Source of the DNA: Halostagnicola sp. A-GB9-2
GTDB taxonomy: Archaea > Halobacteriota > Halobacteria > Halobacteriales > Natrialbaceae
Direction: 5' to 3'
DNA: 64,000 nucleotides
Assembly (NCBI RefSeq): GCF_030068615.1
Contig: NZ_JASJOC010000001.1
Coordinates: forward strand, 372,001-436,000
In this document: positions 1-64,000 of the stretch, piece by piece
Position numbering within the stretch: position 1 is the first letter of the stretch
Layout of the letters: each line of letters starts with the position of its first letter
Position numbers and translations under genes: made by a program
Notes under the pieces: model-generated
Databases searched by the model: none
What the model was told of the DNA's origin: nothing
The model's input: only the letters and a program-made list of their open reading frames with translations

Positions 1-1236
1 CAGACCGCCACGAAGGAGCACGGAACGTTCTCTGAAACGTATCGTATCGAGACCGCCGACGGTGAGCGACGCTGGGTCCGCGATTACGGGCGCGCCGTCT
101 TCGACGAGAACGACGAGGAAATCAAAATCGAGGGAATCATCTCCGACGTCACGGACCGAAAACGCCTCGAGAACGAACTCGAGGAGTCAGAGCGTCGATA
201 CAGAACGCTGGTCAAGAACTTCCCGCAAGGAGCCGTCGGACTCTTCGACGACGACCTGAATTACACCGCAATCGGCGGGCAACTACTCGACGAACTCGGT
301 GTCTCTCCCGAGGACTGTGTCGGCGCAAGCGTCCGTCGAATCTACCCGAACGATCTGGAGCGAGAGATCGAACCACAGTTCCGAGCTACCCTCGAAAACG
401 AGTCTCGTTCGTTCGAACACTCGTCGCGCGATCGGTGCCTGTACGCCCGAACGCTTCCGATTCGCGACGCCGATGACGAAGTCGTCGAGGGAATGGTCGT
501 CGTGCAGGATATCACCGAGCGCAAGGAGTACGAGCGCAAACTCGAGGCGTCGAACGAACGACTCGAGCAGTTCGCCTACGCGGCCTCACACGATCTTCAG
601 GAGCCGTTGCGGATGGTCACGAAGTACCTCCAACTGATCGAACGTCGGTACGAGGACGACCTCGACGAGGACGGCGAGGAGTTCCTCGAATTCGCGGTCG
701 ACGGTGCCGAACGCATGAAAGAGATGATCAACGGGCTCCTCGAGTACTCCCGCGTCGAAACCGCTGGGGGTCCACTCGAGCCGGTCGACCTCGCCGAGGT
801 CTTCGCGGAGACGATGGCGGATATACAGATGAAAGTCGAGGAAACCGACGCCGAAATCACGGTCGAACCGCTTCCGCGTGTCGAGGGAGATACCAGCCAG
901 TTGCGTCAGGTTTTCCAGAACTTACTCGAGAACACGATCGAATACTCCGGTGAGGGACCACCTCGTGTCCACGTGAGCGCGGACCGGAACGGATCAAACT
1001 GGACGGTTTCGGTTCGGGACGAGGGGATCGGTATCGACCCAGCTGATCACGAACGGATTTTCGAGGTGTTCAACCGACTTCACACCTACGAGGAGCACGA
1101 CGGAACCGGCATCGGGCTCGCGCTGTGTAAACGAATCGTCGAGCGCCACGGCGGTGAAATATGGGTCGAGCCCAACTCGGCCGGCGGTTCAACGTTTTCG
1201 TTTACGCTTCCAGCGGCATCCAGCCGTCCCTCGTGA
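1..1236 (+). CDS. PAS-domain sensor histidine kinase (5' truncated by window)
   Basis: The frame is open from the first base, so the N-terminus lies outside the window. The visible 411 residues contain the end of one PAS/PAC module (ending near DVTDRKR), a second PAS module (about residues 66-175, ending in DITERKEYE), a HisKA dimerisation domain with H-box ASHDLQEPLR (phospho-acceptor His197 of the visible part), and a HATPase domain with N-box FQNLLENT and glycine motifs DEGIGID and GTGIGLAL. No transmembrane segment is seen in the visible part. Soluble multi-PAS kinases of this type are common in haloarchaea and often have no adjacent response regulator, as here. The signal sensed cannot be told from sequence. 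Confidence 0.93.
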   Translation, partial: QTATKEHGTFSETYRIETADGERRWVRDYGRAVFDENDEEIKIEGIISDVTDRKRLENELEESERRYRTLVKNFPQGAVGLFDDDLNYTAIGGQLLDELGVSPEDCVGASVRRIYPNDLEREIEPQFRATLENESRSFEHSSRDRCLYARTLPIRDADDEVVEGMVVVQDITERKEYERKLEASNERLEQFAYAASHDLQEPLRMVTKYLQLIERRYEDDLDEDGEEFLEFAVDGAERMKEMINGLLEYSRVETAGGPLEPVDLAEVFAETMADIQMKVEETDAEITVEPLPRVEGDTSQLRQVFQNLLENTIEYSGEGPPRVHVSADRNGSNWTVSVRDEGIGIDPADHERIFEVFNRLHTYEEHDGTGIGLALCKRIVERHGGEIWVEPNSAGGSTFSFTLPAASSRPS

Positions 1237-1337
1237 GTTCACTCGTTCGCGAAGCGAGGCCACAAAGTCGCCGAACGGGGTCGCATTTGGATGCCGAAGG
1301 AACTAGTCAAATCGAGATTGAGACCCCCAACTAACGG

Positions 1338-1610
1338 TCACGCCGGAGCTGAGACGCCCCATGTAATATGATCCCACAGCCGTTCGTAAAGGTAGTAGGT
1401 CCCCGTCTTGAGGATGTTCGTCGCGAGCCCGATGTTCACCGCATCACCGACATCACCGACGATCAGCCAGGCCACGGTAATCGTAATGAGGATCATGAAC
1501 AGTCGATAGCAGAGCGTCTTCGCGATAGCCCGCTTTTGGGCCTGAAGAGCGGATCGGGAGACGATATTCGAAAGCATCGTATGCTCTATGTCATCGTCGG
1601 TACCCCTCAT
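1338..1610 (-). CDS. DUF2061-family small membrane protein
   Basis: A 90-residue protein if started at the ATG at 1610. It has the family core: a positively charged stretch (AQKRAIAKTLCYRLF), a hydrophobic helix (ILITITVAWLIVG), a second hydrophobic/amphipathic segment, and the ending YLYERLWDHI that resembles the YxHERxW motif of DUF2061 membrane proteins. The frame extends upstream to an ATG at 1643, but that codon lies inside a perfect inverted repeat (1621-1653) that looks like promoter or operator DNA, so 1610 is preferred. The function of the family is unknown; the neighbours give no clue. Confidence 0.8.
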   Translation of the reverse strand: MRGTDDDIEHTMLSNIVSRSALQAQKRAIAKTLCYRLFMILITITVAWLIVGDVGDAVNIGLATNILKTGTYYLYERLWDHITWGVSAPA

Positions 1611-1620
1611 AAATAATCGG

Positions 1621-1653
1621 ATTTGGTTATACTTTGACTCCATATAACCAAAT
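1621..1653. promoter_or_regulatory. 11-bp perfect inverted repeat before the DUF2061 gene
   Basis: Left arm ATTTGGTTATA (1621-1631) and right arm TATAACCAAAT (1643-1653) are exact reverse complements separated by 11 bases. The repeat lies 11-43 bp upstream of the preferred start of the DUF2061 gene and contains TATA-like sequence in both arms, so it probably overlaps the core promoter. The arms are AT-rich, unlike the surrounding GC-rich DNA. A binding site for a dimeric regulator is the simplest reading. Confidence 0.6.
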
Positions 1654-1834
1654 TGGGTTTCCCCAACAGAACAAGAAGCCAGCCGGCCAGTGAGTGTGCT
1701 CGAGTCGGGCCGAGATTGACAGAAACTGCGAGCAAGAAAGTGTCGGATGGACGTTTATACTGCCCGATATGGCTGTGCAAAGATTCTCGCACCCCCGGGG
1801 CGACGAGAATGTTAACGACGTACAGCCGACAGTA

Positions 1835-2023
1835 TCAGTCGTCCCGAGAACCCGCGTAATCGTGTCCGATCCAGAGCGCCAGAACGTTGACGGCGATGAA
1901 CGCCACGAGCAGGAGCAGTCGTCCCACCGAATCCACACCGGCGATAAAGACGGGGATGTAAAAGAGCGGAAGCAGTGCACCGACCCAGAACCCGATAGCC
2001 GTAATGGAACTTCCGAGGCTCAT
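1835..2023 (-). CDS. Small two-helix membrane protein, unknown function
   Basis: A 62-residue protein starting at ATG 2023, four bases after the stop of the upstream DUF7511 gene, which suggests an operon. Two hydrophobic helices are visible: ITAIGFWVGALLPLFYIPVFIA and LLLLVAFIAVNVLALWI, followed by a short polar tail. The frame stays open for 17 more codons upstream, but that part overlaps the neighbour and lacks membrane-protein character. No family is recognised with confidence. Confidence 0.65.
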   Translation of the reverse strand: MSLGSSITAIGFWVGALLPLFYIPVFIAGVDSVGRLLLLVAFIAVNVLALWIGHDYAGSRDD

Positions 2024-2027
2024 GGCC

Positions 2028-2225
2028 TTAGCGCATCGTCTCGAGGGCGACGAATCCGTCGTCGTAAGCGGCAATCCAGTTAGTTAGCAGTTCGACGTCG
2101 GTCGCATTGGTCGGAACGATCGCACATTCGTCCGGAGCGCCGTCGTTCTCGATGGTGATATGTTCGAATTTCCTGGTCGACTCGTCGGTCACCTGCGGCG
2201 GGCGGGTATCGATATCGTTGGTCAT
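2028..2225 (-). CDS. DUF7511-family haloarchaeal small protein
   Basis: A 65-residue soluble acidic protein. The pattern DECAIVPTNA followed by ELLTNWIAA and FVALETMR matches what I recall of the haloarchaeal DUF7511 family, whose members are small, conserved and uncharacterised. It is the first gene of a likely two-gene unit with the small membrane protein that starts 4 bp after its stop. The DUF assignment is from memory of the family pattern, not from a search. Confidence 0.7.
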   Translation of the reverse strand: MTNDIDTRPPQVTDESTRKFEHITIENDGAPDECAIVPTNATDVELLTNWIAAYDDGFVALETMR

Positions 2226-2554
2226 AGATGGCGGGCGGCAGGGAACGCGCCTCGCTCGAACACGCGTGCGATTCGGCTATTGTTATCTGTATGCTACTGG
2301 GTGCCGCTCGAACAGTAGGCCCCAACAGCGCTCGAATTCGGTCCGTTTAGCCGCCGAAAACCACTGCAATGACTCCTAACGTGTACGGTATACGTACTCG
2401 ATTCTCGAGATGCCTCGCTTCCGTTCGTTCGAAGTAAGAAGGTATTTCGGTCGGCTCCCCCGGAGTAAAGAAGTATTTCGTTCGACTACTCCGGAGTAAG
2501 AAGGTGTCTCGGTCAGCTCCTCGAGTCTAGTCCGTAGAATCTGCCCCAAAACGG
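2226..2554. other. 329-bp intergenic region between divergent-looking and convergent signals
   Basis: No convincing gene. The half next to the protease stop holds the three tandem 31-bp repeats listed separately (2430-2522). The other half is the upstream region of the DUF7511 gene and has no clear TATA box. Confidence 0.5.
2430..2522. repeat. Three tandem imperfect 31-bp repeats
   Basis: Units are 2430-2460, 2461-2491 and 2492-2522. Each carries the shared pattern CGgAGTAArAAGgTrTyTCG followed by gTCrgCTcCyC, so the period is exactly 31 bp with scattered substitutions. They lie immediately downstream of the HtrA-like protease gene, which ends at 2555 on the minus strand. Role unknown; possibly a 3' processing or protein-binding region, or a local slippage product. 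Confidence 0.75.
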
Positions 2555-3625
2555 CTACCGTGAGCCGAGTGTCACGCTGAATGTCGTCTCTCGGCCGTTC
2601 CGCCAGAGACTGATCGCGATCTCGTCACCGGGACTCGTCTCGAGCGCGAGGTGGGTCCCTAATGCGTGGCGGTCGGGGATCGGTTCACCGTCGATCCGAG
2701 AGATGACATCACCGCTCTCGAGAACGCCGCTGGACGGGCTACCGGGCGAAACGCCCGTAACGATGACGCCTGCCACCTCGTCGAGGCCGTTTTCTTCGGC
2801 GAACGTTCTGGTCACTGGCGCGTGTCCGATACCGAGAAACGAGTGGTCGTACGCGCCGTCTTCAATCAGCGCCGGAACGACGCGACGACTCAGCGCTGCA
2901 GAAATCGCATAGCCGATATTCTCCCCGCCACCGGCGTTGATGACGCCGAGGATCTCGCCGTCGAGATCGGCGAGCGGCCCGCCGCTGTTACCTGGATTGA
3001 CGGCCGCATCGGTCTGGACGACGTTCGAGAACGAGAACTCGCGACCGGGTGCGTCCACCGATCGATTGACGCCGCTGACGATCCCCTGGGAAAGTGACCC
3101 TTCGAGTCCGAACGGCGACCCCACTGCGAGCACCTCCTGTCCGACCACGGGGGGTTGCTCGCTCAGGGAGAGCGGGACCGCTCCCTCGGGAACATGGGAC
3201 ACCTCGAGGGCGGCCAGATCGCTGTAATAGTCGGTGCCGACGACTCTTGCACCCGTCCAGTCGCCGTTGATGTATTGGACCTCGATAGCGTCCGCGCCGG
3301 CGACGACGTGCTCGTTGGTGACGATGTATGCGCTCTCACCCTCGAGATCGACGAGAAAACCTGATCCCTGCCCTTGCCCTTCGCTGCCGTCGATCGGGCT
3401 CTCGACGCCGAAGGCGCGAATCTGTGCCACAGAGTCGATAATCGCGTCGTACACCTGCGTGTAGATCGACTCGTCCGCCGGATCGCCATCGAATTCGAAC
3501 TCGCTAGAGGAACTCCCCTCCATCGTCCGCTCCGCCCGAGGCGCGGCACACCCCGCGACCACTCCGGCGAGGCCGCTACCCGCGACGGCGAGAAACTTCC
3601 TCCGCCCGACTCGAGTGTCGTCCAT
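2555..3625 (-). CDS. HtrA/DegP-type S1C serine protease, Tat lipoprotein
   Basis: A 356-residue protease with start chosen at ATG 3625; an ATG 24 bases further up is possible. The N-terminus has twin arginines (GRRKFLAV, Arg8-Arg9), a hydrophobic stretch and the lipobox VAGC (Cys26), so it is predicted to be Tat-exported and lipid-anchored outside the cell. The chymotrypsin-like domain shows a catalytic triad: His107 in TNEHVVAG, Asp136 in YYSDLAAL, Ser214 in NPGNSGGPL. One C-terminal PDZ domain follows (about residues 265-350). Expected role is extracellular protein quality control. It stands alone between intergenic regions. Confidence 0.9.
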   Translation of the reverse strand: MDDTRVGRRKFLAVAGSGLAGVVAGCAAPRAERTMEGSSSSEFEFDGDPADESIYTQVYDAIIDSVAQIRAFGVESPIDGSEGQGQGSGFLVDLEGESAYIVTNEHVVAGADAIEVQYINGDWTGARVVGTDYYSDLAALEVSHVPEGAVPLSLSEQPPVVGQEVLAVGSPFGLEGSLSQGIVSGVNRSVDAPGREFSFSNVVQTDAAVNPGNSGGPLADLDGEILGVINAGGGENIGYAISAALSRRVVPALIEDGAYDHSFLGIGHAPVTRTFAEENGLDEVAGVIVTGVSPGSPSSGVLESGDVISRIDGEPIPDRHALGTHLALETSPGDEIAISLWRNGRETTFSVTLGSR

Positions 3626-3763
3626 GCGTCGGAATGGGAATGGGTACATATGAATCCAGGCAAAACGGCCTCAAGGCGGAGAAGGAAGGCCGAGTCGATC
3701 ACAAAGGCGAACGTTGGCGGGGACGACAAGCTGAATCGACTGTTAGGAAGTGAAAGGAGAAAA

Positions 3764-3783
3764 CCTCGCCCTTCAGGGCGGGG
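3764..3783. repeat. Hairpin resembling the right end of IS200/IS605-IS1341 elements
   Basis: The stem CGCCCT/AGGGCG with a 2-base loop is embedded in CCTCGCCCTTCAGGGCGGGG. Haloarchaeal tnpB-type (IS1341/IS605) genes commonly end with a hairpin of this kind, which also forms the scaffold of the element's guide RNA. No transposase fragment remains around it, so if it is an IS end it is a solo remnant. This is an inference from resemblance only. Confidence 0.35.
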
Positions 3784-3846
3784 ATGATTCCGCTGAATTG
3801 AGGCGCCGAAACACGTTTCGCGTCCAACGGTCGGCGACCCCGTCGA

Positions 3847-4482
3847 TTAGGACGACCAACTCGCTACGGAAGATGCCTTTCCTCCGCCCGAAATTTGGTC
3901 GTACTGGTCCTGCGTAATCGTATAGCGGTGGTGGTCGACGACGGTTCCGTCCGGTCTGACCGTCGCGTTTCGAATGATTCCATCGTACTGTCCTCCGTAG
4001 GAGTCGATATACTTCTCCACCGCCTGCCTGGATTTTTCGTTACCGTCTTTGATCGAAACGGCGACGAGATCCAGATCGAGGCGATCGAACGCGAGTTCGA
4101 TGATCGCCCCCGCCCGCTCGCCGGAGTACTCTCGACCCCAAAACGGTTTTCGAAGCCAGATGAACGGACGGGCCGTTTTCGTTTCCCAGTCGATCCTCAT
4201 CCCGCCAGCGCCGGCGATTTCTCCAGCCCCTTTCTCGCCAGCTTTCGGACGGATGAGGTACTCGGCTCGCGTTCCAGCCTCCCACTTCGTCTCGAGTTCG
4301 TCGATGTGCTCGACCGTCTCTTTGACCGTCTCGTGTGGATCCCACGGGAGGTGCCGGGTCACCTCGTCGATGGACTGTTCGCGGTGTGAACAGTAGTCAT
4401 AGTAGTCAAACGCGTCGACAGTATCGTGACAAAGGCGCTCGAAATGAAGCCGTTCCGTCTCCAGGTGGCTCAGGAAGAACAT
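3847..4482 (-). CDS. GNAT-family N-acetyltransferase (RimJ/RimL-like)
   Basis: A 211-residue protein read from ATG 4482, chosen over the ATG at 4494 because a TATA box sits 23-31 bp upstream of 4482. The N-terminus SHLETERLHFERL is the beta-strand typical of RimJ-type acetyltransferases. Further on come IRPKAGEKGAGEIAGAGG, FIWLRKPFWGREYSGERA (the acetyl-CoA-binding region, like the 'PxxWGrGyatEA' motif) and LVAVSIKDGNEKSRQAVEKY. It should transfer an acetyl group to a protein N-terminus or small amine; the substrate is not predictable. Confidence 0.87.
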   Translation of the reverse strand: MFFLSHLETERLHFERLCHDTVDAFDYYDYCSHREQSIDEVTRHLPWDPHETVKETVEHIDELETKWEAGTRAEYLIRPKAGEKGAGEIAGAGGMRIDWETKTARPFIWLRKPFWGREYSGERAGAIIELAFDRLDLDLVAVSIKDGNEKSRQAVEKYIDSYGGQYDGIIRNATVRPDGTVVDHHRYTITQDQYDQISGGGKASSVASWSS

Positions 4483-4504
4483 GCAAAAATACAACTACAC
4501 ATAA

Positions 4505-4515
4505 GTAAATAAAAA
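4505..4515 (-). promoter_or_regulatory. TATA box of the GNAT gene
   Basis: On the minus strand the sequence TTTTATTTACT lies 23-33 bp before the ATG at 4482, within an unusually AT-rich stretch (about 4486-4545). The spacing fits a leaderless or nearly leaderless haloarchaeal transcript. Confidence 0.6.
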
Positions 4516-4695
4516 TACATCGGTTCTTTAAAATACCAGATGTGTAACACGATCGATTCAATGAGGGTACGTATCCGCCGCTGAACGCGAACGGCGGAGG
4601 AAGCATCGCTGTCACCCGAATCGGCGAGCACAACGGGAGAAACTCGTCCGAACGGAAGGGAAAGCGTGTTATCGCCGGCGACCCGACCCACAGAC

Positions 4696-6096
4696 ATGAC
4701 ACCCACGGAAGACGCCCGCAGGTTGCTGGCAACGGGGCCGGTCTGTGACTCCTGTCTCGGGCGTCCGTTCGCCGAACGCAGTTTCGGCCTGACCAACGCC
4801 GAGCGAGGACGGGCGCTCCGAACGACGATCGCGCTCGAGGATGACGCCGACTACGAGACCGTCGAACCGACCGACTGCTGGGTCTGTGAAGGCTACTGCG
4901 GAAGCTTCGATGCGATCGCCGAAACGATCGTCGACGCCCTTGAGGGAATCGACTTCGCCACCTATCAGGTCGGGAGCCGAGTCCCGCCGCTGATCGAAGA
5001 GAACGAGGAACTCTTCCGCGAAGACGCCGGCCTCGAGCCGGACGTGGGCGAGTCGCTCAAGCGGGAGATCAACCGCGAAGCGGGTCGGCGCGTCGGTGCC
5101 GAAACCGGCGCGGAAGTCGGCTTCGAGCGGCCCGATATCCTCGCCATCGTCGATCTTAGCGGCTTCGATCCGTTCGAGTTGCTCGAGGTCGAGGACGATG
5201 GAGATGCGGTCGACGATGCGGTGGACGCGGCGGCACGAACCCAATCGGTGACGAGCCACGCCGTCGACCTGCAGGTCAACCCCGCGTTCGTCTACGGTCG
5301 CTATCGAAAGCTCGAACGAGATATTCCACAGACCGAGTGGCCCTGCCGAGAGTGTGGCGGGAGTGGAATTCAGCTTGGCGACGACGGCGAGGAGCCCTGC
5401 GACTATTGTGGCGGCTCCGGCTACCTGTACGACACGAGCGTCGAGCAGGTCGTCCGCCCCCACGTTGTCGAAGCGATGGACGGCGACGAAGGAACCTTCC
5501 ACGGCGCGGGTCGCGAGGACGTCGACGCCCGCATGCTCGAGGGCGGCCGTCCGTTCGTCCTCGAGGTGAAAGAACCCCGTATCCGCGATCCGGACCCCGA
5601 AGCGCTCGAGCGCGAGATCAACGAGGCGGCCGAGGGTTCCGTCGAGGTCGACGGGCTCCGTCTCGCGAGCTACGACATGGTCGAACGGGTCAAAGAACAC
5701 GATGCCAGCAAGCACTACCGAGCCGATGTCGAGTTCGACGAACCCGTCGAGAAGGCGGCCTTCGAGGCCGCACTCTCCGAACTCGACGGGGCGACCCTCG
5801 AGCAGTACACGCCCCAGCGGGTCGACCACCGACGAGCGAACATCACCCGAACGCGGACCGTCTATGAGATCGACGGCGACCTGGTAGAGCCGACGCAGGC
5901 GGAGATTCGACTCCACGGCGAAGGAGGACTCTACGTCAAGGAACTCATCAGCAGCGACGACGGGCGAACGGAGCCGAGTCTTGCAGGACTGCTCGGCGTC
6001 GACGCCGAAGTCACCGCGCTCGACGTCACGGGCGTCGAAGGCGAAAACGAGCCGTTCGAACTCGAGGAGTTCTTCCGCGACGACCGCTCCGAATAG
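4696..6096 (+). CDS. pus10: tRNA pseudouridine(54/55) synthase Pus10
   Basis: A 466-residue enzyme converting U54 and/or U55 of tRNA to pseudouridine, replacing bacterial TruB for this position. The N-terminal zinc site is visible (Cys17, Cys20, Cys61, Cys64, with a nearby Cys68), followed by the THUMP-like region and the catalytic domain with GREDVDARML (catalytic Asp275). A second cysteine set, CRECGGSG (Cys217, Cys220) and CDYCGGSG (Cys235, Cys238), forms a DnaJ-like zinc knuckle just before the catalytic domain. The ATG at 4696 was chosen because it leads straight into the conserved N-terminus; an ATG at 4666 is in frame. A T-run terminator follows. Confidence 0.92.
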   Translation: MTPTEDARRLLATGPVCDSCLGRPFAERSFGLTNAERGRALRTTIALEDDADYETVEPTDCWVCEGYCGSFDAIAETIVDALEGIDFATYQVGSRVPPLIEENEELFREDAGLEPDVGESLKREINREAGRRVGAETGAEVGFERPDILAIVDLSGFDPFELLEVEDDGDAVDDAVDAAARTQSVTSHAVDLQVNPAFVYGRYRKLERDIPQTEWPCRECGGSGIQLGDDGEEPCDYCGGSGYLYDTSVEQVVRPHVVEAMDGDEGTFHGAGREDVDARMLEGGRPFVLEVKEPRIRDPDPEALEREINEAAEGSVEVDGLRLASYDMVERVKEHDASKHYRADVEFDEPVEKAAFEAALSELDGATLEQYTPQRVDHRRANITRTRTVYEIDGDLVEPTQAEIRLHGEGGLYVKELISSDDGRTEPSLAGLLGVDAEVTALDVTGVEGENEPFELEEFFRDDRSE

Positions 6097-6111
6097 GTTG
6101 TCACACCTCTC

Positions 6112-6124
6112 CTAGTCTTTTTTG
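6112..6124 (+). terminator. T-run terminator after pus10
   Basis: A run of six or more T residues (about 6118-6123) begins roughly 20 bases after the pus10 stop codon, the usual form of transcription termination in archaea. Confidence 0.5.
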
Positions 6125-6317
6125 CCGCCGATTTCCTCGATCACGCCGTTGATCGACATTCGAGGTCCGCAAACGCCTTGAGAGCGTCTCGAGCATCGAC
6201 GACTGCACTCGTCTCCCCCGCAGATCGGTTCGAGGTGCCAGCCCGGTTCGACCGACCACGTAGCCAGCGGAGCCGTGGAAAGCAACGACTTTGATCGTCG
6301 CGAGTCCACTGGCCTGC

Positions 6318-7013
6318 ATGTACCAGTTCGGCGTCGACGAAGCCGGCAAGGGGCCGGTGTTTGGTTCGATGTTCGCCGCCACCGTCTGTGTCGAGAATAC
6401 CGGGCGGTTACCCGACGGAATTGCCGACTCCAAACGGCTCTCCGTCCGGCGACGCGAGGAACTCGCCGCGACCCTCCGCGAGACGGACGGAATCCACGTC
6501 GGCGTCGCGGAAATTTCGACGGCGCGGATCGACGACCCCGACACGAACATGAACGGCCTCGCCGTCGCCGCACACGCGAACGCGATCGAAGACGCATTCG
6601 GGGAACTCGGCAGTGACGAACTCAAGGACACGGACCGAGATAACTCTGGAGACGCGACCGTCTCCGGGCTCTGTGACGCCTGCGACACCGACGCGGATCG
6701 CTTCGCTCGACGGGTCGGGGAGGCCTGCAGTCTCGAGGCGACCATCGACGCCAGACACGGCGCAGACGACGACTCCGACCTCGTCGGTGCGGCGAGCATC
6801 ATCGCGAAGGTCGAACGCGACGCCCACGTCGCCGACCTCGCCGCGGAGTTCGGCGAGATCGGTAGCGGCTATCCGGGCGACTCCACGACTCGAGCCTTCC
6901 TCGAGTCCTACGTCGAAGAGACCGGCGAATTGCCACCGTTTGCCCGCAAGTCGTGGTCGACGTGTACGGACGTTCTCGCTGAGGCGAGTCAGACGAGTCT
7001 CGACGGGTTCTGA
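6318..7013 (+). CDS. rnhB: Ribonuclease HII
   Basis: A 231-residue enzyme that removes RNA from RNA:DNA hybrids and single ribonucleotides from DNA. The start at ATG 6318 gives MYQFGVDEAGKGPVFG, placing the DEAG active-site motif (Asp7, Glu8) at the usual position. IADSKRLS and GAASIIAKVERD (with the Asp at the end of the latter) are also family motifs, as is SGYPGDSTTRAFL. A low-complexity acidic insert of about 35 residues (GSDELKDTDRDN to CDTDAD) lies in the middle, common in halophile proteins. It is convergent with secD. Confidence 0.94.
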   Translation: MYQFGVDEAGKGPVFGSMFAATVCVENTGRLPDGIADSKRLSVRRREELAATLRETDGIHVGVAEISTARIDDPDTNMNGLAVAAHANAIEDAFGELGSDELKDTDRDNSGDATVSGLCDACDTDADRFARRVGEACSLEATIDARHGADDDSDLVGAASIIAKVERDAHVADLAAEFGEIGSGYPGDSTTRAFLESYVEETGELPPFARKSWSTCTDVLAEASQTSLDGF

Positions 7014-7072
7014 GCGGGCTCGACTGCCGAAAACGCGAGTGTCGAGAATCCAAAGAAATCGGTTTTCCGCCG

Positions 7073-8713
7073 TTACTTGTCGGTGAGGAGCCGCCGCAGG
7101 ATGTCGCCGTAGGCGGGTCGGGTGATCAACACGCCGATCAGCACGCCGAGGATGGTGATGATCGCGAATCCGCGCAGATCGCCCAAGCTGAGCACTGCCA
7201 GCGGCGACATCGCGACGATCGTCGTCGCCGCCGCGGCCCCGATGATCCAGAACGCCTTGCGGAACCGCGACTCGAAGACGCGCTGGGAGTTGACGTCGCC
7301 TTCGGACATCACCTCGTCGGCGATGATGATCAGATCGTCCACCCCCGTTCCGACGACCGCGATGAAGCCGGCGACGTGGGAGAGGTCGAGGGGCATTCGT
7401 ATCAGCGCCGCGAAGCCGAGCAGGATGAAGACCTCCGCGAGCGCCGTGAGGATCATGGGTGCCGCGACTCGAGGGTCGCGGTACCTGACGTAGACCATGC
7501 CGCTGACGGTGACCACCGAGAGCAGTCCGATCAGTAGCGAGTAGGTCTTGAACTGGTCGGCCAGCGCCGGCTGGAGCGAGTAGACGTCGCCCTCGTTTAG
7601 GTCGAGTGGGGCACGGAGTTCACCGGCCTGCAGGTTAACCGAGAGCGCCTGTGCCTCCGAGTACTCCTGTGCGCCCATGTAGAACGACGGGCTGGTCTCC
7701 CAGTCGCCGCTTCCCATCTGGGAGCCCAACGTATTGCTCATCGAGTGGGCGGCGACCGGTTCACCGTCGACGACCGTGAGCAGACAGTGTTGTTCGACGT
7801 CGTCGTCGAAGTGCATCTGGCCGGTTTGTGGGTCGGAAACCTGACAGTTACCCCATCCGTTCGGTTCACCGTAGCCCATGTCGTTCATGTCCTCCTGGAA
7901 CCCCGGAGCGCTGTTGCTCTCGACCTGGACCGGAACTTCGTATCCCGTTCCCTCGTCCTGCGTTGGTGGGTCGACATCCGCGATATCGTCGCCAGTGAGC
8001 ACCGTCTCGTTAGTTTGCGTGCCGTCGTCACCTGGGTGATAGGCGACGACTTCGATAATACCTCGGTCGTCAAGGATCTCCCGAAGTTCGTCTTCGCCCA
8101 TCTCGGGGACTTCGGTGACGACGTAGTGTTGATCACCCATCGCCGCCTCGGAGACCTGACCGCCGGAGAGTCCCGCCTCGTTGATCCGCAGATCGATCGT
8201 CGTAATCACGTCGTCGCGGGTCTCCTGTGTGACGCCCTCGCGGACGTCGTCCTCGTCTACCTCGATGCCGGCGTCCTGAAGCGCGCTGATGAACGCTTCT
8301 TCGGTCACGTCCTCGACGAACAGTTCGGCGCTGACGGTGCCGTCGTCGTGGACTTCGATGTTCGCGTCGCCGATCTCGATGTCCAGATCCTCGTCGTCGT
8401 AAAGTACCTCTTCTATTTCGCCGATCCGCTCGTCATCGACCTCGCCGGTCTCGTCGTCGACGACCCCAGCGTCGATGTTCTCGGCAGTCATTCCGATGAC
8501 GGGGGCGCTAATCCGAGTCCCGCCCTCGAGACCGAGTCCGTACTCGATGTTCAGCGGATCGTCGGTCCAAGATTGCTCGTCCTCAGCTCCGCCGCCGTAG
8601 CCGTCGTCGTCCATGACGCCGCCGGGGACGAACAGTGCGATCAGCGCGCCGAGGACGAAGACGACGAGCATGATGACTCGCCAGTTTTCTTTGAAGAAGC
8701 TGACCGGCTTCAT
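7073..8713 (-). CDS. secD: Preprotein translocase subunit SecD
   Basis: A 546-residue SecDF/RND-family membrane protein that helps Sec-dependent export, probably using the ion gradient. One N-terminal helix (VIMLVVFVLGALIALFV) is followed by a large extracytoplasmic domain with the family motif GLGLEGGTRI, then five C-terminal helices beginning near KTYSLLIGLLSVVTVSG. The motif AVVGTGVDDLIIIADE in helix 4 contains the conserved Asp residues expected for ion coupling. The start codon overlaps the secF stop by 4 bp, so the two are co-translated as an operon. The order secF then secD is the reverse of most bacteria and usual for haloarchaea. Confidence 0.95.
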   Translation of the reverse strand: MKPVSFFKENWRVIMLVVFVLGALIALFVPGGVMDDDGYGGGAEDEQSWTDDPLNIEYGLGLEGGTRISAPVIGMTAENIDAGVVDDETGEVDDERIGEIEEVLYDDEDLDIEIGDANIEVHDDGTVSAELFVEDVTEEAFISALQDAGIEVDEDDVREGVTQETRDDVITTIDLRINEAGLSGGQVSEAAMGDQHYVVTEVPEMGEDELREILDDRGIIEVVAYHPGDDGTQTNETVLTGDDIADVDPPTQDEGTGYEVPVQVESNSAPGFQEDMNDMGYGEPNGWGNCQVSDPQTGQMHFDDDVEQHCLLTVVDGEPVAAHSMSNTLGSQMGSGDWETSPSFYMGAQEYSEAQALSVNLQAGELRAPLDLNEGDVYSLQPALADQFKTYSLLIGLLSVVTVSGMVYVRYRDPRVAAPMILTALAEVFILLGFAALIRMPLDLSHVAGFIAVVGTGVDDLIIIADEVMSEGDVNSQRVFESRFRKAFWIIGAAAATTIVAMSPLAVLSLGDLRGFAIITILGVLIGVLITRPAYGDILRRLLTDK

Positions 8714-9588
8714 CGGTTCACCCCCTCGAACTTGTACCAGCGAAGCAGGCTGAGATTCAACATGTACGTGTTCATCAGGTCGGCCGCGAGGCCGATGAAC
8801 AGGATGGTTCCGATCGATGCGAGGAGGTCGACCCCCATGATCGTCGCCGCGATGGCCATCACGAGCATGGCCATCATCGAGGTTACCGTCATCGTCACAC
8901 CGGTCCTGATCGCCCGGTGAGTGCTTTCATAAAAGTCACCGCCGCGGCGAAGGACGTGATTGTTCAACAGGATGTCCGAGTCGACCGAATACCCGATCAA
9001 CATCAACAGTCCGGCGACGGTCCCGAGCGTGAGCGGAATGTTGGCCAGATTCATGAACGCGAGTGGGATCACAAGATCCGAGAACGCAGAGAGGACGATC
9101 GCGATCGAGGGAACGAACGTCCGAAAGAGCAAGAACGCGATCACGCTCATGCCGACAAACGCCGCTACGACGCCGAGTAACGCGGTTTGCTGGGCCTCTT
9201 CACCGAAGCTCGCCGACGTCGAAGAGACCTCCTGAACGACTTCGTCGTTTCCATCTGCGGGTGCCAGGTTCCGCTCGGCCTGATCGGTGAGCGCTTGCTG
9301 ATCTTCGGACGTAAACTGGACGATATACTGGTCCGTCGCCCCCGTCGTCTGGATCGATTCCGGTTCCTCCTCGAACGCCGCCTCGACCGCCGATTCTGAA
9401 TCACTCGTCTCGACGGTCAGTTCCGTCCCTCCGGCGAAGTCCATTCCGAGTTCGACGGGTGTTCCATACACCACGTATCCGCCACTCAGAATCAACAATG
9501 CGACCGCCAGAAGGGCGAGCGGAACCGCCGCGAGTTGGCGGTTACTGTACCGGGTATACTCAATCTCCGGTACGTCGAAATACCCCAT
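8710..9588 (-). CDS. secF: Preprotein translocase subunit SecF
   Basis: A 292-residue membrane protein and partner of SecD. The first helix is followed by GMDFAGGTELTV, the SecF signature, then a short extracytoplasmic domain and five helices; LLMLIGYSVDSDILLNNHVLR is the conserved helix-4 segment with the D-x-D residues. It is the first gene of the secF-secD operon, transcribed from a promoter in the 9589-9823 region that it shares in divergent orientation with the next gene. Confidence 0.95.
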   Translation of the reverse strand: MGYFDVPEIEYTRYSNRQLAAVPLALLAVALLILSGGYVVYGTPVELGMDFAGGTELTVETSDSESAVEAAFEEEPESIQTTGATDQYIVQFTSEDQQALTDQAERNLAPADGNDEVVQEVSSTSASFGEEAQQTALLGVVAAFVGMSVIAFLLFRTFVPSIAIVLSAFSDLVIPLAFMNLANIPLTLGTVAGLLMLIGYSVDSDILLNNHVLRRGGDFYESTHRAIRTGVTMTVTSMMAMLVMAIAATIMGVDLLASIGTILFIGLAADLMNTYMLNLSLLRWYKFEGVNR

Positions 9589-9823
9589 ATACCAGCCACG
9601 TGGGCGTCACCGAAAGTAAGCCTTCGCAATTCCTGAAGTCCAGTTTCTCGTGATGAAAGTGAGCGAGATCGCCCGGTACAAACGCAACCGAAGCCGATTC
9701 TCGAGAGACTGCTCGTCTCCATTAAGACAACCATAGCCGGCCAACCGACCAGCGGCGAATGCGCTGAGCACACACGTTGACCTCGACAGCAACGTTTTGC
9801 AACTGGACGACCTACGCGAACAC

Positions 9824-10165
9824 ATGGCAAACGAATCACGGTCGGAACCGCGGGAAGAAGCGACGCGCGTCATCGTTTCCTACCCCGAGGATCTCTCGAA
9901 GTGGGGCCGATTCCAGGTCGAAAAGCCCTCGTTCCGAGCGTTTCTCCGTAAAACTCGCGACACGGCTCGAGCGGGCGACACCTGGGAGGAGTTCGTCGGC
10001 GTCGGCTGCTGTGGAAGCACGCTTGACGTCCCCCTCCGCGTCGAACGAACTGACGGCGGCGACAGAATTGGCGAGGACACCGAATTCGAGTACGAGGTGC
10101 GCGAAGCGTGCGGAATCGAGGGGAGTTGGCGCGTCCAGAGCAAGGAAGGGCCTTCTCGAGCGTAA
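9824..10165 (+). CDS. Conserved haloarchaeal protein of unknown function
   Basis: A 113-residue acidic soluble protein starting at ATG 9824 (MANESRSEPREEATRVIVSY). An in-frame ATG lies 27 bases upstream. Visible features are an N-terminal strand (TRVIVSYPEDLSKWGRF), FLRKTRDTARAGDTWEEF, and a double cysteine in VGVGCCGSTLDVPLRV. No catalytic motif is recognised. The position, divergent from secF, suggests it is a stable resident of this locus, but I cannot assign a function. Confidence 0.65.
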   Translation: MANESRSEPREEATRVIVSYPEDLSKWGRFQVEKPSFRAFLRKTRDTARAGDTWEEFVGVGCCGSTLDVPLRVERTDGGDRIGEDTEFEYEVREACGIEGSWRVQSKEGPSRA

Positions 10166-10201
10166 GTCACCCCGAGAACAATTTCCTCTGGCGCAAGTCG
10201 C

Positions 10202-10675
10202 TCAATCCGGCAAGTATCGAACGCTGAGGACGCCTTCGTCCTCGTCGCGCCGGACTTCGACACGAACGGCCTCGAGTCGGGCCGCCCGAGCCACCGTCTC
10301 TGCGTCCTCGAGTACGTCCTCGGCCGCCTCCTCGAGGTCTTCCTCGGGAAGTGAGAGCACGTGAATCTCGCCGGTTCCCGCTCGTTCCTCGCGGACGACC
10401 TCGCCCGGTTGGGCGTCGGCCGCCAGCTCTCGCTCGTGGGTCGTCGGACTGAGATCGCTGTCGACGAGGTCGATCGTGCGCCGCTGTTCGACGTCGACGA
10501 CCTCCCAGGCCACCTCGAGGGGCGGTTCGGGTGCGACCGTCGCCTCGAGCACGTCGTCGACCTCGAGGCCGGGGTTCGACGCCAGGGTGTGGACCTGGGC
10601 CGTCTCGATATCTCTGACGACCGCCGACTCTGCCTCCGCGTGGGTGACGACGAACGTCGCCGTCTTTTCGCTCAT
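10202..10675 (-). CDS. DUF5812-family haloarchaeal protein
   Basis: A 157-residue acidic soluble protein. The N-terminus TATFVVTHAEAESAVVRDIE, followed by QVHTLASNPGLEVDDVLEATVAPEPPLEV, and the C-terminal VRVEVRRDEDEGVLSVRYLPD match my recollection of DUF5812, restricted to haloarchaea. The first part reads like a small beta-barrel (OB/S1-like) fold; this is a guess from the strand pattern. Convergent with the upstream plus-strand gene. Confidence 0.8.
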   Translation of the reverse strand: MSEKTATFVVTHAEAESAVVRDIETAQVHTLASNPGLEVDDVLEATVAPEPPLEVAWEVVDVEQRRTIDLVDSDLSPTTHERELAADAQPGEVVREERAGTGEIHVLSLPEEDLEEAAEDVLEDAETVARAARLEAVRVEVRRDEDEGVLSVRYLPD

Positions 10676-10756
10676 ACGCAGAGATCACGGTCGAAGGGTT
10701 TCCCGGTTTCGTTCCCCGTTAGTCGACGTGTTCGGAGACGAATGCGGTCCAGCCAG

Positions 10757-10815
10757 CAAGAAGGTGAAAGCCCCTTTCAGTCCCACCCGGCGGTGGTTGG
10801 TGGGGTGTGCTGATT
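10757..10815. repeat. Dispersed haloarchaeal intergenic repeat, uninterrupted copy
   Basis: On the minus strand this reads GGGTGGGACTGAAAGGGGCT plus TTCACC (10763-10788), preceded by a stretch able to form a CCACC/GGTGG stem. The 21-base core recurs exactly at 60945-60965. It lies in the noncoding DNA between the DUF5812 gene and pgi. Confidence 0.7.
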
Positions 10816-10931
10816 CGCGTGGACAGTTCGGGAGGCAACCTCGAGGTTATCTGCTTGCGACTGACCGGCTAACGGATCACGGATGATCGAATGACGGAAC
10901 GCCTTTACGCGCGGCCCTCGCGCTCTCGCGC

Positions 10932-12227
10932 ATGGACGTCGACATCGGGAACGCGCTCGCATCGGTCGCCTCGCCGGGAATCTCTCGAGACGCGCTCGAG
11001 CGCCTCGACGATCGCGTCGGGCAGGCCCATGAACGCATCGAAACCGGACGGGAGAACCACGAACACGGATACGCGGCGTTGAATCTGCCGGAGCGAACTG
11101 ACCCTGCCGAGATTCGGCGCGCGGTCGAACCCGTCGCCGACGCCGAGGCGCTGATCACGATCGGCATCGGGGGAAGCGCGCTGGGTGCAGCGACGCTCGC
11201 CAACGCGCTCGAGTCTGACACGGAGACGGTCTTTCTTGACAACGTCGACCCGGCGTGGGTGACAAACCGACTCGAGGCGCTCTCGCTCTCCGAGACCGCG
11301 ATCAACGTCGTCTCGAAGTCCGGAACGACGGCGGAGACGTTAGCGAACTTCCTCGTCGTTCGGGAGGCTTTCGAAGACGCGGGCGTCGACTGGACCGAGC
11401 GCACGATCGTGACGACCGGCGATTCCGGCCCCCTCTCCGATCTCGCCGAGCGCCACGATCTCCCGAAGCTGAAGGTTCCCGACGGCGTCCCCGGTCGGTT
11501 CTCCGCGCTCTCACCCGTCGGCATGGTCGCCGCCGCGGTCTGTGGTCACGACCTCGAGGCGCTTCTCGAGGGCGCTCGAGCCGAATCCGAGACGCTCTCG
11601 GGATCGCTATTCGAGTGTCCCGCCTACGCCTACGGGGCGACATCGTACGCGCTCGACGTTCGCGGCGCCGGAATCAACGCGATGGTCCCCTACGCGGAAT
11701 CGCTCGAGACCTACGCCGAGTGGTTCGCCCAGTTGTGGGCCGAGAGTCTGGGCAAGGACGACCTCGGCCAGACGCCCGTTCGAGCGCTCGGCGTCACTGA
11801 CCAGCACTCCCAGCTTCAGTTGTATCGAGCCGGGCCGCGAGATAAGCTCGTCACGTTCGTCACGCCTCAAGCGCGCGCCGATCGACAGATCCCCTCGACA
11901 GCGGTCGACGAACTCGCCTATCTCGGCGATTCCACGCTCGGCGAACTGCTCGAGGCGGAGTTCGAGGCGACTGAGGCGAGCCTCGCCGCGGCCGGTCGGC
12001 CGAACGTCCGAATCGAACTCGAGTCGGTCGACGAGCGCGAACTCGGCGGACTGCTGTACGGGATGGAAGCCTCCTGCGTGCTCGCCGGCGAGCTGTACAA
12101 CATAAATGCCTTCAATCAGCCGGCCGTCGAATGGGCGAAAAACGCGACTCGCGGCCTCCTCGGGGGCGGCGAGTTCGAGGAAGCCGACGCCGTCGCCGAA
12201 AAGACGACGCTCCGCGTCGAACGGTAG
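10932..12227 (+). CDS. pgi: Glucose-6-phosphate isomerase
   Basis: A 431-residue cytosolic enzyme interconverting glucose 6-phosphate and fructose 6-phosphate. It is the classical PGI-superfamily form with two SIS folds. Visible motifs: GIGGSALGAATLA (phosphate binding), VVSKSGTTAET (Ser/Thr phosphate loop), a long helix with YAEWFAQLWAESLGK, the stretch TDQHSQLQLY, and the C-terminal FNQPAVEWAK with the conserved Gln and Lys. In haloarchaea it serves gluconeogenesis and the semiphosphorylative pathway. It appears monocistronic. Confidence 0.95.
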   Translation: MDVDIGNALASVASPGISRDALERLDDRVGQAHERIETGRENHEHGYAALNLPERTDPAEIRRAVEPVADAEALITIGIGGSALGAATLANALESDTETVFLDNVDPAWVTNRLEALSLSETAINVVSKSGTTAETLANFLVVREAFEDAGVDWTERTIVTTGDSGPLSDLAERHDLPKLKVPDGVPGRFSALSPVGMVAAAVCGHDLEALLEGARAESETLSGSLFECPAYAYGATSYALDVRGAGINAMVPYAESLETYAEWFAQLWAESLGKDDLGQTPVRALGVTDQHSQLQLYRAGPRDKLVTFVTPQARADRQIPSTAVDELAYLGDSTLGELLEAEFEATEASLAAAGRPNVRIELESVDERELGGLLYGMEASCVLAGELYNINAFNQPAVEWAKNATRGLLGGGEFEEADAVAEKTTLRVER

Positions 12228-12368
12228 CCCGACTCCCGTTCGCTGACCGAGTGGTTTTCTCCGCTCGAGTGCCCTCCTCGAAACGTTCGACGGTCGATTC
12301 CCCAGCCGGAATGCGGAGCCGACGACCGGATGCGGTGTTCCTATGTATACTCGCCAAATAATCCGGGT

Positions 12369-13484
12369 ATGAGCCGGACAGCGCAGGCTGATGACGGCGG
12401 GAGCAACGCCGGTGCCGACGGCGTCCCCGCCGTCGGAACGATCGTCGCCACCCTCGCGATGGTGTGTCTGCTGGTCCCGATCCGTCAGGGCGTCGATGAG
12501 CCGGCGGTCTGGGCGGGTGCTGTCTTCGCCGTCCTTTCCGTCGGTGGATTTCTCGCACGACGCCACGATATTCTCGAGCGGCGTGTCGGCGGCCCCATCA
12601 CGATCGGTTCCAGCGCTCTCGTCCTCGTTTGCTCGGCGGGTGCGATCATGCTCGGGACATCGGGGTCGGTTATCCTGCCGGAACTGGGCTGGTCGATCTC
12701 GCTCGTCTTCGGCTCGTTCCTTACTGGAGCTACCGCACTCGCCGTCGCAGTTGCGGACTACGCCGGCATCTCCGGATCGGGGCTGAGCCGACGAACCGCG
12801 CGCTTTCTCGAGATGGGGGCCCTCGGGTTCGTCGGCCTCCTCGCGATCGAAATCGTGTTGCTCTTCGTCGCACTGCCAGTGCTCGCAGTGGTCGGCGAAC
12901 TGACCGAACTCCAGGCGCAGGCGATCAGCTACGTCTCGTTCGGCCTCGGGCTCGGAACGGTCGCCGTCGGCTACCTCGCGCTCCGAGGCTACGACCTGTC
13001 ATACATCGATATCGAGGTACCGACGCTCCGAACCGTCGGGTGGACGATCCTCGGATTGATACTCATCTTCGGCGCGAACATCGCGGTCTCCGTTCTCATG
13101 ACCGGCGCTGGCGTCGACTCCGCCGAGCACAGCACGTCGGCGGCCGTCGAGCAAAACGTCGAACTCGTGCTGGTCATCATCCCGGCGATGGTGTTGATCG
13201 TCGGCCCGCTCGAGGAACTGCTGTACCGGAACGTCATCCAGAAACGGTTGTACGACACGTTCTCCCGGTACGGTGCCGTCATCGTCGCGAGCGTCGTCTT
13301 TACCGCCGTGCACGTCGGCGCGTACGCGACCGCAGGCGCGGGAGAAGTCCTCGCGAGTCTGGCCGGCGTGTTCGCGCTCTCGTTGGTCCTCGGGACGATC
13401 TACGAGCGCACGGATAACCTGGTCGTCCCTGCGCTCGTCCACGGCAGTTACAACGCGTTGCTGTTCGTCCCGTTCTTGCTGTGA
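12369..13484 (+). CDS. CPBP-family intramembrane metalloprotease
   Basis: A 371-residue membrane protein from ATG 12369 (an in-frame ATG at 12330 is less likely because TATA-like sequence lies at 12342-12349). Eight or so hydrophobic helices are visible. The CPBP/Abi active-site motifs are present: LEELLYRN (Glu282, Glu283, Arg287), VVFTAVHVG (FxxxH) and LVHGSYNALLF (HxxxN). Relatives include eukaryotic Rce1 and bacterial bacteriocin-immunity proteins; the archaeal substrate is unknown. Confidence 0.88.
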   Translation: MSRTAQADDGGSNAGADGVPAVGTIVATLAMVCLLVPIRQGVDEPAVWAGAVFAVLSVGGFLARRHDILERRVGGPITIGSSALVLVCSAGAIMLGTSGSVILPELGWSISLVFGSFLTGATALAVAVADYAGISGSGLSRRTARFLEMGALGFVGLLAIEIVLLFVALPVLAVVGELTELQAQAISYVSFGLGLGTVAVGYLALRGYDLSYIDIEVPTLRTVGWTILGLILIFGANIAVSVLMTGAGVDSAEHSTSAAVEQNVELVLVIIPAMVLIVGPLEELLYRNVIQKRLYDTFSRYGAVIVASVVFTAVHVGAYATAGAGEVLASLAGVFALSLVLGTIYERTDNLVVPALVHGSYNALLFVPFLL

Positions 13485-13709
13485 CAAATCGCCGTTCTCC
13501 GCTCTTGTACTTCACACCGTTTTGCGCAGTTGGAACCGTTCGTTCCGCCGTCGACTGTCCCGAGTGTGCTGTCCGTGGTTTCGCTCAACAGTCAGTCCGT
13601 CGGCTCCTCGAGGTCACGTCCTCGGACTCGCGAACAATCCACTGCGTTGAACGTTTGTTCCTGATCCGGTTGTAGAACAAGTAGGAGTTACTAGGTCGAT
13701 TTTCGTCGC

Positions 13710-14168
13710 TTAATTCGGGTTTTTCCGCGCGAGCCCGGAGCCACAGATCGGACAGCGGTCTTTTTCGTCGTCGAACTCCCGACCGCAGCCCTGACACTGG
13801 AAGCGCCAATCGCGCTGTTCTTCGATCCCTTCTCGAGCGATGACTTCGACGTCGACGTGTAACTTCTCCGCGACGTTTTGCATCGCGTAGTCGTCGGTGA
13901 CGAGCACGCCGTCGAGTTCGAAACTCGCCGCAACGAGCCGAATGTCAGTCTTCGAGAGCGTCTCGAAGTCGCCGGACTCTCGAGCGGCGCGTTCGACCTT
14001 TTCGGTGGTGTCCTCGTTCGGAATGTGAATGTGCATTCCGGAGCCTTCCATCGCGTCGTAGCGATAGGCGCTCTCGTCCTCGAGTTCTTCGCGGACGAGC
14101 GGGATAGTTGCAGACTGTTCTGTTGTGTGAAAGTCGTGGATGAAAGCCGAGGAGTCGAGAATATACAT
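13710..14168 (-). CDS. nob1: Nob1-type rRNA endonuclease (PIN domain plus zinc ribbon)
   Basis: A 152-residue protein expected to cut the 3' end of pre-16S rRNA during small-subunit maturation. The PIN domain has acidic active-site residues Asp5 (ILDSSAF), Glu29, Asp75 and Asp92-Asp93 (LVTDDYAM). The C-terminal zinc ribbon uses Cys125, Cys128, Cys139 and Cys142. The compact archaeal layout without the eukaryotic insertion is as expected. It follows the PRC-barrel gene by 4 bp and is probably co-transcribed with it. Confidence 0.92.
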   Translation of the reverse strand: MYILDSSAFIHDFHTTEQSATIPLVREELEDESAYRYDAMEGSGMHIHIPNEDTTEKVERAARESGDFETLSKTDIRLVAASFELDGVLVTDDYAMQNVAEKLHVDVEVIAREGIEEQRDWRFQCQGCGREFDDEKDRCPICGSGLARKNPN

Positions 14169-14172
14169 ACCG

Positions 14173-14418
14173 TTAGCGCTTGACGACGATGTAGTCTTTC
14201 ACAGCCTGAACGCGGCTGACTGGCACGCGAAACCGGCCGGTGTCATCGCGGTCAAAATCGACCGCGTGGCTCGGTAACTCCTCGTCAGGGTCGATAACGA
14301 GGTCGTGAAGTTTGCCTGATTTAATATCCATCGTGACGTTGTAGAGCATTCCCAGTTCAACTCCGTCGGAACCCATGACGGACTTGCCCGAGAGGTTTTC
14401 GGCGAGTATGTCGCTCAT
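14173..14418 (-). CDS. PRC-barrel domain protein (CdpB-like)
   Basis: An 81-residue single PRC-barrel: ILAENLSGKSVMGSDGVELG, LYNVTMDIKSGKLHDLVIDPD, then FRVPVSRVQAVKDYIVVKR. In Haloferax, two small PRC-barrel proteins of this build (CdpB1 and CdpB2) bind SepF and support FtsZ-based cell division; membership of that group is an inference from size and sequence style. It is the promoter-proximal gene of a pair with nob1, linking possible division and ribosome-maturation genes. Confidence 0.85.
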   Translation of the reverse strand: MSDILAENLSGKSVMGSDGVELGMLYNVTMDIKSGKLHDLVIDPDEELPSHAVDFDRDDTGRFRVPVSRVQAVKDYIVVKR

Positions 14419-14436
14419 ACCCTACCGTTCAGACTA

Positions 14437-14450
14437 GTCGATAATAAATA
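14437..14450 (-). promoter_or_regulatory. TATA box of the PRC-barrel/nob1 unit
   Basis: The minus strand reads TATTTATTATCG here, with TTTATTAT about 22-30 bp before the ATG at 14418. This spacing predicts a leaderless transcript covering the PRC-barrel gene and nob1. Confidence 0.6.
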
Positions 14451-14712
14451 CCATGGAGGCGCTGTATCAGTTCCTGGTAACGCTTGTTCTCAAAGCAACG
14501 ATTGTGGGGAGAGACTAATCCGCATTCTCGGTGTGAATCGATCGCTCCAACCGTCCGGGAGAGGGTCGAAATTGTTTGATACACGACTTTCCGTCTCGTC
14601 TTACCGATTCCGTTTCGTTCGGTACGTTTTCACCACACTATCGGAGTTGTGACGATGGGTTTAACTACCGTCCTACGGACCGTTTACCCAAGACCTTCTC
14701 TGGTGGTTCACC

Positions 14713-16512
14713 ATGTCGGACACGGACACACACGACCCCACATCTCTCAGAACGCCGATCGTCGCCGTTCTCGGACACGTCGATCACGGAAAGACAAGCC
14801 TCCTCGATAAGATCCGCGGCTCGGCCGTTATCGAGGGTGAAGCAGGCGCGATTACACAGCACATCGGTGCCACTGCCGTGCCCCTCGATATCATCTCGAC
14901 GATCGCGGGCGAACTCGTCGACCCGGACGACTTCGATCTGCCCGGATTGCTCTTTATCGATACGCCGGGCCACCACTCCTTTACCACGCTTCGGTCTCGA
15001 GGCGGTGCGCTCGCCGATATCGCGATCCTGGTCGTCGACGTCAACGACGGCTTCCAGCCACAGACGATCGAGGCGCTCGACATCCTCAAGCGCTCGGAGA
15101 CGCCTTTTATCGTCGCCGCGAACAAGATAGACACCGTTCCGGGCTGGAATCCGAACGAAGACACGCCGATCAACGACACCTACGACGCCCAATCGGATCG
15201 CGCGGCCTCGAGACTCGACGAAAGCCTCTACGAGATCATCGGCGAGTTGAGCGACGAGGGGTTCTCGGCAGACCTCTACTGGCGAGTGCAAAACTTCCAG
15301 CGCAACGTCGGCGTCGTTCCCGTCTCCGCGATGACCGGCGAGGGCGTCCCCGACCTGTTGGCCGTGATGATGGGGCTCTCCCAGCGGTACATGAAAGAGG
15401 AGATGGAGATCGACGTGGCCGGCCCCGGCGTCGGGACCGTCCTCGAGGTCAAAGAGGAGAAAGGGTTCGGGACGACCATCGACATGGTGCTGTACGACGG
15501 CACGATTCGAGCCGACGACATCATTGTCGTCGGCGGAAAGAACGAGCCGATCGTCACGGAAGTCCGCGCGTTGCTTCAACCGAGGCCGCTCGCGGAGATC
15601 CGTACCGAGAGCCGGTTCGAAAAGGTCGACGAAGTCAAGGCCGCCTCGGGGATCAAGATCGCCGCCCCGGAACTCGAGAACGCGATGGCCGGCGCACCGG
15701 TTCGCGTCGTTCGAGATCGCGAACTCGACAATGTTGTCCACGAGGTGCGGGCCGAACTCGCGGACATCGCCGTCGACACCGAAGAGCAGGGCGTCGTCGT
15801 CAAAGCCGACACCCTCGGGAGTCTCGAGGCGATGGCGGACGCGCTCGGCGACGCCGAAATACCGATCGTTCGCGCGGAGGTCGGCGACGTTGCGCCGCGA
15901 GACATTTCCGTCGCGTCGACGGCGGAGGATCCGAAACAGCGGGCGATCCTTGGATTCAACGTCGACGTGCTCGCGGACGCCGAAACGCGGGCCGAACAGG
16001 ACGACGTCGAACTGTTCACGGACGAGGTCATCTACCAGCTGGTCGACGAGTACGACGAACACATCGAGGAACTGGAGCGAGCCCAGCAGGACACGATCCT
16101 CGAGAACATCTCCCGACCCGCACGATTCCGGATTCTTCCGGATCACACGTTTAGACAGAACGATCCGGCGGTCGTCGGCGTCGAAGTCAACGCCGGTACG
16201 ATCCAGAACAACAGCTTCGTCGTCAAGTGGGACGGCAACGAGACCGAACGCGTCGGGCAGGTAAAAGGGATCCAGGAGCAGGGCGAAGACGTCGACGAGG
16301 CCCGCGCGGGCAACCGCGTCTCCGTCGCCATCGACGGGCCGACGGTCGGTCGCCAAATCAAAGAGGACGACGAACTCTGGATGGAGGTCCCCGAAAAGCA
16401 CGCGAAGATCTTAGAACAGGAGTTAAAAGACGAGATTCCGGGCGACGAGCTCGAGGCGCTGAACATGTACCTCGAGAACCACCGGAAACGGGACCCGTTT
16501 TGGGGCAAGTAG
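14713..16512 (+). CDS. infB: Translation initiation factor aIF5B (IF2)
   Basis: A 599-residue GTPase that promotes subunit joining. G motifs: GHVDHGKTS (residues 21-29), DTPGHHSF, and NKID in AANKIDTVPGW. The four-domain archaeal build follows, ending in LKDEIPGDELEALNMYLEN and RDPFWGK. Some archaeal infB genes carry an intein in the GTPase region; none is present here, and the length matches the intein-free family. The promoter region of about 200 bp lies between this gene and the divergent PRC-barrel gene. Confidence 0.96.
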   Translation: MSDTDTHDPTSLRTPIVAVLGHVDHGKTSLLDKIRGSAVIEGEAGAITQHIGATAVPLDIISTIAGELVDPDDFDLPGLLFIDTPGHHSFTTLRSRGGALADIAILVVDVNDGFQPQTIEALDILKRSETPFIVAANKIDTVPGWNPNEDTPINDTYDAQSDRAASRLDESLYEIIGELSDEGFSADLYWRVQNFQRNVGVVPVSAMTGEGVPDLLAVMMGLSQRYMKEEMEIDVAGPGVGTVLEVKEEKGFGTTIDMVLYDGTIRADDIIVVGGKNEPIVTEVRALLQPRPLAEIRTESRFEKVDEVKAASGIKIAAPELENAMAGAPVRVVRDRELDNVVHEVRAELADIAVDTEEQGVVVKADTLGSLEAMADALGDAEIPIVRAEVGDVAPRDISVASTAEDPKQRAILGFNVDVLADAETRAEQDDVELFTDEVIYQLVDEYDEHIEELERAQQDTILENISRPARFRILPDHTFRQNDPAVVGVEVNAGTIQNNSFVVKWDGNETERVGQVKGIQEQGEDVDEARAGNRVSVAIDGPTVGRQIKEDDELWMEVPEKHAKILEQELKDEIPGDELEALNMYLENHRKRDPFWGK

Positions 16513-16533
16513 TCGCTATTGGAGCAGAACGGC

Positions 16534-16917
16534 TCAGTTTTCAGCGTCGTGTCGTTCGAAACGGATCCGCGTACCACCCTCGAGATCGGAAAGTGGTGAC
16601 ACGTCTTCGAGCGTCGCGATTACGTTCACGGGCGCGGCCGCTCGCGGTTCGCCGTCGGTGCTCGCGGGCGTCGGCCCCCAGAACAGACAGAGCTTGTTGC
16701 CCGTCGGCCAGTAGGCGATCGCGCCGATCGGGACCGCTTCAGCCTGGTTTTCGGACGGAACGTCGATCGGAACGTCGAAGTATAGTTCGTCGCCCCAGCG
16801 GGTGGCCTCGCCCTCGAGCGGGAGCGCTTGCTCGAGTGCGTCCCGCGTTGTGGGAGCGGCTTCGTTCCACGTGGCCTCGAGTTCGCGGTCGCCAACACTG
16901 ATTCGAAGATCGGTCAT
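16534..16917 (-). CDS. Cyclophilin-like fold protein
   Basis: A 127-residue protein matching the small archaeal/bacterial 'cyclophilin_like' group (TM1367 type). Visible features: ISVGDRELEATWNEAAPTTRDALEQALP, GDELYFDVPIDVP, then AVPIGAIAYWPTGNKLCLFWGPTP, which is the family signature (GDIaYWPpGnalCiFfGpTP). The proline-isomerase activity of this group is not established. It is convergent with infB and divergent from pyrG. Confidence 0.87.
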   Translation of the reverse strand: MTDLRISVGDRELEATWNEAAPTTRDALEQALPLEGEATRWGDELYFDVPIDVPSENQAEAVPIGAIAYWPTGNKLCLFWGPTPASTDGEPRAAAPVNVIATLEDVSPLSDLEGGTRIRFERHDAEN

Positions 16918-17052
16918 AGCGTCACGGTCGAACGGCGGGTACGTAGTTCTTCATGGTTAGTCGATGAACGCCACGGTCGTCAGTGGACAAACGGTTGGCG
17001 GGGACGTGGCATCGACGTGGCACTCGAGTTCGCCGTCGGAGAGTGACACTGA

Positions 17053-18806
<1,754 letters not shown>

Positions 18807-18807
<1 letters not shown>

Positions 18808-19724
18808 TGGTAGATACGGATACGTTCGTCCCCGAGGCAGTCGAAGAGATCGAAAACGAGATCGGCGACGCGAACGCGGTTATCGCCCTCTCGGGCGGTG
18901 TCGACTCGTCGGTCGCGGCCGCGCTTGCTTACGAGTCGATTGGCGACCAGCTCACGCCAGTGTACGTCGACACTGGGCTTATGCGCAAAGGCGAGACGGA
19001 CCAGATCCGCGAGACGTTCTCCTACATGGACAGTCTCCGCATCGTCGACGCCAAAGACCGGTTCCTCGAGGCGCTTTCTGGCGTCACCGACCCCGAGGAG
19101 AAGCGGTCGGTGATCGGCGAGCAGTTCATCCGAGAGTTCGAACGCGAGGCCAAAGACGCCGATGCGGATTACCTCGTTCAGGGGACGATCTACCCCGATC
19201 GGATCGAATCCGAAGGCGGCATCAAGTCCCATCACAACGTCGGCGGACTGCCGGATATCGTCGATTTCGATGGCATCGTCGAACCGGTCCGAGACCTCTA
19301 CAAGGACGAGGTTCGCGAGGTCGCACGCGCACTCGACCTCGACGAACTCGTCGCCGAACGGATGCCGTTTCCTGGCCCAGGACTCGCCGTTCGAGTCATC
19401 GGCGAGGTCACCGACGAAAAGCTCGAGGTCGCTCGCGAATCCTGCCACGTCGTCGAAGAGGAACTCGAGGAGTACGAGCCGTGGCAGGCCCTGGCGGCTG
19501 TAATCGGGAAAGCGACCGGCGTCAAAGGCGACAACCGAGTTCACGGCTGGGTCGTCTCCGTTCGCTCGGTCGAGTCACGGGACGGGATGACCGCTCGCGC
19601 CCAGGAGATCGACTGGGAGACCCTCCAGCGAATTCAATCCCGAATTACCGGCGAGAACGAAAACGTCTCGCGGGTCGTTTACGACGTCACACACAAACCG
19701 CCCGCAACCATCGAGTACGAGTAA
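18807..19724 (+). CDS. guaAb: GMP synthase subunit B (ATP pyrophosphatase and dimerisation domain)
   Basis: A 305-residue protein with the PP-loop [16 protein letters not shown] and the C-terminal GMP-synthetase dimerisation domain ending IEYE. In archaea the glutaminase subunit is a separate protein, and no such gene lies in this window, so it must be supplied in trans. Co-transcription with pyrG groups two glutamine-dependent nucleotide amination steps. Confidence 0.95.
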
Positions 19725-19725
19725 G

Positions 19726-20046
19726 ATGGATGCAATCGTTTCCGGGCCGGACGAGGACGGAATCGGCGAGGCGCTCGAAGAAGAAGGTGTTTCCGTGACC
19801 CGCCTCGAGGGTACCCTCACTCGCCCGCAGCTCGAGGAGGCAGGTATCGTCGAGACGGACCTGTACGTGCTGACCGACGTCGGCCAGTCGACGACGGTTC
19901 CGATCGCGGTCGATCTGAACGACGGCCTCCGGACGGTCGTCTACGCACGGGATACGATTCCGGAATTCGTTCGCGGACAGCTCGACCTCGCACTCGATCC
20001 CGAGCTGATGGAGCCGGCGATGGTCGCAGAGGAGCTTGTCGACTGA
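19726..20046 (+). CDS. Small protein of the pyrG-guaAb operon (DUF7126-like)
   Basis: A 106-residue acidic protein that starts one base after the guaAb stop. The pattern DAIVSGPDEDGIGEALEEEGVSV, then DLYVLTDVGQSTTVPIAVDLN and VVYARDTIPEFVRGQLDLALDP reads like a lone Rossmann-type (TrkA-N-like) alpha/beta domain without a clear nucleotide-binding glycine motif. From memory it matches the haloarchaeal DUF7126 family. Linkage suggests a role near purine/pyrimidine synthesis, but that is inference only. Confidence 0.75.
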   Translation: MDAIVSGPDEDGIGEALEEEGVSVTRLEGTLTRPQLEEAGIVETDLYVLTDVGQSTTVPIAVDLNDGLRTVVYARDTIPEFVRGQLDLALDPELMEPAMVAEELVD

Positions 20047-20532
20047 GTCTATCGATCGTATAAGGCGTATAACTGCGGTATAAACTATCTATTGCCAGAA
20101 ATGGGCACTTTGAACTGTGGTTAATTGCGTGGTAATTCGGCATAAGAGGGGAATACCATCGCCATCGTTCAAGTAGGATACGGCGATACCAAGAAATGGA
20201 GGTCGACGGGCACACCCACACAAAGGCACCCACCGCCTTGAACCCGTGACTTCCAGCAACCCCACCACAGCACCCTTCCCCCCACCATTGCCACACCGTT
20301 TTGCCGACGCGGGCTCACTGCACCGACCCGCGTCGCTCTTCGGATGGCTGTCGGGACACTATGTCCCGACGTGGATCCTCAAACCGATCACCCATTGGAT
20401 CCAACGAGTTGTCTGTGTTTGCGAGCGTCCCGGCCGACCGCAGTTATCGGACCGCGATGAACTGCAGACATACGTTGCCGGGCGTTCTTCTCGAGTACCC
20501 GAATAGGCTCCGGTATCCGCGGATATCGCGGT
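20047..20532. other. 486-bp gene-free region with two hairpins
   Basis: The first 110 bases are AT-rich for this genome. Further on are two good inverted repeats: GACGCGGG/CCCGCGTC (20306-20334) and GTCGGGACA/TGTCCCGAC with a 3-base loop (20350-20370). A GTG-started frame at 20246-20506 exists but has weaker third-position GC than the real genes around it. No rRNA, tRNA, SRP or RNase P signature was recognised. Confidence 0.5.
20306..20370. ncRNA. Candidate structured RNA or double hairpin
   Basis: Two perfect stems in tandem, 8 bp with a 13-base loop (20306-20334) and 9 bp with a 3-base loop (20350-20370), sit in the long gap after the pyrG operon. They could be a terminator-like structure or part of a small RNA. 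There is no T-run directly after either, so a simple terminator is not supported. Confidence 0.3.
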
Positions 20533-21270
20533 TCAGTCTCGGATTCGATTCAGGACGGGAATCTCCTCGAGTCGATCGTCCGAAAGGAGCCCCCAGTCGA
20601 TACCGGTCGGGTTTCGATTGTCGACGGACCCGGACGGCCTGTAGACATGGTCCGGAGTAACGATCACGTCCATCGAAACGTCGTGATCGTCAGTGGGAAT
20701 TTCGTCGTCAATACATTGGCGTTCGTGGACCGTCGTTGCGACCGGCGTGTCGTCGTCGACGAGAGCCAATTCGTGGAGTATCGCGTATTCGAGATCGCTG
20801 TATCCCTCGCCTTTCCCGATCCGCGCCCCGGCGCTCGAGTGTTGCTCCCCCGTCCCGACCGCGACGCTCCCAGAAACGATCAGATCGATATCCTCGACAG
20901 CTTCGGGACCGACCTGCACGCCGTGTTTGGACGACCCCGAGACCGTCGTCGCGTCGTCGTAATCCTCAAGCTCGTCGGGGTCGAGTCGGAGGAAACACTT
21001 CTCGTCGCGGAGGCGAGGAACGGCCATGTAGACGGTTTTTCCCTCGCACAGGGCACGTCGTCGCACCGGAAGCTGTGGCGCGTCGGGGTTAGCCTTGATC
21101 GTCTCGGCTCGTTGCCACTCCGGTTGGTCGGCCAACCGTTCGGCCGCCACCTTCGCGTCGGCGAAGTTCGGGATGCGCCCGTGGGGCGGAAACGGAAACC
21201 TGGCTTCGCCACTCTCCTCGAGGTCGTTCCAGACGCGCTCGCGAATCTCCTGTTTGGTAGCGTCGCTCAT
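20533..21270 (-). CDS. 5-formyltetrahydrofolate cyclo-ligase family protein
   Basis: A 245-residue protein from ATG 21270 ([14 protein letters not shown]). The fold is that of methenyl-THF synthetase: the N-terminal helix with [13 protein letters not shown], a strand [21 protein letters not shown], and the motif [18 protein letters not shown], corresponding to the family's G-x-G-x-G-Y-D active-site loop. It probably handles formyl-folate ATP-dependently, but the haloarchaeal group is long compared with bacterial enzymes and the exact substrate is unproven. Confidence 0.83.
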
Positions 21271-21366
21271 GAGTCGTTTTGCGGTTGGTCGCTGATCGAA
21301 TATGTGCACCGGTCGCGCCACGTCGAAGTGTATCGGCCACACTATGTCGACCTGTTAGCGAGGGGA

Positions 21367-21918
21367 TCAGGACGAACGGTCGCCCGAAGTATCGACGAAG
21401 CTCCATTTCGTGGCATCTTCCGGATAGTCGCTCCACGCGAGCACGGTCGTCGGCCGAACGGCGAAAACGGGTGTGCCGTGGGGGACACCGTACTTGTCCT
21501 CGTAGGCCTCGTCAATTCGCTCGAGAAGTCTTTCGTCCGCCTCCGTGGCGGTGCATTTCTCAGCCCGTCCCTCGAGAATGACGACCGATTCCGCGTCCTC
21601 CGTGTGGACTGTGATTACGGGCGCAGACTCGAGGTTACGAACCCAGCGAGCGCCTTCGCCGCCGCCGCAGTGAAACGTTTCCTCGAGCCAGATCCCCCAG
21701 ATCGGACGCGCGTGCGGTCGGCCGTCGGGACGGGTCGTCCCAACCCAGAAGAACTCGTCTTTGGACAGTCGTTCGGTGACGAACGACCACGGGAGGAGAC
21801 CGGTTTCGTCGTCCGGGATTCCGTAACTCGCTTCGGTTTCGGGCCTCGAGACACGTCGCTCCGGATCGGGTTCGGTGCTTTTCGGCAGATCCATATTGCG
21901 GTCGGGTGAGTTGGACAT
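21367..21918 (-). CDS. Pyridoxamine 5'-phosphate oxidase-like (FMN split-barrel) protein
   Basis: A 183-residue protein from ATG 21918 (MSNSPDRNMDLPKS). The frame extends further up, but the extra part has no protein-like character. The split-barrel core shows FFWVGTTRPDGRPHARPIWGIWLEETFHCGGG, then RWVRNLESAPVITVHTED and VVILEGRAEK, typical of PPOX-type flavin-binding proteins. Members bind FMN, F420 or haem; the cofactor cannot be assigned here. Confidence 0.85.
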   Translation of the reverse strand: MSNSPDRNMDLPKSTEPDPERRVSRPETEASYGIPDDETGLLPWSFVTERLSKDEFFWVGTTRPDGRPHARPIWGIWLEETFHCGGGEGARWVRNLESAPVITVHTEDAESVVILEGRAEKCTATEADERLLERIDEAYEDKYGVPHGTPVFAVRPTTVLAWSDYPEDATKWSFVDTSGDRSS

Positions 21919-22009
21919 CGTTCGTCCGTCTCGACGCCAACAACCAAGAACCTCTCCGTCGACGGAGTGCGCTTCGCTTCTCGAAAAGGACGCGTCGATC
22001 GTCGGCTCC

Positions 22010-22567
22010 TCAGTCGTTTTTCCGCCCGTTTCCGTTCGCCAGCGCGGTGAGTCGGTCCGCCTCGGGGATGATAATTGATTCGCTCGCGATCCGTGTGGCG
22101 ACAGGGTTGTTCGGCAAACAAAACACGGGGATACGCTCGCTGACACCGGCGAGCGTTCGACTAGCGACGACGCTCGTTCCGATCTCGTCGTAGGAGACGA
22201 GGTGGAATAGATCGACGAACGCAGGTAACTCCTTCTCGAGCAACGGGTCGACGGCCTCGACGGTCACGTCGTCTGGTTCGATGCCGGTCCCGCCGGTGGT
22301 GACGATGATGTCAACGTCGTCACGGTCGAGGAGTCGGGAGATCTTCGACTGGACATTGTCGTGGTCGTTCGCAATGAGTTCCCGCGTAGCGATTTCGTGA
22401 CCGGCGGCCTCGAAAGCGTCAACGATCGCACCGCCGGCCTCGTCTTCTTCGATCGACCCGTTGGAGGTGATCGTCACGACGGCGATACAGAGTTTGGCGC
22501 TCGTGTCGGATTCCTCGAGCGAGGAATCCTTGTCACTCGGTGTCCGCTCGTCGCTTTCTGCAGTCAT
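22010..22567 (-). CDS. moaB: Molybdenum cofactor biosynthesis protein MoaB/MogA type
   Basis: A 185-residue protein from ATG 22567 (MTAESDERTPSDK). The MogA/MoaB fold is clear: IAVVTITSNGSIEEDEAGGAIVDAFEAAGHEI, then VDIIVTTGGTGIEPDDVTVEAV with the TGGTG loop, and the C-terminal VFCLPNNPVATRIA. It should adenylylate molybdopterin on the way to Moco (or tungsten cofactor). A 30-40 residue Ser/Glu-rich N-terminal extension is a halophile feature. It lies about 100 bp downstream of the ABC-exporter operon on the same strand. Confidence 0.9.
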   Translation of the reverse strand: MTAESDERTPSDKDSSLEESDTSAKLCIAVVTITSNGSIEEDEAGGAIVDAFEAAGHEIATRELIANDHDNVQSKISRLLDRDDVDIIVTTGGTGIEPDDVTVEAVDPLLEKELPAFVDLFHLVSYDEIGTSVVASRTLAGVSERIPVFCLPNNPVATRIASESIIIPEADRLTALANGNGRKND

Positions 22568-22672
22568 GGACGCGTGTTCGGCCTCGAAGGGGTAAAACGC
22601 TGTCCCATCGTGGAGAGTCCCAGATGAACGTGTGAATATCGCTTCTCCGGCGAGTTGCAGTACTACCACTCC

Positions 22673-22960
22673 TCACGTATCGAGGCCGTCGATTAAGCTC
22701 TCGAGAGTTTCGACGTGTGCTTCGAACAGTTCGGTTCCGCGATCGGTAAGCCGGTAGGTCGTCTGCGGTTTCCGATCGACGAACTGTTTTTCGACTGCGA
22801 CGCAGTCCTCGTCTTCCATTCGTTCGATGTGACTCGCGAGGTTTCCCTCCGTTATCTCGAGGTCGTCTTTCAGGTCGGTGAAACTCGTCTCTCCGTTCGC
22901 GTAGAGAGATGCGAATATCTGGAGTCGCGTCGGCTGGTGGACGAGTTTGTCGAATTCCAT
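22673..22960 (-). CDS. Winged-helix transcriptional regulator of the ABC operon
   Basis: A 95-residue protein with a winged helix: VHQPTRLQIFASLYANGETSFTDLKDDLEITEGNLASHIERMEDEDCV (HTH with recognition helix around TEGNLASHIERM), wing VAVEKQFVDRKPQTTYRLTDRG and a C-terminal dimerisation helix. It resembles the HTH_34 / ArsR-like one-domain regulators. It is the last gene of the operon permease-ATPase-membrane protein-regulator (3-bp gap), so it likely represses its own operon, plausibly at the twin palindromes at 25388-25422. Confidence 0.88.
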   Translation of the reverse strand: MEFDKLVHQPTRLQIFASLYANGETSFTDLKDDLEITEGNLASHIERMEDEDCVAVEKQFVDRKPQTTYRLTDRGTELFEAHVETLESLIDGLDT

Positions 22961-22963
22961 TGG

Positions 22964-23581
22964 TTAGTAGCGTCGTGAGAGGGTGACGTACGCAACGAGA
23001 CAGTACAGCGCGTAGCCGACACCGAAGACCGCAAACTCCGCGTTCTCGAGTGCCGAGATGTGAGGGATGGCCGCAACTAGCGTGAGAATCCACCCGCCGC
23101 CGACGTAGAAGGCGTACCGATCGACCCGTCTAATGTTGTACGCCTCGAGTAACTGCCCCATGTAGAGATACGCCATCCCCATCAGCGAGCCGACGATGAC
23201 CAACCAGAGTGTGAGAACGTCGCCCTCGAATCCACCCAACAACGGTCTTATGCCGATGATCGCCGCAATCAAGCTGGCGAAGATGATGTAGTGCCAGAAA
23301 TCCCAACTCGGAATGCCGCTCGTGGGCCGGTCGTAGGCTTTCTGGATCCGCCAAAGGACGAACTGGTGACCGAGAAAAACGCCGACGGCCGTCGCAGTGA
23401 GCCACCACGAGAAGCCATCGTTGAGCCCGAGTTGCATGAGCGGAAAGAGCAGCCCGACCCCGATTCCCTCGACGATCCAGAAGCGCCACCAGTAGGGGTA
23501 CGCAGACTGGAGGCCCATGGCCTCCTTGATCTGGCCGATTTCGTCCTGTAGCGTTTCTGGATCAACGTTCTGGTCACTCAT
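22964..23581 (-). CDS. Polytopic membrane protein of the ABC operon
   Basis: A 205-residue protein with about six hydrophobic helices, beginning after an acidic N-terminal segment (DPETLQDEIGQIKEAMG). Helices include FWIVEGIGVGLLFPLMQLGL, WLTATAVGVFLGHQFVLW and AFYVGGGWILTLVAAIPH. No enzyme motif is visible. It sits between the ATPase and the regulator with gaps of 13 and 3 bp, so it is probably an accessory membrane subunit or a sensor for the exporter. Confidence 0.75.
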   Translation of the reverse strand: MSDQNVDPETLQDEIGQIKEAMGLQSAYPYWWRFWIVEGIGVGLLFPLMQLGLNDGFSWWLTATAVGVFLGHQFVLWRIQKAYDRPTSGIPSWDFWHYIIFASLIAAIIGIRPLLGGFEGDVLTLWLVIVGSLMGMAYLYMGQLLEAYNIRRVDRYAFYVGGGWILTLVAAIPHISALENAEFAVFGVGYALYCLVAYVTLSRRY

Positions 23582-23594
23582 ATTCCGTGGTCAC

Positions 23595-24491
23595 TTATTC
23601 GAAGTCGTCGTTATTCGAGGCACTGTTCGTGTAATAGTTAAAGAGGTCGGTGTACGTCGGATCGACGACCTCGAGTGCCTGGTTCGACTCGAGAGCGGCG
23701 TTCGTCTCGGACTCCGGTTGCTGGTCGTCGGCTGGGAGAAAACCGCGAATCGTCCCGTTCCCCTGGAACACCTCGCCGCCGACAACGACGGAAGCGAGTT
23801 GTTCCGAGTTCGAGAGCGTCGTTTCGACGACCTGCGGAACGGAATCGAACAGCGTATCGGGCGTTCCCGTCGTCACCACTCGCCCGTCCGCAACGAACGC
23901 GATTCGGTCCGCGATATCGGCGTCCATTGGTCGGTGACTCGAGACGATGATCGTCTTTCCGTCGGCCTGTTTCTCTCGAATCAGGCCGTGAACGACCTGG
24001 ATCATCGAGAGGTCGAGCGCGGCCGTCGGCTCGTCGAGGAGGTAGATCGGCACGTCGATGCTCAAGGCGATTGCCAACTCGAGTTTCCGGACCATGCCGC
24101 CAGAATAGTCTTCGACCGGCTTCTCGAGATCGGCGTCGATCTCGAGCAGTTCGACGTACTCGCGCCAATCGTCGGTGAAGTTCGGGTGGAGTTGCTCGTA
24201 GAACCGCAGGTTCTCCCGTCCGGTGAGTCGATCGACGCAGAGGGCATCCTGCAACAGGAAACTCGTCGTGTCGGATCGCGCGGTCGGATCCTCGCCGAGT
24301 ACCTCGATACTCCCTGCGGACGGGTGCTGGCTTCCCGCGAGACAGGAAAACAGCACGGACTTGCCGACGCCGTTGGGCCCCAGTACCGCGAGCAGTTCGC
24401 CCGATTCGACGGCGAGATCGACGCCCTCGAGAACGCGCTCGTCACCGAAGGATTTCTCGACACCCTCCGCGAGAACGGACGGCTGGCTCAC
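23595..24491 (-). CDS. ABC-type transporter ATP-binding protein
   Basis: A 298-residue ATPase. Walker A is LGPNGVGKS, the signature region DYSGGMVRKLELAIAL, Walker B IYLLDEPTAALD and the H-loop VSSHRP. The start is taken as the GTG at 24491, where GTGA overlaps the permease stop; in-frame GTGs at 24497 and 24500 are possible. The C-terminal 80 residues (from VVTTGTPDTLFDS) form an extension typical of ABC-2 exporter ATPases. Cargo is unknown; export of a drug, lipid or peptide is possible. Confidence 0.92.
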   Translation of the reverse strand: MSQPSVLAEGVEKSFGDERVLEGVDLAVESGELLAVLGPNGVGKSVLFSCLAGSQHPSAGSIEVLGEDPTARSDTTSFLLQDALCVDRLTGRENLRFYEQLHPNFTDDWREYVELLEIDADLEKPVEDYSGGMVRKLELAIALSIDVPIYLLDEPTAALDLSMIQVVHGLIREKQADGKTIIVSSHRPMDADIADRIAFVADGRVVTTGTPDTLFDSVPQVVETTLSNSEQLASVVVGGEVFQGNGTIRGFLPADDQQPESETNAALESNQALEVVDPTYTDLFNYYTNSASNNDDFE

Positions 24492-25348
24492 GGCCACCAC
24501 CCTCGTTTGTAGAGGACCTTATTGAGGAGAACCGTCCCGACGACGAGCGCAACCGCGGCGTACGCGAAAAGTGCGAGCAGATATTCGGGTCCCGCGGGCA
24601 GTGCCGGCGGAGCCACGCCGATCTCAACCCACTCCTCTCCGGGGACGAGATGGTAGACCATGAGCCGCGTCGGAAGCGTGTTCGGGAGGTAGTTCATCAG
24701 TTCGCCGTCGATCGGGGACATCTCCGCGTTGACACCGTTGAGTCCGGTCAGAACGTACCCGGCGACGGCGATCATGGGAACTGCGTACTCGGCGACGCGT
24801 TCGTTCTTCGCGGCGGCGATAAACGGAAGGGCCACGATCATCCAGAACACGCAGGTGAGCGCGAACGCGCCGAGAACGATCGGTATCGATTCGGGCCCGC
24901 GGAGTCCGAACGAGGCACCCGTGAGGACTCCCGCGGCGAGCGTCAGTCCGAACGCGACTGCGGCGAGACAGAAGCCGGCGAACATTCGCCCGCCGAGATC
25001 CGCGGACGGGGAGATCGGCATGGATCGATAGGCCTCGTACCGACGGTCCTCGAGGTCCGTCGCCAGTTGATAGCCGAACACGTACAGACAGATGTATACC
25101 GCGCCGAAGACGCCCGTGCCGACCGCCCAACTCGCCAGCATCGTTTCCGGAACGTCACCGCCCTGCATGCTAAAGAGCAACTGCATTCCGGGAGCGAGTG
25201 CCACGACCGTTCCGAGCAGTATCCAGCTGTTCAAGACTTCTCGAAGGCTTCGCTCGGAGAACGCTCTCGCTTGCGAGAGCCATCGCCTCGAGCGCGATCC
25301 ATCCGCGAATCCAGGTTCATGTTCGTCGGCTGTCGTCTGTGTTGCCAT
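24488..25348 (-). CDS. ABC-2 type transporter permease
   Basis: A 286-residue membrane protein with about six helices and a cytosolic N-terminus. Examples are WILLGTVVALAPGMQLLFSM, LASWAVGTGVFGAVYICLYVFGYQLA and LLALFAYAAVALVVGTVLL. The segment DLEDRRYEAYRSMPISPSADLGGRM is the cytosolic loop typical of ABC-2 permeases. First gene of the four-gene operon; its promoter region carries two palindromes ending 40-75 bp upstream. Confidence 0.88.
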   Translation of the reverse strand: MATQTTADEHEPGFADGSRSRRWLSQARAFSERSLREVLNSWILLGTVVALAPGMQLLFSMQGGDVPETMLASWAVGTGVFGAVYICLYVFGYQLATDLEDRRYEAYRSMPISPSADLGGRMFAGFCLAAVAFGLTLAAGVLTGASFGLRGPESIPIVLGAFALTCVFWMIVALPFIAAAKNERVAEYAVPMIAVAGYVLTGLNGVNAEMSPIDGELMNYLPNTLPTRLMVYHLVPGEEWVEIGVAPPALPAGPEYLLALFAYAAVALVVGTVLLNKVLYKRGWWP

Positions 25349-25387
25349 TCTCTTTCGTCAGTACTCGACACCCTTACCACACAAAAT

Positions 25388-25422
25388 ACTTTCTACTGCA
25401 AAGTCACTTTGTAGCACAAAGT
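25388..25422 (-). promoter_or_regulatory. Two tandem 17-bp palindromes (ACTTT-N7-AAAGT) before the ABC operon
   Basis: Site 1 (25388-25404) is ACTTT-CTACTGC-AAAGT and site 2 (25406-25422) is ACTTT-GTAGCAC-AAAGT, where the arms extend to ACTTTGT/ACAAAGT. The two sites are separated by a single base, giving an 18-bp period. They lie 40-74 bp upstream of the permease ATG, where the promoter and activator/repressor zone would be. The operon's own winged-helix protein is the obvious candidate ligand. Confidence 0.75.
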
Positions 25423-25558
25423 AGCTAGGTTCACGGAACGGGGCCGGGAGAAAGGGGAGTACGGACGAAGAAGGGGATTGACTGAATACAACCGAATTTC
25501 CGACCGTGTTTGGTGGTGATCGAACGGAATCGGGGAACCCGGAACCGTGACCCCTTTG

Positions 25559-25894
25559 ATGGCACGCTCCAAACGGACAGGTGTGACCTCGAGCGACGAC
25601 AGCGGATACGTTCACGACCCGGCCGATTTCGACGACGAACCGGCTGGGCCGGGGGATGAATCGGCGAACGAAGAGTGGCTCGAGAACCCCGCACACCCCG
25701 AAACGGCCGACCGGGAGTTCGGAAAACGAGGCTGGGTACTCGTGGGCGTGATCGTCTACGCGTTTATTATCTCGCCGCTCGCGATCATGTTCTGGCCAAT
25801 GGATGTCTCCTACCGGTTCGCACTGTTAATTTTACCGCTGGTACCGGCCGTCCTCCTCGCGGTGACTGCCGTCTGGGCGACGACGCGGGCATAG
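25559..25894 (+). CDS. Two-helix membrane protein with acidic N-terminus
   Basis: A 111-residue protein from ATG 25559. The first 60 residues are highly acidic and low complexity (DDSGYVHDPADFDDEPAGPG...), then two helices: WVLVGVIVYAFIISPLAIMFW and FALLILPLVPAVLLAVTAVW. This layout, a charged cytosolic tail plus a helical hairpin, is common among uncharacterised haloarchaeal membrane proteins. No function can be assigned. Confidence 0.7.
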   Translation: MARSKRTGVTSSDDSGYVHDPADFDDEPAGPGDESANEEWLENPAHPETADREFGKRGWVLVGVIVYAFIISPLAIMFWPMDVSYRFALLILPLVPAVLLAVTAVWATTRA

Positions 25895-25946
25895 ACCGGT
25901 TCGTCTCTTCGAACAGGTGCAAAAAAGCGACCGAGCGGTACCGCTT

Positions 25947-26264
25947 TTATTGACCGCCGAGTTCGGGGAGAGTGGCCTCGAGACGCCCGAGGACGATTCT
26001 GCCGTGATCGACGTCCGACGGGGGCGTCTCCGGCGCATCGATATAGTCTGTAAGGATTTCGTGAACGCGGTTCGCTTGCTCGCGAGTAAACGTTCTCCCG
26101 TCGGACTCGATCGTTTCGACGACCTCGAGCGCCCAAGTCGGCGGAATCGCGTCGTCGTCGATGGCGTCGTCGACACGTCGTGCCACCACGTCGTGAACGA
26201 CCCACTGTTCGTCTCGAGAGAGATCGACTTCGTACGTCTCGGTTGTCGGTGGCGAGGAACTCAT
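25947..26264 (-). CDS. Conserved haloarchaeal protein of unknown function
   Basis: A 105-residue acidic, mainly helical soluble protein: YEVDLSRDEQWVVHDVVARRVDDAIDD, WALEVVETIESDGRTFTREQANRVHEILTDYID, and a C-terminal GRIVLGRLEATLPEL. The regular helical spacing suggests a small helical bundle. Homologues are, to my recollection, common in haloarchaea, but no role is known. It ends convergently with the membrane-protein gene. Confidence 0.7.
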   Translation of the reverse strand: MSSSPPTTETYEVDLSRDEQWVVHDVVARRVDDAIDDDAIPPTWALEVVETIESDGRTFTREQANRVHEILTDYIDAPETPPSDVDHGRIVLGRLEATLPELGGQ

Positions 26265-26524
26265 TTCGGTACAGGGACCGATTTCGTCGGCCCACAGACG
26301 ACGATACGGACGGGGGTGTTATAAACTTTGTTAGCGTATGACATACGACAGAAATTCGTTATTTCCCGGCAGACTTCAGGTGAACGTTTTCGAGTGAACG
26401 ACTTCGCGGTCGGTGTATATAGGGGACTGGCAAATACCCTTACCAAGCACTCGCAACCGAAGAAACAGCGCTTTCAGCGCAGTGATCTTATTCTGCGGAA
26501 AACCGCTTCGACGTTGATCGTCGA

Positions 26525-27079
26525 CTAATTGGTGTCTCGACGCATGGCGATTTCGAACCACGGGCAGAGACGAAGTTGTCGATACCACTCCGGGTTGGAG
26601 TGAAGCCGTTCGTACGGGACCCACATCAGGCCCGCAACTTCGTCGACATCCGGCTCGAGCGTCTTATCCGCTAGCGTCAGTTTCAGGACCGCACAGACCT
26701 CGTGTTCGACGCCCTGATTCTCGAAGTATCGTTTGTACTCGAATCGGTCGGTAATCCGGAGATCGTCGTACTGTTCGGGGCTGATACCGAGTTCCTCCTC
26801 GAGTCGTTCTCTCGTCGCCTCTTCCTGGCTCTGGCCCTCGACGGGGTGGGAAGCGACGGTTCCGTCCCAGTGGGTCCCCCACAGCCGTTTCTCGGGTGCA
26901 CGTTGGGCGAGCAGAACGTTATCGTCCCGGTCGAAGACGAGCGAAGTGAACGCTCGGTGGCGGATTCCCTCGCCTGTGTGCGCCTCGAGGCGGTTGACCA
27001 GACCCTGTTCCGTGTCGTCTGAATCGACGGCGATTACGTCCTGTCCGGCATTTTCGTGTAGATCGTCGGCCGCGTTCAT
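26525..27079 (-). CDS. idi: Isopentenyl-diphosphate isomerase type I-like Nudix protein
   Basis: A 184-residue protein from ATG 27079 with the type I IDI build: metal ligands His34, His41 and His78, the Nudix box with EEATRERLEEELGI, and Glu125/Glu127 in VEHEVCAV. The classical enzyme interconverts IPP and DMAPP for the archaeal isoprenoid lipids. The catalytic cysteine of E. coli Idi (in NSVCGHP) aligns with Ala76 here (DGTVASHP), so activity is uncertain although all other active-site residues remain. Haloarchaea usually also carry the type II flavin isomerase; it is not in this window. Confidence 0.8.
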   Translation of the reverse strand: MNAADDLHENAGQDVIAVDSDDTEQGLVNRLEAHTGEGIRHRAFTSLVFDRDDNVLLAQRAPEKRLWGTHWDGTVASHPVEGQSQEEATRERLEEELGISPEQYDDLRITDRFEYKRYFENQGVEHEVCAVLKLTLADKTLEPDVDEVAGLMWVPYERLHSNPEWYRQLRLCPWFEIAMRRDTN

Positions 27080-27241
27080 ACCAGCACAATCAAACCGGCT
27101 CGTAAAACCAGTACCGACTCCGGAACGAAATCCGGTCGGCGAACGAGAGATCGGCATCGAGGCAGGGTCGAGTCCCGTTTAGAACGTCCGAAGCGTAGCG
27201 AAATGTCAAGGTCAATGTCACTGGCGAACCAAGACGCTGCC

Positions 27242-27907
27242 ATGTTCGCCGTCGATCTCCACGCACACACTCGGTTCTTCCACGGCCACCGACGCCTCGG
27301 CGATCGGTTCGATCCGTACGGATTCGCACTCCTCGCTCGAGCTGTCGACCGCCGTGGTCTCGACGGGGTCGCGACGACGAATCACGATTACTCGAGGGCG
27401 TTTTCGGATTCGACGATCACGGCGATTCCGGGGATCGAAGTTTCGACGACACACGGCCATGTATTGATAATCGGCCCAAATCCGCCGATCGAGACGGTCC
27501 CGCTCGAGTACACGCCGTGGGAGGTCGCCGAGATGGCCCACGATCGCGACTGCGTGGCCATCGTCTGCCATCCCTGCCGAAACAGCACGGTCGCGGACCT
27601 CGAGGGAGTCCCGTTCGATGCCGTCGAGATCAACGGGAAGCATCCGCGGACGCGTCCGGTCGCGGCGGAGCTGGCGACGGCTCACGGCGTCCCGTTGGTA
27701 GCGGGAAGCGATGCGCACCTCCCGTTCGAGGCTGGTCGGGCGTACACGATGATCGACGCGGACCGACTCACTCCCGAATCGGTCGTCGAGGCGATCCGGG
27801 AGGACCGCGTCGAACCGAGGGTCGCAACCACTCGAGTTGATCAAGTAATTCGACGCGGTTACCGCACACTCCACCGGCGAAAACACGGAGAAACGCGTTC
27901 AGAGTGA
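27242..27907 (+). CDS. PHP-domain metal-dependent phosphoesterase
   Basis: A 221-residue protein from ATG 27242 (MFAVDLHAHTRFF). The PHP motifs are all visible: DLHAHTRF (HxH), VATTNHDY, IPGIEVSTTHGHVL, AIVCHPCRN and VAGSDAHLP with the final metal-binding Asp-His. It resembles the PHP proteins related to histidinol phosphatase and to the 3',5'-nucleotide phosphatase TrpH. The substrate is not predictable. It is divergent from idi. Confidence 0.88.
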   Translation: MFAVDLHAHTRFFHGHRRLGDRFDPYGFALLARAVDRRGLDGVATTNHDYSRAFSDSTITAIPGIEVSTTHGHVLIIGPNPPIETVPLEYTPWEVAEMAHDRDCVAIVCHPCRNSTVADLEGVPFDAVEINGKHPRTRPVAAELATAHGVPLVAGSDAHLPFEAGRAYTMIDADRLTPESVVEAIREDRVEPRVATTRVDQVIRRGYRTLHRRKHGETRSE

Positions 27908-27966
27908 GCGCGCCACGGGCACCCGACCGACACCACCAAGTACCGACCCTGTGACCCACCGAACGA

Positions 27967-28557
27967 ATGGATCGGCGACGAAGACTCGCAGTCGGCTTCA
28001 TCCTCTCGCTCGCACTCCTTGGGCTCTGTGTCCACTACGGGGCGACCTCCGACGAATCGTGGCCCCACCCAACCGGCGATCAGCTCGCCGAGAATCAAGA
28101 CGAGTACGTCGGCGAGCGCGTGTTGCTATTCGGCGACGTACAAACGATCGGCGACGGGACGATCACCATCCACGTCACCGACGACGACGGTGACGTCGCC
28201 GCCGAACTCGAGGTTCGAAACGTCGAGCCCGACAATGACCTCGATCCGGGCGGTTTCGTACAAGTCTACGGGGTCCTCGAAACGGAGTCGACGACGTCGC
28301 TGGACGGATATATGGACGCCGAAGAGCTGGTCGTCGTCAACCAGAGCCCCGACGCAACCCTGTACAAGCACGTCGTCTCGGCTATCGGCGGACTGCTCGC
28401 CGCTGGATTCTTCCTTCGACACTGGCGGATCGATTACCGCCAACTTCGATTCGAGCCCAGAGACGAAACGCCGTCCCGCTCGAGCGGATCGGGCGATAAC
28501 GGCGACTCGAACTCAGGCGCGACAAACGAGCGAGAAGGGGTGAACACGCGTGGCTGA
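27967..28557 (+). CDS. Membrane-anchored OB-fold-like protein
   Basis: A 196-residue protein with an N-terminal helix (LAVGFILSLALLGLCVHYGA), a beta-rich domain (ENQDEYVGERVLLFGDVQTIGDGTITIHVTDDDGDVAAELEV to GFVQVYGVLE) that reads like an OB fold, and a second helix near residues 140-157. The tail is polar and Ser/Asp-rich. This resembles the haloarchaeal 'DNA-binding protein' family annotated by OB-fold similarity, but the domain probably faces outward, so nucleic-acid binding is doubtful. It overlaps the next gene by 8 bp. Confidence 0.75.
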   Translation: MDRRRRLAVGFILSLALLGLCVHYGATSDESWPHPTGDQLAENQDEYVGERVLLFGDVQTIGDGTITIHVTDDDGDVAAELEVRNVEPDNDLDPGGFVQVYGVLETESTTSLDGYMDAEELVVVNQSPDATLYKHVVSAIGGLLAAGFFLRHWRIDYRQLRFEPRDETPSRSSGSGDNGDSNSGATNEREGVNTRG

Positions 28558-29053
28558 ACTCCTGTCGCACGTTCTCTTTGCCTACGCGCTGTTCACTGTC
28601 GCGAGCTGGCGACTGGAGTGGCTCTCGAAGCGATGGGTCCCAGTCGCGGTGGTAGGTGCCATCCTGCCGGACCTGAATCGTATCGGGCTTCTCCTCGGGG
28701 AACCCACCATCGAGGCGGCCCTCGGCGTTCCGTTTTCTTTCGATGCGATTCACACGTTCGGGGGCGTCCTTGTTCTCTCTGGAATCGGTGCGATCGCCTT
28801 CGACAGACGACGGCTGCTGGCGTACGGCATCCTCGTGGCTGGCGCGCTTTCACACCTTCTGGTCGATGCCCTCAAGCTGTACGCCGACGGGAGCGCCGCC
28901 GCCTGGTTGTATCCAGTGACGTGGTATCGACACCCGTCGCCGAACCTGTACGTATCGTCGGATTCCGGTGTGCTCGCGGTCGCCGGGGTTCTCGCACTGA
29001 GTGTTTGGCTGATCGACCGATATCGGGTCGACACGACCAAGCAGTCCCCCTGA
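28550..29053 (+). CDS. YdjM-like membrane-bound metal-dependent hydrolase
   Basis: A 167-residue membrane protein with a GTG start. It shows the DUF457/YdjM pattern: the first-helix histidine (ELLSHVLFAYAL), VVGAILPDLNRI with the conserved Asp, FDAIHTFGGV, and SHLLVDALKLY with the His-Asp pair, then a C-terminal helix. Bacterial relatives are SOS-regulated membrane hydrolases; the substrate is unknown. Its overlap with the OB-fold gene suggests coupled translation and a shared envelope function. Confidence 0.83.
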   Translation: MAELLSHVLFAYALFTVASWRLEWLSKRWVPVAVVGAILPDLNRIGLLLGEPTIEAALGVPFSFDAIHTFGGVLVLSGIGAIAFDRRRLLAYGILVAGALSHLLVDALKLYADGSAAAWLYPVTWYRHPSPNLYVSSDSGVLAVAGVLALSVWLIDRYRVDTTKQSP

Positions 29054-29363
29054 ACGACTCGGGTTCGCCTGGACACCGATACCAACCGGACTCATCGAAC
29101 GTCGATACACAATCGGGCCCTCTCGAGCGATCCGTCGCTGGTCGCCGCCGTGTTCGCGCTTGAGCGTCCGATCGAACCCACAGAGGGGAAGCTCTTTGTG
29201 AACGTATCCGGTTTAATCACGTATGATCGTCGCGGGTGAGCAATGTCGATAATCGACAACGGGCTGTCCGATAGTCCCAACACAGTCCGGATTTCGAGTT
29301 TGGCGGCCCCCGTCGCCATCGACGCGCCCGCTCTCGAAGCCGTTCCGATCCGTTGGCCTACCC
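29054..29363. other. 310-bp intergenic region with one candidate leader ORF
   Basis: Apart from the 42-codon frame listed at 29243-29371, no gene is seen. TATA-like sequence occurs near 29211-29220 (GGTTTAATCACG), which would suit a transcript beginning close to that small ORF. Confidence 0.4.
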
Positions 29364-29371
29364 ATGACTAA
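29243..29371 (+). CDS. Possible 42-residue small protein overlapping the next gene
   Basis: ATG 29243 opens a 42-residue frame (starting MSIIDNGLSDSPNTVRISS) whose stop overlaps the first 8 bases of the following gene. A TATA-like TTTAATC lies 26-33 bp upstream. Such overlap suggests coupling, but composition is only weakly coding-like and no family is recognised. It could equally be the 5' leader of the next gene. Confidence 0.35.
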   Translation: MSIIDNGLSDSPNTVRISSLAAPVAIDAPALEAVPIRWPTHD

Positions 29372-30008
29372 CAACGCACTCGAGAAATCGCGCGTCGTCG
29401 GGTTCGTCCGACGGTGTCGATCCGTTCTCCGGGCACTTCTCGAGCCGCCCAAACGTGCGGGCAGTCGACTCGCCAGATACGTGAGAGGGTCGTACATCTA
29501 CCGGTGGCTCACAACCGAACCCGAACCGGAGGTCATCGTGATCGACCTCCGCGAGACCTATACCGTCGGGCCGTTCATCCGCGGGTTCGATCGCGTTCTG
29601 GAAGGCCTCGTGGCAAGCTACGGGGGCTCGAGAACGGAATCGCTCGTTGTGAACACATCCGAAGCAGGTCGGGCGCGCCCGATTCGGATGCTGGGGATTG
29701 TCGGAATCGCCTTCGTGACCGTCTGGCTACTCGCCGCAGGCCTGACAGGCGCGCTCTCGACGGGGTCGATCGCGGGACAATTCGTCCTCCTCGGCGTATC
29801 ACTTCTCGCGCTCCGATCGACGCGTTCGCTCGAGCAGGTGCTCGAAACGCGAACCGCAAAGGTGCTCGTTTCCGCGTTCGAACCGCCCGAACCGCCCTCT
29901 CGTGCGAGCGAAACAGAACGGTCCCGATCGTCGCCTTCCGACGAGCCACTGCAGTCATCGCCTTCCGACCAAGTGACTCAGTCGCTCGAGGAGTCGGACG
30001 ACGCTTGA
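29364..30008 (+). CDS. Conserved haloarchaeal membrane protein
   Basis: A 214-residue protein. An N-terminal basic cytosolic segment is followed by EVIVIDLRETYTVGPFIRGFDRVLEGL, two hydrophobic helices (MLGIVGIAFVTVWLLAAGL and SIAGQFVLLGVSLLALRS), and a Ser/Pro/Glu-rich tail. The middle DLRETYTVGPFI motif looks like a conserved core. No enzyme motif is visible. I do not recognise a named family. Confidence 0.7.
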   Translation: MTNNALEKSRVVGFVRRCRSVLRALLEPPKRAGSRLARYVRGSYIYRWLTTEPEPEVIVIDLRETYTVGPFIRGFDRVLEGLVASYGGSRTESLVVNTSEAGRARPIRMLGIVGIAFVTVWLLAAGLTGALSTGSIAGQFVLLGVSLLALRSTRSLEQVLETRTAKVLVSAFEPPEPPSRASETERSRSSPSDEPLQSSPSDQVTQSLEESDDA

Positions 30009-30130
30009 GGGAACCGTTTACCGGCCACCCGAAACGTCCGGCGTCGTTTCTTTTCCGACGGCGTTGCCCCGGCCCAGTCAGTGAGGATCGAACCACACCA
30101 TTAACTCGCGGCCCATAGTAACATCGTTCG

Positions 30131-31312
30131 ATGAAAGCTGTGGTTCTCGCCGCCGGAGAGGGAACGCGAATGCGTCCGCTCACCGCGACCGCCCCGAAAC
30201 CGATGCTCCCGGTCGCCGACCGCCCGCTGGTTGCACATACCGTCGACGCGGCAATCGACGCCGGCGTCGACGAATTCGTGCTCGTCGTCGGCTACGAGTC
30301 CGACGCGGTCGTCGACTACTTCGGCGACAGCCGACGGGGCGTCCCGATCAACTACGCGGTTCAAAGGGAGCGCGCCGGGACGGCGCATGCCGTTTCGACC
30401 GCTCGAGAACACCTCGACGGTCCCTTCGCCGTCCTCAACGGGGACAATCTGTACGATCCCGATGCGATCGATCACCTACTCGAGTCGGAGCCGTCGATCG
30501 GCGCGATCGAAGTCGATAACCCGTCGAACTACGGCGTTCTCGAGACCGCAGGTGGGTCCGTCGAGAGCATCGTCGAAAAACCCGCGAAGCCGCCGACGAA
30601 CCTCGCCAATGCCGGCGCGTACGTCTTCCCCGAGGCGGCGGCTGGCTGGCTCGAAGTTCCCGAAAGCGAACGCGGCGAACACGAGATTACGGACGTGCTC
30701 GCGAAGACGATCGACGAACACGACGTGACGCCGGTCGTCATGGACCACTGGATGGACGTCGGACGCCCGTGGGAACTGCTCGAGGCAAACGAGTGGAAAC
30801 TCGGCGAGCAGGACCGACGACTCGAGGGCGAAGTGAGCGACGACGCGAAGCTCACCGGCAACGTCGTCGTCGAGGAGGGCGCGACGGTCGAATCGGGGGT
30901 CGTCATCGAGGGCCCGGCGATGATCCGATCCGGCGCGTCTGTCGGGCCCAACGCCTACGTTCGCGGCGCGACGCTGATCGACGAAGGCGCGTCCGTCGGC
31001 CACGCCGTTGAAGTGAAAAACAGCGTCCTCATGGCCGACGCGACGGTCGGACATCTTTCCTACGTCGGCGACAGCATCCTCGGTCGAGACGTCAACTTCG
31101 GGGCCGGAACGACCGTCGCGAACCTCCGCCACGACGACGAACCGGTCGAGTTTACCGTCAAAGGAAAGCGCGTCTCGACGGACCGGCGAAAGTTCGGCGT
31201 TGTCCTGGCCGACGGCGTCAAGACCGGGATCAACACCAGTCTGTATCCGGGTATCAAACTGTCACCCGAGACGACGACCAGGCCGGGCGAAGTCGTCGAA
31301 CGGGATCGGTGA
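30131..31312 (+). CDS. glmU: Archaeal GlmU: sugar-1-phosphate nucleotidylyltransferase and acetyltransferase
   Basis: A 393-residue two-domain protein. The N-terminal domain has the nucleotidyltransferase signature LAAGEGTRMRPLT and KPMLPVAD, plus LNGDNLYD with the metal-binding Asp. The C-terminal part is a left-handed beta helix of hexapeptide repeats (from about residue 230: ARLTGNVV-like turns), ending with FGAGTTVANLRHDD and GINTSLYPGIKL, typical of GlcN-1-P acetyltransferases. It should make UDP-GlcNAc or a similar activated sugar for glycans such as S-layer N-glycans. Confidence 0.9.
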   Translation: MKAVVLAAGEGTRMRPLTATAPKPMLPVADRPLVAHTVDAAIDAGVDEFVLVVGYESDAVVDYFGDSRRGVPINYAVQRERAGTAHAVSTAREHLDGPFAVLNGDNLYDPDAIDHLLESEPSIGAIEVDNPSNYGVLETAGGSVESIVEKPAKPPTNLANAGAYVFPEAAAGWLEVPESERGEHEITDVLAKTIDEHDVTPVVMDHWMDVGRPWELLEANEWKLGEQDRRLEGEVSDDAKLTGNVVVEEGATVESGVVIEGPAMIRSGASVGPNAYVRGATLIDEGASVGHAVEVKNSVLMADATVGHLSYVGDSILGRDVNFGAGTTVANLRHDDEPVEFTVKGKRVSTDRRKFGVVLADGVKTGINTSLYPGIKLSPETTTRPGEVVERDR

Positions 31313-31367
31313 GAAGTCGGCAGATGATCCGGCTCCGTTCCGAGATTTCGAAACCGAACCAGTAATT

Positions 31368-32159
31368 CTAGAACGGGAACAGCGAGTCGGCGTTTGGATC
31401 GCGAGTTAACAGTTCGATCTCGTGGCCGTCCTGGTCCTTCGTGAACGCGTACATGTTGTCGTTGCTCTCAGGATCTCGGTAATCGGCCGCTTCTCGAGTC
31501 TGTAACTGCTCCCAGTCCTCTTCGAGGTCGTCGACTTCGACGCAGAGGTGGCCCCAGGCGTCGCCCATCTCGTAGCTCCGCCCGTCGTAGTTGTAGGTGA
31601 GCTCGACGGTCATCGCCTCCTCTGCGGCCCCTTCGGGTTTCATGAAGTAGTTCGCGAAGGTGTCGGACTCCCAGCGGCCCACGTGTTCGTACTCGAACTT
31701 CCGGGTCCAGAAGCCGATGGCCTCGTCGGCGTCCTCGACGCGGATCATGGTATGATCGAGCGACCACTTCGCGCCGTGGTCGCGCTTGACGATCTCGATC
31801 TCGTGGCCGTCGGGATCCTTGACGAACGCGTAATTCCCGTCGCAAGATTCTGGATCGCGGTAGTCCTCGACGCCCTCGTCCATCAGCTGCTGGTAGGAGG
31901 ACTCGAGTTCGTCCTCGGGAACGCGAACTGCAATGTGACCCCACGCGTCGCCGACCTCGAGGGCGTCCTCGCCCTCGTTGTGGGTCAACTCGAGCATCGC
32001 GCCCTCCTCGTGCATCTCTTCGGGGCCGAGGTAGACGATGGTGAAGCCGTCGCCCTCGTGGCGGTCTTTCTCCTCGTAGTTCAGGTGGGTCTGGTACCAC
32101 TCGAGGGAGTCGTCCAGATCAGCAACACGGAGCATAACGTGATCGAGCGTTCCGTCCAT
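31368..32159 (-). CDS. gloA: Double-domain VOC (glyoxalase I-like) protein
   Basis: A 263-residue protein made of two glyoxalase/VOC domains (about 1-125 and 130-255). Each half keeps a full set of four metal ligands: His7, Glu57, His75, Glu122 in the first and His136, Glu186, His204, Glu249 in the second. Haloarchaea lack glutathione and use gamma-glutamylcysteine, so the methylglyoxal adduct of that thiol is a possible substrate (inference). The start at ATG 32159 is preferred to TTG 32165 because of the upstream TATA box. Confidence 0.88.
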   Translation of the reverse strand: MDGTLDHVMLRVADLDDSLEWYQTHLNYEEKDRHEGDGFTIVYLGPEEMHEEGAMLELTHNEGEDALEVGDAWGHIAVRVPEDELESSYQQLMDEGVEDYRDPESCDGNYAFVKDPDGHEIEIVKRDHGAKWSLDHTMIRVEDADEAIGFWTRKFEYEHVGRWESDTFANYFMKPEGAAEEAMTVELTYNYDGRSYEMGDAWGHLCVEVDDLEEDWEQLQTREAADYRDPESNDNMYAFTKDQDGHEIELLTRDPNADSLFPF

Positions 32160-32181
32160 GTCCAAGAGTACGTTAGATAAA

Positions 32182-32188
32182 TCTAAAA
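32182..32188 (-). promoter_or_regulatory. TATA box of the VOC gene
   Basis: Minus-strand TTTTAGA lies 23-29 bp before the ATG at 32159, followed by the AT-rich TTTATCT. The spacing indicates a leaderless transcript. Confidence 0.55.
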
Positions 32189-32261
32189 GCGTGGCGAAGG
32201 CGGCGGGCTATTCGATGAGCAGCTTGTCTGGGAGGAGTTGACCGATCTAATCGTCGAACGA

Positions 32262-33923
32262 TCACTCGGATTCGTCGTCGGCCGCCGGTGCACTCGAGGC
32301 GACAGGATCGACGCCCCGCCGGCGCGCGTCGAGTTCCGAGAGTCCGTAGACGAGTCCGACGAGCAGGAGAACGCCGAGCGGGAGAAAGACGATCGGCGGG
32401 ACGTTTCCGAACCCGTACAAGAGATAACAGAAGACTACGACGGCCATCACGGTTCCCGCATAATAGAACTGCGTCCGAACGTGGTCGATCAGGTCAGCGC
32501 CGGTAAACGTCGAGGAGAGCACCGACGTATCGGAGATCGGGGAGGTGTGATCGCCGAAGATAGCCCCCGAGAAGACGGCACCGACGACGACGGGCATCAG
32601 TTCGAACGAACCGGTGAGCTCGTAGGCGACGGAGATGGCTATTGGAGTGATGATCCCCATTGTCGCCCACGACGACCCCATCGTGAACGCCACGAAGGCG
32701 GCGACGAATAAGATGACGAGCGGTAGGATCTCGATCGGGAGGAAGTCTCCGACGGCGAGAGCGACGAATTCCCCGGTTCCCAGGGCCTCGGCGACGTCGC
32801 TGATCCCCCACGCGAGGACGAGAATCGTCACCGCCGTGAGCATTAGACTGAATCCGTCAAGCACCGTCTCAACGCTGTCTCCGAGGTCGAAGAGACCGTA
32901 TCCGATGCCGATCGCGATCGCCGTCGCAACCATGGCGAACGAACCCCAGACCAGCGCGCCAGCGAAATCGCCAAGACCGACGATGTCGACGAGCACCTGC
33001 ACCAGACCCGTTTCGTTCGCAGCCTCCGAAAGTGTCGTCGGAGCGCCTTCTTCTGCCTGCTCGGCGACCCATTCCTCGTGACCAGTCTGGAACGCACCGG
33101 CTAACGTGACGGCGATGAGGACGACGACAGGCGCGAAGAACGTCCGAAGCATCGGTTTCTCGTCGATCGGTTCGCCGAGATCCTTCTCGACCTCCTGTAA
33201 CGGTTGGGCGTCCTCGCGGCTGACCTTTCCGGTCGACCGCGAACGGCGTTCGGCGGTGAGCATCTCTCCGTAGTCTCGACCCGTATAAACGATGATTCCG
33301 ACCATCACGATCGCGAGCAGCGCGTAGGTGTTATACGGGATGGATCCGACGAACGTCTCGAACGCCGAGGGCGTTTCGCCCGCGGTATCGAGTCCGTCAT
33401 AGGCGTCCGCGATGAGCGAGAGCTGAAAAGCGACCCAACTCGAGAGGCCAATCGTCGCCACGGGCGCGGCCGTCGAGTCGACGATATATGAGAGCTTTTC
33501 GCGGGAAATTCGGAGCTGATCCGAAATCTCGCGCATCGTGCTTCCGACGATCGCCGTGTTCGCGTAGTCATCGAAGAACATGAGCATTCCCAATCCCCAC
33601 GTCGTCAGGCCGACGTTTCGTTGGGTCTCGAGGCGGGCCGTCGCCCATTGCCGGACGGCTGTCGCGCCGCCGAGACGCCAGATGAGCGCGACCCCCGAAC
33701 CGAGCAAGAGCGTAAAGAGCAATATCTGGACGTGAAAGCCGTCGTCGGCGATAATCGCGCCGACGATCCAATCGAACGTTTGGCCGATACCGAGACTCTC
33801 GGTGTAGATAATTGCACCAGACCAGATGCCGACGAACAGCGAGAGCATCGGTCTACGGGTTACTATTGCTAACAGGATTGCCAGGAGCGGTGGCAACAGC
33901 GAAAGGGCTCCGAACTCAGACAT
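32262..33923 (-). CDS. NhaC-family Na+/H+ antiporter
   Basis: A 553-residue membrane protein with about 12-14 helices. Family signatures: MLMFFDDYANTAIVGSTMREISDQLRISREKLSYIVDSTAAPVATIGLSS in short segments, FTMGSSWATMGIITPIAI, and GAIFGDHTSPISDTSVLSS, all characteristic of the NhaC group. Expected role is sodium extrusion against protons, central in a salt-in halophile; amino-acid/proton exchange (arginine-ornithine-like) is an alternative because the two groups are hard to separate by sequence. Monocistronic. Confidence 0.9.
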   Translation of the reverse strand: MSEFGALSLLPPLLAILLAIVTRRPMLSLFVGIWSGAIIYTESLGIGQTFDWIVGAIIADDGFHVQILLFTLLLGSGVALIWRLGGATAVRQWATARLETQRNVGLTTWGLGMLMFFDDYANTAIVGSTMREISDQLRISREKLSYIVDSTAAPVATIGLSSWVAFQLSLIADAYDGLDTAGETPSAFETFVGSIPYNTYALLAIVMVGIIVYTGRDYGEMLTAERRSRSTGKVSREDAQPLQEVEKDLGEPIDEKPMLRTFFAPVVVLIAVTLAGAFQTGHEEWVAEQAEEGAPTTLSEAANETGLVQVLVDIVGLGDFAGALVWGSFAMVATAIAIGIGYGLFDLGDSVETVLDGFSLMLTAVTILVLAWGISDVAEALGTGEFVALAVGDFLPIEILPLVILFVAAFVAFTMGSSWATMGIITPIAISVAYELTGSFELMPVVVGAVFSGAIFGDHTSPISDTSVLSSTFTGADLIDHVRTQFYYAGTVMAVVVFCYLLYGFGNVPPIVFLPLGVLLLVGLVYGLSELDARRRGVDPVASSAPAADDESE

Positions 33924-34030
33924 GCTCGGAGAACGGACTATCGGCGGAAATAATTCCCGGATCGATACGAGTACTGAGAACGTCGGTGCGATGGAAAATT
34001 TCGGAGCGGATTATCCGTCGGAACCAGTCC

Positions 34031-35140
34031 TCACCGCCGGAGAATCAACTTGAGCACGTCCTCGTCCTCGAGCACGTGCTGATCGCCGACCTGCTGTTTA
34101 TCGTGGGTCGCGCTCGGGCCCGAAACGCGAGCGAACCGGAATCGCTCTTTCATCTCGCCGCCGAGTTTGTCGACTGCATCCTCGATCGTCGAGCCGCGCT
34201 CGAGCATGAGCGGTTCCTCGTAGTCGACGCCTCGGCCTGGCTTGTCCATGTAGACCCGAATGAGATCTAAGTTCTTCCAGAGGCGATCCTTGAGCGCCTC
34301 GAGACCTCTCTCCTCGTCGGCGCTGATGAACGTGACTTCCTCGGGATCGAGCCCGCGTTCGCGAAGTTGCTCGTCGACGGTCTCCTTGTAGTCGGGTTCG
34401 ATCAGGTCGACCTTGTTCACGCAGGTGATCGAGGGAATGTACTCGCGATTTTCCATCAGGCCGTCGATCAGTCGATCGATATCGACCTTCTCGCCGAGGT
34501 TCACGTCGGCGTTGACGTAGCCGTGTTCGCGCAACACGTCCGAAATCGTTTCCTCGTCCAGATCCTGATCGGCGCTCGAGGTGATCTTGATACCGTCTTT
34601 GATCTTGGGGCGAACGGTCACCCGCGGCGGTTTCTTATCGACGCGGATGTTGATGTCGTAGAGTTCTTCTTGTAGTCGATCGTACTGCTCAATCTCGAAC
34701 ACCGAGAGGACAAAGAGGATGAGGTCCGCGTTCCGCACGACCGAGAGGACCTGTTTGCCGTCGCCCTTGCCCGTCGCCGCGCCCTTGATCAGTCCCGGGA
34801 CATCGAGCAGTTGCATGTTCGCCCCGCGGTGTTTGCACATTCCGGGGTTGACATCCAGCGTCGTGAACTCGTAGGAGCCGGTCTCGCTTTCGGCGTTGGT
34901 CAGCGAATTCAACAGCGACGACTTGCCGACGCTCGGAAAGCCGACCAGCGCGACGGTCGCATCGCCCGTCTTTTCGACATCGTAGCCGGTACCCCCACCC
35001 GCCGAGGACTGATTTTGAAGCTTCTCTTTTTTCTCCGCGAGCTTCGACTTCAACCGGCCGATGTGCGCCTCCGTCGACTTGTTGTAGGGCGTGCTGGCGA
35101 TCTCTTCTTCGATTTTGTCGATCTCCTCCTCGAGCCCCAT
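34031..35140 (-). CDS. drg: DRG-family GTP-binding protein
   Basis: A 369-residue GTPase from ATG 35140. An N-terminal helical hairpin (EEEIDKIEEEIAS, KLAEKKEKLQ) precedes the G domain with GFPSVGKSSLLN (G1), TTLDVNPG (G2), DVPGLIKGAATGKG (G3), and NKVD (G4); the C-terminal TGS domain runs through RGSTIEDAVDKLGGEM to LEDEDVLKLILRR. DRG proteins associate with ribosomes and are conserved in archaea and eukaryotes. The frame stays open for 40 codons upstream but without conservation. Confidence 0.94.
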   Translation of the reverse strand: MGLEEEIDKIEEEIASTPYNKSTEAHIGRLKSKLAEKKEKLQNQSSAGGGTGYDVEKTGDATVALVGFPSVGKSSLLNSLTNAESETGSYEFTTLDVNPGMCKHRGANMQLLDVPGLIKGAATGKGDGKQVLSVVRNADLILFVLSVFEIEQYDRLQEELYDINIRVDKKPPRVTVRPKIKDGIKITSSADQDLDEETISDVLREHGYVNADVNLGEKVDIDRLIDGLMENREYIPSITCVNKVDLIEPDYKETVDEQLRERGLDPEEVTFISADEERGLEALKDRLWKNLDLIRVYMDKPGRGVDYEEPLMLERGSTIEDAVDKLGGEMKERFRFARVSGPSATHDKQQVGDQHVLEDEDVLKLILRR

Positions 35141-35360
35141 TTGCCTAAACGCAACCGTTCGTCCCGAAAAACCCTTTCCATGCGACGCGGCGAACGAGAT
35201 CCAGTTGCTCCCACAGCGTTCAATTCCAGTGAGATATCCCACCAGTAGCTCACACCTCACAATAGGCTAGCGACTAGAAACTACCAACATTGTGTGGATT
35301 TGTTTTATCGTCAGTGAAAGTGCTTATTTCATTACCAATACTAGCCGAATTCCGACACAC

Positions 35361-35367
35361 ATAAAAT
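35361..35367 (+). promoter_or_regulatory. TATA box of the VNG_1110C-like gene
   Basis: ATAAAAT lies 29-35 bp before ATG 35396. It includes the in-frame ATG at 35366, which argues against that codon being the start. Confidence 0.5.
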
Positions 35368-35395
35368 GGGTCGTAAGCACTGTCAAGCTACGATA

Positions 35396-35599
35396 ATGTC
35401 AAACCCGTCGCAACTGCGTGATAGCACCCAAATCGTCGTTCATCGTGAGGTGCTCCGAGAGTACGAGACGCAGTTAGCCGACGAGTTTACCGTCACCGTC
35501 TTCGACGAGAACGACGAGTACTGTCGGATCATCGGCAGTCCGGTAGAGATCAAAGAAGCGAGCGAGTTCCTGGTGCGACGCGGTGTGAACATCGCCTGA
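35396..35599 (+). CDS. VNG_1110C-family small protein
   Basis: A 67-residue acidic protein (MSNPSQLRDSTQIVVHREVL...). The ending FTVTVFDENDEYCRIIGSPVEIKEASEFLVRRG matches my recollection of the haloarchaeal VNG_1110C family, small single-domain proteins with unknown function. The upstream TATA box supports the internal ATG as start. A minus-strand lipoprotein fossil overlaps its 3' half. Confidence 0.8.
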   Translation: MSNPSQLRDSTQIVVHREVLREYETQLADEFTVTVFDENDEYCRIIGSPVEIKEASEFLVRRGVNIA

Positions 35600-35860
35600 T
35601 TGTGATTCGCCCTCGAGTGGCGACAAACCCTGTTGAATGCTCGAGAGTTCGTCGGAGAGAGAGAGTGCCCGTCGTGCTCGGCGGGGGACTCCCAGTGGGG
35701 GGAGTACGATGTTCCGGGCTGCCTCGAACTGATCGGCGGAGAGATCGCTCCAGGTGCTGACACGCAACTGGTCCGTGCTCCCGAGTAGCTCGTCACACCC
35801 TGCGAGAGCGGTCGCCGAGCCGGCCGCCATCGTCGACAGAAATCGGCCTCTCGAGGGAGC
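35474..35860 (-). pseudogene. Remnant of a secreted lipoprotein gene
   Basis: On the minus strand a frame beginning near 35860 without a good start codon encodes SRGRFLSTMAAGSATALAGC, which looks like a Tat-type lipoprotein signal peptide with a damaged twin-Arg (RGR) and an intact lipobox. About 60 residues of plausible protein follow (DELLGSTDQLRVSTWSDLSA...), then the frame runs into antisense of the VNG_1110C gene. No start codon lies before the signal motif except an internal ATG at 35830. A decayed or truncated gene is the best reading. Confidence 0.45.
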
Positions 35861-35903
35861 ACGATCGAAGCACCTTCACGAACTGAATCCATTAGCAGTT
35901 CCC

Positions 35904-36884
35904 GTGAACGTCGTCGAGCGGTTCCAGACCGGGTTGGTGCTGGGCGGAATCGTAGTCGGGCTCGGCGCCGGCCAGATAGCCGGCGTTCCGACGATAGCGG
36001 AGTCGCTTCTCCTTCCCTTTCTCATCGTCATGCTCTTTGCCGCGTTCGCCGGGATTCCTCTTTCGAAGCTCCGACGAGCCTTCGGGAATCGTCGCGTGCT
36101 CGGTGCGAGTCTCGGTGTGAACTTTCTGTGGAATCCACTGCTCGCGGTCGCGCTCGGAGCGGCCTTCCTGGTCGATCACCCCGCGCTCTGGGTCGGTTTA
36201 CTCATGTTGCTCGTGACCCCCTGTACCGACTGGTACCTGATCTTCACCGATCTCGCGAACGGCAACGTTCCCCTCGCGACTTCGTTGCTTCCCTACAACC
36301 TCGTTCTCCAGCTCGTCTTGCTTCCGGTCTATCTGTCTGTCTTCGCCGGCACGCTCGTCGACCTCCAGCTTGGATTTCTTCTCGAGAGTGTCCTTCTCGT
36401 ATTGTTCGTCCCACTGGTCCTCGCGGTGGTCGTTCGCCGAATCGTCGTTACGCAAAAGGGCGAAACCTGGCTCGAGAACCGATTCACTCCGATCCTCGGC
36501 CCGACGCAGGTCGTCTTTCTTTCGCTCGCGATCGCGGCGATGTTCGCCTCCCAGGGCGACGTGCTCCTCGAGCGACCCGACGTCCTGGCGGTGCTTGCCG
36601 TTCCCGTCCTCGCCTTTTATGGTATCAACTTCCTTCTCGGTCTCGCGATCGGTCGGGTCCTCGACTTTTCCTACGGCGAACTCGCCTGTTTCAACTGTAC
36701 GATCCTCTCTCGGAACTCCCCGACCGCGCTCGCGATCGCGGTCGTTGCCTTTCCAAACGAACCGCTCATCGCGCTGGCGCTGGTGATCGGTCCCTTACTC
36801 GAGTTGCCGCTTTTGGCCGTCGTCTCGAGACTCCTCCGGGGGGTAGACGAACGGGGATGGGACGACCTCGAGACGGTCTCGTAG
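35904..36884 (+). CDS. BASS-family transporter (bile acid:sodium symporter / ACR3-like)
   Basis: A 326-residue membrane protein with ten hydrophobic helices. The start is taken as GTG 35904 because the longer frame (ATG 35754) reads through the lipoprotein fossil without protein-like content. Motifs include GVNFLWNPLLAVALG, MLLVTPCTDWYLIFTDLANGN (BASS helix-4 region; the Cys is reminiscent of arsenite exporters) and ILSRNSPTALAIAVV. It may export arsenite or import organic anions with sodium; no ars regulator lies beside it. Confidence 0.83.
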   Translation: MNVVERFQTGLVLGGIVVGLGAGQIAGVPTIAESLLLPFLIVMLFAAFAGIPLSKLRRAFGNRRVLGASLGVNFLWNPLLAVALGAAFLVDHPALWVGLLMLLVTPCTDWYLIFTDLANGNVPLATSLLPYNLVLQLVLLPVYLSVFAGTLVDLQLGFLLESVLLVLFVPLVLAVVVRRIVVTQKGETWLENRFTPILGPTQVVFLSLAIAAMFASQGDVLLERPDVLAVLAVPVLAFYGINFLLGLAIGRVLDFSYGELACFNCTILSRNSPTALAIAVVAFPNEPLIALALVIGPLLELPLLAVVSRLLRGVDERGWDDLETVS

Positions 36885-36925
36885 AGCCAACAGGAACCCA
36901 CCCTCTCGCGAGACGAACCGTCGTG

Positions 36926-38194
36926 CTACCGTTCCGGATGTGTCGGTGCGTCGAACCCGCCCCGAATCAGGGGTTTCGCGATGTGTCGACGCGCACACGG
37001 CGGCACTTCGTACCAGCCATCCTCGAGATCGCGCTCGAGCGGGATGAGCGGTTTTTCGTCCGTGTCGGTCCCACAATCCCGACAGCGATAGCCCTGATCG
37101 CGCCCGGCGCTTTTCATCGTCCGGCCGCAGTCGGGACACGTCGGCGTCACGCGTTCGGTTTCGACGAGTTCCCGAACCCCGAGCTTCTCGAGTTTGAGGG
37201 TCCCACGCGAGACCTCGCCGCAGACGGTGATCCGATCGCCGACCCGAAGCGAGCGCACCCGGTCGCGGAACCGCTTAGTCGGCTCGAACGCGGCGCACTC
37301 GAGACTGTTCTCCGCTGCATCCTCGAGCGTGACGAAGACGTGCCCGCCGCGTCTCGTTTCGGGGGCAGTTGCGACCCGGCCGTCGAGTCGATAGGCCCAG
37401 CCGTCGCGGGCTGTCGCGATCGTTCCATCGCGAAGGTGTGCGTCGGTTCCTTGGTTCGTGAGGAATAGCCGGCTCGAGTCGATGGGCTCGGCGTCGATCC
37501 GATCTGCGACCCGCCGGACCGTTTCGGAATCGTCGCCCCGGATTCCGTGGAGAATCGGACCGGGCGTGTGGGGGACACAGACCGTCTCGTCTTCGCCGCA
37601 GTCGACGGTGTCCCAGACGTCCGGATACCCCCACTCGGCGGCGGCGAAGACGCTCTCGTGATCGACTTCACGCGTCGTTCCCCACCGCTCGGGCTCGCGA
37701 TAGCTGATGTACTCCGCCGTCCACTCACTGAGCGATCGCCAGCTTCCGATCGCCGCCAGCGCGCCGATGCGTCCGCGGCCGTTACCCGCGCCCCAGGATC
37801 GATACCCGCGCTCGTCGATTAGATTCGCGGCCTCGGAAATCTCGAGGTGATCGCGAATCGCATCGACCGCGAACGCGCCGACCGATTCGGGGATCGACTC
37901 CGGTCCGTGGTCGGCGACGACGAGCCCCGGATTCGTGCGCTCGTCGGCCGTTTCCGCCAGCGACTCGAGTGAGTTGTGCGCGATCTCGAACGCGCGATCA
38001 AAAGCGCAGTCGGCGTGAATCGCGAGCGCGGCGTTTCCGCGGGTTTTGTGCTCGACGGCGGGATTGAGCCGAACCAACAGGAGTCGAGCGATGTCGCCCT
38101 CGTCGCGGAGTTGCTCCGCGATCTCGGAAGCGACGTACGTAGTACACATCCCCCGCTCTCGAGAGTCCGTATCGTCGAGCCCGACGATGGTCAT
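36926..38194 (-). CDS. tiaS: tRNA(Ile2) 2-agmatinylcytidine synthetase TiaS
   Basis: A 422-residue enzyme that attaches agmatine to C34 of tRNA-Ile (CAU anticodon) so that it reads AUA. The N-terminus MTIVGLDDTDSRERGMCTTYVA is the family signature with the catalytic Asp cluster. RGNAALAIHAD, GAGNGRGRIGALAAIG and a central OB-fold (VRSLRVGDRITVCGEVSRGT) follow, then a zinc ribbon CPDCGRTMKSAG / YRCRDCGT. Essential in most archaea. Confidence 0.94.
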   Translation of the reverse strand: MTIVGLDDTDSRERGMCTTYVASEIAEQLRDEGDIARLLLVRLNPAVEHKTRGNAALAIHADCAFDRAFEIAHNSLESLAETADERTNPGLVVADHGPESIPESVGAFAVDAIRDHLEISEAANLIDERGYRSWGAGNGRGRIGALAAIGSWRSLSEWTAEYISYREPERWGTTREVDHESVFAAAEWGYPDVWDTVDCGEDETVCVPHTPGPILHGIRGDDSETVRRVADRIDAEPIDSSRLFLTNQGTDAHLRDGTIATARDGWAYRLDGRVATAPETRRGGHVFVTLEDAAENSLECAAFEPTKRFRDRVRSLRVGDRITVCGEVSRGTLKLEKLGVRELVETERVTPTCPDCGRTMKSAGRDQGYRCRDCGTDTDEKPLIPLERDLEDGWYEVPPCARRHIAKPLIRGGFDAPTHPER

Positions 38195-38572
38195 TGGCCG
38201 TCGTTAGCGGGCAAAGGGGTAACGCCTTTCGGAGCGCTCCCGAGTTGGGAGGGGAGTTTGGGTCCGGTCCAAGAGGACCGCGGACGAGTTTCCACTCTCG
38301 ATGTGGAGGCGGAAGCGGAGTGTCTCGACCAGTTTTGCCATCACTTCGAGGTACGGTATAATTGGTGTTAAACGTGTCCGAACGCCGTTAATGTGGGAGA
38401 TCGTACGCGCTTTACCCCCGCCCGCGGTGGGGCGGGATACTCGCGCTGTTTTCAGCTATAGATCGCGAGCGCGGCGAAACAGGACTCTCTGTACCAAAGA
38501 CGGGGCGACGGAGAAAAGCGACGTGACGGCAGTACCGCAGCGGAGACGAAAATCGGGCGGGGAGCCGAACGG
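38195..38572. other. 378-bp intergenic region with two hairpins
   Basis: No gene seen. It holds CGGTCC-AAGA-GGACCG (38265-38280) and a 7-bp CCCGCCC/GGGCGGG stem (38417-38436, listed separately). The plus-strand frames across it lack coding character. Confidence 0.5.
38417..38436. repeat. CCCGCCC/GGGCGGG hairpin, possible IS200/605-type end
   Basis: Perfect 7-bp stem with a 6-base loop, preceded by TTTACC and followed by ATA. It resembles the hairpin at 3764-3783 in arm sequence (CGCCC/GGGCG), and both are alone in noncoding DNA. Subterminal hairpins of IS200/IS605 elements or orphan guide-RNA scaffolds look like this, but no transposase is nearby. Confidence 0.3.
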
Positions 38573-38908
38573 TTAGTCGTCAGCGGTCGCCGTCTCGTTT
38601 CCCCCCTCCGAATCGATTTCGGCTTCGATGCTCGGCGGGTACTTCCCGCGCTCGAGTTTGAGGTCGGATTCCGGACGCGCCATGCAGGTGAGTGCGTAGG
38701 CCTCGGCCTCGGTCTCCGTGAGTCCACGGGCCGCGGGCTGGGTAACCTCCCCTTCGATGATTTCCGCAGAACAGGCCAGACACATGCCGACGCGGCAGGA
38801 GTACTCCTGGGCGATACCCTCCTCGAGACAGCGGCTGAGAATCGTCTCCTTGTCCGAGCAGGTGATCGTCTCGTCAGTGCCGACGAACTCGACGGTGTAC
38901 TCTGTCAT
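38573..38908 (-). CDS. [2Fe-2S] ferredoxin
   Basis: A 111-residue plant-type ferredoxin from ATG 38908. The cluster ligands are Cys38, Cys43, Cys46 and Cys75 in SCRVGMCLACS and LTCMARP. An acidic tail (IEAEIDSEGGNETATADD) replaces the long acidic insertion of the main haloarchaeal ferredoxin, so this is a secondary member. Likely an electron carrier for oxidoreductases; the geranylgeranyl reductase gene nearby is a candidate partner only by proximity. Confidence 0.92.
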   Translation of the reverse strand: MTEYTVEFVGTDETITCSDKETILSRCLEEGIAQEYSCRVGMCLACSAEIIEGEVTQPAARGLTETEAEAYALTCMARPESDLKLERGKYPPSIEAEIDSEGGNETATADD

Positions 38909-38930
38909 ATCGCTCGATACGAAAGACCAC

Positions 38931-38937
38931 ATTAAAA
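38931..38937 (-). promoter_or_regulatory. TATA box of the ferredoxin gene
   Basis: Minus-strand TTTTAAT lies 23-29 bp before the ATG at 38908, consistent with a leaderless transcript. Confidence 0.55.
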
Positions 38938-39048
38938 CTCTTTATTACGGATCTGTCGTGTCGGTACCGACAAAACTCGTTCTCGAGTACTGATTCTACC
39001 CGAGACAGGAGTCTCGAGCACCGTGACAGCGATGAGTGTTTTCAAGGG

Positions 39049-39591
39049 CTACTCGGTGGAGCCCTTCGAACGCTCGTGGTACCAGCCGCCGAACGCGCCG
39101 AGGGGGACGATCAACCAGCCGGCGAACACGAGCGCGAACTGGAACGCCGGAAGCGCGAACGCGAACGCGAGGACGATCGACTCGACGGCCGTTATCGCCC
39201 CGCCGAGAAGGTTGTAAAGCGCGATTACCAGCCCGACGCTCAACCCGCCGGCAACCATGCTCACCATCGACGTGCACGTGCCGAGTACCGCGCCGAGCAA
39301 CGGGTCGGAGGTTTCGGGATCGATCTGTCGCCAGAGGATAGTCCCGACGACGAGCGAAGCCGGAATCGCGAGCGGGACGAAGAACGCCCCCGCGAGGACG
39401 CCGAAGCTGACGAGGTCCTGGCCGGAGACGGCCGCGAGCGCCCCGGTGTGTAAGAGAACTATCGACGCACCAAACCAGAGCACGACGGCGAGCAATCCGG
39501 TCGCGGCCATCGCGATGCCGCCGCCGATATCGTGCCGGTCAGCGTAGGGAAGTCGCCCGGGACCGAACCGGCGACACAGTGATCCAGACAT
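39049..39591 (-). CDS. Four- to five-helix membrane protein, unknown
   Basis: A 180-residue protein whose core is hydrophobic: GIAMAATGLLAVVLWFGAS, VSFGVLAGAFFVPLAIPASLVVG, SMVSMVAGGLSVGLVIALYNLLGG and FALPAFQFALVFAGWLIVPLGAF. The N-terminal 25 residues are polar with two Arg-rich patches. No functional motif is seen. It is divergent from the geranylgeranyl reductase gene and shares its promoter region. Confidence 0.72.
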   Translation of the reverse strand: MSGSLCRRFGPGRLPYADRHDIGGGIAMAATGLLAVVLWFGASIVLLHTGALAAVSGQDLVSFGVLAGAFFVPLAIPASLVVGTILWRQIDPETSDPLLGAVLGTCTSMVSMVAGGLSVGLVIALYNLLGGAITAVESIVLAFAFALPAFQFALVFAGWLIVPLGAFGGWYHERSKGSTE

Positions 39592-39737
39592 TATTATAAC
39601 AATTCGGACACAACAACCTAACTTCTTGTATCTAGTTTCGGATATGTCGTTCTATCCCTCGAAACCATCGGCGGTCCCATCGCCGCTTCTCGATTCGCGT
39701 TCTGACCCTCTCGAATCAACGAATAACACGAAAAACG

Positions 39738-39745
39738 TTTTCTTA
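39738..39745 (+). promoter_or_regulatory. TATA-like box of the geranylgeranyl reductase gene
   Basis: TTTTCTTA lies 22-29 bp before ATG 39767, fitting a leaderless start. Confidence 0.45.
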
Positions 39746-39766
39746 CCCGGGTGACCACTCATAGGT

Positions 39767-41176
39767 ATGAGTACGCAGGAACAGTCGGCTGCCACTACGA
39801 CGCCCGAGACGCGCTCCCCCGACGTGGTCGTCGTCGGTGCGGGAACCGCAGGTTGCTACGCGGCCGCGACGGTCGCACAGGAGGGCTACGAAGTTGTCGT
39901 CCTCGAGCGGAAAACCGAAGAAGAGGCGGGCCACATTGCGTGTGGCGACGCGTTGAAGGGAGCCGACGCGTTCCCCGACGCCATCCCCAAGTCCCAACTC
40001 GAGCCGGCGTTTACCAACACCGGCGTCGACCATGGCCGCTTCGAGATTCCACAGGAAGACACCGTCCTCGAGATCCCGGTTCCGGGCGAACTGGCCGTCA
40101 TCGACCGCTGGGAGTACGGACGACGACTCATCGAAGGAGCCGAAGACGCGGGCGCGGATTTCCACTACGACACCGTCGTTCAGGACGTTTTACAGAACGG
40201 CGACGACGGGCGAGTGACCGGCGTAAAGGCGATGTGCAAGGGCCAGCCCCGGACCTACGAGGCTGACATCGTTATCGACGGCGCAGGTTCGCTTTCCGTG
40301 CTGCAGGATCACGTCGACTTCTCGGGATCCACGTTCGATACCAACGTCAACTACTCGCAGTTCTGTTCGGCCTACCGGGAGATCGTCCACGTCGAAGAAC
40401 CGGTCGAATGGGACGACGCGCTGGTCTTCAAACCGACCGAACGCGCGGCGGGCTATCTCTGGTACTTCCCGCGAACCGACACCGAGATCAACGCCGGACT
40501 GGGCTTTCAGATGACCGAGGAACCGATGGAACTCGTCGACGACCTCAAACACGACCTCGAGAACCGCGAGGAGTTCGAGGGTGCCGAAGTCGAGGACAAA
40601 CTCGGTGCCGCGCTCCCGACGCGCCGACCCTACGATTCGGCCGTCCACCCCGGATTCATGTCCGTTGGCGACGCCGCGGGCCACGTCAACCCGACCACCG
40701 GCGGCGGAATCGCCGGCGCAGCTTACGCCGGAAGCTACGCCGCCGACCAGGCCATCGAGGCCCTCGAGACTGGCGACTACAGCGAGGAAACCTTCTGGCG
40801 ATACAACGAGCGCGTTATGGACCACTTCGGCGCACGATACGCGGCCCTCGACGTTTATAACATCCTCTCGACGGCGGTCGACATCGACGATCTGATGGGA
40901 CTGCTCGCCGCGATGCCCGGCGACAAGCTCGCCGAAGCGCTCTACTCGGGAAGCGCGGATATCGGACTCAAGCTCAAACTCGAGTCGCTGATCAAGAGCC
41001 GCGGCCACTGGGGAACCATTTGGAACCTCTACCAGACCAAACAGCGAGCCGACGAGTTGCTGGCCCATTACGAAGACTATCCCTCGAGTCCGGCCGATTT
41101 CGACGCTTGGCAGGCCGAACGCGACGAGTTGATGGAACAGGTCTACGAGACGACGGGTGCGGATCCGAAGTACTGA
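39767..41176 (+). CDS. Geranylgeranyl reductase family FAD-dependent oxidoreductase
   Basis: A 469-residue flavoprotein. The N-terminal dinucleotide fold is VVVVGAGTAGCYAAATVAQEGYEVVVLERK, and the second FAD motif is MSVGDAAGHVNPTTGGGI, typical of archaeal geranylgeranyl reductases that saturate the isoprenoid chains of membrane lipids. The C-terminal helical region (LAEALYSGSADIGLKLKLESLIKSRGHW) is long, as in haloarchaeal paralogues. Haloarchaea carry several members, so the substrate (archaeol precursor, menaquinone or carotenoid chain) is unsettled. Confidence 0.88.
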   Translation: MSTQEQSAATTTPETRSPDVVVVGAGTAGCYAAATVAQEGYEVVVLERKTEEEAGHIACGDALKGADAFPDAIPKSQLEPAFTNTGVDHGRFEIPQEDTVLEIPVPGELAVIDRWEYGRRLIEGAEDAGADFHYDTVVQDVLQNGDDGRVTGVKAMCKGQPRTYEADIVIDGAGSLSVLQDHVDFSGSTFDTNVNYSQFCSAYREIVHVEEPVEWDDALVFKPTERAAGYLWYFPRTDTEINAGLGFQMTEEPMELVDDLKHDLENREEFEGAEVEDKLGAALPTRRPYDSAVHPGFMSVGDAAGHVNPTTGGGIAGAAYAGSYAADQAIEALETGDYSEETFWRYNERVMDHFGARYAALDVYNILSTAVDIDDLMGLLAAMPGDKLAEALYSGSADIGLKLKLESLIKSRGHWGTIWNLYQTKQRADELLAHYEDYPSSPADFDAWQAERDELMEQVYETTGADPKY

Positions 41177-41299
41177 CGCCGCGACTAGCCCGATCGTCGA
41201 CTCGCTCTCGATACGCTCTTTTGCTCGGTTCGATGGAATTCTCGAAGAAGAGACACGGGTTAATAACGATCTCCTAACGGTTGTCTCGCCTGGCCCTCA

Positions 41300-42571
41300 T
41301 TAGGGACGGTCTCGAGCGATCCGTTCAATCGCTCCCGACAGCACGTCGATTCCGTGGCCGATGCTCTCCTCGTCAACGTCGAAGGTGGCCGTGTGATGGC
41401 CGCCCGGATGGTCGGTGCCGACGCCGACGTAGCAGGCCAGTCCGCCGTTTTGCTGGACCTCGCGCATCAAGAAGGTCGCGTCTTCGCTCCCGCCGAGTTC
41501 GTCGCGCTCGAGGACCGAGTCGACGCCATCGACGCTTCCTGCGGCCTCTGCGACGATGGAGACGAGTTCGTCGTCGCTGTGTGCGCTCGGTGCCTCGGCA
41601 CCGGTTTCGACCTCGAATTCGCAGTCGTGCATCTCCGCTGCGGACCTGAGGACGTTCCGAGCCTTCTCATCCATGTACCGCATTAGTTCGGTCGTTTCGC
41701 CCCGAACTTCCGCGACGAGTCTCGCTTCCTCCGGGATGACGTTCGCCGCGGAGCCGCCCTCGATGACGCCCGCGTTGATCCGCGTCGCACCCTCGGCGTG
41801 GCGCGGAATTCCGTATAAGTTCTGGACCGCCGTCGCGAGCGCCTGGTTGGCGTTTCGACCCTGTTCGGGATGGCCGCCAGCGTGTGCTGACTCGCCGGTG
41901 AAGGTCGCCTCGAGGTGGACGACCGCGAGGAATCCCTCGACGCCCGCGACGACCTCGCCGGTTGGGTGATCGAGACCGATGTGAACCGCGAGCAGGTGGT
42001 CGACATCCGCGATGTGTTCGCTTTTCGCCATCGACTTGCCGCCGCCGACGACCTCCTCTGCGGGCTGGAAAAAGACCTTGAGTGTCCCCGAAAAGTCGCT
42101 GTCTTGAATCGCCTCGAGGACGCCGATTCCGATAGTCGCGTGGGCGTCGTGGCCGCAGGCGTGCATTGCGCTCTCGTGTTCGGAACGAAAGCCCTCCGTG
42201 ACGGGGACGTGGTCCGCGTCCTCGGATTCCTTTCGGGGCAAGCCGTCGATATCCACGCGGAGCCCGACGGTTGGTCCTGCACCCTGCTCGAGGACGGCAA
42301 CTGCACCCGTGAAACCGCCCTCGAGGGACTCGAGAACGGATTCGTCGATGTCGTACGCCGATGCTTGCTCGTACCACGCCGACAGTTCGTCGTCGTCCGG
42401 AAGTCCCATCCGGTGGTCGTTGGCGAGGGCGTCGGGACCGACGTGGAGTTCGTCGAGGTCGAGTTCCTCGAGTTCCTCGACGATCCGTGCGGTGGTGTAG
42501 AACTCGCGCCACGCCGGTTCGGGTTTTCGATGGAGATCGCGACGAAGCGAAACGTGAGATCCGCTGGTCAT
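41300..42571 (-). CDS. M20 amidohydrolase (aminoacyl/indole-acyl hydrolase type)
   Basis: A 423-residue peptidase-family amidohydrolase. Visible: the N-terminal LRRDLHRKPEPAWREFYTT, typical of M20D hydrolases; ACGHDAHATIGIGVLEA with the metal-binding C-G-H-D-x-H; KVFFQPAEEVVGGGKSM with the Glu-Glu pair; and the dimerisation domain from VEGFLAVVHLEATFTGESAHAG. It should hydrolyse an N-acyl amino acid or p-aminobenzoyl-glutamate-like amide. No operon partner. Confidence 0.88.
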   Translation of the reverse strand: MTSGSHVSLRRDLHRKPEPAWREFYTTARIVEELEELDLDELHVGPDALANDHRMGLPDDDELSAWYEQASAYDIDESVLESLEGGFTGAVAVLEQGAGPTVGLRVDIDGLPRKESEDADHVPVTEGFRSEHESAMHACGHDAHATIGIGVLEAIQDSDFSGTLKVFFQPAEEVVGGGKSMAKSEHIADVDHLLAVHIGLDHPTGEVVAGVEGFLAVVHLEATFTGESAHAGGHPEQGRNANQALATAVQNLYGIPRHAEGATRINAGVIEGGSAANVIPEEARLVAEVRGETTELMRYMDEKARNVLRSAAEMHDCEFEVETGAEAPSAHSDDELVSIVAEAAGSVDGVDSVLERDELGGSEDATFLMREVQQNGGLACYVGVGTDHPGGHHTATFDVDEESIGHGIDVLSGAIERIARDRP

Positions 42572-42803
42572 AGCTATACCTTCTCAGGAGTCCCCAAAAC
42601 TGTGCCGGACAGAGTGCCAGCAAGCGGCGAAAAGACAGAACGAAAAACGGGAGCCAGCGAAGAAACCGCTCGGACGAAATCACGCCAGCGAAAACGGCTT
42701 GACGTACGTTATATCCACCATTCGAATCGGCAATCGGGCGAATTGAAGCGTCGAGTCCGGACCCCAAAATTAAACAATATATGAGTTCGATGATACGGAT
42801 GAA

Positions 42804-43820
42804 ATGAAGATTGATGTCGTTGAAGCGCTCCATCAGCCGGAACACACCGGCGAAAATCGATGCGAGCCGTGCACGATTCTGAACCTGATTATTGCCGCTA
42901 TACTGAGTTCTCTCATCGCACGCAAATCGAAACTCGGCGGCCTGATCGCTATCGGCTGTTCGATCGGAGTAATATATCTGCGAGGGTATCTCATTCCGGG
43001 AACTCCGACGCTAACGAAGCGATATCTCCCTCCAGAGATTCTCCGTTGGTTTGGAAAAGATCCGGAGCCGGTGGTCGCATCCGGACTCGGATCGCTCGAG
43101 GCGGAGAGCGATAGCGAGCGGACGGTACCCGTGCGGGCGGACGATGACGGAGCTACCAGTCCCAAAGCGTCATCGACCTCGAACGCGACGGAGGGGGAGT
43201 CCCCAGCCGACTCGACTGAAGACGCAGACGGGGACCAGTCCGAATCCGCTCCCGGCTCGGAATCGGCTCAAGCGGACAACAGTGACGAGGGGCCCGAAGC
43301 AGGGATGGATCTCGAGACGTACTTTTTGGAGCAGAATATTCTCGAGCCGTGCGAGGACTCGGAGGACCTCTGTCTGACCGAAGCGTTCGAAACCGCGTGG
43401 TTCGAAGCGATCGAACCGATCAATTCCTCGGATATCGCCGCACCGGCGGCCGTCAAGGCGTTCGGATTCGACGAAGATCCCGAGGAGTTTGAACTCGTTA
43501 CACGTGACGACGTCCATACCCTCCGAGCGAACTCGAGTCGAACCGGCCAGTGGCCCTCGCGTCCGGCACTCGTCGCAGACATCGCCGCGAGTCGCGTGTT
43601 CGAATCCTGGATCGGCGATTGGGAGACGTTCGACCCCGCCCAGAAGGGACAGGTTCTGAACAGTCTTCGAATGTTTCTCGAGACCTGTCCGACGACCAAC
43701 GGCGACATTCAGATGGGCGAAGAGGTCGTCGAGTCCTGCTGTAGTTCACACAAAGTGTTCGCCGTTACCTGCGAGGACACCGGGGAGCGGCTCTTCGAGC
43801 ACCGCATCACCGACGTATAG
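42804..43820 (+). CDS. Haloarchaeal membrane protein with N-terminal CxxC and C-terminal cysteine cluster
   Basis: A 338-residue protein. The N-terminus ALHQPEHTGENRCEPCTILN holds a CxxC next to the first of two helices (LNLIIAAILSSLIA and LIAIGCSIGVIYLRGYL). A linker of about 90 residues, very acidic and Ser-rich, leads to a C-terminal domain that ends CPTTNGDIQMGEEVVESCCS and VTCEDTGERLFEHRI. I have seen the HQPE-TGENRC pattern repeatedly in haloarchaeal proteins, but the family has no known role. The C-terminal cysteines look like a zinc ribbon that has lost two ligands. Confidence 0.78.
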   Translation: MKIDVVEALHQPEHTGENRCEPCTILNLIIAAILSSLIARKSKLGGLIAIGCSIGVIYLRGYLIPGTPTLTKRYLPPEILRWFGKDPEPVVASGLGSLEAESDSERTVPVRADDDGATSPKASSTSNATEGESPADSTEDADGDQSESAPGSESAQADNSDEGPEAGMDLETYFLEQNILEPCEDSEDLCLTEAFETAWFEAIEPINSSDIAAPAAVKAFGFDEDPEEFELVTRDDVHTLRANSSRTGQWPSRPALVADIAASRVFESWIGDWETFDPAQKGQVLNSLRMFLETCPTTNGDIQMGEEVVESCCSSHKVFAVTCEDTGERLFEHRITDV

Positions 43821-43992
43821 CTGACCGCTGGGCCGCTTTGAGGACTCGGTTCGTCTACGACTGGCGAAACGACAGCAGGAGAACGAATCGTGTTTCTCGG
43901 GGCCGATTCACCAAGGGGGGTGCCAAACTGACGAATCACAGTGCCAAACAGCGGCTTCTCAAGTATGACCTACGTTGCAAGTGGTGATCGTC

Positions 43993-44322
43993 TCACTTAC
44001 CCATGTCGTGAATCTGTTCGACTTCGGCTTCGATGTGTATCGACTCCGGAAAGTTCTGGGACGCGATATTCCGGGCGAGGTTATCGTGTCCGTGAATCTC
44101 GAGTTCGCGCGTGAATACGGTGTACTCCCACGAGGAAAATCGCCGTTCGTCGTCGTTGTGGAGCCGACAGTGCTGCGGGACCGAGAGCCGTTCCGGCGGA
44201 TGGGAGTGTGGCCCTTTCAGCGCCGCTCCCTTTCGTTCGGCGGTTTCTTTGATATCCTCGACGAGACCGTCGAGGGCGGCTCGATCGCCACTCTGGAGGA
44301 TGAGGCGTGTTACGAAGGTCAT
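43993..44322 (-). CDS. uS10 / mL48-family ribosomal protein paralogue
   Basis: A 109-residue protein from ATG 44322 (a GTG at 44340 is in frame). The sequence MTFVTRLILQSGDRAALDGLVEDIKETAERKGAALKGPHSHPP corresponds to the S10 fold, with the loop GPHSHPPERLSVPQH in place of the usual G-P-x-P-L-P-T. The C-terminal part (FTRELEIHGHDNLARNIASQNFPESIHIEAEV) matches S10 strand-helix order. The true ribosomal uS10 is normally encoded with EF-1A, so this stand-alone copy is a paralogue with an unknown, possibly ribosome-related, job. Confidence 0.82.
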   Translation of the reverse strand: MTFVTRLILQSGDRAALDGLVEDIKETAERKGAALKGPHSHPPERLSVPQHCRLHNDDERRFSSWEYTVFTRELEIHGHDNLARNIASQNFPESIHIEAEVEQIHDMGK

Positions 44323-44388
44323 AGCTGGTGTTGTAGACACGTCTTCGGCGATGGCGTAAAAGGTTGCTGAGATTCGCTGGCGGTCGGT

Positions 44389-44433
44389 AGACGGAGCCGT
44401 GTCAGACGGAGCCGTGTCAGACGGAGCCGTGTC
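44389..44433. repeat. Three perfect 15-bp tandem repeats
   Basis: AGACGGAGCCGTGTC is repeated three times without a mismatch (44389-44403, 44404-44418, 44419-44433). It lies between the uS10 paralogue and the divergent Nudix gene, 67 bp behind the former's start and 62 bp before the latter's. Each unit contains ACGGAGCCGT, a near-palindrome (ACGGNNCCGT), so it could be an array of protein-binding sites. Confidence 0.8.
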
Positions 44434-44494
44434 ATGATCTAGCGTCAGGAGACAGTCCGATATTCACTTAACGCCGCATCCATTATTCTCTGTA

Positions 44495-44932
44495 ATGGCA
44501 GTCGAAGCTACGAGCGCAGGCGCGATCCTCTTCCGCGATACGCGGGGCCGGCGCGAGTATCTTCTACTCAAGAGCCGCCCAGGCGATTGGGAGTTTCCCA
44601 AGGGCGGTGTCGAAGGAGGCGAAGAACTTCAGCAGACGGCTATCCGCGAGGTAAAGGAAGAGGCAGGTATAGAGCAGTTTAGATTACTTGATGGCTTTCG
44701 TGAGGACTACAGCTACGTCTTCGAGGCGAACGGGACGACGATTCACAAGACCGTCCACCTCTTTATCGCGAAATCCTTCGAAGCGAGTGCCGAACTCTCG
44801 AGCGAGCATCGCGACCTTCAGTGGCGCGATTACGAGCAAGCGGTCAACACCGTCACGCAGGACGGCCCTCGAGAAATCTTCGAACAGGCCCACGACTACC
44901 TCGACGTACTCGAGACAGAAGACGAGATCTGA
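44495..44932 (+). CDS. Nudix hydrolase, bis(5'-nucleosyl)-tetraphosphatase type
   Basis: A 145-residue Nudix protein. The Nudix box is complete: GGVEGGEELQQTAIREVKEEAGI. The lead-in SAGAILFRD, YLLLKSRPGDWEFPKGGVE is typical of archaeal/animal Ap4A hydrolases. It would clear Ap4A or similar alarmone-like nucleotides. Divergent from the uS10 paralogue. Confidence 0.9.
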   Translation: MAVEATSAGAILFRDTRGRREYLLLKSRPGDWEFPKGGVEGGEELQQTAIREVKEEAGIEQFRLLDGFREDYSYVFEANGTTIHKTVHLFIAKSFEASAELSSEHRDLQWRDYEQAVNTVTQDGPREIFEQAHDYLDVLETEDEI

Positions 44933-45064
44933 GCGATACTCGCTTTCGTGTGAGGTACTCGAGAGGAGCCATAGCGACTGGTGAGTTCCTGGGCGTTCGA
45001 AAGCTAGTAACTACGCTCGTCGAGACCACAGCACATTTCGATACCCCACCCCTACTGCCGGCCA

Positions 45065-46102
45065 GTGAGTCTCCACGGCAACTCCGAATTCGGGTTCGAA
45101 CTCGCCTGCTGTCGGTGGGTCGAGCGAGAGTGGCCACTCGAGGAGGCGGACTGCTCAGTCGTCGTCGCCCGTCAGCTCGGCACGAAGCGCCGACGGTGGG
45201 ATACGATCGTGCTCGAGTGCGACCCCGAAGGACTCAGACAGCGAGCCCGCTTCGGTCCGGAACGCCTCGACGGCGACCTGCTACACATCATTCGAAACGC
45301 ACCCGAGGAGTGGACCTACTACCGTGACGCGCTCCCCCATCCCGGCTACCCCTGGCGGTACGTTCGCGAATCGATTCACGAAGCCGACGATCGGAGCGTA
45401 ATCGAGACTCGTCGGAACGGAAACCGAATCGAAATCCGCCGGAAGTGGCCCTACCCGGACTGGCTCGAACGAATCGTCGCCATCGAGAACAAACCCGACC
45501 TCGACGCCAGCGCCGCCCGAACGCTGGGGCCGCAACTCGAGTACGACGTTGCGATGGCGCTGGCGGACGAAGTCTGGGTGGCAACCGAGGCCACGGGCGA
45601 CCGCGTCGAACCCGCACTCTTCGAGAGGCTCCCGGTCGAAGCCGGTATCCTCTCGCTCGAACTCGAGGGACTCGATGCGGACGTGGCGTGGCATCCCCGA
45701 ACCCTCCCGGTGGCGGCTCCCGGAACGCGAATCGTCGAGCGGCCGAGCGGGAGCGCCCGGGACGCTTCAGCCGCTCGATTCGAGTACGTCGATTCACAGG
45801 AGAAAGCCGACAGACGGCTCGAGATCGCCGAACGAGCTTACGAGCGCGGTTGGCGCTCGTTCGCCGAGACGATGCGGCCCGATTGCAAGGCGTACGAACT
45901 GCGCTCACACGACCAGTTCCTCCCGTACTGTCGGGCGAAGGATCGCCTTCCGACTGCGGCTGAATGTTCCGGATCGTGTCCGTCTTACGAGCCCGAGCCG
46001 CCCACCTGGCGAACCCGCGGGTGGCCAATCGAAGGGGGACCCGGCAAGCGACTGCAGAAACTGCTGGAAAAACGACGGCGACGATACCGACCTGGGCTGT
46101 AG
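45065..46102 (+). CDS. DUF5787 protein, predicted PD-(D/E)XK nuclease with Cys cluster
   Basis: A 345-residue protein with a GTG start (SLHGNSEFGFELACCRWVE). To my recollection this is the haloarchaeal DUF5787 family. The order of motifs resembles RecB-like nucleases: Glu12 in a first helix, Asp46 in RRWDTIVLE, Glu141-x-Lys143 in IVAIENKPD, then Gln157 and Tyr160 in QLEYDVAMALADEVWVAT. Four cysteines near the C-terminus (274, 289, 301, 305) could bind an Fe-S cluster or zinc, as in Cas4 and AddB. The 95-residue gap between Asp46 and Glu141 is long, so the fold call is an inference. Confidence 0.75.
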   Translation: MSLHGNSEFGFELACCRWVEREWPLEEADCSVVVARQLGTKRRRWDTIVLECDPEGLRQRARFGPERLDGDLLHIIRNAPEEWTYYRDALPHPGYPWRYVRESIHEADDRSVIETRRNGNRIEIRRKWPYPDWLERIVAIENKPDLDASAARTLGPQLEYDVAMALADEVWVATEATGDRVEPALFERLPVEAGILSLELEGLDADVAWHPRTLPVAAPGTRIVERPSGSARDASAARFEYVDSQEKADRRLEIAERAYERGWRSFAETMRPDCKAYELRSHDQFLPYCRAKDRLPTAAECSGSCPSYEPEPPTWRTRGWPIEGGPGKRLQKLLEKRRRRYRPGL

Positions 46103-46167
46103 CAATCGGTCGGATTCGCCGTTGCAATCACCCGTTCTTTCCTCCCCGATCGCATCGTTCGTTCAGT

Positions 46168-46671
46168 TCAATCCGAGACAGAAACCTCGAGGTCGTCGCG
46201 GTCGACGGAGAGACGAAACGTCGGAACCGTTCGATACTCGACCTCGACGACGTCTTTCCGACGGAGACTCTGGAGGCCGGATCGAACGTCCTCGCTCTCC
46301 GGATCCGCGTCGTAGGCGTCTCGAAGCTTGTGGAGGACCGAAACCACGCTTTCGGATTCCTCGTCAGGTCCGGCGAGTACCTCGACTATCTGTGCGTGTA
46401 ACTCCGGAACGCGAATCGCCGACGGAGCGCCGTCGCTGTCGGGATCGCTGACGACGCCGGGTTCGACATCGACCAACTCCGCGGCTTCCGCGGTCGCGCG
46501 GATCAAACTGTTGTCGTCGCGAAAGTAGTAGTCGCCCAGATCGTTCTCGAGGATCTGATGGACCTCGCTGCCGCTTTCGACCCCCCATCGGTCCTGTAGT
46601 TCCGAGTTTTTCGTCGGCTGTAGTTCCACCACGTCGGCCAACCGTTCTCGAGCCTCCTCCGAGAGCGTCAT
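46168..46671 (-). CDS. DUF5797 family HTH-like protein
   Basis: A 167-residue acidic protein. The N-terminus LSEEARERLADVVELQPTKNSELQDRWGVESGSEVHQILENDLGDYYFRDDNSLIRAT reads like a winged helix, matching what I recall of the haloarchaeal DUF5797 family. A second domain with a short helical bundle follows, and the C-terminal LRRKDVVEVEYRTVPTFRLS is strand-rich. Probable DNA-binding regulator; target unknown. Convergent with DUF5787. Confidence 0.78.
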   Translation of the reverse strand: MTLSEEARERLADVVELQPTKNSELQDRWGVESGSEVHQILENDLGDYYFRDDNSLIRATAEAAELVDVEPGVVSDPDSDGAPSAIRVPELHAQIVEVLAGPDEESESVVSVLHKLRDAYDADPESEDVRSGLQSLRRKDVVEVEYRTVPTFRLSVDRDDLEVSVSD

Positions 46672-46778
46672 CGTCGAATCGTATGTGGATCCGGTACTTT
46701 TGCGTTGCGCCCTGTCGATCCGAATTTCGGTTCCGACGGAGATCGCGGAGAAGAGCCGTCCTGTCAGTGGACCCCCAC

Positions 46779-48071
46779 TCAGCTTCCGATACCGGGGAGC
46801 GTCGTCGCCGTCTCGAGCGTTTCCTCGACCTGAGTGAAGACCAGCGCCGCGCCGACAGCCGCGATCACTGCACCGAAGACGAACGGCACCGCGAACCCGT
46901 ATCCGATCAGGAGACCGGATGCGAGGGGCCCGATCGCGATTCCGAAGCCGAACGCCATCGTGAGAACCGACAGTTTGGTTCCGGACTCTCCCTTTCCGGC
47001 GAGGTCGCCGGCGAGTGCGAGCGACGGCGCGAACACCATCGCACCCGCGACTCCCTGCAGAAGTCGGGCGAGCAGCATCATTTCGGAGGTATCGATGAAC
47101 CCCTGAACGAACGTCGTCGGGACGAGAAAAGCCATCCCAAGCACGATGAACGGCCGCCGACCGTACCGATCACAGGCCCGACCGATCGGCGTCTGGAGCA
47201 GAACCTGTGCGATGACAAAGGCCGCAAACTGGAGGCCGAACCACGTCGCGCCTTGCTCGAGATGCTCGTTGATCTGCGGTTGGATCGTCGCGAAAAGTCC
47301 GATCGTGGTCGCCAGAAAGAGCGTCGCCACGCCTAACGTGAAGATCGGATCGAAGAAGTTCGATCCAGACGGATCCCGAACGGCGATCGACATGTCGGCA
47401 CCCGCGTTTTCCCTGGTCGATTCGGGGTCTGCGATGAGGATCGTGACCATCACGTAGCTAATCGTTGCGGTGATCGCCGCGACGTAAAAGGCGGCGTCGA
47501 ATCCGGTGATGGAGAAGCTACCGAGGAGGGGGATCGAATACGGACCGGCGTTGACGACCGCACCCGCCGCGACCGGACCGGCACCGAAGCCGATCAGCCG
47601 AAAGGTGTTGTAGACGCCCATATTCCCGCCGCGGTCTTCCGTGGTCGCAATCTCGTTTACCAGCGCGATCGATGTCGGAACGATAAAAGCGACGCTGAGT
47701 CCCTGTAATCCACGAATTGCAACCAGCGAAAGATAGCTTTCGGCGAAGACATAGGCGAGGTTCGTTACCGCCAGTCCAGAGAGTCCGACCAGGATGAACG
47801 CTTTTCGCTTCCCCGTCCGATCGGAGAGCCGCCCCGTAAACGGCTGGAAGCTGCTATTGACGAACCCAAACAGGGAGAGAATGCCGCCGATTATCACCGA
47901 CTCCGCGAGCCCGAAGGTCACGCCCGTTATGATATCACTGCCGACGTAGAGAGGAATAACGACGATCAAAAACGAGTTCCCAACCCCGTCCGCCATCCGT
48001 GCGAATGCGAGCGCGAGAACCTGACGATCGACTACAAATGCGGAATAGATCTGTCGAAAGAATGTCGTCAT
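46779..48071 (-). CDS. MFS transporter
   Basis: A 430-residue major-facilitator protein with 12 helices. The loop 2-3 motif GRLSDRTGKRKAFILVG and the counterpart GRACDRYGRRPFIVLG in the second half are the standard MFS signatures. Sequence resembles drug/metabolite exporters of the multidrug (DHA1) type. No substrate can be inferred; it stands alone between DUF5797 and TFS. Confidence 0.9.
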   Translation of the reverse strand: MTTFFRQIYSAFVVDRQVLALAFARMADGVGNSFLIVVIPLYVGSDIITGVTFGLAESVIIGGILSLFGFVNSSFQPFTGRLSDRTGKRKAFILVGLSGLAVTNLAYVFAESYLSLVAIRGLQGLSVAFIVPTSIALVNEIATTEDRGGNMGVYNTFRLIGFGAGPVAAGAVVNAGPYSIPLLGSFSITGFDAAFYVAAITATISYVMVTILIADPESTRENAGADMSIAVRDPSGSNFFDPIFTLGVATLFLATTIGLFATIQPQINEHLEQGATWFGLQFAAFVIAQVLLQTPIGRACDRYGRRPFIVLGMAFLVPTTFVQGFIDTSEMMLLARLLQGVAGAMVFAPSLALAGDLAGKGESGTKLSVLTMAFGFGIAIGPLASGLLIGYGFAVPFVFGAVIAAVGAALVFTQVEETLETATTLPGIGS

Positions 48072-48227
48072 CTTTCAAAGGGTCAGAAAGCCATCCCAAT
48101 GATGGTTTCGAATCGAAATGCCTTCCACACGACTCTCCGGCCCCAGCGCCGGATCGATCCGTTCCAGATCGAGTCGAGCCGGTAAACGGGTGGCTTAAGT
48201 TACTTGGACTTCGTAGCCCGTACACTG

Positions 48228-48536
48228 ATGGAGTTTTGCGACGAATGCGGTTCGATGATGAAAGCCGAGGACGGCACGTGGGTCTGCGGTAGCTGTGACT
48301 TCACGAAGCCGAAAGGTGACGCGGCAGAGTACACCGTAACTGAAGGTCAGGAAGCCAGTGAGGTTATCGAATCCTCCGGCGAGACATCGCTTCCCGAAAC
48401 CGACGCCCTCTGCCCGGAGTGTGGCCACGATAGAGCGTACTGGTACATGAAACAGATCCGTGCCGCCGACGAATCCGAAACGCGGTTTTTCATCTGTTCT
48501 GAGTGCGAGTACAAGTGGCGCGAAGACGACAACTAG
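48228..48536 (+). CDS. tfs: Transcription factor S
   Basis: A 102-residue TFIIS-like factor that stimulates RNA cleavage by backtracked archaeal RNA polymerase. Zinc ribbon 1 uses Cys4, Cys7, Cys20 and Cys23; zinc ribbon 2 uses Cys62, Cys65, Cys90 and Cys93. The acidic hairpin Asp81-Glu82 in RAADESETRFF is retained, so it should be an active cleavage factor rather than an inhibitory paralogue such as TFS4. The start at ATG 48228 gives the canonical MEFCDECGS. Confidence 0.94.
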   Translation: MEFCDECGSMMKAEDGTWVCGSCDFTKPKGDAAEYTVTEGQEASEVIESSGETSLPETDALCPECGHDRAYWYMKQIRAADESETRFFICSECEYKWREDDN

Positions 48537-48842
48537 GCCTCGAGTACGAGCGACCGGCCGCTCGAATCGAGCGATTCGTTCGAAATTGTTCCTCGACGCT
48601 ACACGTTCGTTTCGATCGGTACTGGCGCTCCCGCCTCAAAAATAATGTCGATCGAGAGGGGGGACCTCTGGTCACGACATCGACAGTGCCCGAACCGTCC
48701 TCATGCCTCTGACAATGCTCACGACGGTTCACGATTTCCCACGCTATAGCCCGTTTCTAGCGGGCAACGAAACGTGGTTCGGCCCGTAAAATAGGATGAT
48801 GCCTGAACTGTAAAGGACGGTCCGCTACCTACTGGAAAGCCG
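48537..48842. other. 306-bp intergenic region
   Basis: No gene recognised. One weak hairpin (GCCCG/CGGGC, 48749-48765) is present. The stretch is slightly less GC-rich than the flanking genes. Confidence 0.45.
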
Positions 48843-49577
48843 TCACTCGTTTCGAGCGATCGTCAAATACCCCGTGTGACCGACGGGTGCCGTCGACGGT
48901 CGCGAGCCGCGCTCGTCGAAATCCATCTCTCGCTGGATCGTCTCCCGAGTCCGCACGTTCGAAAGGCCGGCTTCTCGAGCGGCCGTCACGACGTCTCGAG
49001 TCGATTCGACGAAGGGGCTGTACACCCCGAGGAAGCCCCCTTCGATGAGCAGGTCGGCCGCCGACGCGACTATCGACGGGGCGTCGCCGGTGTCAAGCGT
49101 GAGGACGTCGAACGACTCTTCGGTCAGCGAACCGAGGTCGTCGGTCACGTCGCCCGCACGGACATCGACACGATCCTCAACGCCGCCGAGGACCATGTTC
49201 TCGCGTGCGACCTCGGCGAATTCGGAATCGCGCTCGTAGGTCACGACGTCCGCGCCGGCGCGAGCCATAAGCGCCGCGAGGACGCCCGTTCCGGTTCCGG
49301 CATCGAGTACCCGATCGCCGGTCGAGATACCCGTTTCGCCGATCACCAGTCCGATATCGCGAGGGACCATCGGCGCACCGGTTCGTTCGAAGTGGTGAAA
49401 CAGGTCAGGGCCGCGGAGCCGTCTGACTCGGAACTCGGTTCCCAGATGCGTCTCGAGAGTCGTTCCGGGTTCAACGTCTTCGGGAACATCGAGGACACCG
49501 AGGTCGGTTCCGAACTCTTCGCCTGGTGCGACGAGGTACTCCCGATCGTCGCGAACCAGCAAGACGGGGACCGTCAC
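48843..49577 (-). CDS. trmI: tRNA (adenine-N1)-methyltransferase, TrmI type
   Basis: A 244-residue SAM-dependent methyltransferase: [68 protein letters not shown], i.e. motif I DAGTGTG, and LTLDTGDAP in place of the usual D-x-P-x-P motif. In archaea TrmI makes m1A57/m1A58 in the T-loop. It starts at GTG 49577, where GTGA overlaps the NAC stop, so it is co-translated with NAC. Confidence 0.88.
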
Positions 49578-49963
49578 TCGAGTTCCGCGACCGTCGCCGC
49601 GAGATCGCCGTCGTTTTCCTCGAGCGCTTTGCGGGCCTCGTCCTCGCTCGCGCCAGTTCGCGTGACGACGAGATCGACGTCGTCTTCGTCGACGCCGCTC
49701 GAGTCGCTACCGCTATCGGCGTCGGCGCTGTCGAGTGCGGTCGCTGAGCCCGTCTCGCGCTCTTCGGGCGTTCCGATGACCTGATAGGTCTCCTGTCCGC
49801 GTGCGTCCATTTTCGTCACTTCCGCGTCGGTAAAGACGAGGTCGTGCTCTGCGGTGCGAATGATGACTTCTTCGGCGTCGATATCGTCGACGTCGATCCC
49901 CATCTGTTCCATCATCTGTTCCATCTTGCGCGGGTTCAGTCCGCCGCCGCCTCCTCCAAACAT
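49574..49963 (-). CDS. nac: Nascent polypeptide-associated complex protein
   Basis: A 129-residue NAC-alpha homologue. The N-terminal [21 protein letters not shown] leads into the NAC barrel ([38 protein letters not shown]), then an acidic linker and a C-terminal UBA domain ([37 protein letters not shown]). It binds nascent chains at the ribosome. Grouping with trmI and a PUA-domain gene gives a translation-linked cluster. Confidence 0.94.
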
Positions 49964-50078
49964 ACTCGGACTCTCGACACCCGCGACCTTTTACCCTGCG
50001 GTCTGGAACGCTCGATTCGAAACGTTCACTGCAACGAGAGAAACCGACGATACGAGAGAAACGCACGACGAACGAGAA

Positions 50079-50567
50079 CTACTCCGCTCGCGGAACGCCA
50101 TTACGGACTGTTACCGCCATTCCCGTCTCGAAGTCCGCGATTCCGCCGGCATCGAGCTCTGCACGGCCGACCGCGATCACCTCGCCGCGTTCGTGGACCA
50201 CCACGACCTCGTCTCCCGGCCTGATCTCCTCGCCCGCCTCGAGGACGAACTTCGCGAAGACGTTCTTGCCGTCGCGCACGAACGGCTCGCTTTCGTCGTC
50301 GACGACGACGCGGTAGGCCGGCGACTCGAGCGCCGAAACGAGGCGTCGGCCGCCTTCGATACCCAGCGTAAAGCGACCGTCGGTTCCAAACGAGACGATT
50401 CGACCCGTCTCGGCGAGAACTTGTTGTGGACGCCCCGAAGAGGTCCGCTTGATCGTTAGTGACCCGTCCTCCGGAAACAGCGTCTCGCCAGCATCGGACC
50501 CGAACTGGTAGTCGGCGATCGTCCGGAGGTTCGAAATGCCGGTTCGTCCGTCGGCTCGTTCGCTCAT
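50079..50567 (-). CDS. PUA-domain RNA-binding protein
   Basis: A 162-residue protein from ATG 50567. A domain with SNLRTIADYQFGSDAGETLFPEDGSLTIKRTSSGRPQQVL precedes a C-terminal PUA domain (RVVVDDESEPFVRDGKNVFAKFVLEAGEEIRPGDEVVVVHERGEVIAVGRAEL). This arrangement matches the stand-alone archaeal TGT-like PUA proteins. Probably binds tRNA or rRNA near modification sites; it lies about 115 bp upstream of nac on the same strand. Confidence 0.87.
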   Translation of the reverse strand: MSERADGRTGISNLRTIADYQFGSDAGETLFPEDGSLTIKRTSSGRPQQVLAETGRIVSFGTDGRFTLGIEGGRRLVSALESPAYRVVVDDESEPFVRDGKNVFAKFVLEAGEEIRPGDEVVVVHERGEVIAVGRAELDAGGIADFETGMAVTVRNGVPRAE

Positions 50568-50716
50568 TACTCCCCGTCGGGACTCGGCGCTCGAAAGGGT
50601 GTCGAAGGCGATCTGTCCGATCGGCTCGCGACGCCCACGGTCGAGACTCTTCGACCGGAGAGACCGAACGAGATAGTGAAGGTTATAAAACATCGTTCGC
50701 AAGGGACGACTATCGC

Positions 50717-50905
50717 ATGGACGTCACACAGATCGGCCTCGGTCTCGCCCTCCTGGGCGTAAGCAGTCTTACGCTTACCGGACCGGCTCTCCTCGACTCG
50801 AGCGCGTTCGGATACGTGGTCCCGCTCGCCGCAGCGCTCGTCGCCGCCGGTGCACTCATGATCGGCGTCGTTCGAAACGATGTCGACGCCCGCGGTCATC
50901 ACTGA
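50717..50905 (+). CDS. Small membrane protein
   Basis: A 62-residue protein with two hydrophobic helices, TQIGLGLALLGVSSLTLTGPALL and FGYVVPLAAALVAAGALMIGVV, and a polar tail. A longer frame upstream exists, but the ATG at 50717 fits the hydrophobic start. Divergent from the PUA gene. Function unknown. Confidence 0.65.
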   Translation: MDVTQIGLGLALLGVSSLTLTGPALLDSSAFGYVVPLAAALVAAGALMIGVVRNDVDARGHH

Positions 50906-50988
50906 ACGGCACGGGTTATCTTGGAAGTTCCTCAGGTTTCCGTTCGCGTTCTCTTCGTCCGTGTTTGGGCTCGATACTCGAGAGAAAG

Positions 50989-51486
50989 TTAGAGGAGAAA
51001 CGTCTCGTGGCGTTCGCCGAGGTCGAGGAACGTATCCGCGGCGTCGATGAGCTCCTCGGCGGTCGACGATTCGAACGCCATCACCTCGACGCGGACGCCT
51101 TCGTGGCGGAGGTGCGAACAGAGCCGGGAGAAGTCCCCGTCGCCGGTACAGAGAACGAGCGTGTCGATGTGATTCGCCAGCGTGATCGCGTCGAGGCTCA
51201 TCCCAACGTCCCAGTCGGCCTTCTTGGTCCCGTCGGAGAATCGCTTGATGTCTTTGATCTTCGTCTCGAAACCGATGTCCACCAGCGCCTCGAAGAACGT
51301 CTCCTCTTCGGGTGAATCCGCACGGATCACGTACGAGATGGCGCGAACGAGCTGTCTGTCCTGGACGGCTTTCTCGAGCAGGGCTGAGTAATCGATATTG
51401 CGGCTGTGCATACTCTGGGCCGTGTGGTAGAGGTTCTGAGCGTCGACGAGGACCGCGACGCGCTGACTCGGGTGAATATCTGTCAC
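50989..51486 (-). CDS. NYN/LabA-like PIN-superfamily protein
   Basis: A 165-residue protein with a GTG start at 51486. NYN motifs are present: VAVLVDAQNLYHTAQ with the first catalytic Asp, KKADWDVGMSLDAITLA with the Asp pair, and TLVLCTGDGDFSRLCSHLRHEG with the final Asp cluster. NYN proteins are metal-dependent ribonucleases related to LabA and Limkain. The gene is a singleton and its RNA target is unknown. Confidence 0.88.
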   Translation of the reverse strand: MTDIHPSQRVAVLVDAQNLYHTAQSMHSRNIDYSALLEKAVQDRQLVRAISYVIRADSPEEETFFEALVDIGFETKIKDIKRFSDGTKKADWDVGMSLDAITLANHIDTLVLCTGDGDFSRLCSHLRHEGVRVEVMAFESSTAEELIDAADTFLDLGERHETFLL

Positions 51487-51570
51487 ACTCGCGTATGTGA
51501 CGGGCGCACGTAAAAAAATCGCGTCGTAGCGGTCGTAATGCGTTCCGGTTCGCGACACCCGTTCCGGTGG

Positions 51571-52395
51571 TTAGTATCGGAGTTTCTCGATCCGCTTCTC
51601 GGTCGGCGGGTGGGTCGCGAAGATCTTTTCCATGATGCTCCGGTCCGAGTTGAGGATACAGAGCGCGCTCATGCTGTCGTCCATCTTCGACTCCTTACCC
51701 TGTGCGCCCTGAGAGATCTTCTCGAGCGCTCGCGCGAGCGGGTCGCCGCTACCGATCGCCTGCCGCGCGTCTTCGTCGGCGACGTACTCTCGGTAGCGCG
51801 AGATGGCCAGCACGAAGATCATCACGAGCATGTTTGCGATCGTCGACGCGACCATTGCAATGATGAACGTTCCAATGTTTCGTTCGCCACCCATCAACAC
51901 CGCGAAGTAGGCAACGTAGCCGACGATCATCCCGATGGACTGGCCGACGACCATCGTGATCACGTCCCGGTTTTTGATGTGAGCGATCTCGTGAGCAATG
52001 ACGCCCTCGAGTTCGTCGCGCTCGAGCAGGTGCATCAGTTCGTTCGAGATGCAGACCACTCCTGCGCCTTTTCGGCCGACGGCGAACGCGTTCGGAACGC
52101 CCATATCCATGACCATCAGTTTGGGCTTTTTGACGCCCATGTCGCGCGAAAGCGACTCGGTCATCTGATGGACTTCTTGATACTGTCTGTCCTCGGGCAT
52201 CTCTTCAGCGCCACGAAGGGCCATCCACTTCCCGATTTTGTACTGGATCGCTGGGAGGACGATGATCCCGACGAGTAACACGGGGATCAGTGGAAGACCC
52301 AGCATCACCGACAGCACCGTTGCTGCACCGATATACAGTGCGAACAGGATGGTACCAACGACGACCATCCGAAGTTTCAGTCCGAAATCTGTCAT
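51571..52395 (-). CDS. htpX: HtpX-family membrane metalloprotease
   Basis: A 274-residue M48 protease from ATG 52395. Two helices at the N-terminus (MVVVGTILFALYIGAATVLSVMLG and PLIPVLLVGIIVLPAI) precede the zinc-binding motif HEIAHIKNRD and the third ligand Glu in SRYREYVADEDA. Two further helices lie between. It degrades damaged membrane proteins. The C-terminal ATHPPTEKRIEKLR is typical. Confidence 0.94.
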   Translation of the reverse strand: MTDFGLKLRMVVVGTILFALYIGAATVLSVMLGLPLIPVLLVGIIVLPAIQYKIGKWMALRGAEEMPEDRQYQEVHQMTESLSRDMGVKKPKLMVMDMGVPNAFAVGRKGAGVVCISNELMHLLERDELEGVIAHEIAHIKNRDVITMVVGQSIGMIVGYVAYFAVLMGGERNIGTFIIAMVASTIANMLVMIFVLAISRYREYVADEDARQAIGSGDPLARALEKISQGAQGKESKMDDSMSALCILNSDRSIMEKIFATHPPTEKRIEKLRY

Positions 52396-52876
52396 AGAGT
52401 GGTATTGGTAAGCCGATGCCATAAGTTACGCGAAACGTGATGACATATGCTACCACACGAAATCAATCGATTTTGGACGCATCCATGATTAGTCTAACCG
52501 ACGCTGTCGTTTTCAAGGACCGGAACGAACGGAGATCAGACGGCGAGAACAGACGCCAACACGATCGTGCGAAAAGCGATAGGCTGAATGTGAGTAGGCG
52601 CCGAATCCATAACGGATAAGTTCGTCCGCTCTGTTCTTCCCCGTATGCGTCGCTTCGCTCACCGTTCGGCCAGCCCGACCGTGAGCGGCGCGAAACCTCG
52701 TTTTCTGAAAAAACGTGCCTGAGAGTACTCGAGGCGGAGTGGCGATCCGTCTCGGGTGCGTTTCAGACCGAAACTCCGGGCATGTACCACCACGTTGTCA
52801 CTACCTGTCTGGACTTGCACGAAGAATCATCACATCCAAGTAGCCAACGACCCACCAACATACCAATAGACCACCT
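52396..52876. other. 481-bp upstream region of the dap operon and htpX
   Basis: No gene seen. A 7-bp stem CGCTCAC/GTGAGCG with an 18-base loop spans 52656-52687. No strong TATA box was found immediately before dapA, so its promoter is not assigned. Confidence 0.45.
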
Positions 52877-53806
52877 ATGACGGACGAAATCGACTTTACG
52901 GGCGTCTTCCCGGCAATGTGTACGCCCTTCGACGAAGACGAACGCATCGACTTCGAAACACTGCGGACCGACGCACAGCGACTCGAGCGCGCGGGCGTCG
53001 ACGGCCTCGTTCCCGTCGGCTCGACCGGTGAATCCGCGACGCTGACCCACGAGGAACACGTCCAGGTCGTCGAGGCGGTCATCGACGCCGTCGGCGACGT
53101 GCCCGTGATCGCCGGCACCGGTTCGAACAACACTCGAGAGGCCCTCGAGCTCTCCGAACGCGCCGCCGACGCTGGCGCTGACGGCCTGCTTCTCATTTCG
53201 CCGTACTACAACAAGCCCGAACAGCGCGGCTTCCTCGAACACTACCGGACGATCGCTGACGCCGTCGACGTGCCACAGATCGTCTACAACGTCCCCTCAC
53301 GAACCGGCCAGACGCTCGAGCCCGACACGGTCGTCGAACTCGCTGAGCACCGAAACATCGCGGGCTACAAGGCCGCAGAGGGCGACCTCGGCGCAATCGG
53401 CGAGATCGTCGAGCGAACGATGGACGAGGACTTCGCGGTGCTTTCGGGCGACGACGCGTTCACGCTTCCGGTCATCTCCGTGGGCGGAACCGGGACGATC
53501 AGCGTCGCCGCGAACATCGAACCCGAACGAACCTGCGCGATGGTCGGAGCCGCACTCGACGGCGACTACCAGCGCGCTCGGAACCTTCATCACGAACTGG
53601 GCCCGCTCTTTCGGGAACTGTTCGTCGAGACGAACCCGATCCCGGTCAAGGAAGCCATGGAGATCCGCGGCAACTGCTCGGCGCGGATGCGCCCGCCGCT
53701 CACGCGACTCTCCGAGGAGTACCGCGAGGGACTCGAGACGGTGCTGTCGGACTTAGAAGAGAGCTCCGCGGCGGTCGCGGACGCGGAACCGGAGGGTGAT
53801 CGATGA
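52877..53806 (+). CDS. dapA: 4-Hydroxy-tetrahydrodipicolinate synthase
   Basis: A 309-residue aldolase-type enzyme condensing pyruvate and aspartate semialdehyde, the first step committed to lysine. Family motifs: GVDGLVPVGSTGESATLTHEEH, IVYNVPSRTGQ with the proton-relay Tyr, and IAGYKAAEGD with the Schiff-base Lys. First gene of the lysine operon; its TGA overlaps the dapB ATG by 4 bp. Confidence 0.95.
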   Translation: MTDEIDFTGVFPAMCTPFDEDERIDFETLRTDAQRLERAGVDGLVPVGSTGESATLTHEEHVQVVEAVIDAVGDVPVIAGTGSNNTREALELSERAADAGADGLLLISPYYNKPEQRGFLEHYRTIADAVDVPQIVYNVPSRTGQTLEPDTVVELAEHRNIAGYKAAEGDLGAIGEIVERTMDEDFAVLSGDDAFTLPVISVGGTGTISVAANIEPERTCAMVGAALDGDYQRARNLHHELGPLFRELFVETNPIPVKEAMEIRGNCSARMRPPLTRLSEEYREGLETVLSDLEESSAAVADAEPEGDR

Positions 53807-54570
53807 CGGTTCAGGTCGGCGTCACCGGAGCCACGGGCCGGATGGGCGAGGAAGTCATCGCCGCGGTCGCCGAGCGCGAGGACATCGAAGTAGTCTTCGC
53901 GGTTAACCGTAGTACGAACGCCGAGGACGTCCACGGCGTCGAACTCGAGTCAGCCGATGCTTTCGACGATCTCGTCGTCGAACGCGAACCGGCGGCAGTG
54001 ATCGATTTCACCGGCCCCGAATCCGCACTCGAGTACGCAGAAACCTGCACGGAGGAAGGCGTCGCGTTCGTCACCGGGACGACGGGCTTCGACGACGACG
54101 GACTCGAGACGCTCGAGGACGCCAGCGAGTCGATCCCACTTTTGCACGCGCCGAACTTCGCCCGCGGCGTGCAAGCGCTGGTCAACGTCGTCGGCGAGGC
54201 GGTCAGTAACTTGCCTGGCTACGACGTCGAACTGGTCGAAACCCACCACAACGGCAAGCGAGACGCCCCGAGTGGAACGGCGAATCGACTGCTCGAGGAG
54301 ATCGAAGCGAACGGCGAGTTCAACGAGCGCACGCACGGGCGAGAGGGTGACCAGCCACGCGAGGAAGCCGAGATCGGCGTCCACGCGCTTCGGGCCGGCG
54401 ACATCACGGGCGAGCACGAAATACTGCTGGCCGGAAACCACGAGGAAGTCCGGCTCACCCATCGCGCGGAGGATCGTGGCGTGTTCGCCGCGGGGGCCGT
54501 CGACGCGGCGGTCTGGATCGCAGGACGCAAGGCGGGCTACTACGACTTTTCCGATGTGATCGCAGAATGA
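53803..54570 (+). CDS. dapB: 4-Hydroxy-tetrahydrodipicolinate reductase
   Basis: A 255-residue NAD(P)H-dependent reductase. The dinucleotide-binding motif is VTGATGRMGEEV, and the active-site segment VELVETHHNGKRDAPSGTA carries the conserved His-His and Lys. GRKAGYYDFSDVI ends the protein as usual. Translationally coupled on both sides by 4-bp overlaps. Confidence 0.95.
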   Translation: MTVQVGVTGATGRMGEEVIAAVAEREDIEVVFAVNRSTNAEDVHGVELESADAFDDLVVEREPAAVIDFTGPESALEYAETCTEEGVAFVTGTTGFDDDGLETLEDASESIPLLHAPNFARGVQALVNVVGEAVSNLPGYDVELVETHHNGKRDAPSGTANRLLEEIEANGEFNERTHGREGDQPREEAEIGVHALRAGDITGEHEILLAGNHEEVRLTHRAEDRGVFAAGAVDAAVWIAGRKAGYYDFSDVIAE

Positions 54571-55403
54571 GCGCACTCGAATCCGACGTTTTGACCCTGT
54601 GGGAACGGTACGAAAACGACGAAATCAGCGCCGACACGGCCGACGAGGACGCCCTCGCAACCCTCGAGGACTTCCTCGACGCGCTCGAGGCCGGCGACGT
54701 TCGCGCGGCCGAAAAGCACGGCGACACCTGGGAAGCCAACGCGTGGGTCAAACAGGGCATCCTGCTCAACTTCGGCCTTCGATCGACCGAACCCCGCGAA
54801 TACGGTGGCGTCACGTACAACGACGTCCTTCCGCTCGCGGACTCGAGCGACTACGGCGACCGCGGAAGCCGCAACACGCCGGACGGAACCGCCGTCCGCC
54901 GCGGCGCACACATCGGCTCGGACTGCATCATGATGAGCCCCGCGTTCGTCAACATCGGCGCCCACGTCGGCGACGGCACGCTCGTCGACTCCTGTGACAC
55001 CGTCGGCTCCTGCGCCCAGATCGGCGAAAACGTCAAGCTCGGCGCGAACACCCTCATCGGCGGCGTCTTAGAGCCCGTCGAGGACGCGCCGGTTATCGTC
55101 GAAGACGGCGTCTCGCTCGGCGCGGGCAGTCGCGTCACCAGTGGGTTCGTCGTCGGCGAGAACAGCGTCGTCGGCGAGAACACGCTGCTCACGCCCCGAA
55201 TTCCCGTCTACGACCTCGTCGAAGAGGAGGTCATCTTCGGCGAACTGCCGGCCGAACGCCGCGCGTTCACCCGATTCGTCGAATCGTCGGTCAGCGACCA
55301 CGACCTCTTCGAGGGTGGCGCGTACAAGCCAGCCGTCGTCGCGACCGATCTCGAGGACCGCACACTCGAGAACGCAGAACGTGAGGAGGTGCTTCGGGAG
55401 TGA
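54567..55403 (+). CDS. dapD: Tetrahydrodipicolinate N-succinyltransferase
   Basis: A 278-residue enzyme making N-succinyl-2-amino-6-oxopimelate from succinyl-CoA. The N-terminal helical part (WERYENDEISAD...) is followed by a left-handed beta helix of hexapeptide repeats (RRGAHIGSDCIMMSPAFVNIGAHVGDGTLVDSCDTVGSCAQIGENVKLGAN in register). Its presence shows the organism uses the succinylase variant, not acetylase or dehydrogenase. GTGA overlap with lysA. Confidence 0.94.
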   Translation: MSALESDVLTLWERYENDEISADTADEDALATLEDFLDALEAGDVRAAEKHGDTWEANAWVKQGILLNFGLRSTEPREYGGVTYNDVLPLADSSDYGDRGSRNTPDGTAVRRGAHIGSDCIMMSPAFVNIGAHVGDGTLVDSCDTVGSCAQIGENVKLGANTLIGGVLEPVEDAPVIVEDGVSLGAGSRVTSGFVVGENSVVGENTLLTPRIPVYDLVEEEVIFGELPAERRAFTRFVESSVSDHDLFEGGAYKPAVVATDLEDRTLENAEREEVLRE

Positions 55404-56779
55404 ACGACGGGGCGGGCGGTATCGGATCGGCGGCCGCGGAGGGCTCGAGCAACGCGAGTCCCTCGAGCGGAGCACAGATCCGCCGTCTCGAGGACTGGAA
55501 CGCGAGCGAACTCGACGCGCTCCTCGAGTCCTACGGCTCGCCGCTTTACGTCCTCGACGTAGAGCGCGTCCGCGAGAACGCCCGACGGCTCGCCGACGCG
55601 TTTCCGGACGCCGACGTGCTCTACGCGTTGAAAGCCAACGCGCTCGGGGACGTCCTCGAGACCGTCGTCAACGAAGGTGTTGGCCTCGAATGCGCCTCGG
55701 CCGGCGAACTCCACCGGGCGCTCGAGGCCGGGGCGTCCGGCGAGGAAGTTCACTACACCGCCGTCAACCCGCCCGCAACCGATCTCGATTACGTCGTCGA
55801 ACAGTGGCGAGCGGAACCGGAACTCACGGTAACCGCGGGTTCGGTCGATACGATAGACCGGCTTGCAGAACGGGGCTACGACGGTCGACTCTGTCTTCGA
55901 GTTAACCCCGGAATCGGTGCGGGCCACCACGAGAAGGTCAGAACCGGTGCGAACGCCAAGTTCGGCGTTCCGGCCGAGCGAGCCGTCGACGTGCTTTCGG
56001 ACGCCGCGGATCGCGGCTTCGACGTCGTCGGCGTCCACGCCCACGTCGGCTCGGGCGTCTCCGGCGACGCACTCGAGTCCCACCGCGAGTTCGTCTCGCG
56101 AATGGGCGAGATCGCTCGGTCGGTTTCCGACGCCGTCGGCGGGCTCGAGTTCGTCGACGTCGGCGGCGGCTTCGGCGTGCCGTATCGCGAGGAGGAAGCG
56201 CCCCTGAATCTCGAGGCGGTCGCCGAAGCGACTCGATCCGCACTCGAAAAGATCGACGCGACGCTGACGATCGAACCGGGACGATACTTCGTCGCCGACG
56301 CAGGCGTTTTGCTGACTCACGTGAACACCGTCAAGGAAGCCCGCGAAACGACGGTCGTCGGGACCGACGCCGGGATGACGACCCTGCTTCGTCCAGCGAT
56401 GTACGACTCGTACCACCCGATTCGGAACGTGACGGCCGAACTGGTCGACGAGGACCGGGCCGTCGATGAACAGACCGTCGCGGGGCCGATCTGCGAGAGT
56501 TCAGATGTGTTTTGTACGGATCGACCGTTCGCTTCGAGCGAGCGCGGGGACGTGCTGGCGATCGGCAACGCCGGTGCCTACGGCTACGAGATGGCCAGTC
56601 AGTACAACTCGAGACCGCGACCGGCGTCGGTCGTCGTCGAAACCGGGACCGGGACCGGTGAGACGGCTGCTTCCGACGCGATCGGGTGCGGGTCACCAGG
56701 TTGGGCGGCCGACGCCCGACTCTCGAGACGACGAGAGTCCATGGAAGACGTCGTTCGACCGGAGGAACTCGACCGATGA
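55400..56779 (+). CDS. lysA: Diaminopimelate decarboxylase
   Basis: A 459-residue PLP enzyme converting meso-diaminopimelate to lysine. GTG start. Motifs: YALKANALGDVL with the PLP Lys, VGVHAHVGSG, FVDVGGGFGVPY, GPICESSDVF with the active-site Cys, and GAYGYEMASQYNSRPRPA. The C-terminal 45 residues after this (GTGTGETAASDAIGCG...) are poorly structured. It sits before dapF, so the last two steps are inverted relative to the pathway order. Confidence 0.95.
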   Translation: MNDGAGGIGSAAAEGSSNASPSSGAQIRRLEDWNASELDALLESYGSPLYVLDVERVRENARRLADAFPDADVLYALKANALGDVLETVVNEGVGLECASAGELHRALEAGASGEEVHYTAVNPPATDLDYVVEQWRAEPELTVTAGSVDTIDRLAERGYDGRLCLRVNPGIGAGHHEKVRTGANAKFGVPAERAVDVLSDAADRGFDVVGVHAHVGSGVSGDALESHREFVSRMGEIARSVSDAVGGLEFVDVGGGFGVPYREEEAPLNLEAVAEATRSALEKIDATLTIEPGRYFVADAGVLLTHVNTVKEARETTVVGTDAGMTTLLRPAMYDSYHPIRNVTAELVDEDRAVDEQTVAGPICESSDVFCTDRPFASSERGDVLAIGNAGAYGYEMASQYNSRPRPASVVVETGTGTGETAASDAIGCGSPGWAADARLSRRRESMEDVVRPEELDR

Positions 56780-57657
56780 ACGCACCCTTTCGCAAGTACC
56801 ACGGCACCGGCAACGACTTTCTGATCATCTCCGCGGACGAGCCCGTTTCGGATAGGGCCGAACTCGCGATCCGCGAGTGCGACCGAGAAAGCGGTGTCGG
56901 TGCTGACGGCATATTGTTTCTCGGCCTCGAGGAGCGAGCGCAACCGCCGCGGGTCGACATGACACTGTTCCAGCCAGACGGCTCGACCGCCCCGATGTGC
57001 GGAAACGGCGCGCGCTGTGCGGCGGAGTGGGGGATGGACCAGGCTGACACCGAGCGCGTACTAATCGAGACGCCGGCGGGAACGCTTCGCGGCAAGTACA
57101 CCGATACCGCCGAGTTCGATAGTTCAGGTGAGTCTGACGATTCGTCGGTCGACGAATCGAATGTCGCTATCGAGATGACGACGCCGACGTTCGACCCCGA
57201 ACGCATCCCCGTCGAGGCCGACGAACCGGTCATCGAGGAGGAAATCGAGGGCCTCGAGGTGACGGTCGTCAACACCGGCGTGCCACACGCGGTGGCGTTC
57301 GTCGACGATGTCGACGACGTTGCTCTCGAGGAAATCGCTCCGGCAGTCAGGAACGCGGATAGCTTTCCGCGGGGAACGAACGTGACGATCGCCAGCCCGA
57401 AACCCGACGGGGATGGATACCGCCAGCGAAGCTACGAGCGCGGCGTCGAAGGCGAGACCGACGCCTGCGGAACCGGCGCGGTGGCCATCGCCGCCGCCGC
57501 CCGTCGCCTCGGCCTGACCGAGGACGACGAGATCGACGTCCAGCCGCCCGGCGGCGACCTCGAGATACGGTTTGCGGACGGAACAACGATGCTCGTCGGG
57601 CCCGTCGAACGGGAGTTCGACGGCGAAGTCTCCCTCGAGACGTCCGCGGCGGAATAA
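56776..57657 (+). CDS. dapF: Diaminopimelate epimerase
   Basis: A 293-residue cofactor-free epimerase making meso-DAP from LL-DAP. Start ATG 56776 overlaps the lysA stop (ATGA) and yields MNAPFRKYHGTGNDF, the conserved start. Both active-site cysteines are present in APMCGNGARCAAEW and DACGTGAVAIAAAARRLG. The protein carries an acidic insert around residue 115-130 (SGESDDSSVDES). Confidence 0.95.
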   Translation: MNAPFRKYHGTGNDFLIISADEPVSDRAELAIRECDRESGVGADGILFLGLEERAQPPRVDMTLFQPDGSTAPMCGNGARCAAEWGMDQADTERVLIETPAGTLRGKYTDTAEFDSSGESDDSSVDESNVAIEMTTPTFDPERIPVEADEPVIEEEIEGLEVTVVNTGVPHAVAFVDDVDDVALEEIAPAVRNADSFPRGTNVTIASPKPDGDGYRQRSYERGVEGETDACGTGAVAIAAAARRLGLTEDDEIDVQPPGGDLEIRFADGTTMLVGPVEREFDGEVSLETSAAE

Positions 57658-57712
57658 CGAAAGCGTCTCCCAACAACTGATAACGGGGCGACTCCGTTGC
57701 TGTAGTATACCC

Positions 57713-58861
57713 GTGACCGAGATCACCACCGAGCAGTTCGATCCGATCGATTTTCTCGAGACGGCGGTCCAACACGCCTCGAACGAAGACGTCGAACCGA
57801 TGCGAGAGTACCTCTGCGAGACGATCGAAGCGCAGGGAGTTTCGGCTCGCGTCGACGATGCCGGGAACGTGCTGGCGACTCGAGGCGGCGACGCCGCGAG
57901 CGACGAATTCGGGGGAGGCGAAGGGGCACACATCCTCCTGAACACTCACATCGACACGGTCTCCCCGCACGTTCCCTACGAGCGGGACGACGAGGCGGGG
58001 CTGATACACGGACGCGGCTCGTGCGACGCAAAGGGTCCGCTTGCTGCGTTGTTATCCGCTTTTTTCGCGGCTGATCCGAGGTCGAACCAGCGCGTGACCC
58101 TCGCGATCACGCCCGACGAGGAGGTGCTTTCGACCGGGGCTTACGATCTCGTTGCTCGAGAGGACTCGCCGGTCGACACCGCCGACGGGGTGATCGTTGG
58201 CGAACCGACGAACCTCGACGTTTGCACCGCCGCGAAGGGCCGGTTTCAGGGAACGGTCCGACTTTCGGGCGCAAGCGCTCACGCCGCCCAGCCCGAGAGC
58301 GGGACGAACGCGATCGCGGCCCTCGAGTCGGTCCTCTCCGCGCTGTCGACGTTCGACGAGCGGACGGATTCGCCGCCCGCGCACGACCAACTCGGTTCCG
58401 CGACGCTCACGCCGACCGTCGTCGACGGCGGTGAGTCGACCAATCAGGTCCCCGCGGAGTGCGTGCTGACGGTGGACCGACGGAGCGTGCCCCCGGAGAC
58501 GACCGATCAGTTCCGTGACGCGCTAATGAGCCACCTTCGGGACGCCGTCCCGGTCGACGTGGGCGTCGAGTTCCGGTTTACCGATCGCCCGACGCCGTTC
58601 CTCGAGGCCTGGGACACCGACCCCGACGCGCCGGTCGTCGAAGCCCTTGCGAGCGCGTCCGGCGGCGAGATCCGACCGTTCACCGCGGCGACGGAAGCTT
58701 CGTACTTCGCACAGAACGCGCCGACGGTGGTCTTCGGGCCGGGCGTCCTCGCCGACGACGAGGGGGCTGTCGCTCACTCGCCCCAGGAGTACGTCCGAAT
58801 CGAGCAGGTTCGACGGGCCGCGCGGGCGCTCGAGAAGACCCTCGAACGATTGCTCGCGTAG
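57713..58861 (+). CDS. dapE: Succinyl-diaminopimelate desuccinylase (M20)
   Basis: A 382-residue zinc hydrolase with a GTG start at 57713. M20 motifs: LLNTHIDTVSPH, HGRGSCDAKGPLAALL and ITPDEEVLSTG. In context it frees LL-DAP from N-succinyl-LL-DAP. It follows dapF by 55 bp, the only real gap in the operon, so it could have its own ribosome entry or promoter. Expected partner DapC (aminotransferase) is not in the window. Confidence 0.87.
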   Translation: MTEITTEQFDPIDFLETAVQHASNEDVEPMREYLCETIEAQGVSARVDDAGNVLATRGGDAASDEFGGGEGAHILLNTHIDTVSPHVPYERDDEAGLIHGRGSCDAKGPLAALLSAFFAADPRSNQRVTLAITPDEEVLSTGAYDLVAREDSPVDTADGVIVGEPTNLDVCTAAKGRFQGTVRLSGASAHAAQPESGTNAIAALESVLSALSTFDERTDSPPAHDQLGSATLTPTVVDGGESTNQVPAECVLTVDRRSVPPETTDQFRDALMSHLRDAVPVDVGVEFRFTDRPTPFLEAWDTDPDAPVVEALASASGGEIRPFTAATEASYFAQNAPTVVFGPGVLADDEGAVAHSPQEYVRIEQVRRAARALEKTLERLLA

Positions 58862-58905
58862 TCTTCTCCCCGACTGCCTTCTCGAAGTAGCTTGTTACGG
58901 CTCTA

Positions 58906-58935
58906 AACGGCTATCCACGGGAAAGCCGTTCTTTT
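58906..58935 (+). terminator. Hairpin terminator of the dap operon
   Basis: AACGGCT (58906-58912) pairs with AGCCGTT (58924-58930), an 11-base loop lies between, and CTTTTG follows. It is 45 bp after the dapE stop, in the right place for the lysine operon terminator. Confidence 0.6.
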
Positions 58936-59073
58936 GACCCATCTTTACGGTTACGTGTGTTAACCACAGGCATATGCGATTCAGTTGTGCTCCTCGGGAT
59001 CGAACCGAACGCGCTCGCCGGTCAGCCAGCGCTCGAACGCGGCGGCTATCCGCTCGCTCGAGGGTGAGCTGAG

Positions 59074-59901
59074 ATGGTCGACGCCGACTCGCTCTCGAGT
59101 GACGGACTCGCGGTCGAGACGAGCACGGACGACCTCGTTCTGTGGGCGACCATCGACCGGCCGGAGCGGCGGAACGCGCTCAACGCCGAGGTGATACGGG
59201 GGCTCGAGGACGCGCTCTCGGCGGCGGATTCGGGACCGACTCGAGTCGTCGTGATTCGGGGCAGCGGCGGCACGTTCTGCTCCGGCGGCGATCTTCGGGA
59301 GTTCCCGATCGGACAGGGGACACAGGCCTACCGAGAGAGCTTCGGCGGACTGTCGGGCCTGATCGAGCGGATGCACGAAACCGATGCGCTCACCGTCGCC
59401 GCCGTCGAGGGCCACTGCCTAGCCGGCGGACTCGGTCTGGCGACCGCCTGCGAGTTCGTCCTGGCGAGCGCCGGTGCGGAGTTCGGCACGCCGGAGGTCG
59501 ACGTCGGGCTCTTTCCCGCCCAAGCGATGGCACCCATCACCCGCGCGGCGTCGGAGAAGGCCGCGCTGAAGCTGCTCTTTACCGGTGAGTGGGTTGGGGC
59601 CGAAGAGGCCCTCGAGATGGGGCTCGTGACGGATGTCGTCGGCAATTCGGGTGATTCCGGGGACGACGATATCGAGACGTTCGACGAGGCGCTCGAGGAC
59701 CTCGTCGACACTCTGGCGAGCAACAGTCCGGTCCTAATCTCTATGGGGAAGGAAGCTTACTACGAACAGCGGGAGATGCCCTTCGGCGCGGCGCTTTCGT
59801 ACCTCAAAGAGATGATCGCCATAATCGCGATGAGCGAAGACACCAAGGAGGGGATCGACGCGTTTCTGGCCGACCGTGAGCCCGAATGGCGGGGGCGGTG
59901 A
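59074..59901 (+). CDS. Enoyl-CoA hydratase/isomerase (crotonase family)
   Basis: A 275-residue crotonase. ATIDRPERRNALNAEVIRGLE, GSGGTFCSGGDLREFP (oxyanion hole), VEGHCLAGGLGLATACEFVLASAGAEFGTPEVDVGLFPAQA are the family hallmarks, with the second catalytic Glu of the TPE motif in place. First gene of a cluster with BKACE and an SDR, consistent with breakdown of an acyl-CoA or keto acid. Confidence 0.9.
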   Translation: MVDADSLSSDGLAVETSTDDLVLWATIDRPERRNALNAEVIRGLEDALSAADSGPTRVVVIRGSGGTFCSGGDLREFPIGQGTQAYRESFGGLSGLIERMHETDALTVAAVEGHCLAGGLGLATACEFVLASAGAEFGTPEVDVGLFPAQAMAPITRAASEKAALKLLFTGEWVGAEEALEMGLVTDVVGNSGDSGDDDIETFDEALEDLVDTLASNSPVLISMGKEAYYEQREMPFGAALSYLKEMIAIIAMSEDTKEGIDAFLADREPEWRGR

Positions 59902-60803
59902 CCGTGTCGGAAACGAACATCTTCGAACGGCAGGAATCGACGAAGGGCAACGACCCCGAACGGGTCGTCGTTTCGGCCGCGCTCACCGGCGCGTTGACGA
60001 CTCGAGACCAGTGCGAGGCGATCCCCTACACGCCCGAAGAGATCGCCGAAGAAGCCGCGGCGGCCAGAGACGCCGGCGCGGCAGTTGCACACATCCACGC
60101 CCGAACGGACGAGGGCACGCCGACGTTCTCGAGCGAGACCTACCAGGATATCCACGACGAAGTTCGCGAGCGGACGGATATCGTGCTCAACTTCTCGACG
60201 GGCGCGATCGAAACGCCCCTCGAAGATCGACTGGCGTACGTTCGGGAGGTCGAGCCCGAAATCGCCGCGCTGAATATGGGCTCGATGAACTACGCGAAGT
60301 ACTCCGACCGCCGCGAGGAGTACGTCTTCGATATGGTCTTCAAAAACCCGTTTTCGGAGATTAGAGAGCTCCTCTCGGGGATGAACGACTCGGGCGTGAC
60401 GCCGGAACTCGAGTGTTTCGACACCGGCCACGTCGGAAACACTCGGCCGCTACTGGCGGAAGGCGTCCTCGAGCGCCCGTTCCACGTCAGCTTTGTGATG
60501 GGTGTCCTCGGCGGGATTCCGGCGACGGTCGAGAACCTCGCCCACCAAGTGCGCCAGCTTCCCGACGAGTCCACCTGGCAGGTGATTGGTATCGGCGAGG
60601 ACCAGTGGCCGCTCGTCTCCGCGGCGCTCGCGATGGGCGGCAATGTCCGCGTCGGCCTAGAGGACAACTTCTACCGCCCGAGCGGGGGGATGGCAGAGAG
60701 TAACGCCGAACTGGTCGAAGACGCCGTGGAGATGGTTCGACAGGTCGGTCGGGAGCCGGCGACACCCGAACAAGCCCGCGAGATTCTGGGGGTGGACGGA
60801 TGA
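59898..60803 (+). CDS. Beta-keto acid cleavage enzyme (BKACE, DUF849)
   Basis: A 301-residue enzyme of the BKACE family (formerly DUF849), which cleaves a beta-keto acid with acetyl-CoA to give acetoacetate and a new CoA ester. GTGA overlap with the hydratase gene decides the start (a GTG 6 bases later and an ATG 12 bases earlier are alternatives). VAAHIHARTDEGTP-like AHIHAR is the metal-binding HxH, and VSAALTGALTTRDQCEAIPYTPEEIAEEA is the family N-terminus. The keto-acid substrate, such as dehydrocarnitine or keto-aminohexanoate, is not predictable from sequence. Confidence 0.9.
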   Translation: MTVSETNIFERQESTKGNDPERVVVSAALTGALTTRDQCEAIPYTPEEIAEEAAAARDAGAAVAHIHARTDEGTPTFSSETYQDIHDEVRERTDIVLNFSTGAIETPLEDRLAYVREVEPEIAALNMGSMNYAKYSDRREEYVFDMVFKNPFSEIRELLSGMNDSGVTPELECFDTGHVGNTRPLLAEGVLERPFHVSFVMGVLGGIPATVENLAHQVRQLPDESTWQVIGIGEDQWPLVSAALAMGGNVRVGLEDNFYRPSGGMAESNAELVEDAVEMVRQVGREPATPEQAREILGVDG

Positions 60804-61215
60804 GACGAGCGCCAACACGGGTCGTCAGCCATAGCCACACATCACGGCCTCCCACTCACCGCTCCACAGTAGGTCTGACCACCCACTACTCCACAGCAGG
60901 ACCAAACACTTACCGTCCCACAGCAAGCCCGACCACCCGGAACGGGGTGGGACTGAAAGGGGCTTGTGCTGTGGGCAAACCCGGACGACGCCCTCGCGAG
61001 CGCAGCGAGCGAGGGATCGGCGAGACGCGTCGCGTCTCGCTGAGCAAGCACTGCAGGGAGCGAGTGCGGCGAGCGACCGAAGGGCGAAGCGAGGCCCGGG
61101 AGCCGACAGCGAAAGGGGCTTTCGACCTATTCGACGTGGTCTCGAGCGTGAACGCGAGTTCGATTCGAGAGCTGCACCTAGCACTACCCGAGTCGAATAC
61201 TACGGAGGGAACTAG
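60804..61215. repeat. 412-bp structured repeat element inside the BKACE-SDR cluster
   Basis: Noncoding DNA with three spaced CCACAG...GACCA motifs (60863, 60890, 60917), a stem-loop core GGGTGGGACTGAAAGGGGCT (60945) shared with 10767-10788, a hairpin CCCTCGC/GCGAGGG (60991-61015), a 9-bp palindrome CGAGACGCG-T-CGCGTCTCG (61021-61039), and a second GAAAGGGGCTT (61111-61121). It separates two genes that otherwise look co-directional and related. Confidence 0.7.
60955..61121. mobile_element. Candidate miniature insertion flanked by 11-bp direct repeats
   Basis: GAAAGGGGCTT occurs at 60955-60965 and again at 61111-61121. The 145 bp between them begin with GTGCTGTGGG and end with CCGACAGC, so the termini read GCTGTGGG and its near-inverse (7 of 8). 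The uninterrupted sequence exists at 10763-10788 (one GAAAGGGGCTT followed by TTCACC), resembling an empty site. An alternative is that the left terminus belongs to the stem-loop around 60917-60975. Confidence 0.4.
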
Positions 61216-62022
61216 ATGAGCTTCGAGGAGACGCCGCCGAGTACGGAGATTTTCAGCGACGAGTTGCTCGAGGGCGAGACGGCCCTGATCACGGGCGGCG
61301 GGACGGGAATCGGGCGGACGGTCGCGCTCGCCTACGCCGACCACGGCGCGGACGTAGCGATCGCGAGCCGCTCGATGGAGCACCTCGAGCCGGTCGTCGA
61401 CGACCTCGAGGATCGGGGCGCAAACGCGTGCGCGACAACGGTGGATGTCCGGGACGCCGAAGACGTTGAGGCGATGCTCGAGACGGTACTCGAGGAGTTG
61501 GGCGACTGTTCGATTCTGGTCAACAACGCGGGCGCGAACTTCCTCTCGCCGGCTGAGGAGTTGTCGGCCAACGGCTGGCGGTCCGTCGTCGGGACGATCC
61601 TCGACGGGACGGCCAACTGTACCTTCGTCGTCGGCGAGCACATGATCGAACGCGGCGGCGGGTCGATCGTCTCGATGGGAGCGACGAACTCCGTTCGAGG
61701 GGCTCCCTACCACGCTCACTCGGGCGCGGGCAAGGCGGGCGTCCACAACCTGATGCAGACCGTCGCGGCGGAGTGGGCCCGATACGGTATCCGAGCGAAC
61801 ACCGTCGCGCCGGGCGTGATCGAAACCGAGGGCGTGATGGAGGTCATGGGCGAGGCTGTCGCCGAACAGGTGATAGAGGACGACCTCGCGGCTGACCGAC
61901 TCGGGACGCCCGCCGATTGCGTCCCGATCACACTCTTTCTCTCGAGTCCCGCGGCGGCCTACGTGACGGGGTCGTATTTCGCAGTCGACGGCGGGCAGTT
62001 ACTCGCACCGACGCCAATGTGA
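61216..62022 (+). CDS. SDR-family reductase, 2,4-dienoyl-CoA reductase-like
   Basis: A 268-residue short-chain dehydrogenase/reductase with ITGGGTGIGRTVALAYADHG (NADP binding), VNNAGANFLSPAEEL, and the active-site helix as HSGAGKAGVHNLMQTVAAEWARYGIR. The canonical YxxxK is not present: the residue four before the Lys is His/Ser, as in dienoyl-CoA reductases. This agrees with the neighbouring enoyl-CoA hydratase and points to unsaturated acyl-CoA metabolism. The ending YVTGSYFAVDGGQLL is standard SDR. Confidence 0.88.
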   Translation: MSFEETPPSTEIFSDELLEGETALITGGGTGIGRTVALAYADHGADVAIASRSMEHLEPVVDDLEDRGANACATTVDVRDAEDVEAMLETVLEELGDCSILVNNAGANFLSPAEELSANGWRSVVGTILDGTANCTFVVGEHMIERGGGSIVSMGATNSVRGAPYHAHSGAGKAGVHNLMQTVAAEWARYGIRANTVAPGVIETEGVMEVMGEAVAEQVIEDDLAADRLGTPADCVPITLFLSSPAAAYVTGSYFAVDGGQLLAPTPM

Positions 62023-62345
62023 CTTCGATGAGATTGGCATTCTGAGAGTACCGTCCTGAAACGGAGGCTCGAAATGGAGGCCCAAAACGGAGGCCCGAAA
62101 CGGCTTCAACAGAAACCGCGAGGAGTTGGTAGTATTTATCGCATGTGAACTGCGTCTCACGAAACGCATTTACGACTGACTGACTAGTCAGTTACTATGT
62201 GGCAACTGACGAACTGGTTCGGGCCGATCGGCTCGAGTCGGTCTCTCGAGCGATCGAATATCCCTCCCAGTTCTCTTTTTGGCAGTAGCGAACCCTCATC
62301 CCGACGACGAGTCGTCGGTTTCGGAACTCAAGTTACAGGTGGAAA
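62023..62345. other. 323-bp intergenic region holding the MATE promoter and leader
   Basis: The first 130 bases hold no gene. The second half carries a TATA box, a palindrome and a 50-codon leader frame, listed separately. Confidence 0.55.
62168..62192 (+). promoter_or_regulatory. TATA box and palindromic operator of the MATE gene
   Basis: ATTTAC (62168-62173) is the TATA candidate. ACTGACTAGTCAGT (62179-62192) is a perfect 14-bp palindrome immediately after it, in the window where a repressor would block initiation. Palindromes of the form TGACTnnTCAGT type are common TetR-family operators; no TetR gene is in the window, so the regulator would act from elsewhere. Confidence 0.6.
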
Positions 62346-62349
62346 ATGA
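62197..62349 (+). CDS. Candidate 50-residue leader ORF coupled to the MATE gene
   Basis: ATG 62197 lies 24-29 bp after the TATA box, the spacing for a leaderless transcript, and opens a 50-codon frame (MWQLTNWFGPIGSSRS...) whose TGA overlaps the MATE ATG (ATGA). If the transcript starts at this ATG, translation of the leader would deliver ribosomes to the exporter start. The peptide itself matches no family, so it may act only through its position. Confidence 0.4.
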   Translation: MWQLTNWFGPIGSSRSLERSNIPPSSLFGSSEPSSRRRVVGFGTQVTGGK

Positions 62350-63818
62350 GCGCGCCGGGCGAGGATCGGTCCGTCGACGTCACCGACGGTGAGCTGTTGA
62401 AGCCGATCGTCTTCCTCGCAATTCCGCTCGTCCTCACGCAGCTGCTTCAGGTGGCCTACAACGTCGCCGATACGTTCTGGGTCGGGCGCGTCGGCACGGA
62501 CGCCGTCGCAGCGATTTCCTTTGCGTTTCCGATTATCTTCCTGGTGATCAGCGTCGGTGGCGGCTTTACGGTCGCCGGCACGATCCTGATCGCTCAGCAC
62601 AAGGGGGCTGAAAATCACGACGAGGTCGACCATGTCGTCGGCCAGACGATGTCGTTCGTGTTGCTCGTCTCGATCATCGCCTCGATCATCGGCTACGTCT
62701 TCGCGCCGCAACTGCTCACGCTGGTGGGCGCGGAGGCCGGAAGCGCGGTCCACGAGATGGCCGTGAGCTACACGCGAACGTGGTTCATCGGGACGGTGAC
62801 GGTCTTCGCCTTTTTCATGTTCCAGGCGCTGTTGCGCGGCTGGGGCGATACGCGCACGCCGATGTATCTGATGACCGTCAGCGTCGTCCTCAACGTCGTG
62901 CTCGATCCGTTCCTCATTCTCGGATTCGAAAACAATCCCGTCTTCAGCGTGCTCGGACTGTCAGCACTCGAGTCGTCGCTGTACTCGATGACCGGCTTTG
63001 CCGGCCTCGAGATCCAGGGCGCTGCGATCGCGACGGTGTTCAGCCGCGCGGTCGGTGCCGTCATCGGCATCTGGCTGCTGTTCTCCGGTCAGCTCGGCAT
63101 CCGCCCGACGCTCAAGCAGTTCCGCCTGAAACTCGAGACGGTCCGAACGATCGTCCGGCTGGGGATTCCCGCCGGAATCGAACAGAGCACTCGAGCGCTC
63201 GGCCTCTCCGTGTTGACAGCGCTGGTCGCCATCGCCGGCTCGGACGCCGTCGCGGCCTTCGGCGTCGGAAGCAGAGTCTACGCGGTGTTCACGCTTCTCT
63301 CGCTGGGGATCGCACAGGCGACCGAGGTCGTCGTCGGCCAGAACCTCGGCGCGGAACAGAGCGAGCGCGCTCGTCGCGGAGTTCTATTGAACGCGGGGAT
63401 CATCGGGGGTGCGTTCGCGGCGATGAGCGTCGTCGTATACGCGTTCGCCCCGGAGATAATCGATGTCTTCCTGACGGGCGAGGAGGAGTCGGCCGAAGTC
63501 ATCCAGATGGGTGCGGAGTTCCTCATGATCGTCGGGCCGACCTTTGCCTTCCTCGGTGTGTTCCAGATCCTGATGGGCGCGTTCCGCGGCAGTGGGAGCA
63601 CGAGAATCGCGATGGGCTTTTCGATCCTCTCGCTGTGGATCATCCAGATCCCCATCGCGTACGGACTGATCCAGTGGGCCGGAATGGGCGAAACCGGCGT
63701 CTGGATCGCGATGGCCGTCTCGAACGTGGTCAGCGTCCTCATCGCCGGCGTCTGGTTCCTCCGGGGGACCTGGACGGACGGCGTTGTCGAACAGCCGCCG
63801 TCGGCGCCCGCGGACTAA
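62346..63818 (+). CDS. MATE-family multidrug/toxin efflux transporter
   Basis: A 490-residue MATE protein with 12 helices in two six-helix halves. LKPIVFLAIPLVLTQLLQVAYNVADTFWVGRVGTDAVAAISFAFPI is the classical N-terminal half opening, and the second half starts near IVRLGIPAGIEQSTRALGLSVLTALVAIAGSDAVAAFGVGSRV. It would export cationic compounds using Na+ or H+. A regulated promoter with a palindromic operator precedes it. Confidence 0.93.
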   Translation: MSAPGEDRSVDVTDGELLKPIVFLAIPLVLTQLLQVAYNVADTFWVGRVGTDAVAAISFAFPIIFLVISVGGGFTVAGTILIAQHKGAENHDEVDHVVGQTMSFVLLVSIIASIIGYVFAPQLLTLVGAEAGSAVHEMAVSYTRTWFIGTVTVFAFFMFQALLRGWGDTRTPMYLMTVSVVLNVVLDPFLILGFENNPVFSVLGLSALESSLYSMTGFAGLEIQGAAIATVFSRAVGAVIGIWLLFSGQLGIRPTLKQFRLKLETVRTIVRLGIPAGIEQSTRALGLSVLTALVAIAGSDAVAAFGVGSRVYAVFTLLSLGIAQATEVVVGQNLGAEQSERARRGVLLNAGIIGGAFAAMSVVVYAFAPEIIDVFLTGEEESAEVIQMGAEFLMIVGPTFAFLGVFQILMGAFRGSGSTRIAMGFSILSLWIIQIPIAYGLIQWAGMGETGVWIAMAVSNVVSVLIAGVWFLRGTWTDGVVEQPPSAPAD

Positions 63819-64000
63819 GGGGGCACTCGACGGGAACTGGCCCGTGCCTCGAGCGGGGGCGTGTTCCCGACTCGAGTCGGCCGCCCCCTCGGGATACCGA
63901 TCCGGGACACTGATTTTTCAAAACAACACGGTTCCGTGATATCGATCCCGTTCCGTTCGACGCTTGGACCGAAGCGTTCGAAGCCGCGCCGCCAACTGAT
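63819..64000. other. Window end, no gene recognised
   Basis: The last 182 bases contain no convincing start of a coding frame on either strand. A minus-strand frame here is antisense to the MATE tail. Confidence 0.4.

Follow-up and report, generated by a model that had tools for sequence, protein, structure and literature searches.

Tandem palindromes directly upstream of an operon whose last gene encodes a small winged-helix protein raise the question of whether this protein recognizes the palindromes and thus controls its own expression, and if so, in which direction and in response to which input. We addressed this question for an operon in a 64,000-nucleotide stretch of the genome of the haloarchaeon Halostagnicola sp. 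A-GB9-2 (hereafter, the window) by comparing the operon, its promoter and the encoded proteins across haloarchaea and other classes of the same phylum.

The operon and its products

The operon consists of four genes on the minus strand, denoted P, A, M, and R from first to last (Table 1), with the tandem palindromes ending 39 nt upstream of the P start codon and only 3 nt separating the M stop from the R start. The sequence bears out what an earlier note on this DNA had described, namely, two 17-bp palindromes with an 18-bp period, the perfect 7-bp arms of the distal one, the start of the first gene, and a one-domain winged-helix protein encoded at the end of the operon. The same strand continues immediately after R with a gene that by eye appears MoaB/MogA-like (window 22010-22669).

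Table 1 Features of the P-A-M-R locus (window coordinates).
Feature	Coordinates	Strand	Description and basis
R	22673..22960	-	95-aa single-domain winged helix (PF13601), last gene; Pfam; nearest solved fold 1ub9 (PH1061)
M	22964..23581	-	205-aa membrane protein without a Pfam family; predicted N-terminal amphipathic helix and six membrane helices
A	23595..24500	-	301-aa ABC ATPase overlapping P; listed start codon GTG; Pfam/NCBIfam scores
P	24488..25348	-	ABC-2-like permease, 286 aa, first gene; ATG at 25348; Pfam match below cut-off
Inferred BRE (AAA) 25390-25392 and TATA-like element 25383-25388	25383..25392	-	Positional conservation, fixed distance from distal site
Proximal operator	25388..25404	-	ACTTTCTACTGCAAAGT, listed as ACTTTGCAGTAGAAAGT; differs from the ACTTTG-N5-CAAAGT consensus at one position
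Distal operator	25406..25422	-	ACTTTGTAGCACAAAGT; minus-strand reading ACTTTGTGCTACAAAGT; 7-bp arms; most conserved site

The designation of the operon as an ABC-2 exporter in the earlier note is reasonable: A is clearly an ABC ATPase (85.8 bits against PF00005, cut-off 25), and the match of P to the ABC-2 permease model PF12679 falls below the Pfam cut-off (20.5 bits, cut-off 27.2). The further suggestion that the exporter responds to drugs found no support; the best drug-exporter model, the DrrA-type ATPase TIGR01188, gives A 131.5 bits, far below its cut-off of 312.45. The AlphaFold model of M (pLDDT 84) comprises an N-terminal helix followed by six long helices; no matching fold was detected for it in the PDB, and no Pfam family for the protein.

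R is a member of PF13601 (HTH_34; 82.1 bits, gathering cut-off 27) that scores below the cut-offs for PadR (24.2 bits, Pfam cut-off 27) and SdpR (14.8 bits, NCBIfam cut-off 100). Its nearest PDB relative in both sequence and fold is PH1061 (1ub9), on which the R model superposes with a Foldseek TM score of 0.90 and with which it has a GNLxSH recognition helix in common. R lacks an effector domain. Thiol sensing by R was considered and rejected, given that the cysteine of the window protein is missing in many orthologs. Of two Halobacterium salinarum proteins considered in connection with R, VNG0194H and VNG1237C, the latter is an Lrp-like (FFRP) regulator, and neither could be linked to R.

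A conserved operator at a fixed position in the promoter

Sheer counts of the motif would agree with a chance origin of the palindromes in an AT-rich promoter: ACTTT-N7-AAAGT occurs in four places in the 4.68-Mb genome, two of which are this tandem, and the reversed control pattern occurs in four places as well, so that there is no genome-wide enrichment over the reversed controls, which are equally common or commoner. Because the controls are as frequent as the motif, raw abundance is uninformative, and only position carries information. Allowing one mismatch, 16 of the 125 genomes of the family contain the tandem form (2 hits for the reversed control), and 14 of these 16 encompass R, with the tandem located at this operon; R or its paralog is present in 38 of the 125. 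Similarly, 11 of the 17 perfect single sites are located at this operon. A perfect ACTTTG-N5-CAAAGT is also found elsewhere in the genome to which the window belongs (L004; G000:C36:164242-164258), between two unrelated genes that by eye appear rhodanese-like and methyltransferase-like.

Among the 47 loci compared with the window, P or M could be located in enough to give, counting the window itself, 38 orthologous operons, and the site ACTTTG-N5-CAAAGT, with up to two mismatches, precedes the first gene in 35 of these 38 (11 perfect sites), which, being related, do not represent independent events. Only sites with three mismatches were detected in three orthologous operons, and no site within two mismatches in L145 and L172. 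The sites are retained with P down to 32% and R down to 61% identity. Thus, the conservation of ACTTT-N7-AAAGT upstream of the orthologous operons of Natrialbales, on which the earlier note had staked its proposal, holds for the refined site and extends well beyond Natrialbales, to genomes from other haloarchaeal families, among them Halobacterium salinarum DSM 3754, which has a tandem of one perfect and one near-perfect site.

In the aligned promoters, the sequence flanking the operator shows almost no conservation, whereas the spacer, the positions of which were ignored in the search, is conserved as YRNYR, itself a palindrome. The combination of unconserved flanks and a palindromic spacer that was not searched for argues against an alignment artifact. 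Such conservation at one position across lineages also contradicts the chance origin of the palindromes, which we consider extremely improbable. Counted from where the distal site starts, an A tract at +31 and a TATA-like stretch at +35 to +40 follow at a near-fixed distance and apparently represent the BRE and TATA elements. The 3′ half of the proximal operator overlaps the BRE-like A tract, and this overlap with BRE/TATA was overlooked in the earlier note. Among the 49 dereplicated promoters, 22 contain a second site at 18 bp that overlaps the BRE, whereas the others retain the distal site and, if anything, a degenerate trace of its partner.

The operator tracks the regulator rather than the exporter

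Several rearrangements of the locus separate the operator from the exporter. Halosimplex, in which R is about 79% and A about 31% identical to the window proteins and no P could be detected, nevertheless retains one to three sites. In three genomes that lack both P and A (L063, L065, and L069), the site precedes M-R; in these genomes, the promoter region is common to the M-R operon and a divergent gene for what we take, from its sequence, to be a CPBP-type membrane protease. The gene for a paralog of R (R′; about 37% identity) follows that for a different membrane protein (M′; L095-L102), and in all eight M′-R′ loci examined, a site with up to three mismatches is located 39-40 nt before the start codon. 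In the single-site promoters and in those of M′-R′ alike, the site is positioned immediately upstream of the BRE. At L078, where R alone remains after the apparent loss of P, A, and M, the operator is gone; here, R is located between genes that by eye appear to be flavin-reductase-like and TspO-like. That the operator persists when P and A are absent or have unrelated counterparts, as well as in front of M′-R′, indicates that the site tracks R and not the exporter.

M was found in 39 of the 292 genomes of the class, and R follows M on the same strand in all 30 loci checked. These comparisons identify the M-R gene pair together with its operator, rather than the exporter, as the conserved core, a point missed in the earlier note. 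Profile comparison yields no alignment of M with M′ and no significant match between the M families of different lineages, except for a weak 14-residue N-terminal hit, and none of 20 M proteins matches the Pfam models of SdpI.

Operator and recognition helix covary in other classes

Elsewhere in the phylum, in classes other than that of the haloarchaea, the gene for a PF13601 protein often directly follows one whose product, of about 200 aa, contains four to six hydrophobic segments. Such a membrane neighbor is missing in many further cases, most of which belong to other PF13601 types or are located on short contigs. Three operator types could be distinguished upstream of the membrane protein-regulator pairs. 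Half-sites of the form CTTTG are paired with GNL(A/S)xH helices (GNLSxH/GNLATH); R of the window combines CTTTG with GNLASH, and L208 and L209, with GNLS(A/S)H helices, contain ACTTTGTAGAGCAAAGT and ACTTTGCATCACAAAGT, respectively, upstream of the membrane protein-regulator pair, in each case as a single site abutting a TATA-like stretch. In contrast to the CTTTG of haloarchaeal R, relatives with the PH1061-like helix GNLDSH have CTCTG-N5-CAGAG or a sequence one mismatch away (6 loci). The third type, ACTCTTAAxTTxAGAGT-like palindromes such as ACTCTTAA, is found with the helix GSLSTH (8 loci). In a per-locus shuffle test, the first two types are significant and the third by itself is not, so that the argument for the latter relies on conservation across the eight loci. 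L237 and L238, which contain CTTTA/CTTTG-like sites, are outside the helix comparison.

In our judgment, among the computational evidence available, this covariation makes the strongest case that the site is read by R itself. Another transcription factor could, in principle, bind the palindromes, with R acting elsewhere, and the perfect sites in two genomes without R, both from one genus, fit such a scheme. These sites, which resemble ACTTTGAAAATCAAAGT (G032:C2:581117, C3:354345, and C5:234155; G084:C5:168562), are possibly the target of a different regulator. A different factor at the operon promoter is nevertheless very improbable, considering that the site stays with R where the exporter has been lost or replaced and in the paralogous operon, and that it covaries with the R recognition helix. 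Together, conservation and helix covariation are strong, if computational, evidence for binding of R at 25388-25422, and the two palindromes are very probably docking sites of the operon-encoded R. The operator and autoregulation by the winged-helix protein of the operon, as put forward in the earlier note, are accordingly well supported at the level of sequence, by conservation, co-occurrence, and recognition-helix covariation.

A putative membrane-controlled repression circuit

We propose that R, as a dimer, binds each palindrome in the promoter of its own operon, with the distal site serving as a strong anchor for cooperative binding and the dimer at the proximal site excluding TFB/TBP, so that P-A-M-R would be repressed. 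M would most likely sense a membrane-borne signal and remove R from the DNA, in analogy to the sequestration of SdpR by SdpI, and the release of R would switch the exporter on. Because R lacks an effector domain, M is the natural candidate for the signal input, and we infer that M controls R. Taken as a whole, this scheme, from the binding of R to both palindromes through repression to release by M, appears probable.

The sign of the regulation is the less certain part. In archaea, regulator binding upstream of BRE/TATA is commonly associated with activation, as in the TrmB family (PMC4158304), and in haloarchaea, the GvpE activator site is a UAS next to the BRE (PMC4390858). By analogy, R bound at the distal site could recruit TFB/TBP and repress only when the proximal site is filled as well, which would make it an activator or a dual regulator; the stronger conservation of the distal site and, in promoters with only one site, its constant distance from BRE/TATA speak for this possibility. 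Against it stand the overlap of the proximal site with the BRE in 22 of the 49 promoters, where occupancy would block TFB, the position of the only site next to the TATA-like element in L208 and L209, and the difference of about 7 bp in site-to-TATA spacing between the M-R and M′-R′ promoters. The first two of these observations also favor repression directly. Activation or dual regulation by R is a possibility that we consider rather unlikely, and repression, provided that R binds, is the likelier outcome.

Comparison with known systems places the proposed circuit between several precedents. In Bacillus subtilis, SdpI receives the signal and sequesters the autorepressor SdpR (PMC1626106); the likeness consists in the pairing of a small autoregulator gene with one for a polytopic membrane protein, whereas R scores below the SdpR cut-off, M matches no SdpI model, and in the operons described here, M precedes R, often together with an ABC exporter. 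The GvpE element similarly consists of two parts and directly adjoins the BRE, but GvpE is a leucine-zipper-like protein with a 20-nt element, whereas R is a winged-helix protein the proximal site of which overlaps the BRE. The TrmB family also consists of winged-helix regulators, in which the position of the site relative to BRE/TATA sets the sign of regulation, but R belongs to another family and has no effector domain.

This type of circuit is already known, but neither the family-wide operator nor the M-R module seems to have been described. The open-access literature that we searched yielded no account of the P-A-M-R operon or, although the PF13601 structure 1ub9 has been available since 2004, of a PF13601 operator, which does not prove absence. 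The recurrence of the site, R, and a preceding membrane protein in haloarchaea and related archaea looks like a self-regulating membrane-sensor switch. Whether this switch spans the phylum, as a PF13601 protein with a small six-helix membrane sensor and the operator plan YCTYTG-N5-CARAG or close to it, a module that exporters or other genes have joined and in which the membrane partners have diverged beyond recognition while regulator and operator held, seems to us an evenly balanced question. For the PF13601 family, these observations predict a DNA target together with a specificity code that connects a recognition-helix residue with a half-site base. Even Halobacterium salinarum, a genetically tractable species, encodes the undescribed membrane partner, which makes both the predicted binding and the proposed signaling directly testable.

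Follow-up and report, generated by a model that had tools for sequence, protein, structure and literature searches.

A gene for a type-I-like IPP isomerase of 184 aa was found at 26525..27079 on the minus strand of the analysed 64,000-nucleotide stretch of Halostagnicola sp. A-GB9-2 DNA (the window, to which all coordinates refer), as judged from the ORF, profile matches and alignment. Its ATG is located at 27079, and a further in-frame start giving a longer ORF is present at 27157. The protein matched the isomerase families NF002995 (119.5 bits, curated cut-off 127) and TIGR02150 (98.9 bits, curated cut-off 105.8) over the family length, in both cases below the cut-off. Pfam NUDIX was matched as well, and an NCBIfam scan with E up to 0.01 gave no match to TIGR02151, the type II isomerase family. 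A PDB sequence search returned 14 distinct sequences, 13 of which were IDI entries, with 3hyq and E. coli Idi as the best ones; the last match was a designed protein (0.00059).

The neighbouring genes were named by eye from their sequences, and the names are therefore presumptive. A PHP-phosphoesterase-like (PHP-domain-like) gene on the plus strand (27203-27907) is adjacent and divergent to the isomerase gene, an arrangement conserved in 75 of the 77 loci longer than 6 kb (out of 80 loci and the window region), as judged from rough clusters that include opposite-frame ORFs. CarA-like and Lrp/AsnC-like neighbours were located further out. No link to isoprenoid metabolism emerged from the conserved neighbours of these 77 loci. 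Downstream of the isomerase gene, ABC transporter ATPase-like and permease-like ORFs (23595-24500 and 24488-25348, minus strand) overlap each other by a few bases.

Alignment with E. coli Idi revealed all the ligands of the type I metal site (His25, His32, His69, Glu114 and Glu116) as His34 (26978..26980, minus strand, as are all codons given here), His41 (26957..26959), His78 (26846..26848), Glu125 (26705..26707) and Glu127 (26699..26701), the last being also the presumed proton donor. The diphosphate cluster Lys21/Arg51/Lys55/Arg83 together with Glu87 was represented by Arg30 (a Lys to Arg exchange), Arg60, Lys64, Arg92 (26804..26806) and Glu96, whereas Tyr104 and Trp161 corresponded to Tyr115 (26735..26737) and the lid residue Trp174 (26558..26560). 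The metal and diphosphate roles are those which we take the E. coli residues to have. The catalytic Cys67, in contrast, aligned without gaps with Ala76 (26852..26854). The E. coli stretch WTNSVCGHP is matched by WDGTVASHP (residues 71-79, 26843..26869), in which Asp72 and Gly73 take the place of Thr/Ala/Ser63 and the invariant Asn64 of Cys-type enzymes. Hence, the retention of the five metal ligands and the replacement of the catalytic Cys by Ala76, both put forward in the original prediction, were borne out. A different Cys is present in the C-terminal lid: Cys172 (26564..26566; Ser159 in E. coli), which is specific for haloarchaea and a candidate replacement thiol.

The same substitution at the same position is known from the engineered C67A variant of E. 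coli Idi, which is reportedly essentially inactive. Ala is found at E. coli Idi position 67 in the PDB sequences 1ow2/1q54 and 1hx3, and a C67A structure made by others is cited in PMC3509576, the variant having served to probe the role of the Cys. That mutation was introduced into an enzyme with Ser159, whereas haloarchaea natively combine Ala with Cys172 and other linked changes.

To place the protein among its relatives, 21 haloarchaeal sequences (the window and 20 of 122 loci), 18 Cys-type IDI-1 and seven of nine weak Nudix relatives were used for an alignment and a tree. Six Cys-type rows were retrieved with the window protein as the query (8 records matched) and ten with a Cys-type protein of actinobacterial origin (118 matched); the remaining two were E. 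coli K-12 and one viral contig. In the Cys67 column, all 18 Cys-type rows had Cys and all 21 haloarchaeal rows had Ala. The Cys-type panel is small and consists of records from plasmid collections, E. coli and a single viral contig, so that a bacterial Ala form could escape such sampling. The metal ligands, Arg51, Arg83, Glu87, Tyr104, Trp62 and Trp161 were present in all 18 Cys-type rows and Lys55 in 17. Thirteen IDI positions (H34, H41, R60, K64, W71, H78, P79, R92, E96, Y115, E125, E127 and W174) were common to both groups; at each of them no fewer than 17 of the 18 Cys-type rows agreed, and identity over 123 haloarchaeal rows was at least 99%. Differences were seen at residue 172 (Cys in 21/21 haloarchaeal rows, Ser/Thr in 18/18 Cys-type rows), at residues 72 and 73, located on the same strand as the lost Cys, and at Gln83, where 17 of 18 Cys-type rows have Glu. 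In the tree, IDI-1 and the haloarchaeal proteins were split from the Nudix hydrolases with a support of 97/97. The haloarchaea clustered together (100/100), with a stem branch of 2.83 changes per column, and their nearest Cys-type neighbour was Neorhizobium (83/88), which was flagged as an untrustworthy long-branch join. Acquisition of haloarchaeal IDI1 from bacteria is reported in PMC3533463; such a small tree neither proves nor contradicts this origin. The viral-classed contig in the panel, L231 (IMGVR_UViG_3300021431_003109), encodes its Cys-type IDI-1 near its end.

The AF2 model of the window protein reached a pLDDT of 83.7 and a pTM of 0.80, with modest confidence around the motif (78 in block 71-80) and in the lid (72-74 in the blocks from 161 on). 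The top 15 Foldseek matches of the model were all IDI entries. VIA Z was 18.0-19.1 for human and E. coli IDI, with 2fkb, a putative hydrolase, close behind at 17.5. As far as the model goes, a Nudix-like IDI fold is predicted over the full length. This likeness on its own would not tell IDI from Nudix hydrolases because the value for 2fkb is so close to those for IDI. In summary, the haloarchaeal form has in common with type I IPP isomerases (E. coli Idi, human IDI1/IDI2) the fold, the metal ligands, the diphosphate cluster and the equivalents of Glu116, Tyr104 and Trp161, and differs from them by Cys67→Ala, Asn64→Gly, Thr63→Asp, Glu74→Gln, Lys21→Arg and Ser159→Cys as well as by scores below both curated cut-offs.

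The state of the motif across the haloarchaeal class was then followed in 122 loci, taken from genomes with high or mixed scores and from others picked for their low scores; the window was added as a row of its own beside L001, the same gene, giving 123 rows. WDGTVASHP was identical in 122/122 loci, so that Ala76 is neither a sequencing artefact nor a mutation peculiar to this genome. Ala occupied the Cys site in all 123 rows, and so did R30, H34, H41, R60, K64, H78, R92, E96, Y115, E125, E127 and C129 their respective positions. CPWF at Cys172 was found in 122 of the 122 loci. In total, 67 positions were at least 99% identical across the 123 rows, all the other active-site residues among them. 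The genomes of 82 loci lacked a type II isomerase, 35 had one and five were outside the 391-genome search described below; WDGTVASHP and Cys172 were unchanged whether or not the genome encoded type II. TIGR02150 matches, none over the cut-off, were obtained for 122 of the 125 genomes in the family with which sampling began. The gene with Ala (the Ala form) was identified by a TIGR02150 match in 386 of 391 class genomes and in 375 of the 377 high-quality ones, and none of the matches in the 391 genomes reached the cut-off. Weak second matches (20-31 bits) in some genomes were taken as other Nudix proteins and left uncounted. A scan with the patterns WDGTVASH and G[ITV]RHRAFT over one genome per GTDB species yielded 421 confirmed relatives, the best 80 of which were titled as haloarchaea with the exception of one 'Euryarchaeota archaeon'. 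Among IMG/VR contigs, no Ala-form relative was confirmed (two patterns, seven stretches).

The need for such an enzyme follows from the origin of IPP, which haloarchaea make via a modified mevalonate pathway (PMC8305020), the steps being listed for Haloferax volcanii in PMC13358004; an IPP isomerase is therefore needed. IspH, which forms DMAPP directly, was not detected in any of the 194 class genomes searched for it, and DMAPP is thus not supplied by a MEP pathway; among 14 control genomes, nine were positive. The FMN-dependent type II isomerase (TIGR02151), presumably catalysing the same reaction as the Ala form, is unrelated to it in fold and cofactor (PMC3509576). It was detected over the cut-off in 115 of the 391 genomes: 275 genomes had the Ala form alone, 111 had both, four had type II alone (G142, G286, G337 and G409) and one, 88% complete, had neither (G408). 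The two forms thus showed a complementary distribution, a pattern which rests on about two independent losses because three of the four type-II-only genomes belong to one family (f11). When 23 near-complete genomes lacking type II were searched again with E relaxed to 10, no full-length copy was found.

Two of the matches obtained in this relaxed search were C-terminal type II stretches of about 75 bits (G157:C2:5963-6226 and G131:C1:1792146-1792382, covering positions 243-337 and 258-337 of the profile, respectively), which may be what is left of a former gene; otherwise, it gave weak superfamily matches. Six genomes (G005, G027, G047, G247, G260 and G335) carried two to three type II matches beside the Ala form, one of the two in G047 being a 113-bit fragment. 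Such multiple copies may reflect transfer on mobile elements.

In most haloarchaea, the Ala form is the only recognised isomerase candidate. The control genome of Haloferax volcanii likewise gave an IDI-1 match and no type II match at 1e-30, and IdiA/HVO_2506 is named as its IPP isomerase in a 2026 paper, as an assignment and not as a shown assay (PMC13358004). The genome of the window carried both forms: the type II gene, which the original prediction had proposed to look for, was found at C33:185026-186027 (396.8 bits), and isomerisation there may thus not depend on the Ala form alone.

The gene most probably encodes a working type I (Nudix-fold, metal-dependent, flavin-free) IPP:DMAPP isomerase with something other than the canonical Cys as its second acid/base, a reading to which we assign a probability of about 0.8. 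We infer this from the 275 genomes with the Ala form and no recognised type II enzyme, from the absence of IspH from the class genomes searched, and from the IDI residues, the predicted fold and the position in the tree. Of the two options offered by the original prediction, an isomerase able to work without the Cys or a Nudix hydrolase, the first was thus favoured by the distribution, and the choice rests on inference. The missed curated cut-offs, the reported inactivity of E. coli C67A, the presence of type II in the window genome and the lack of isoprenoid genes among the neighbours speak against it, and the very long stem would also fit a change of function.

It is improbable that haloarchaea without type II use a third, unrecognised type of isomerase and that the Ala form performs some other conserved job, e.g., on isopentenyl monophosphate. 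The search covered known families only, and such a role would agree with the long stem branch and with conserved gene neighbours that are not isoprenoid genes. However, the Ala form keeps the diphosphate- and metal-binding set along with the Glu/Tyr acid, and four of the five genomes lacking it carry type II, as expected for one function with two solutions, three of these genomes being from family f11.

The second option of the original prediction, a hydrolase, found no support. An enzyme derived from IDI-1 and hydrolysing IPP/DMAPP, or another prenyl or nucleotide diphosphate, could make DMAP for prenylated FMN in the manner of MM_2582 of Methanosarcina mazei, which we take to be an IPP/DMAPP hydrolase. 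The Nudix fold without the isomerase Cys would suit this role, and Glu95/Glu96 of the Nudix box are kept (of the 123 rows, 110 have Glu at position 95 and 13 have Asp). The Nudix hydrolase family NF041653 was matched weakly, with 37.5 bits against a curated cut-off of 300. The Methanosarcina Nudix hydrolase of this family, a distant Nudix relative, lacks the isomerase Cys like the haloarchaeal form; unlike the latter, it has a canonical Nudix box, and the Methanosarcina homologues with the full REMLEE box are devoid of equivalents of His78, Glu125 and Glu127 (His69, Glu114 and Glu116 of IDI). The box GX5EX7REUXEEXGU, as given in PMC5389931, is broken in the window protein by Ser77 at position 1, Gln83 at position 7 and Glu91/Arg92 at positions 15/16. 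Position 16 was Arg in all 123 haloarchaeal rows and in all Cys-type IDI, and Glu, the residue of hydrolases, in six of seven Nudix rows. The tree separated the haloarchaeal proteins from the hydrolases. UbiX, the consumer of DMAP, was encoded by just 16 of the 194 class genomes searched for it and was absent from that of the window. A hydrolase would also leave the 275 genomes without any recognised isomerase. On the basis of the box residues and the UbiX distribution, a hydrolase feeding prenylated FMN was rejected, and a hydrolase in general is considered quite unlikely.

The loss of a catalytic residue and the type II copy in the window genome might suggest that the gene is a degenerate IDI remnant or has a regulatory role only. 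This is hardly credible given the 67 nearly invariant positions, including all the remaining active-site residues, and the retention of the gene in 375 of 377 high-quality genomes.

For a working isomerase, the accepted type I mechanism, in which a Glu protonates the substrate and the conserved Cys removes the C2 proton (PMC3509576), requires modification: Cys67 is gone and the C2 proton must therefore go elsewhere. By analogy with E. coli Idi, the metals would be held by H34, H41, H78, E125 and E127 with E96, and the R30/R60/K64/R92 cluster would position IPP. Metal-bound E127 with Y115 would then protonate C4 to give a tertiary cation beneath W174. The C2 proton, which is taken up by Cys67 in E. 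coli, could be removed by C172 or, staying on one face of the substrate, by the E127/Y115 pair. Judging from sequence, C172 is tentatively the leading candidate for the replacement base because it is a thiol, is invariant, is absent from the Cys-type panel and is sequence-adjacent to an active-site residue, being two residues before the lid Trp174. In this route, the thiol would have moved from a core strand to the C-terminal lid. A mechanism without a catalytic thiol, with metal-bound Glu127/Tyr115 as a single acid and base on one face, as proposed for the flavin N5 of type II, is possible but rather doubtful, and another residue or water acting as the base is about as likely. Cys129 (EVC) was rejected as a specific rescue, as the corresponding residue of E. 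coli is also a Cys (NEVCPVF).

The open-licence literature searched, which makes for weak evidence of novelty, yielded neither a description of Cys being exchanged for Ala in haloarchaea nor any assay of haloarchaeal IDI-1. The generalisation that archaea have IDI2 instead of IDI1, as worded in PMC4244643, fails for most haloarchaea. Residue-based annotation rules would wrongly call the Ala-form protein inactive, and with no TIGR02150 match in the 391 class genomes reaching the cut-off, the isomerase that is the sole recognised one in most haloarchaea can be overlooked by rule-based annotation. The whole class appears to depend on a natural C67A form for DMAPP and thereby for membrane lipids, carotenoids and quinones, and this isomerase probably works by a rearranged active site. 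If the single-base E127/Y115 mechanism were true, two stereochemical solutions would be realised in a single fold; if C172 is the base, a catalytic thiol would have migrated to the lid. This point of the textbook mechanism is testable in the tractable Haloferax volcanii.
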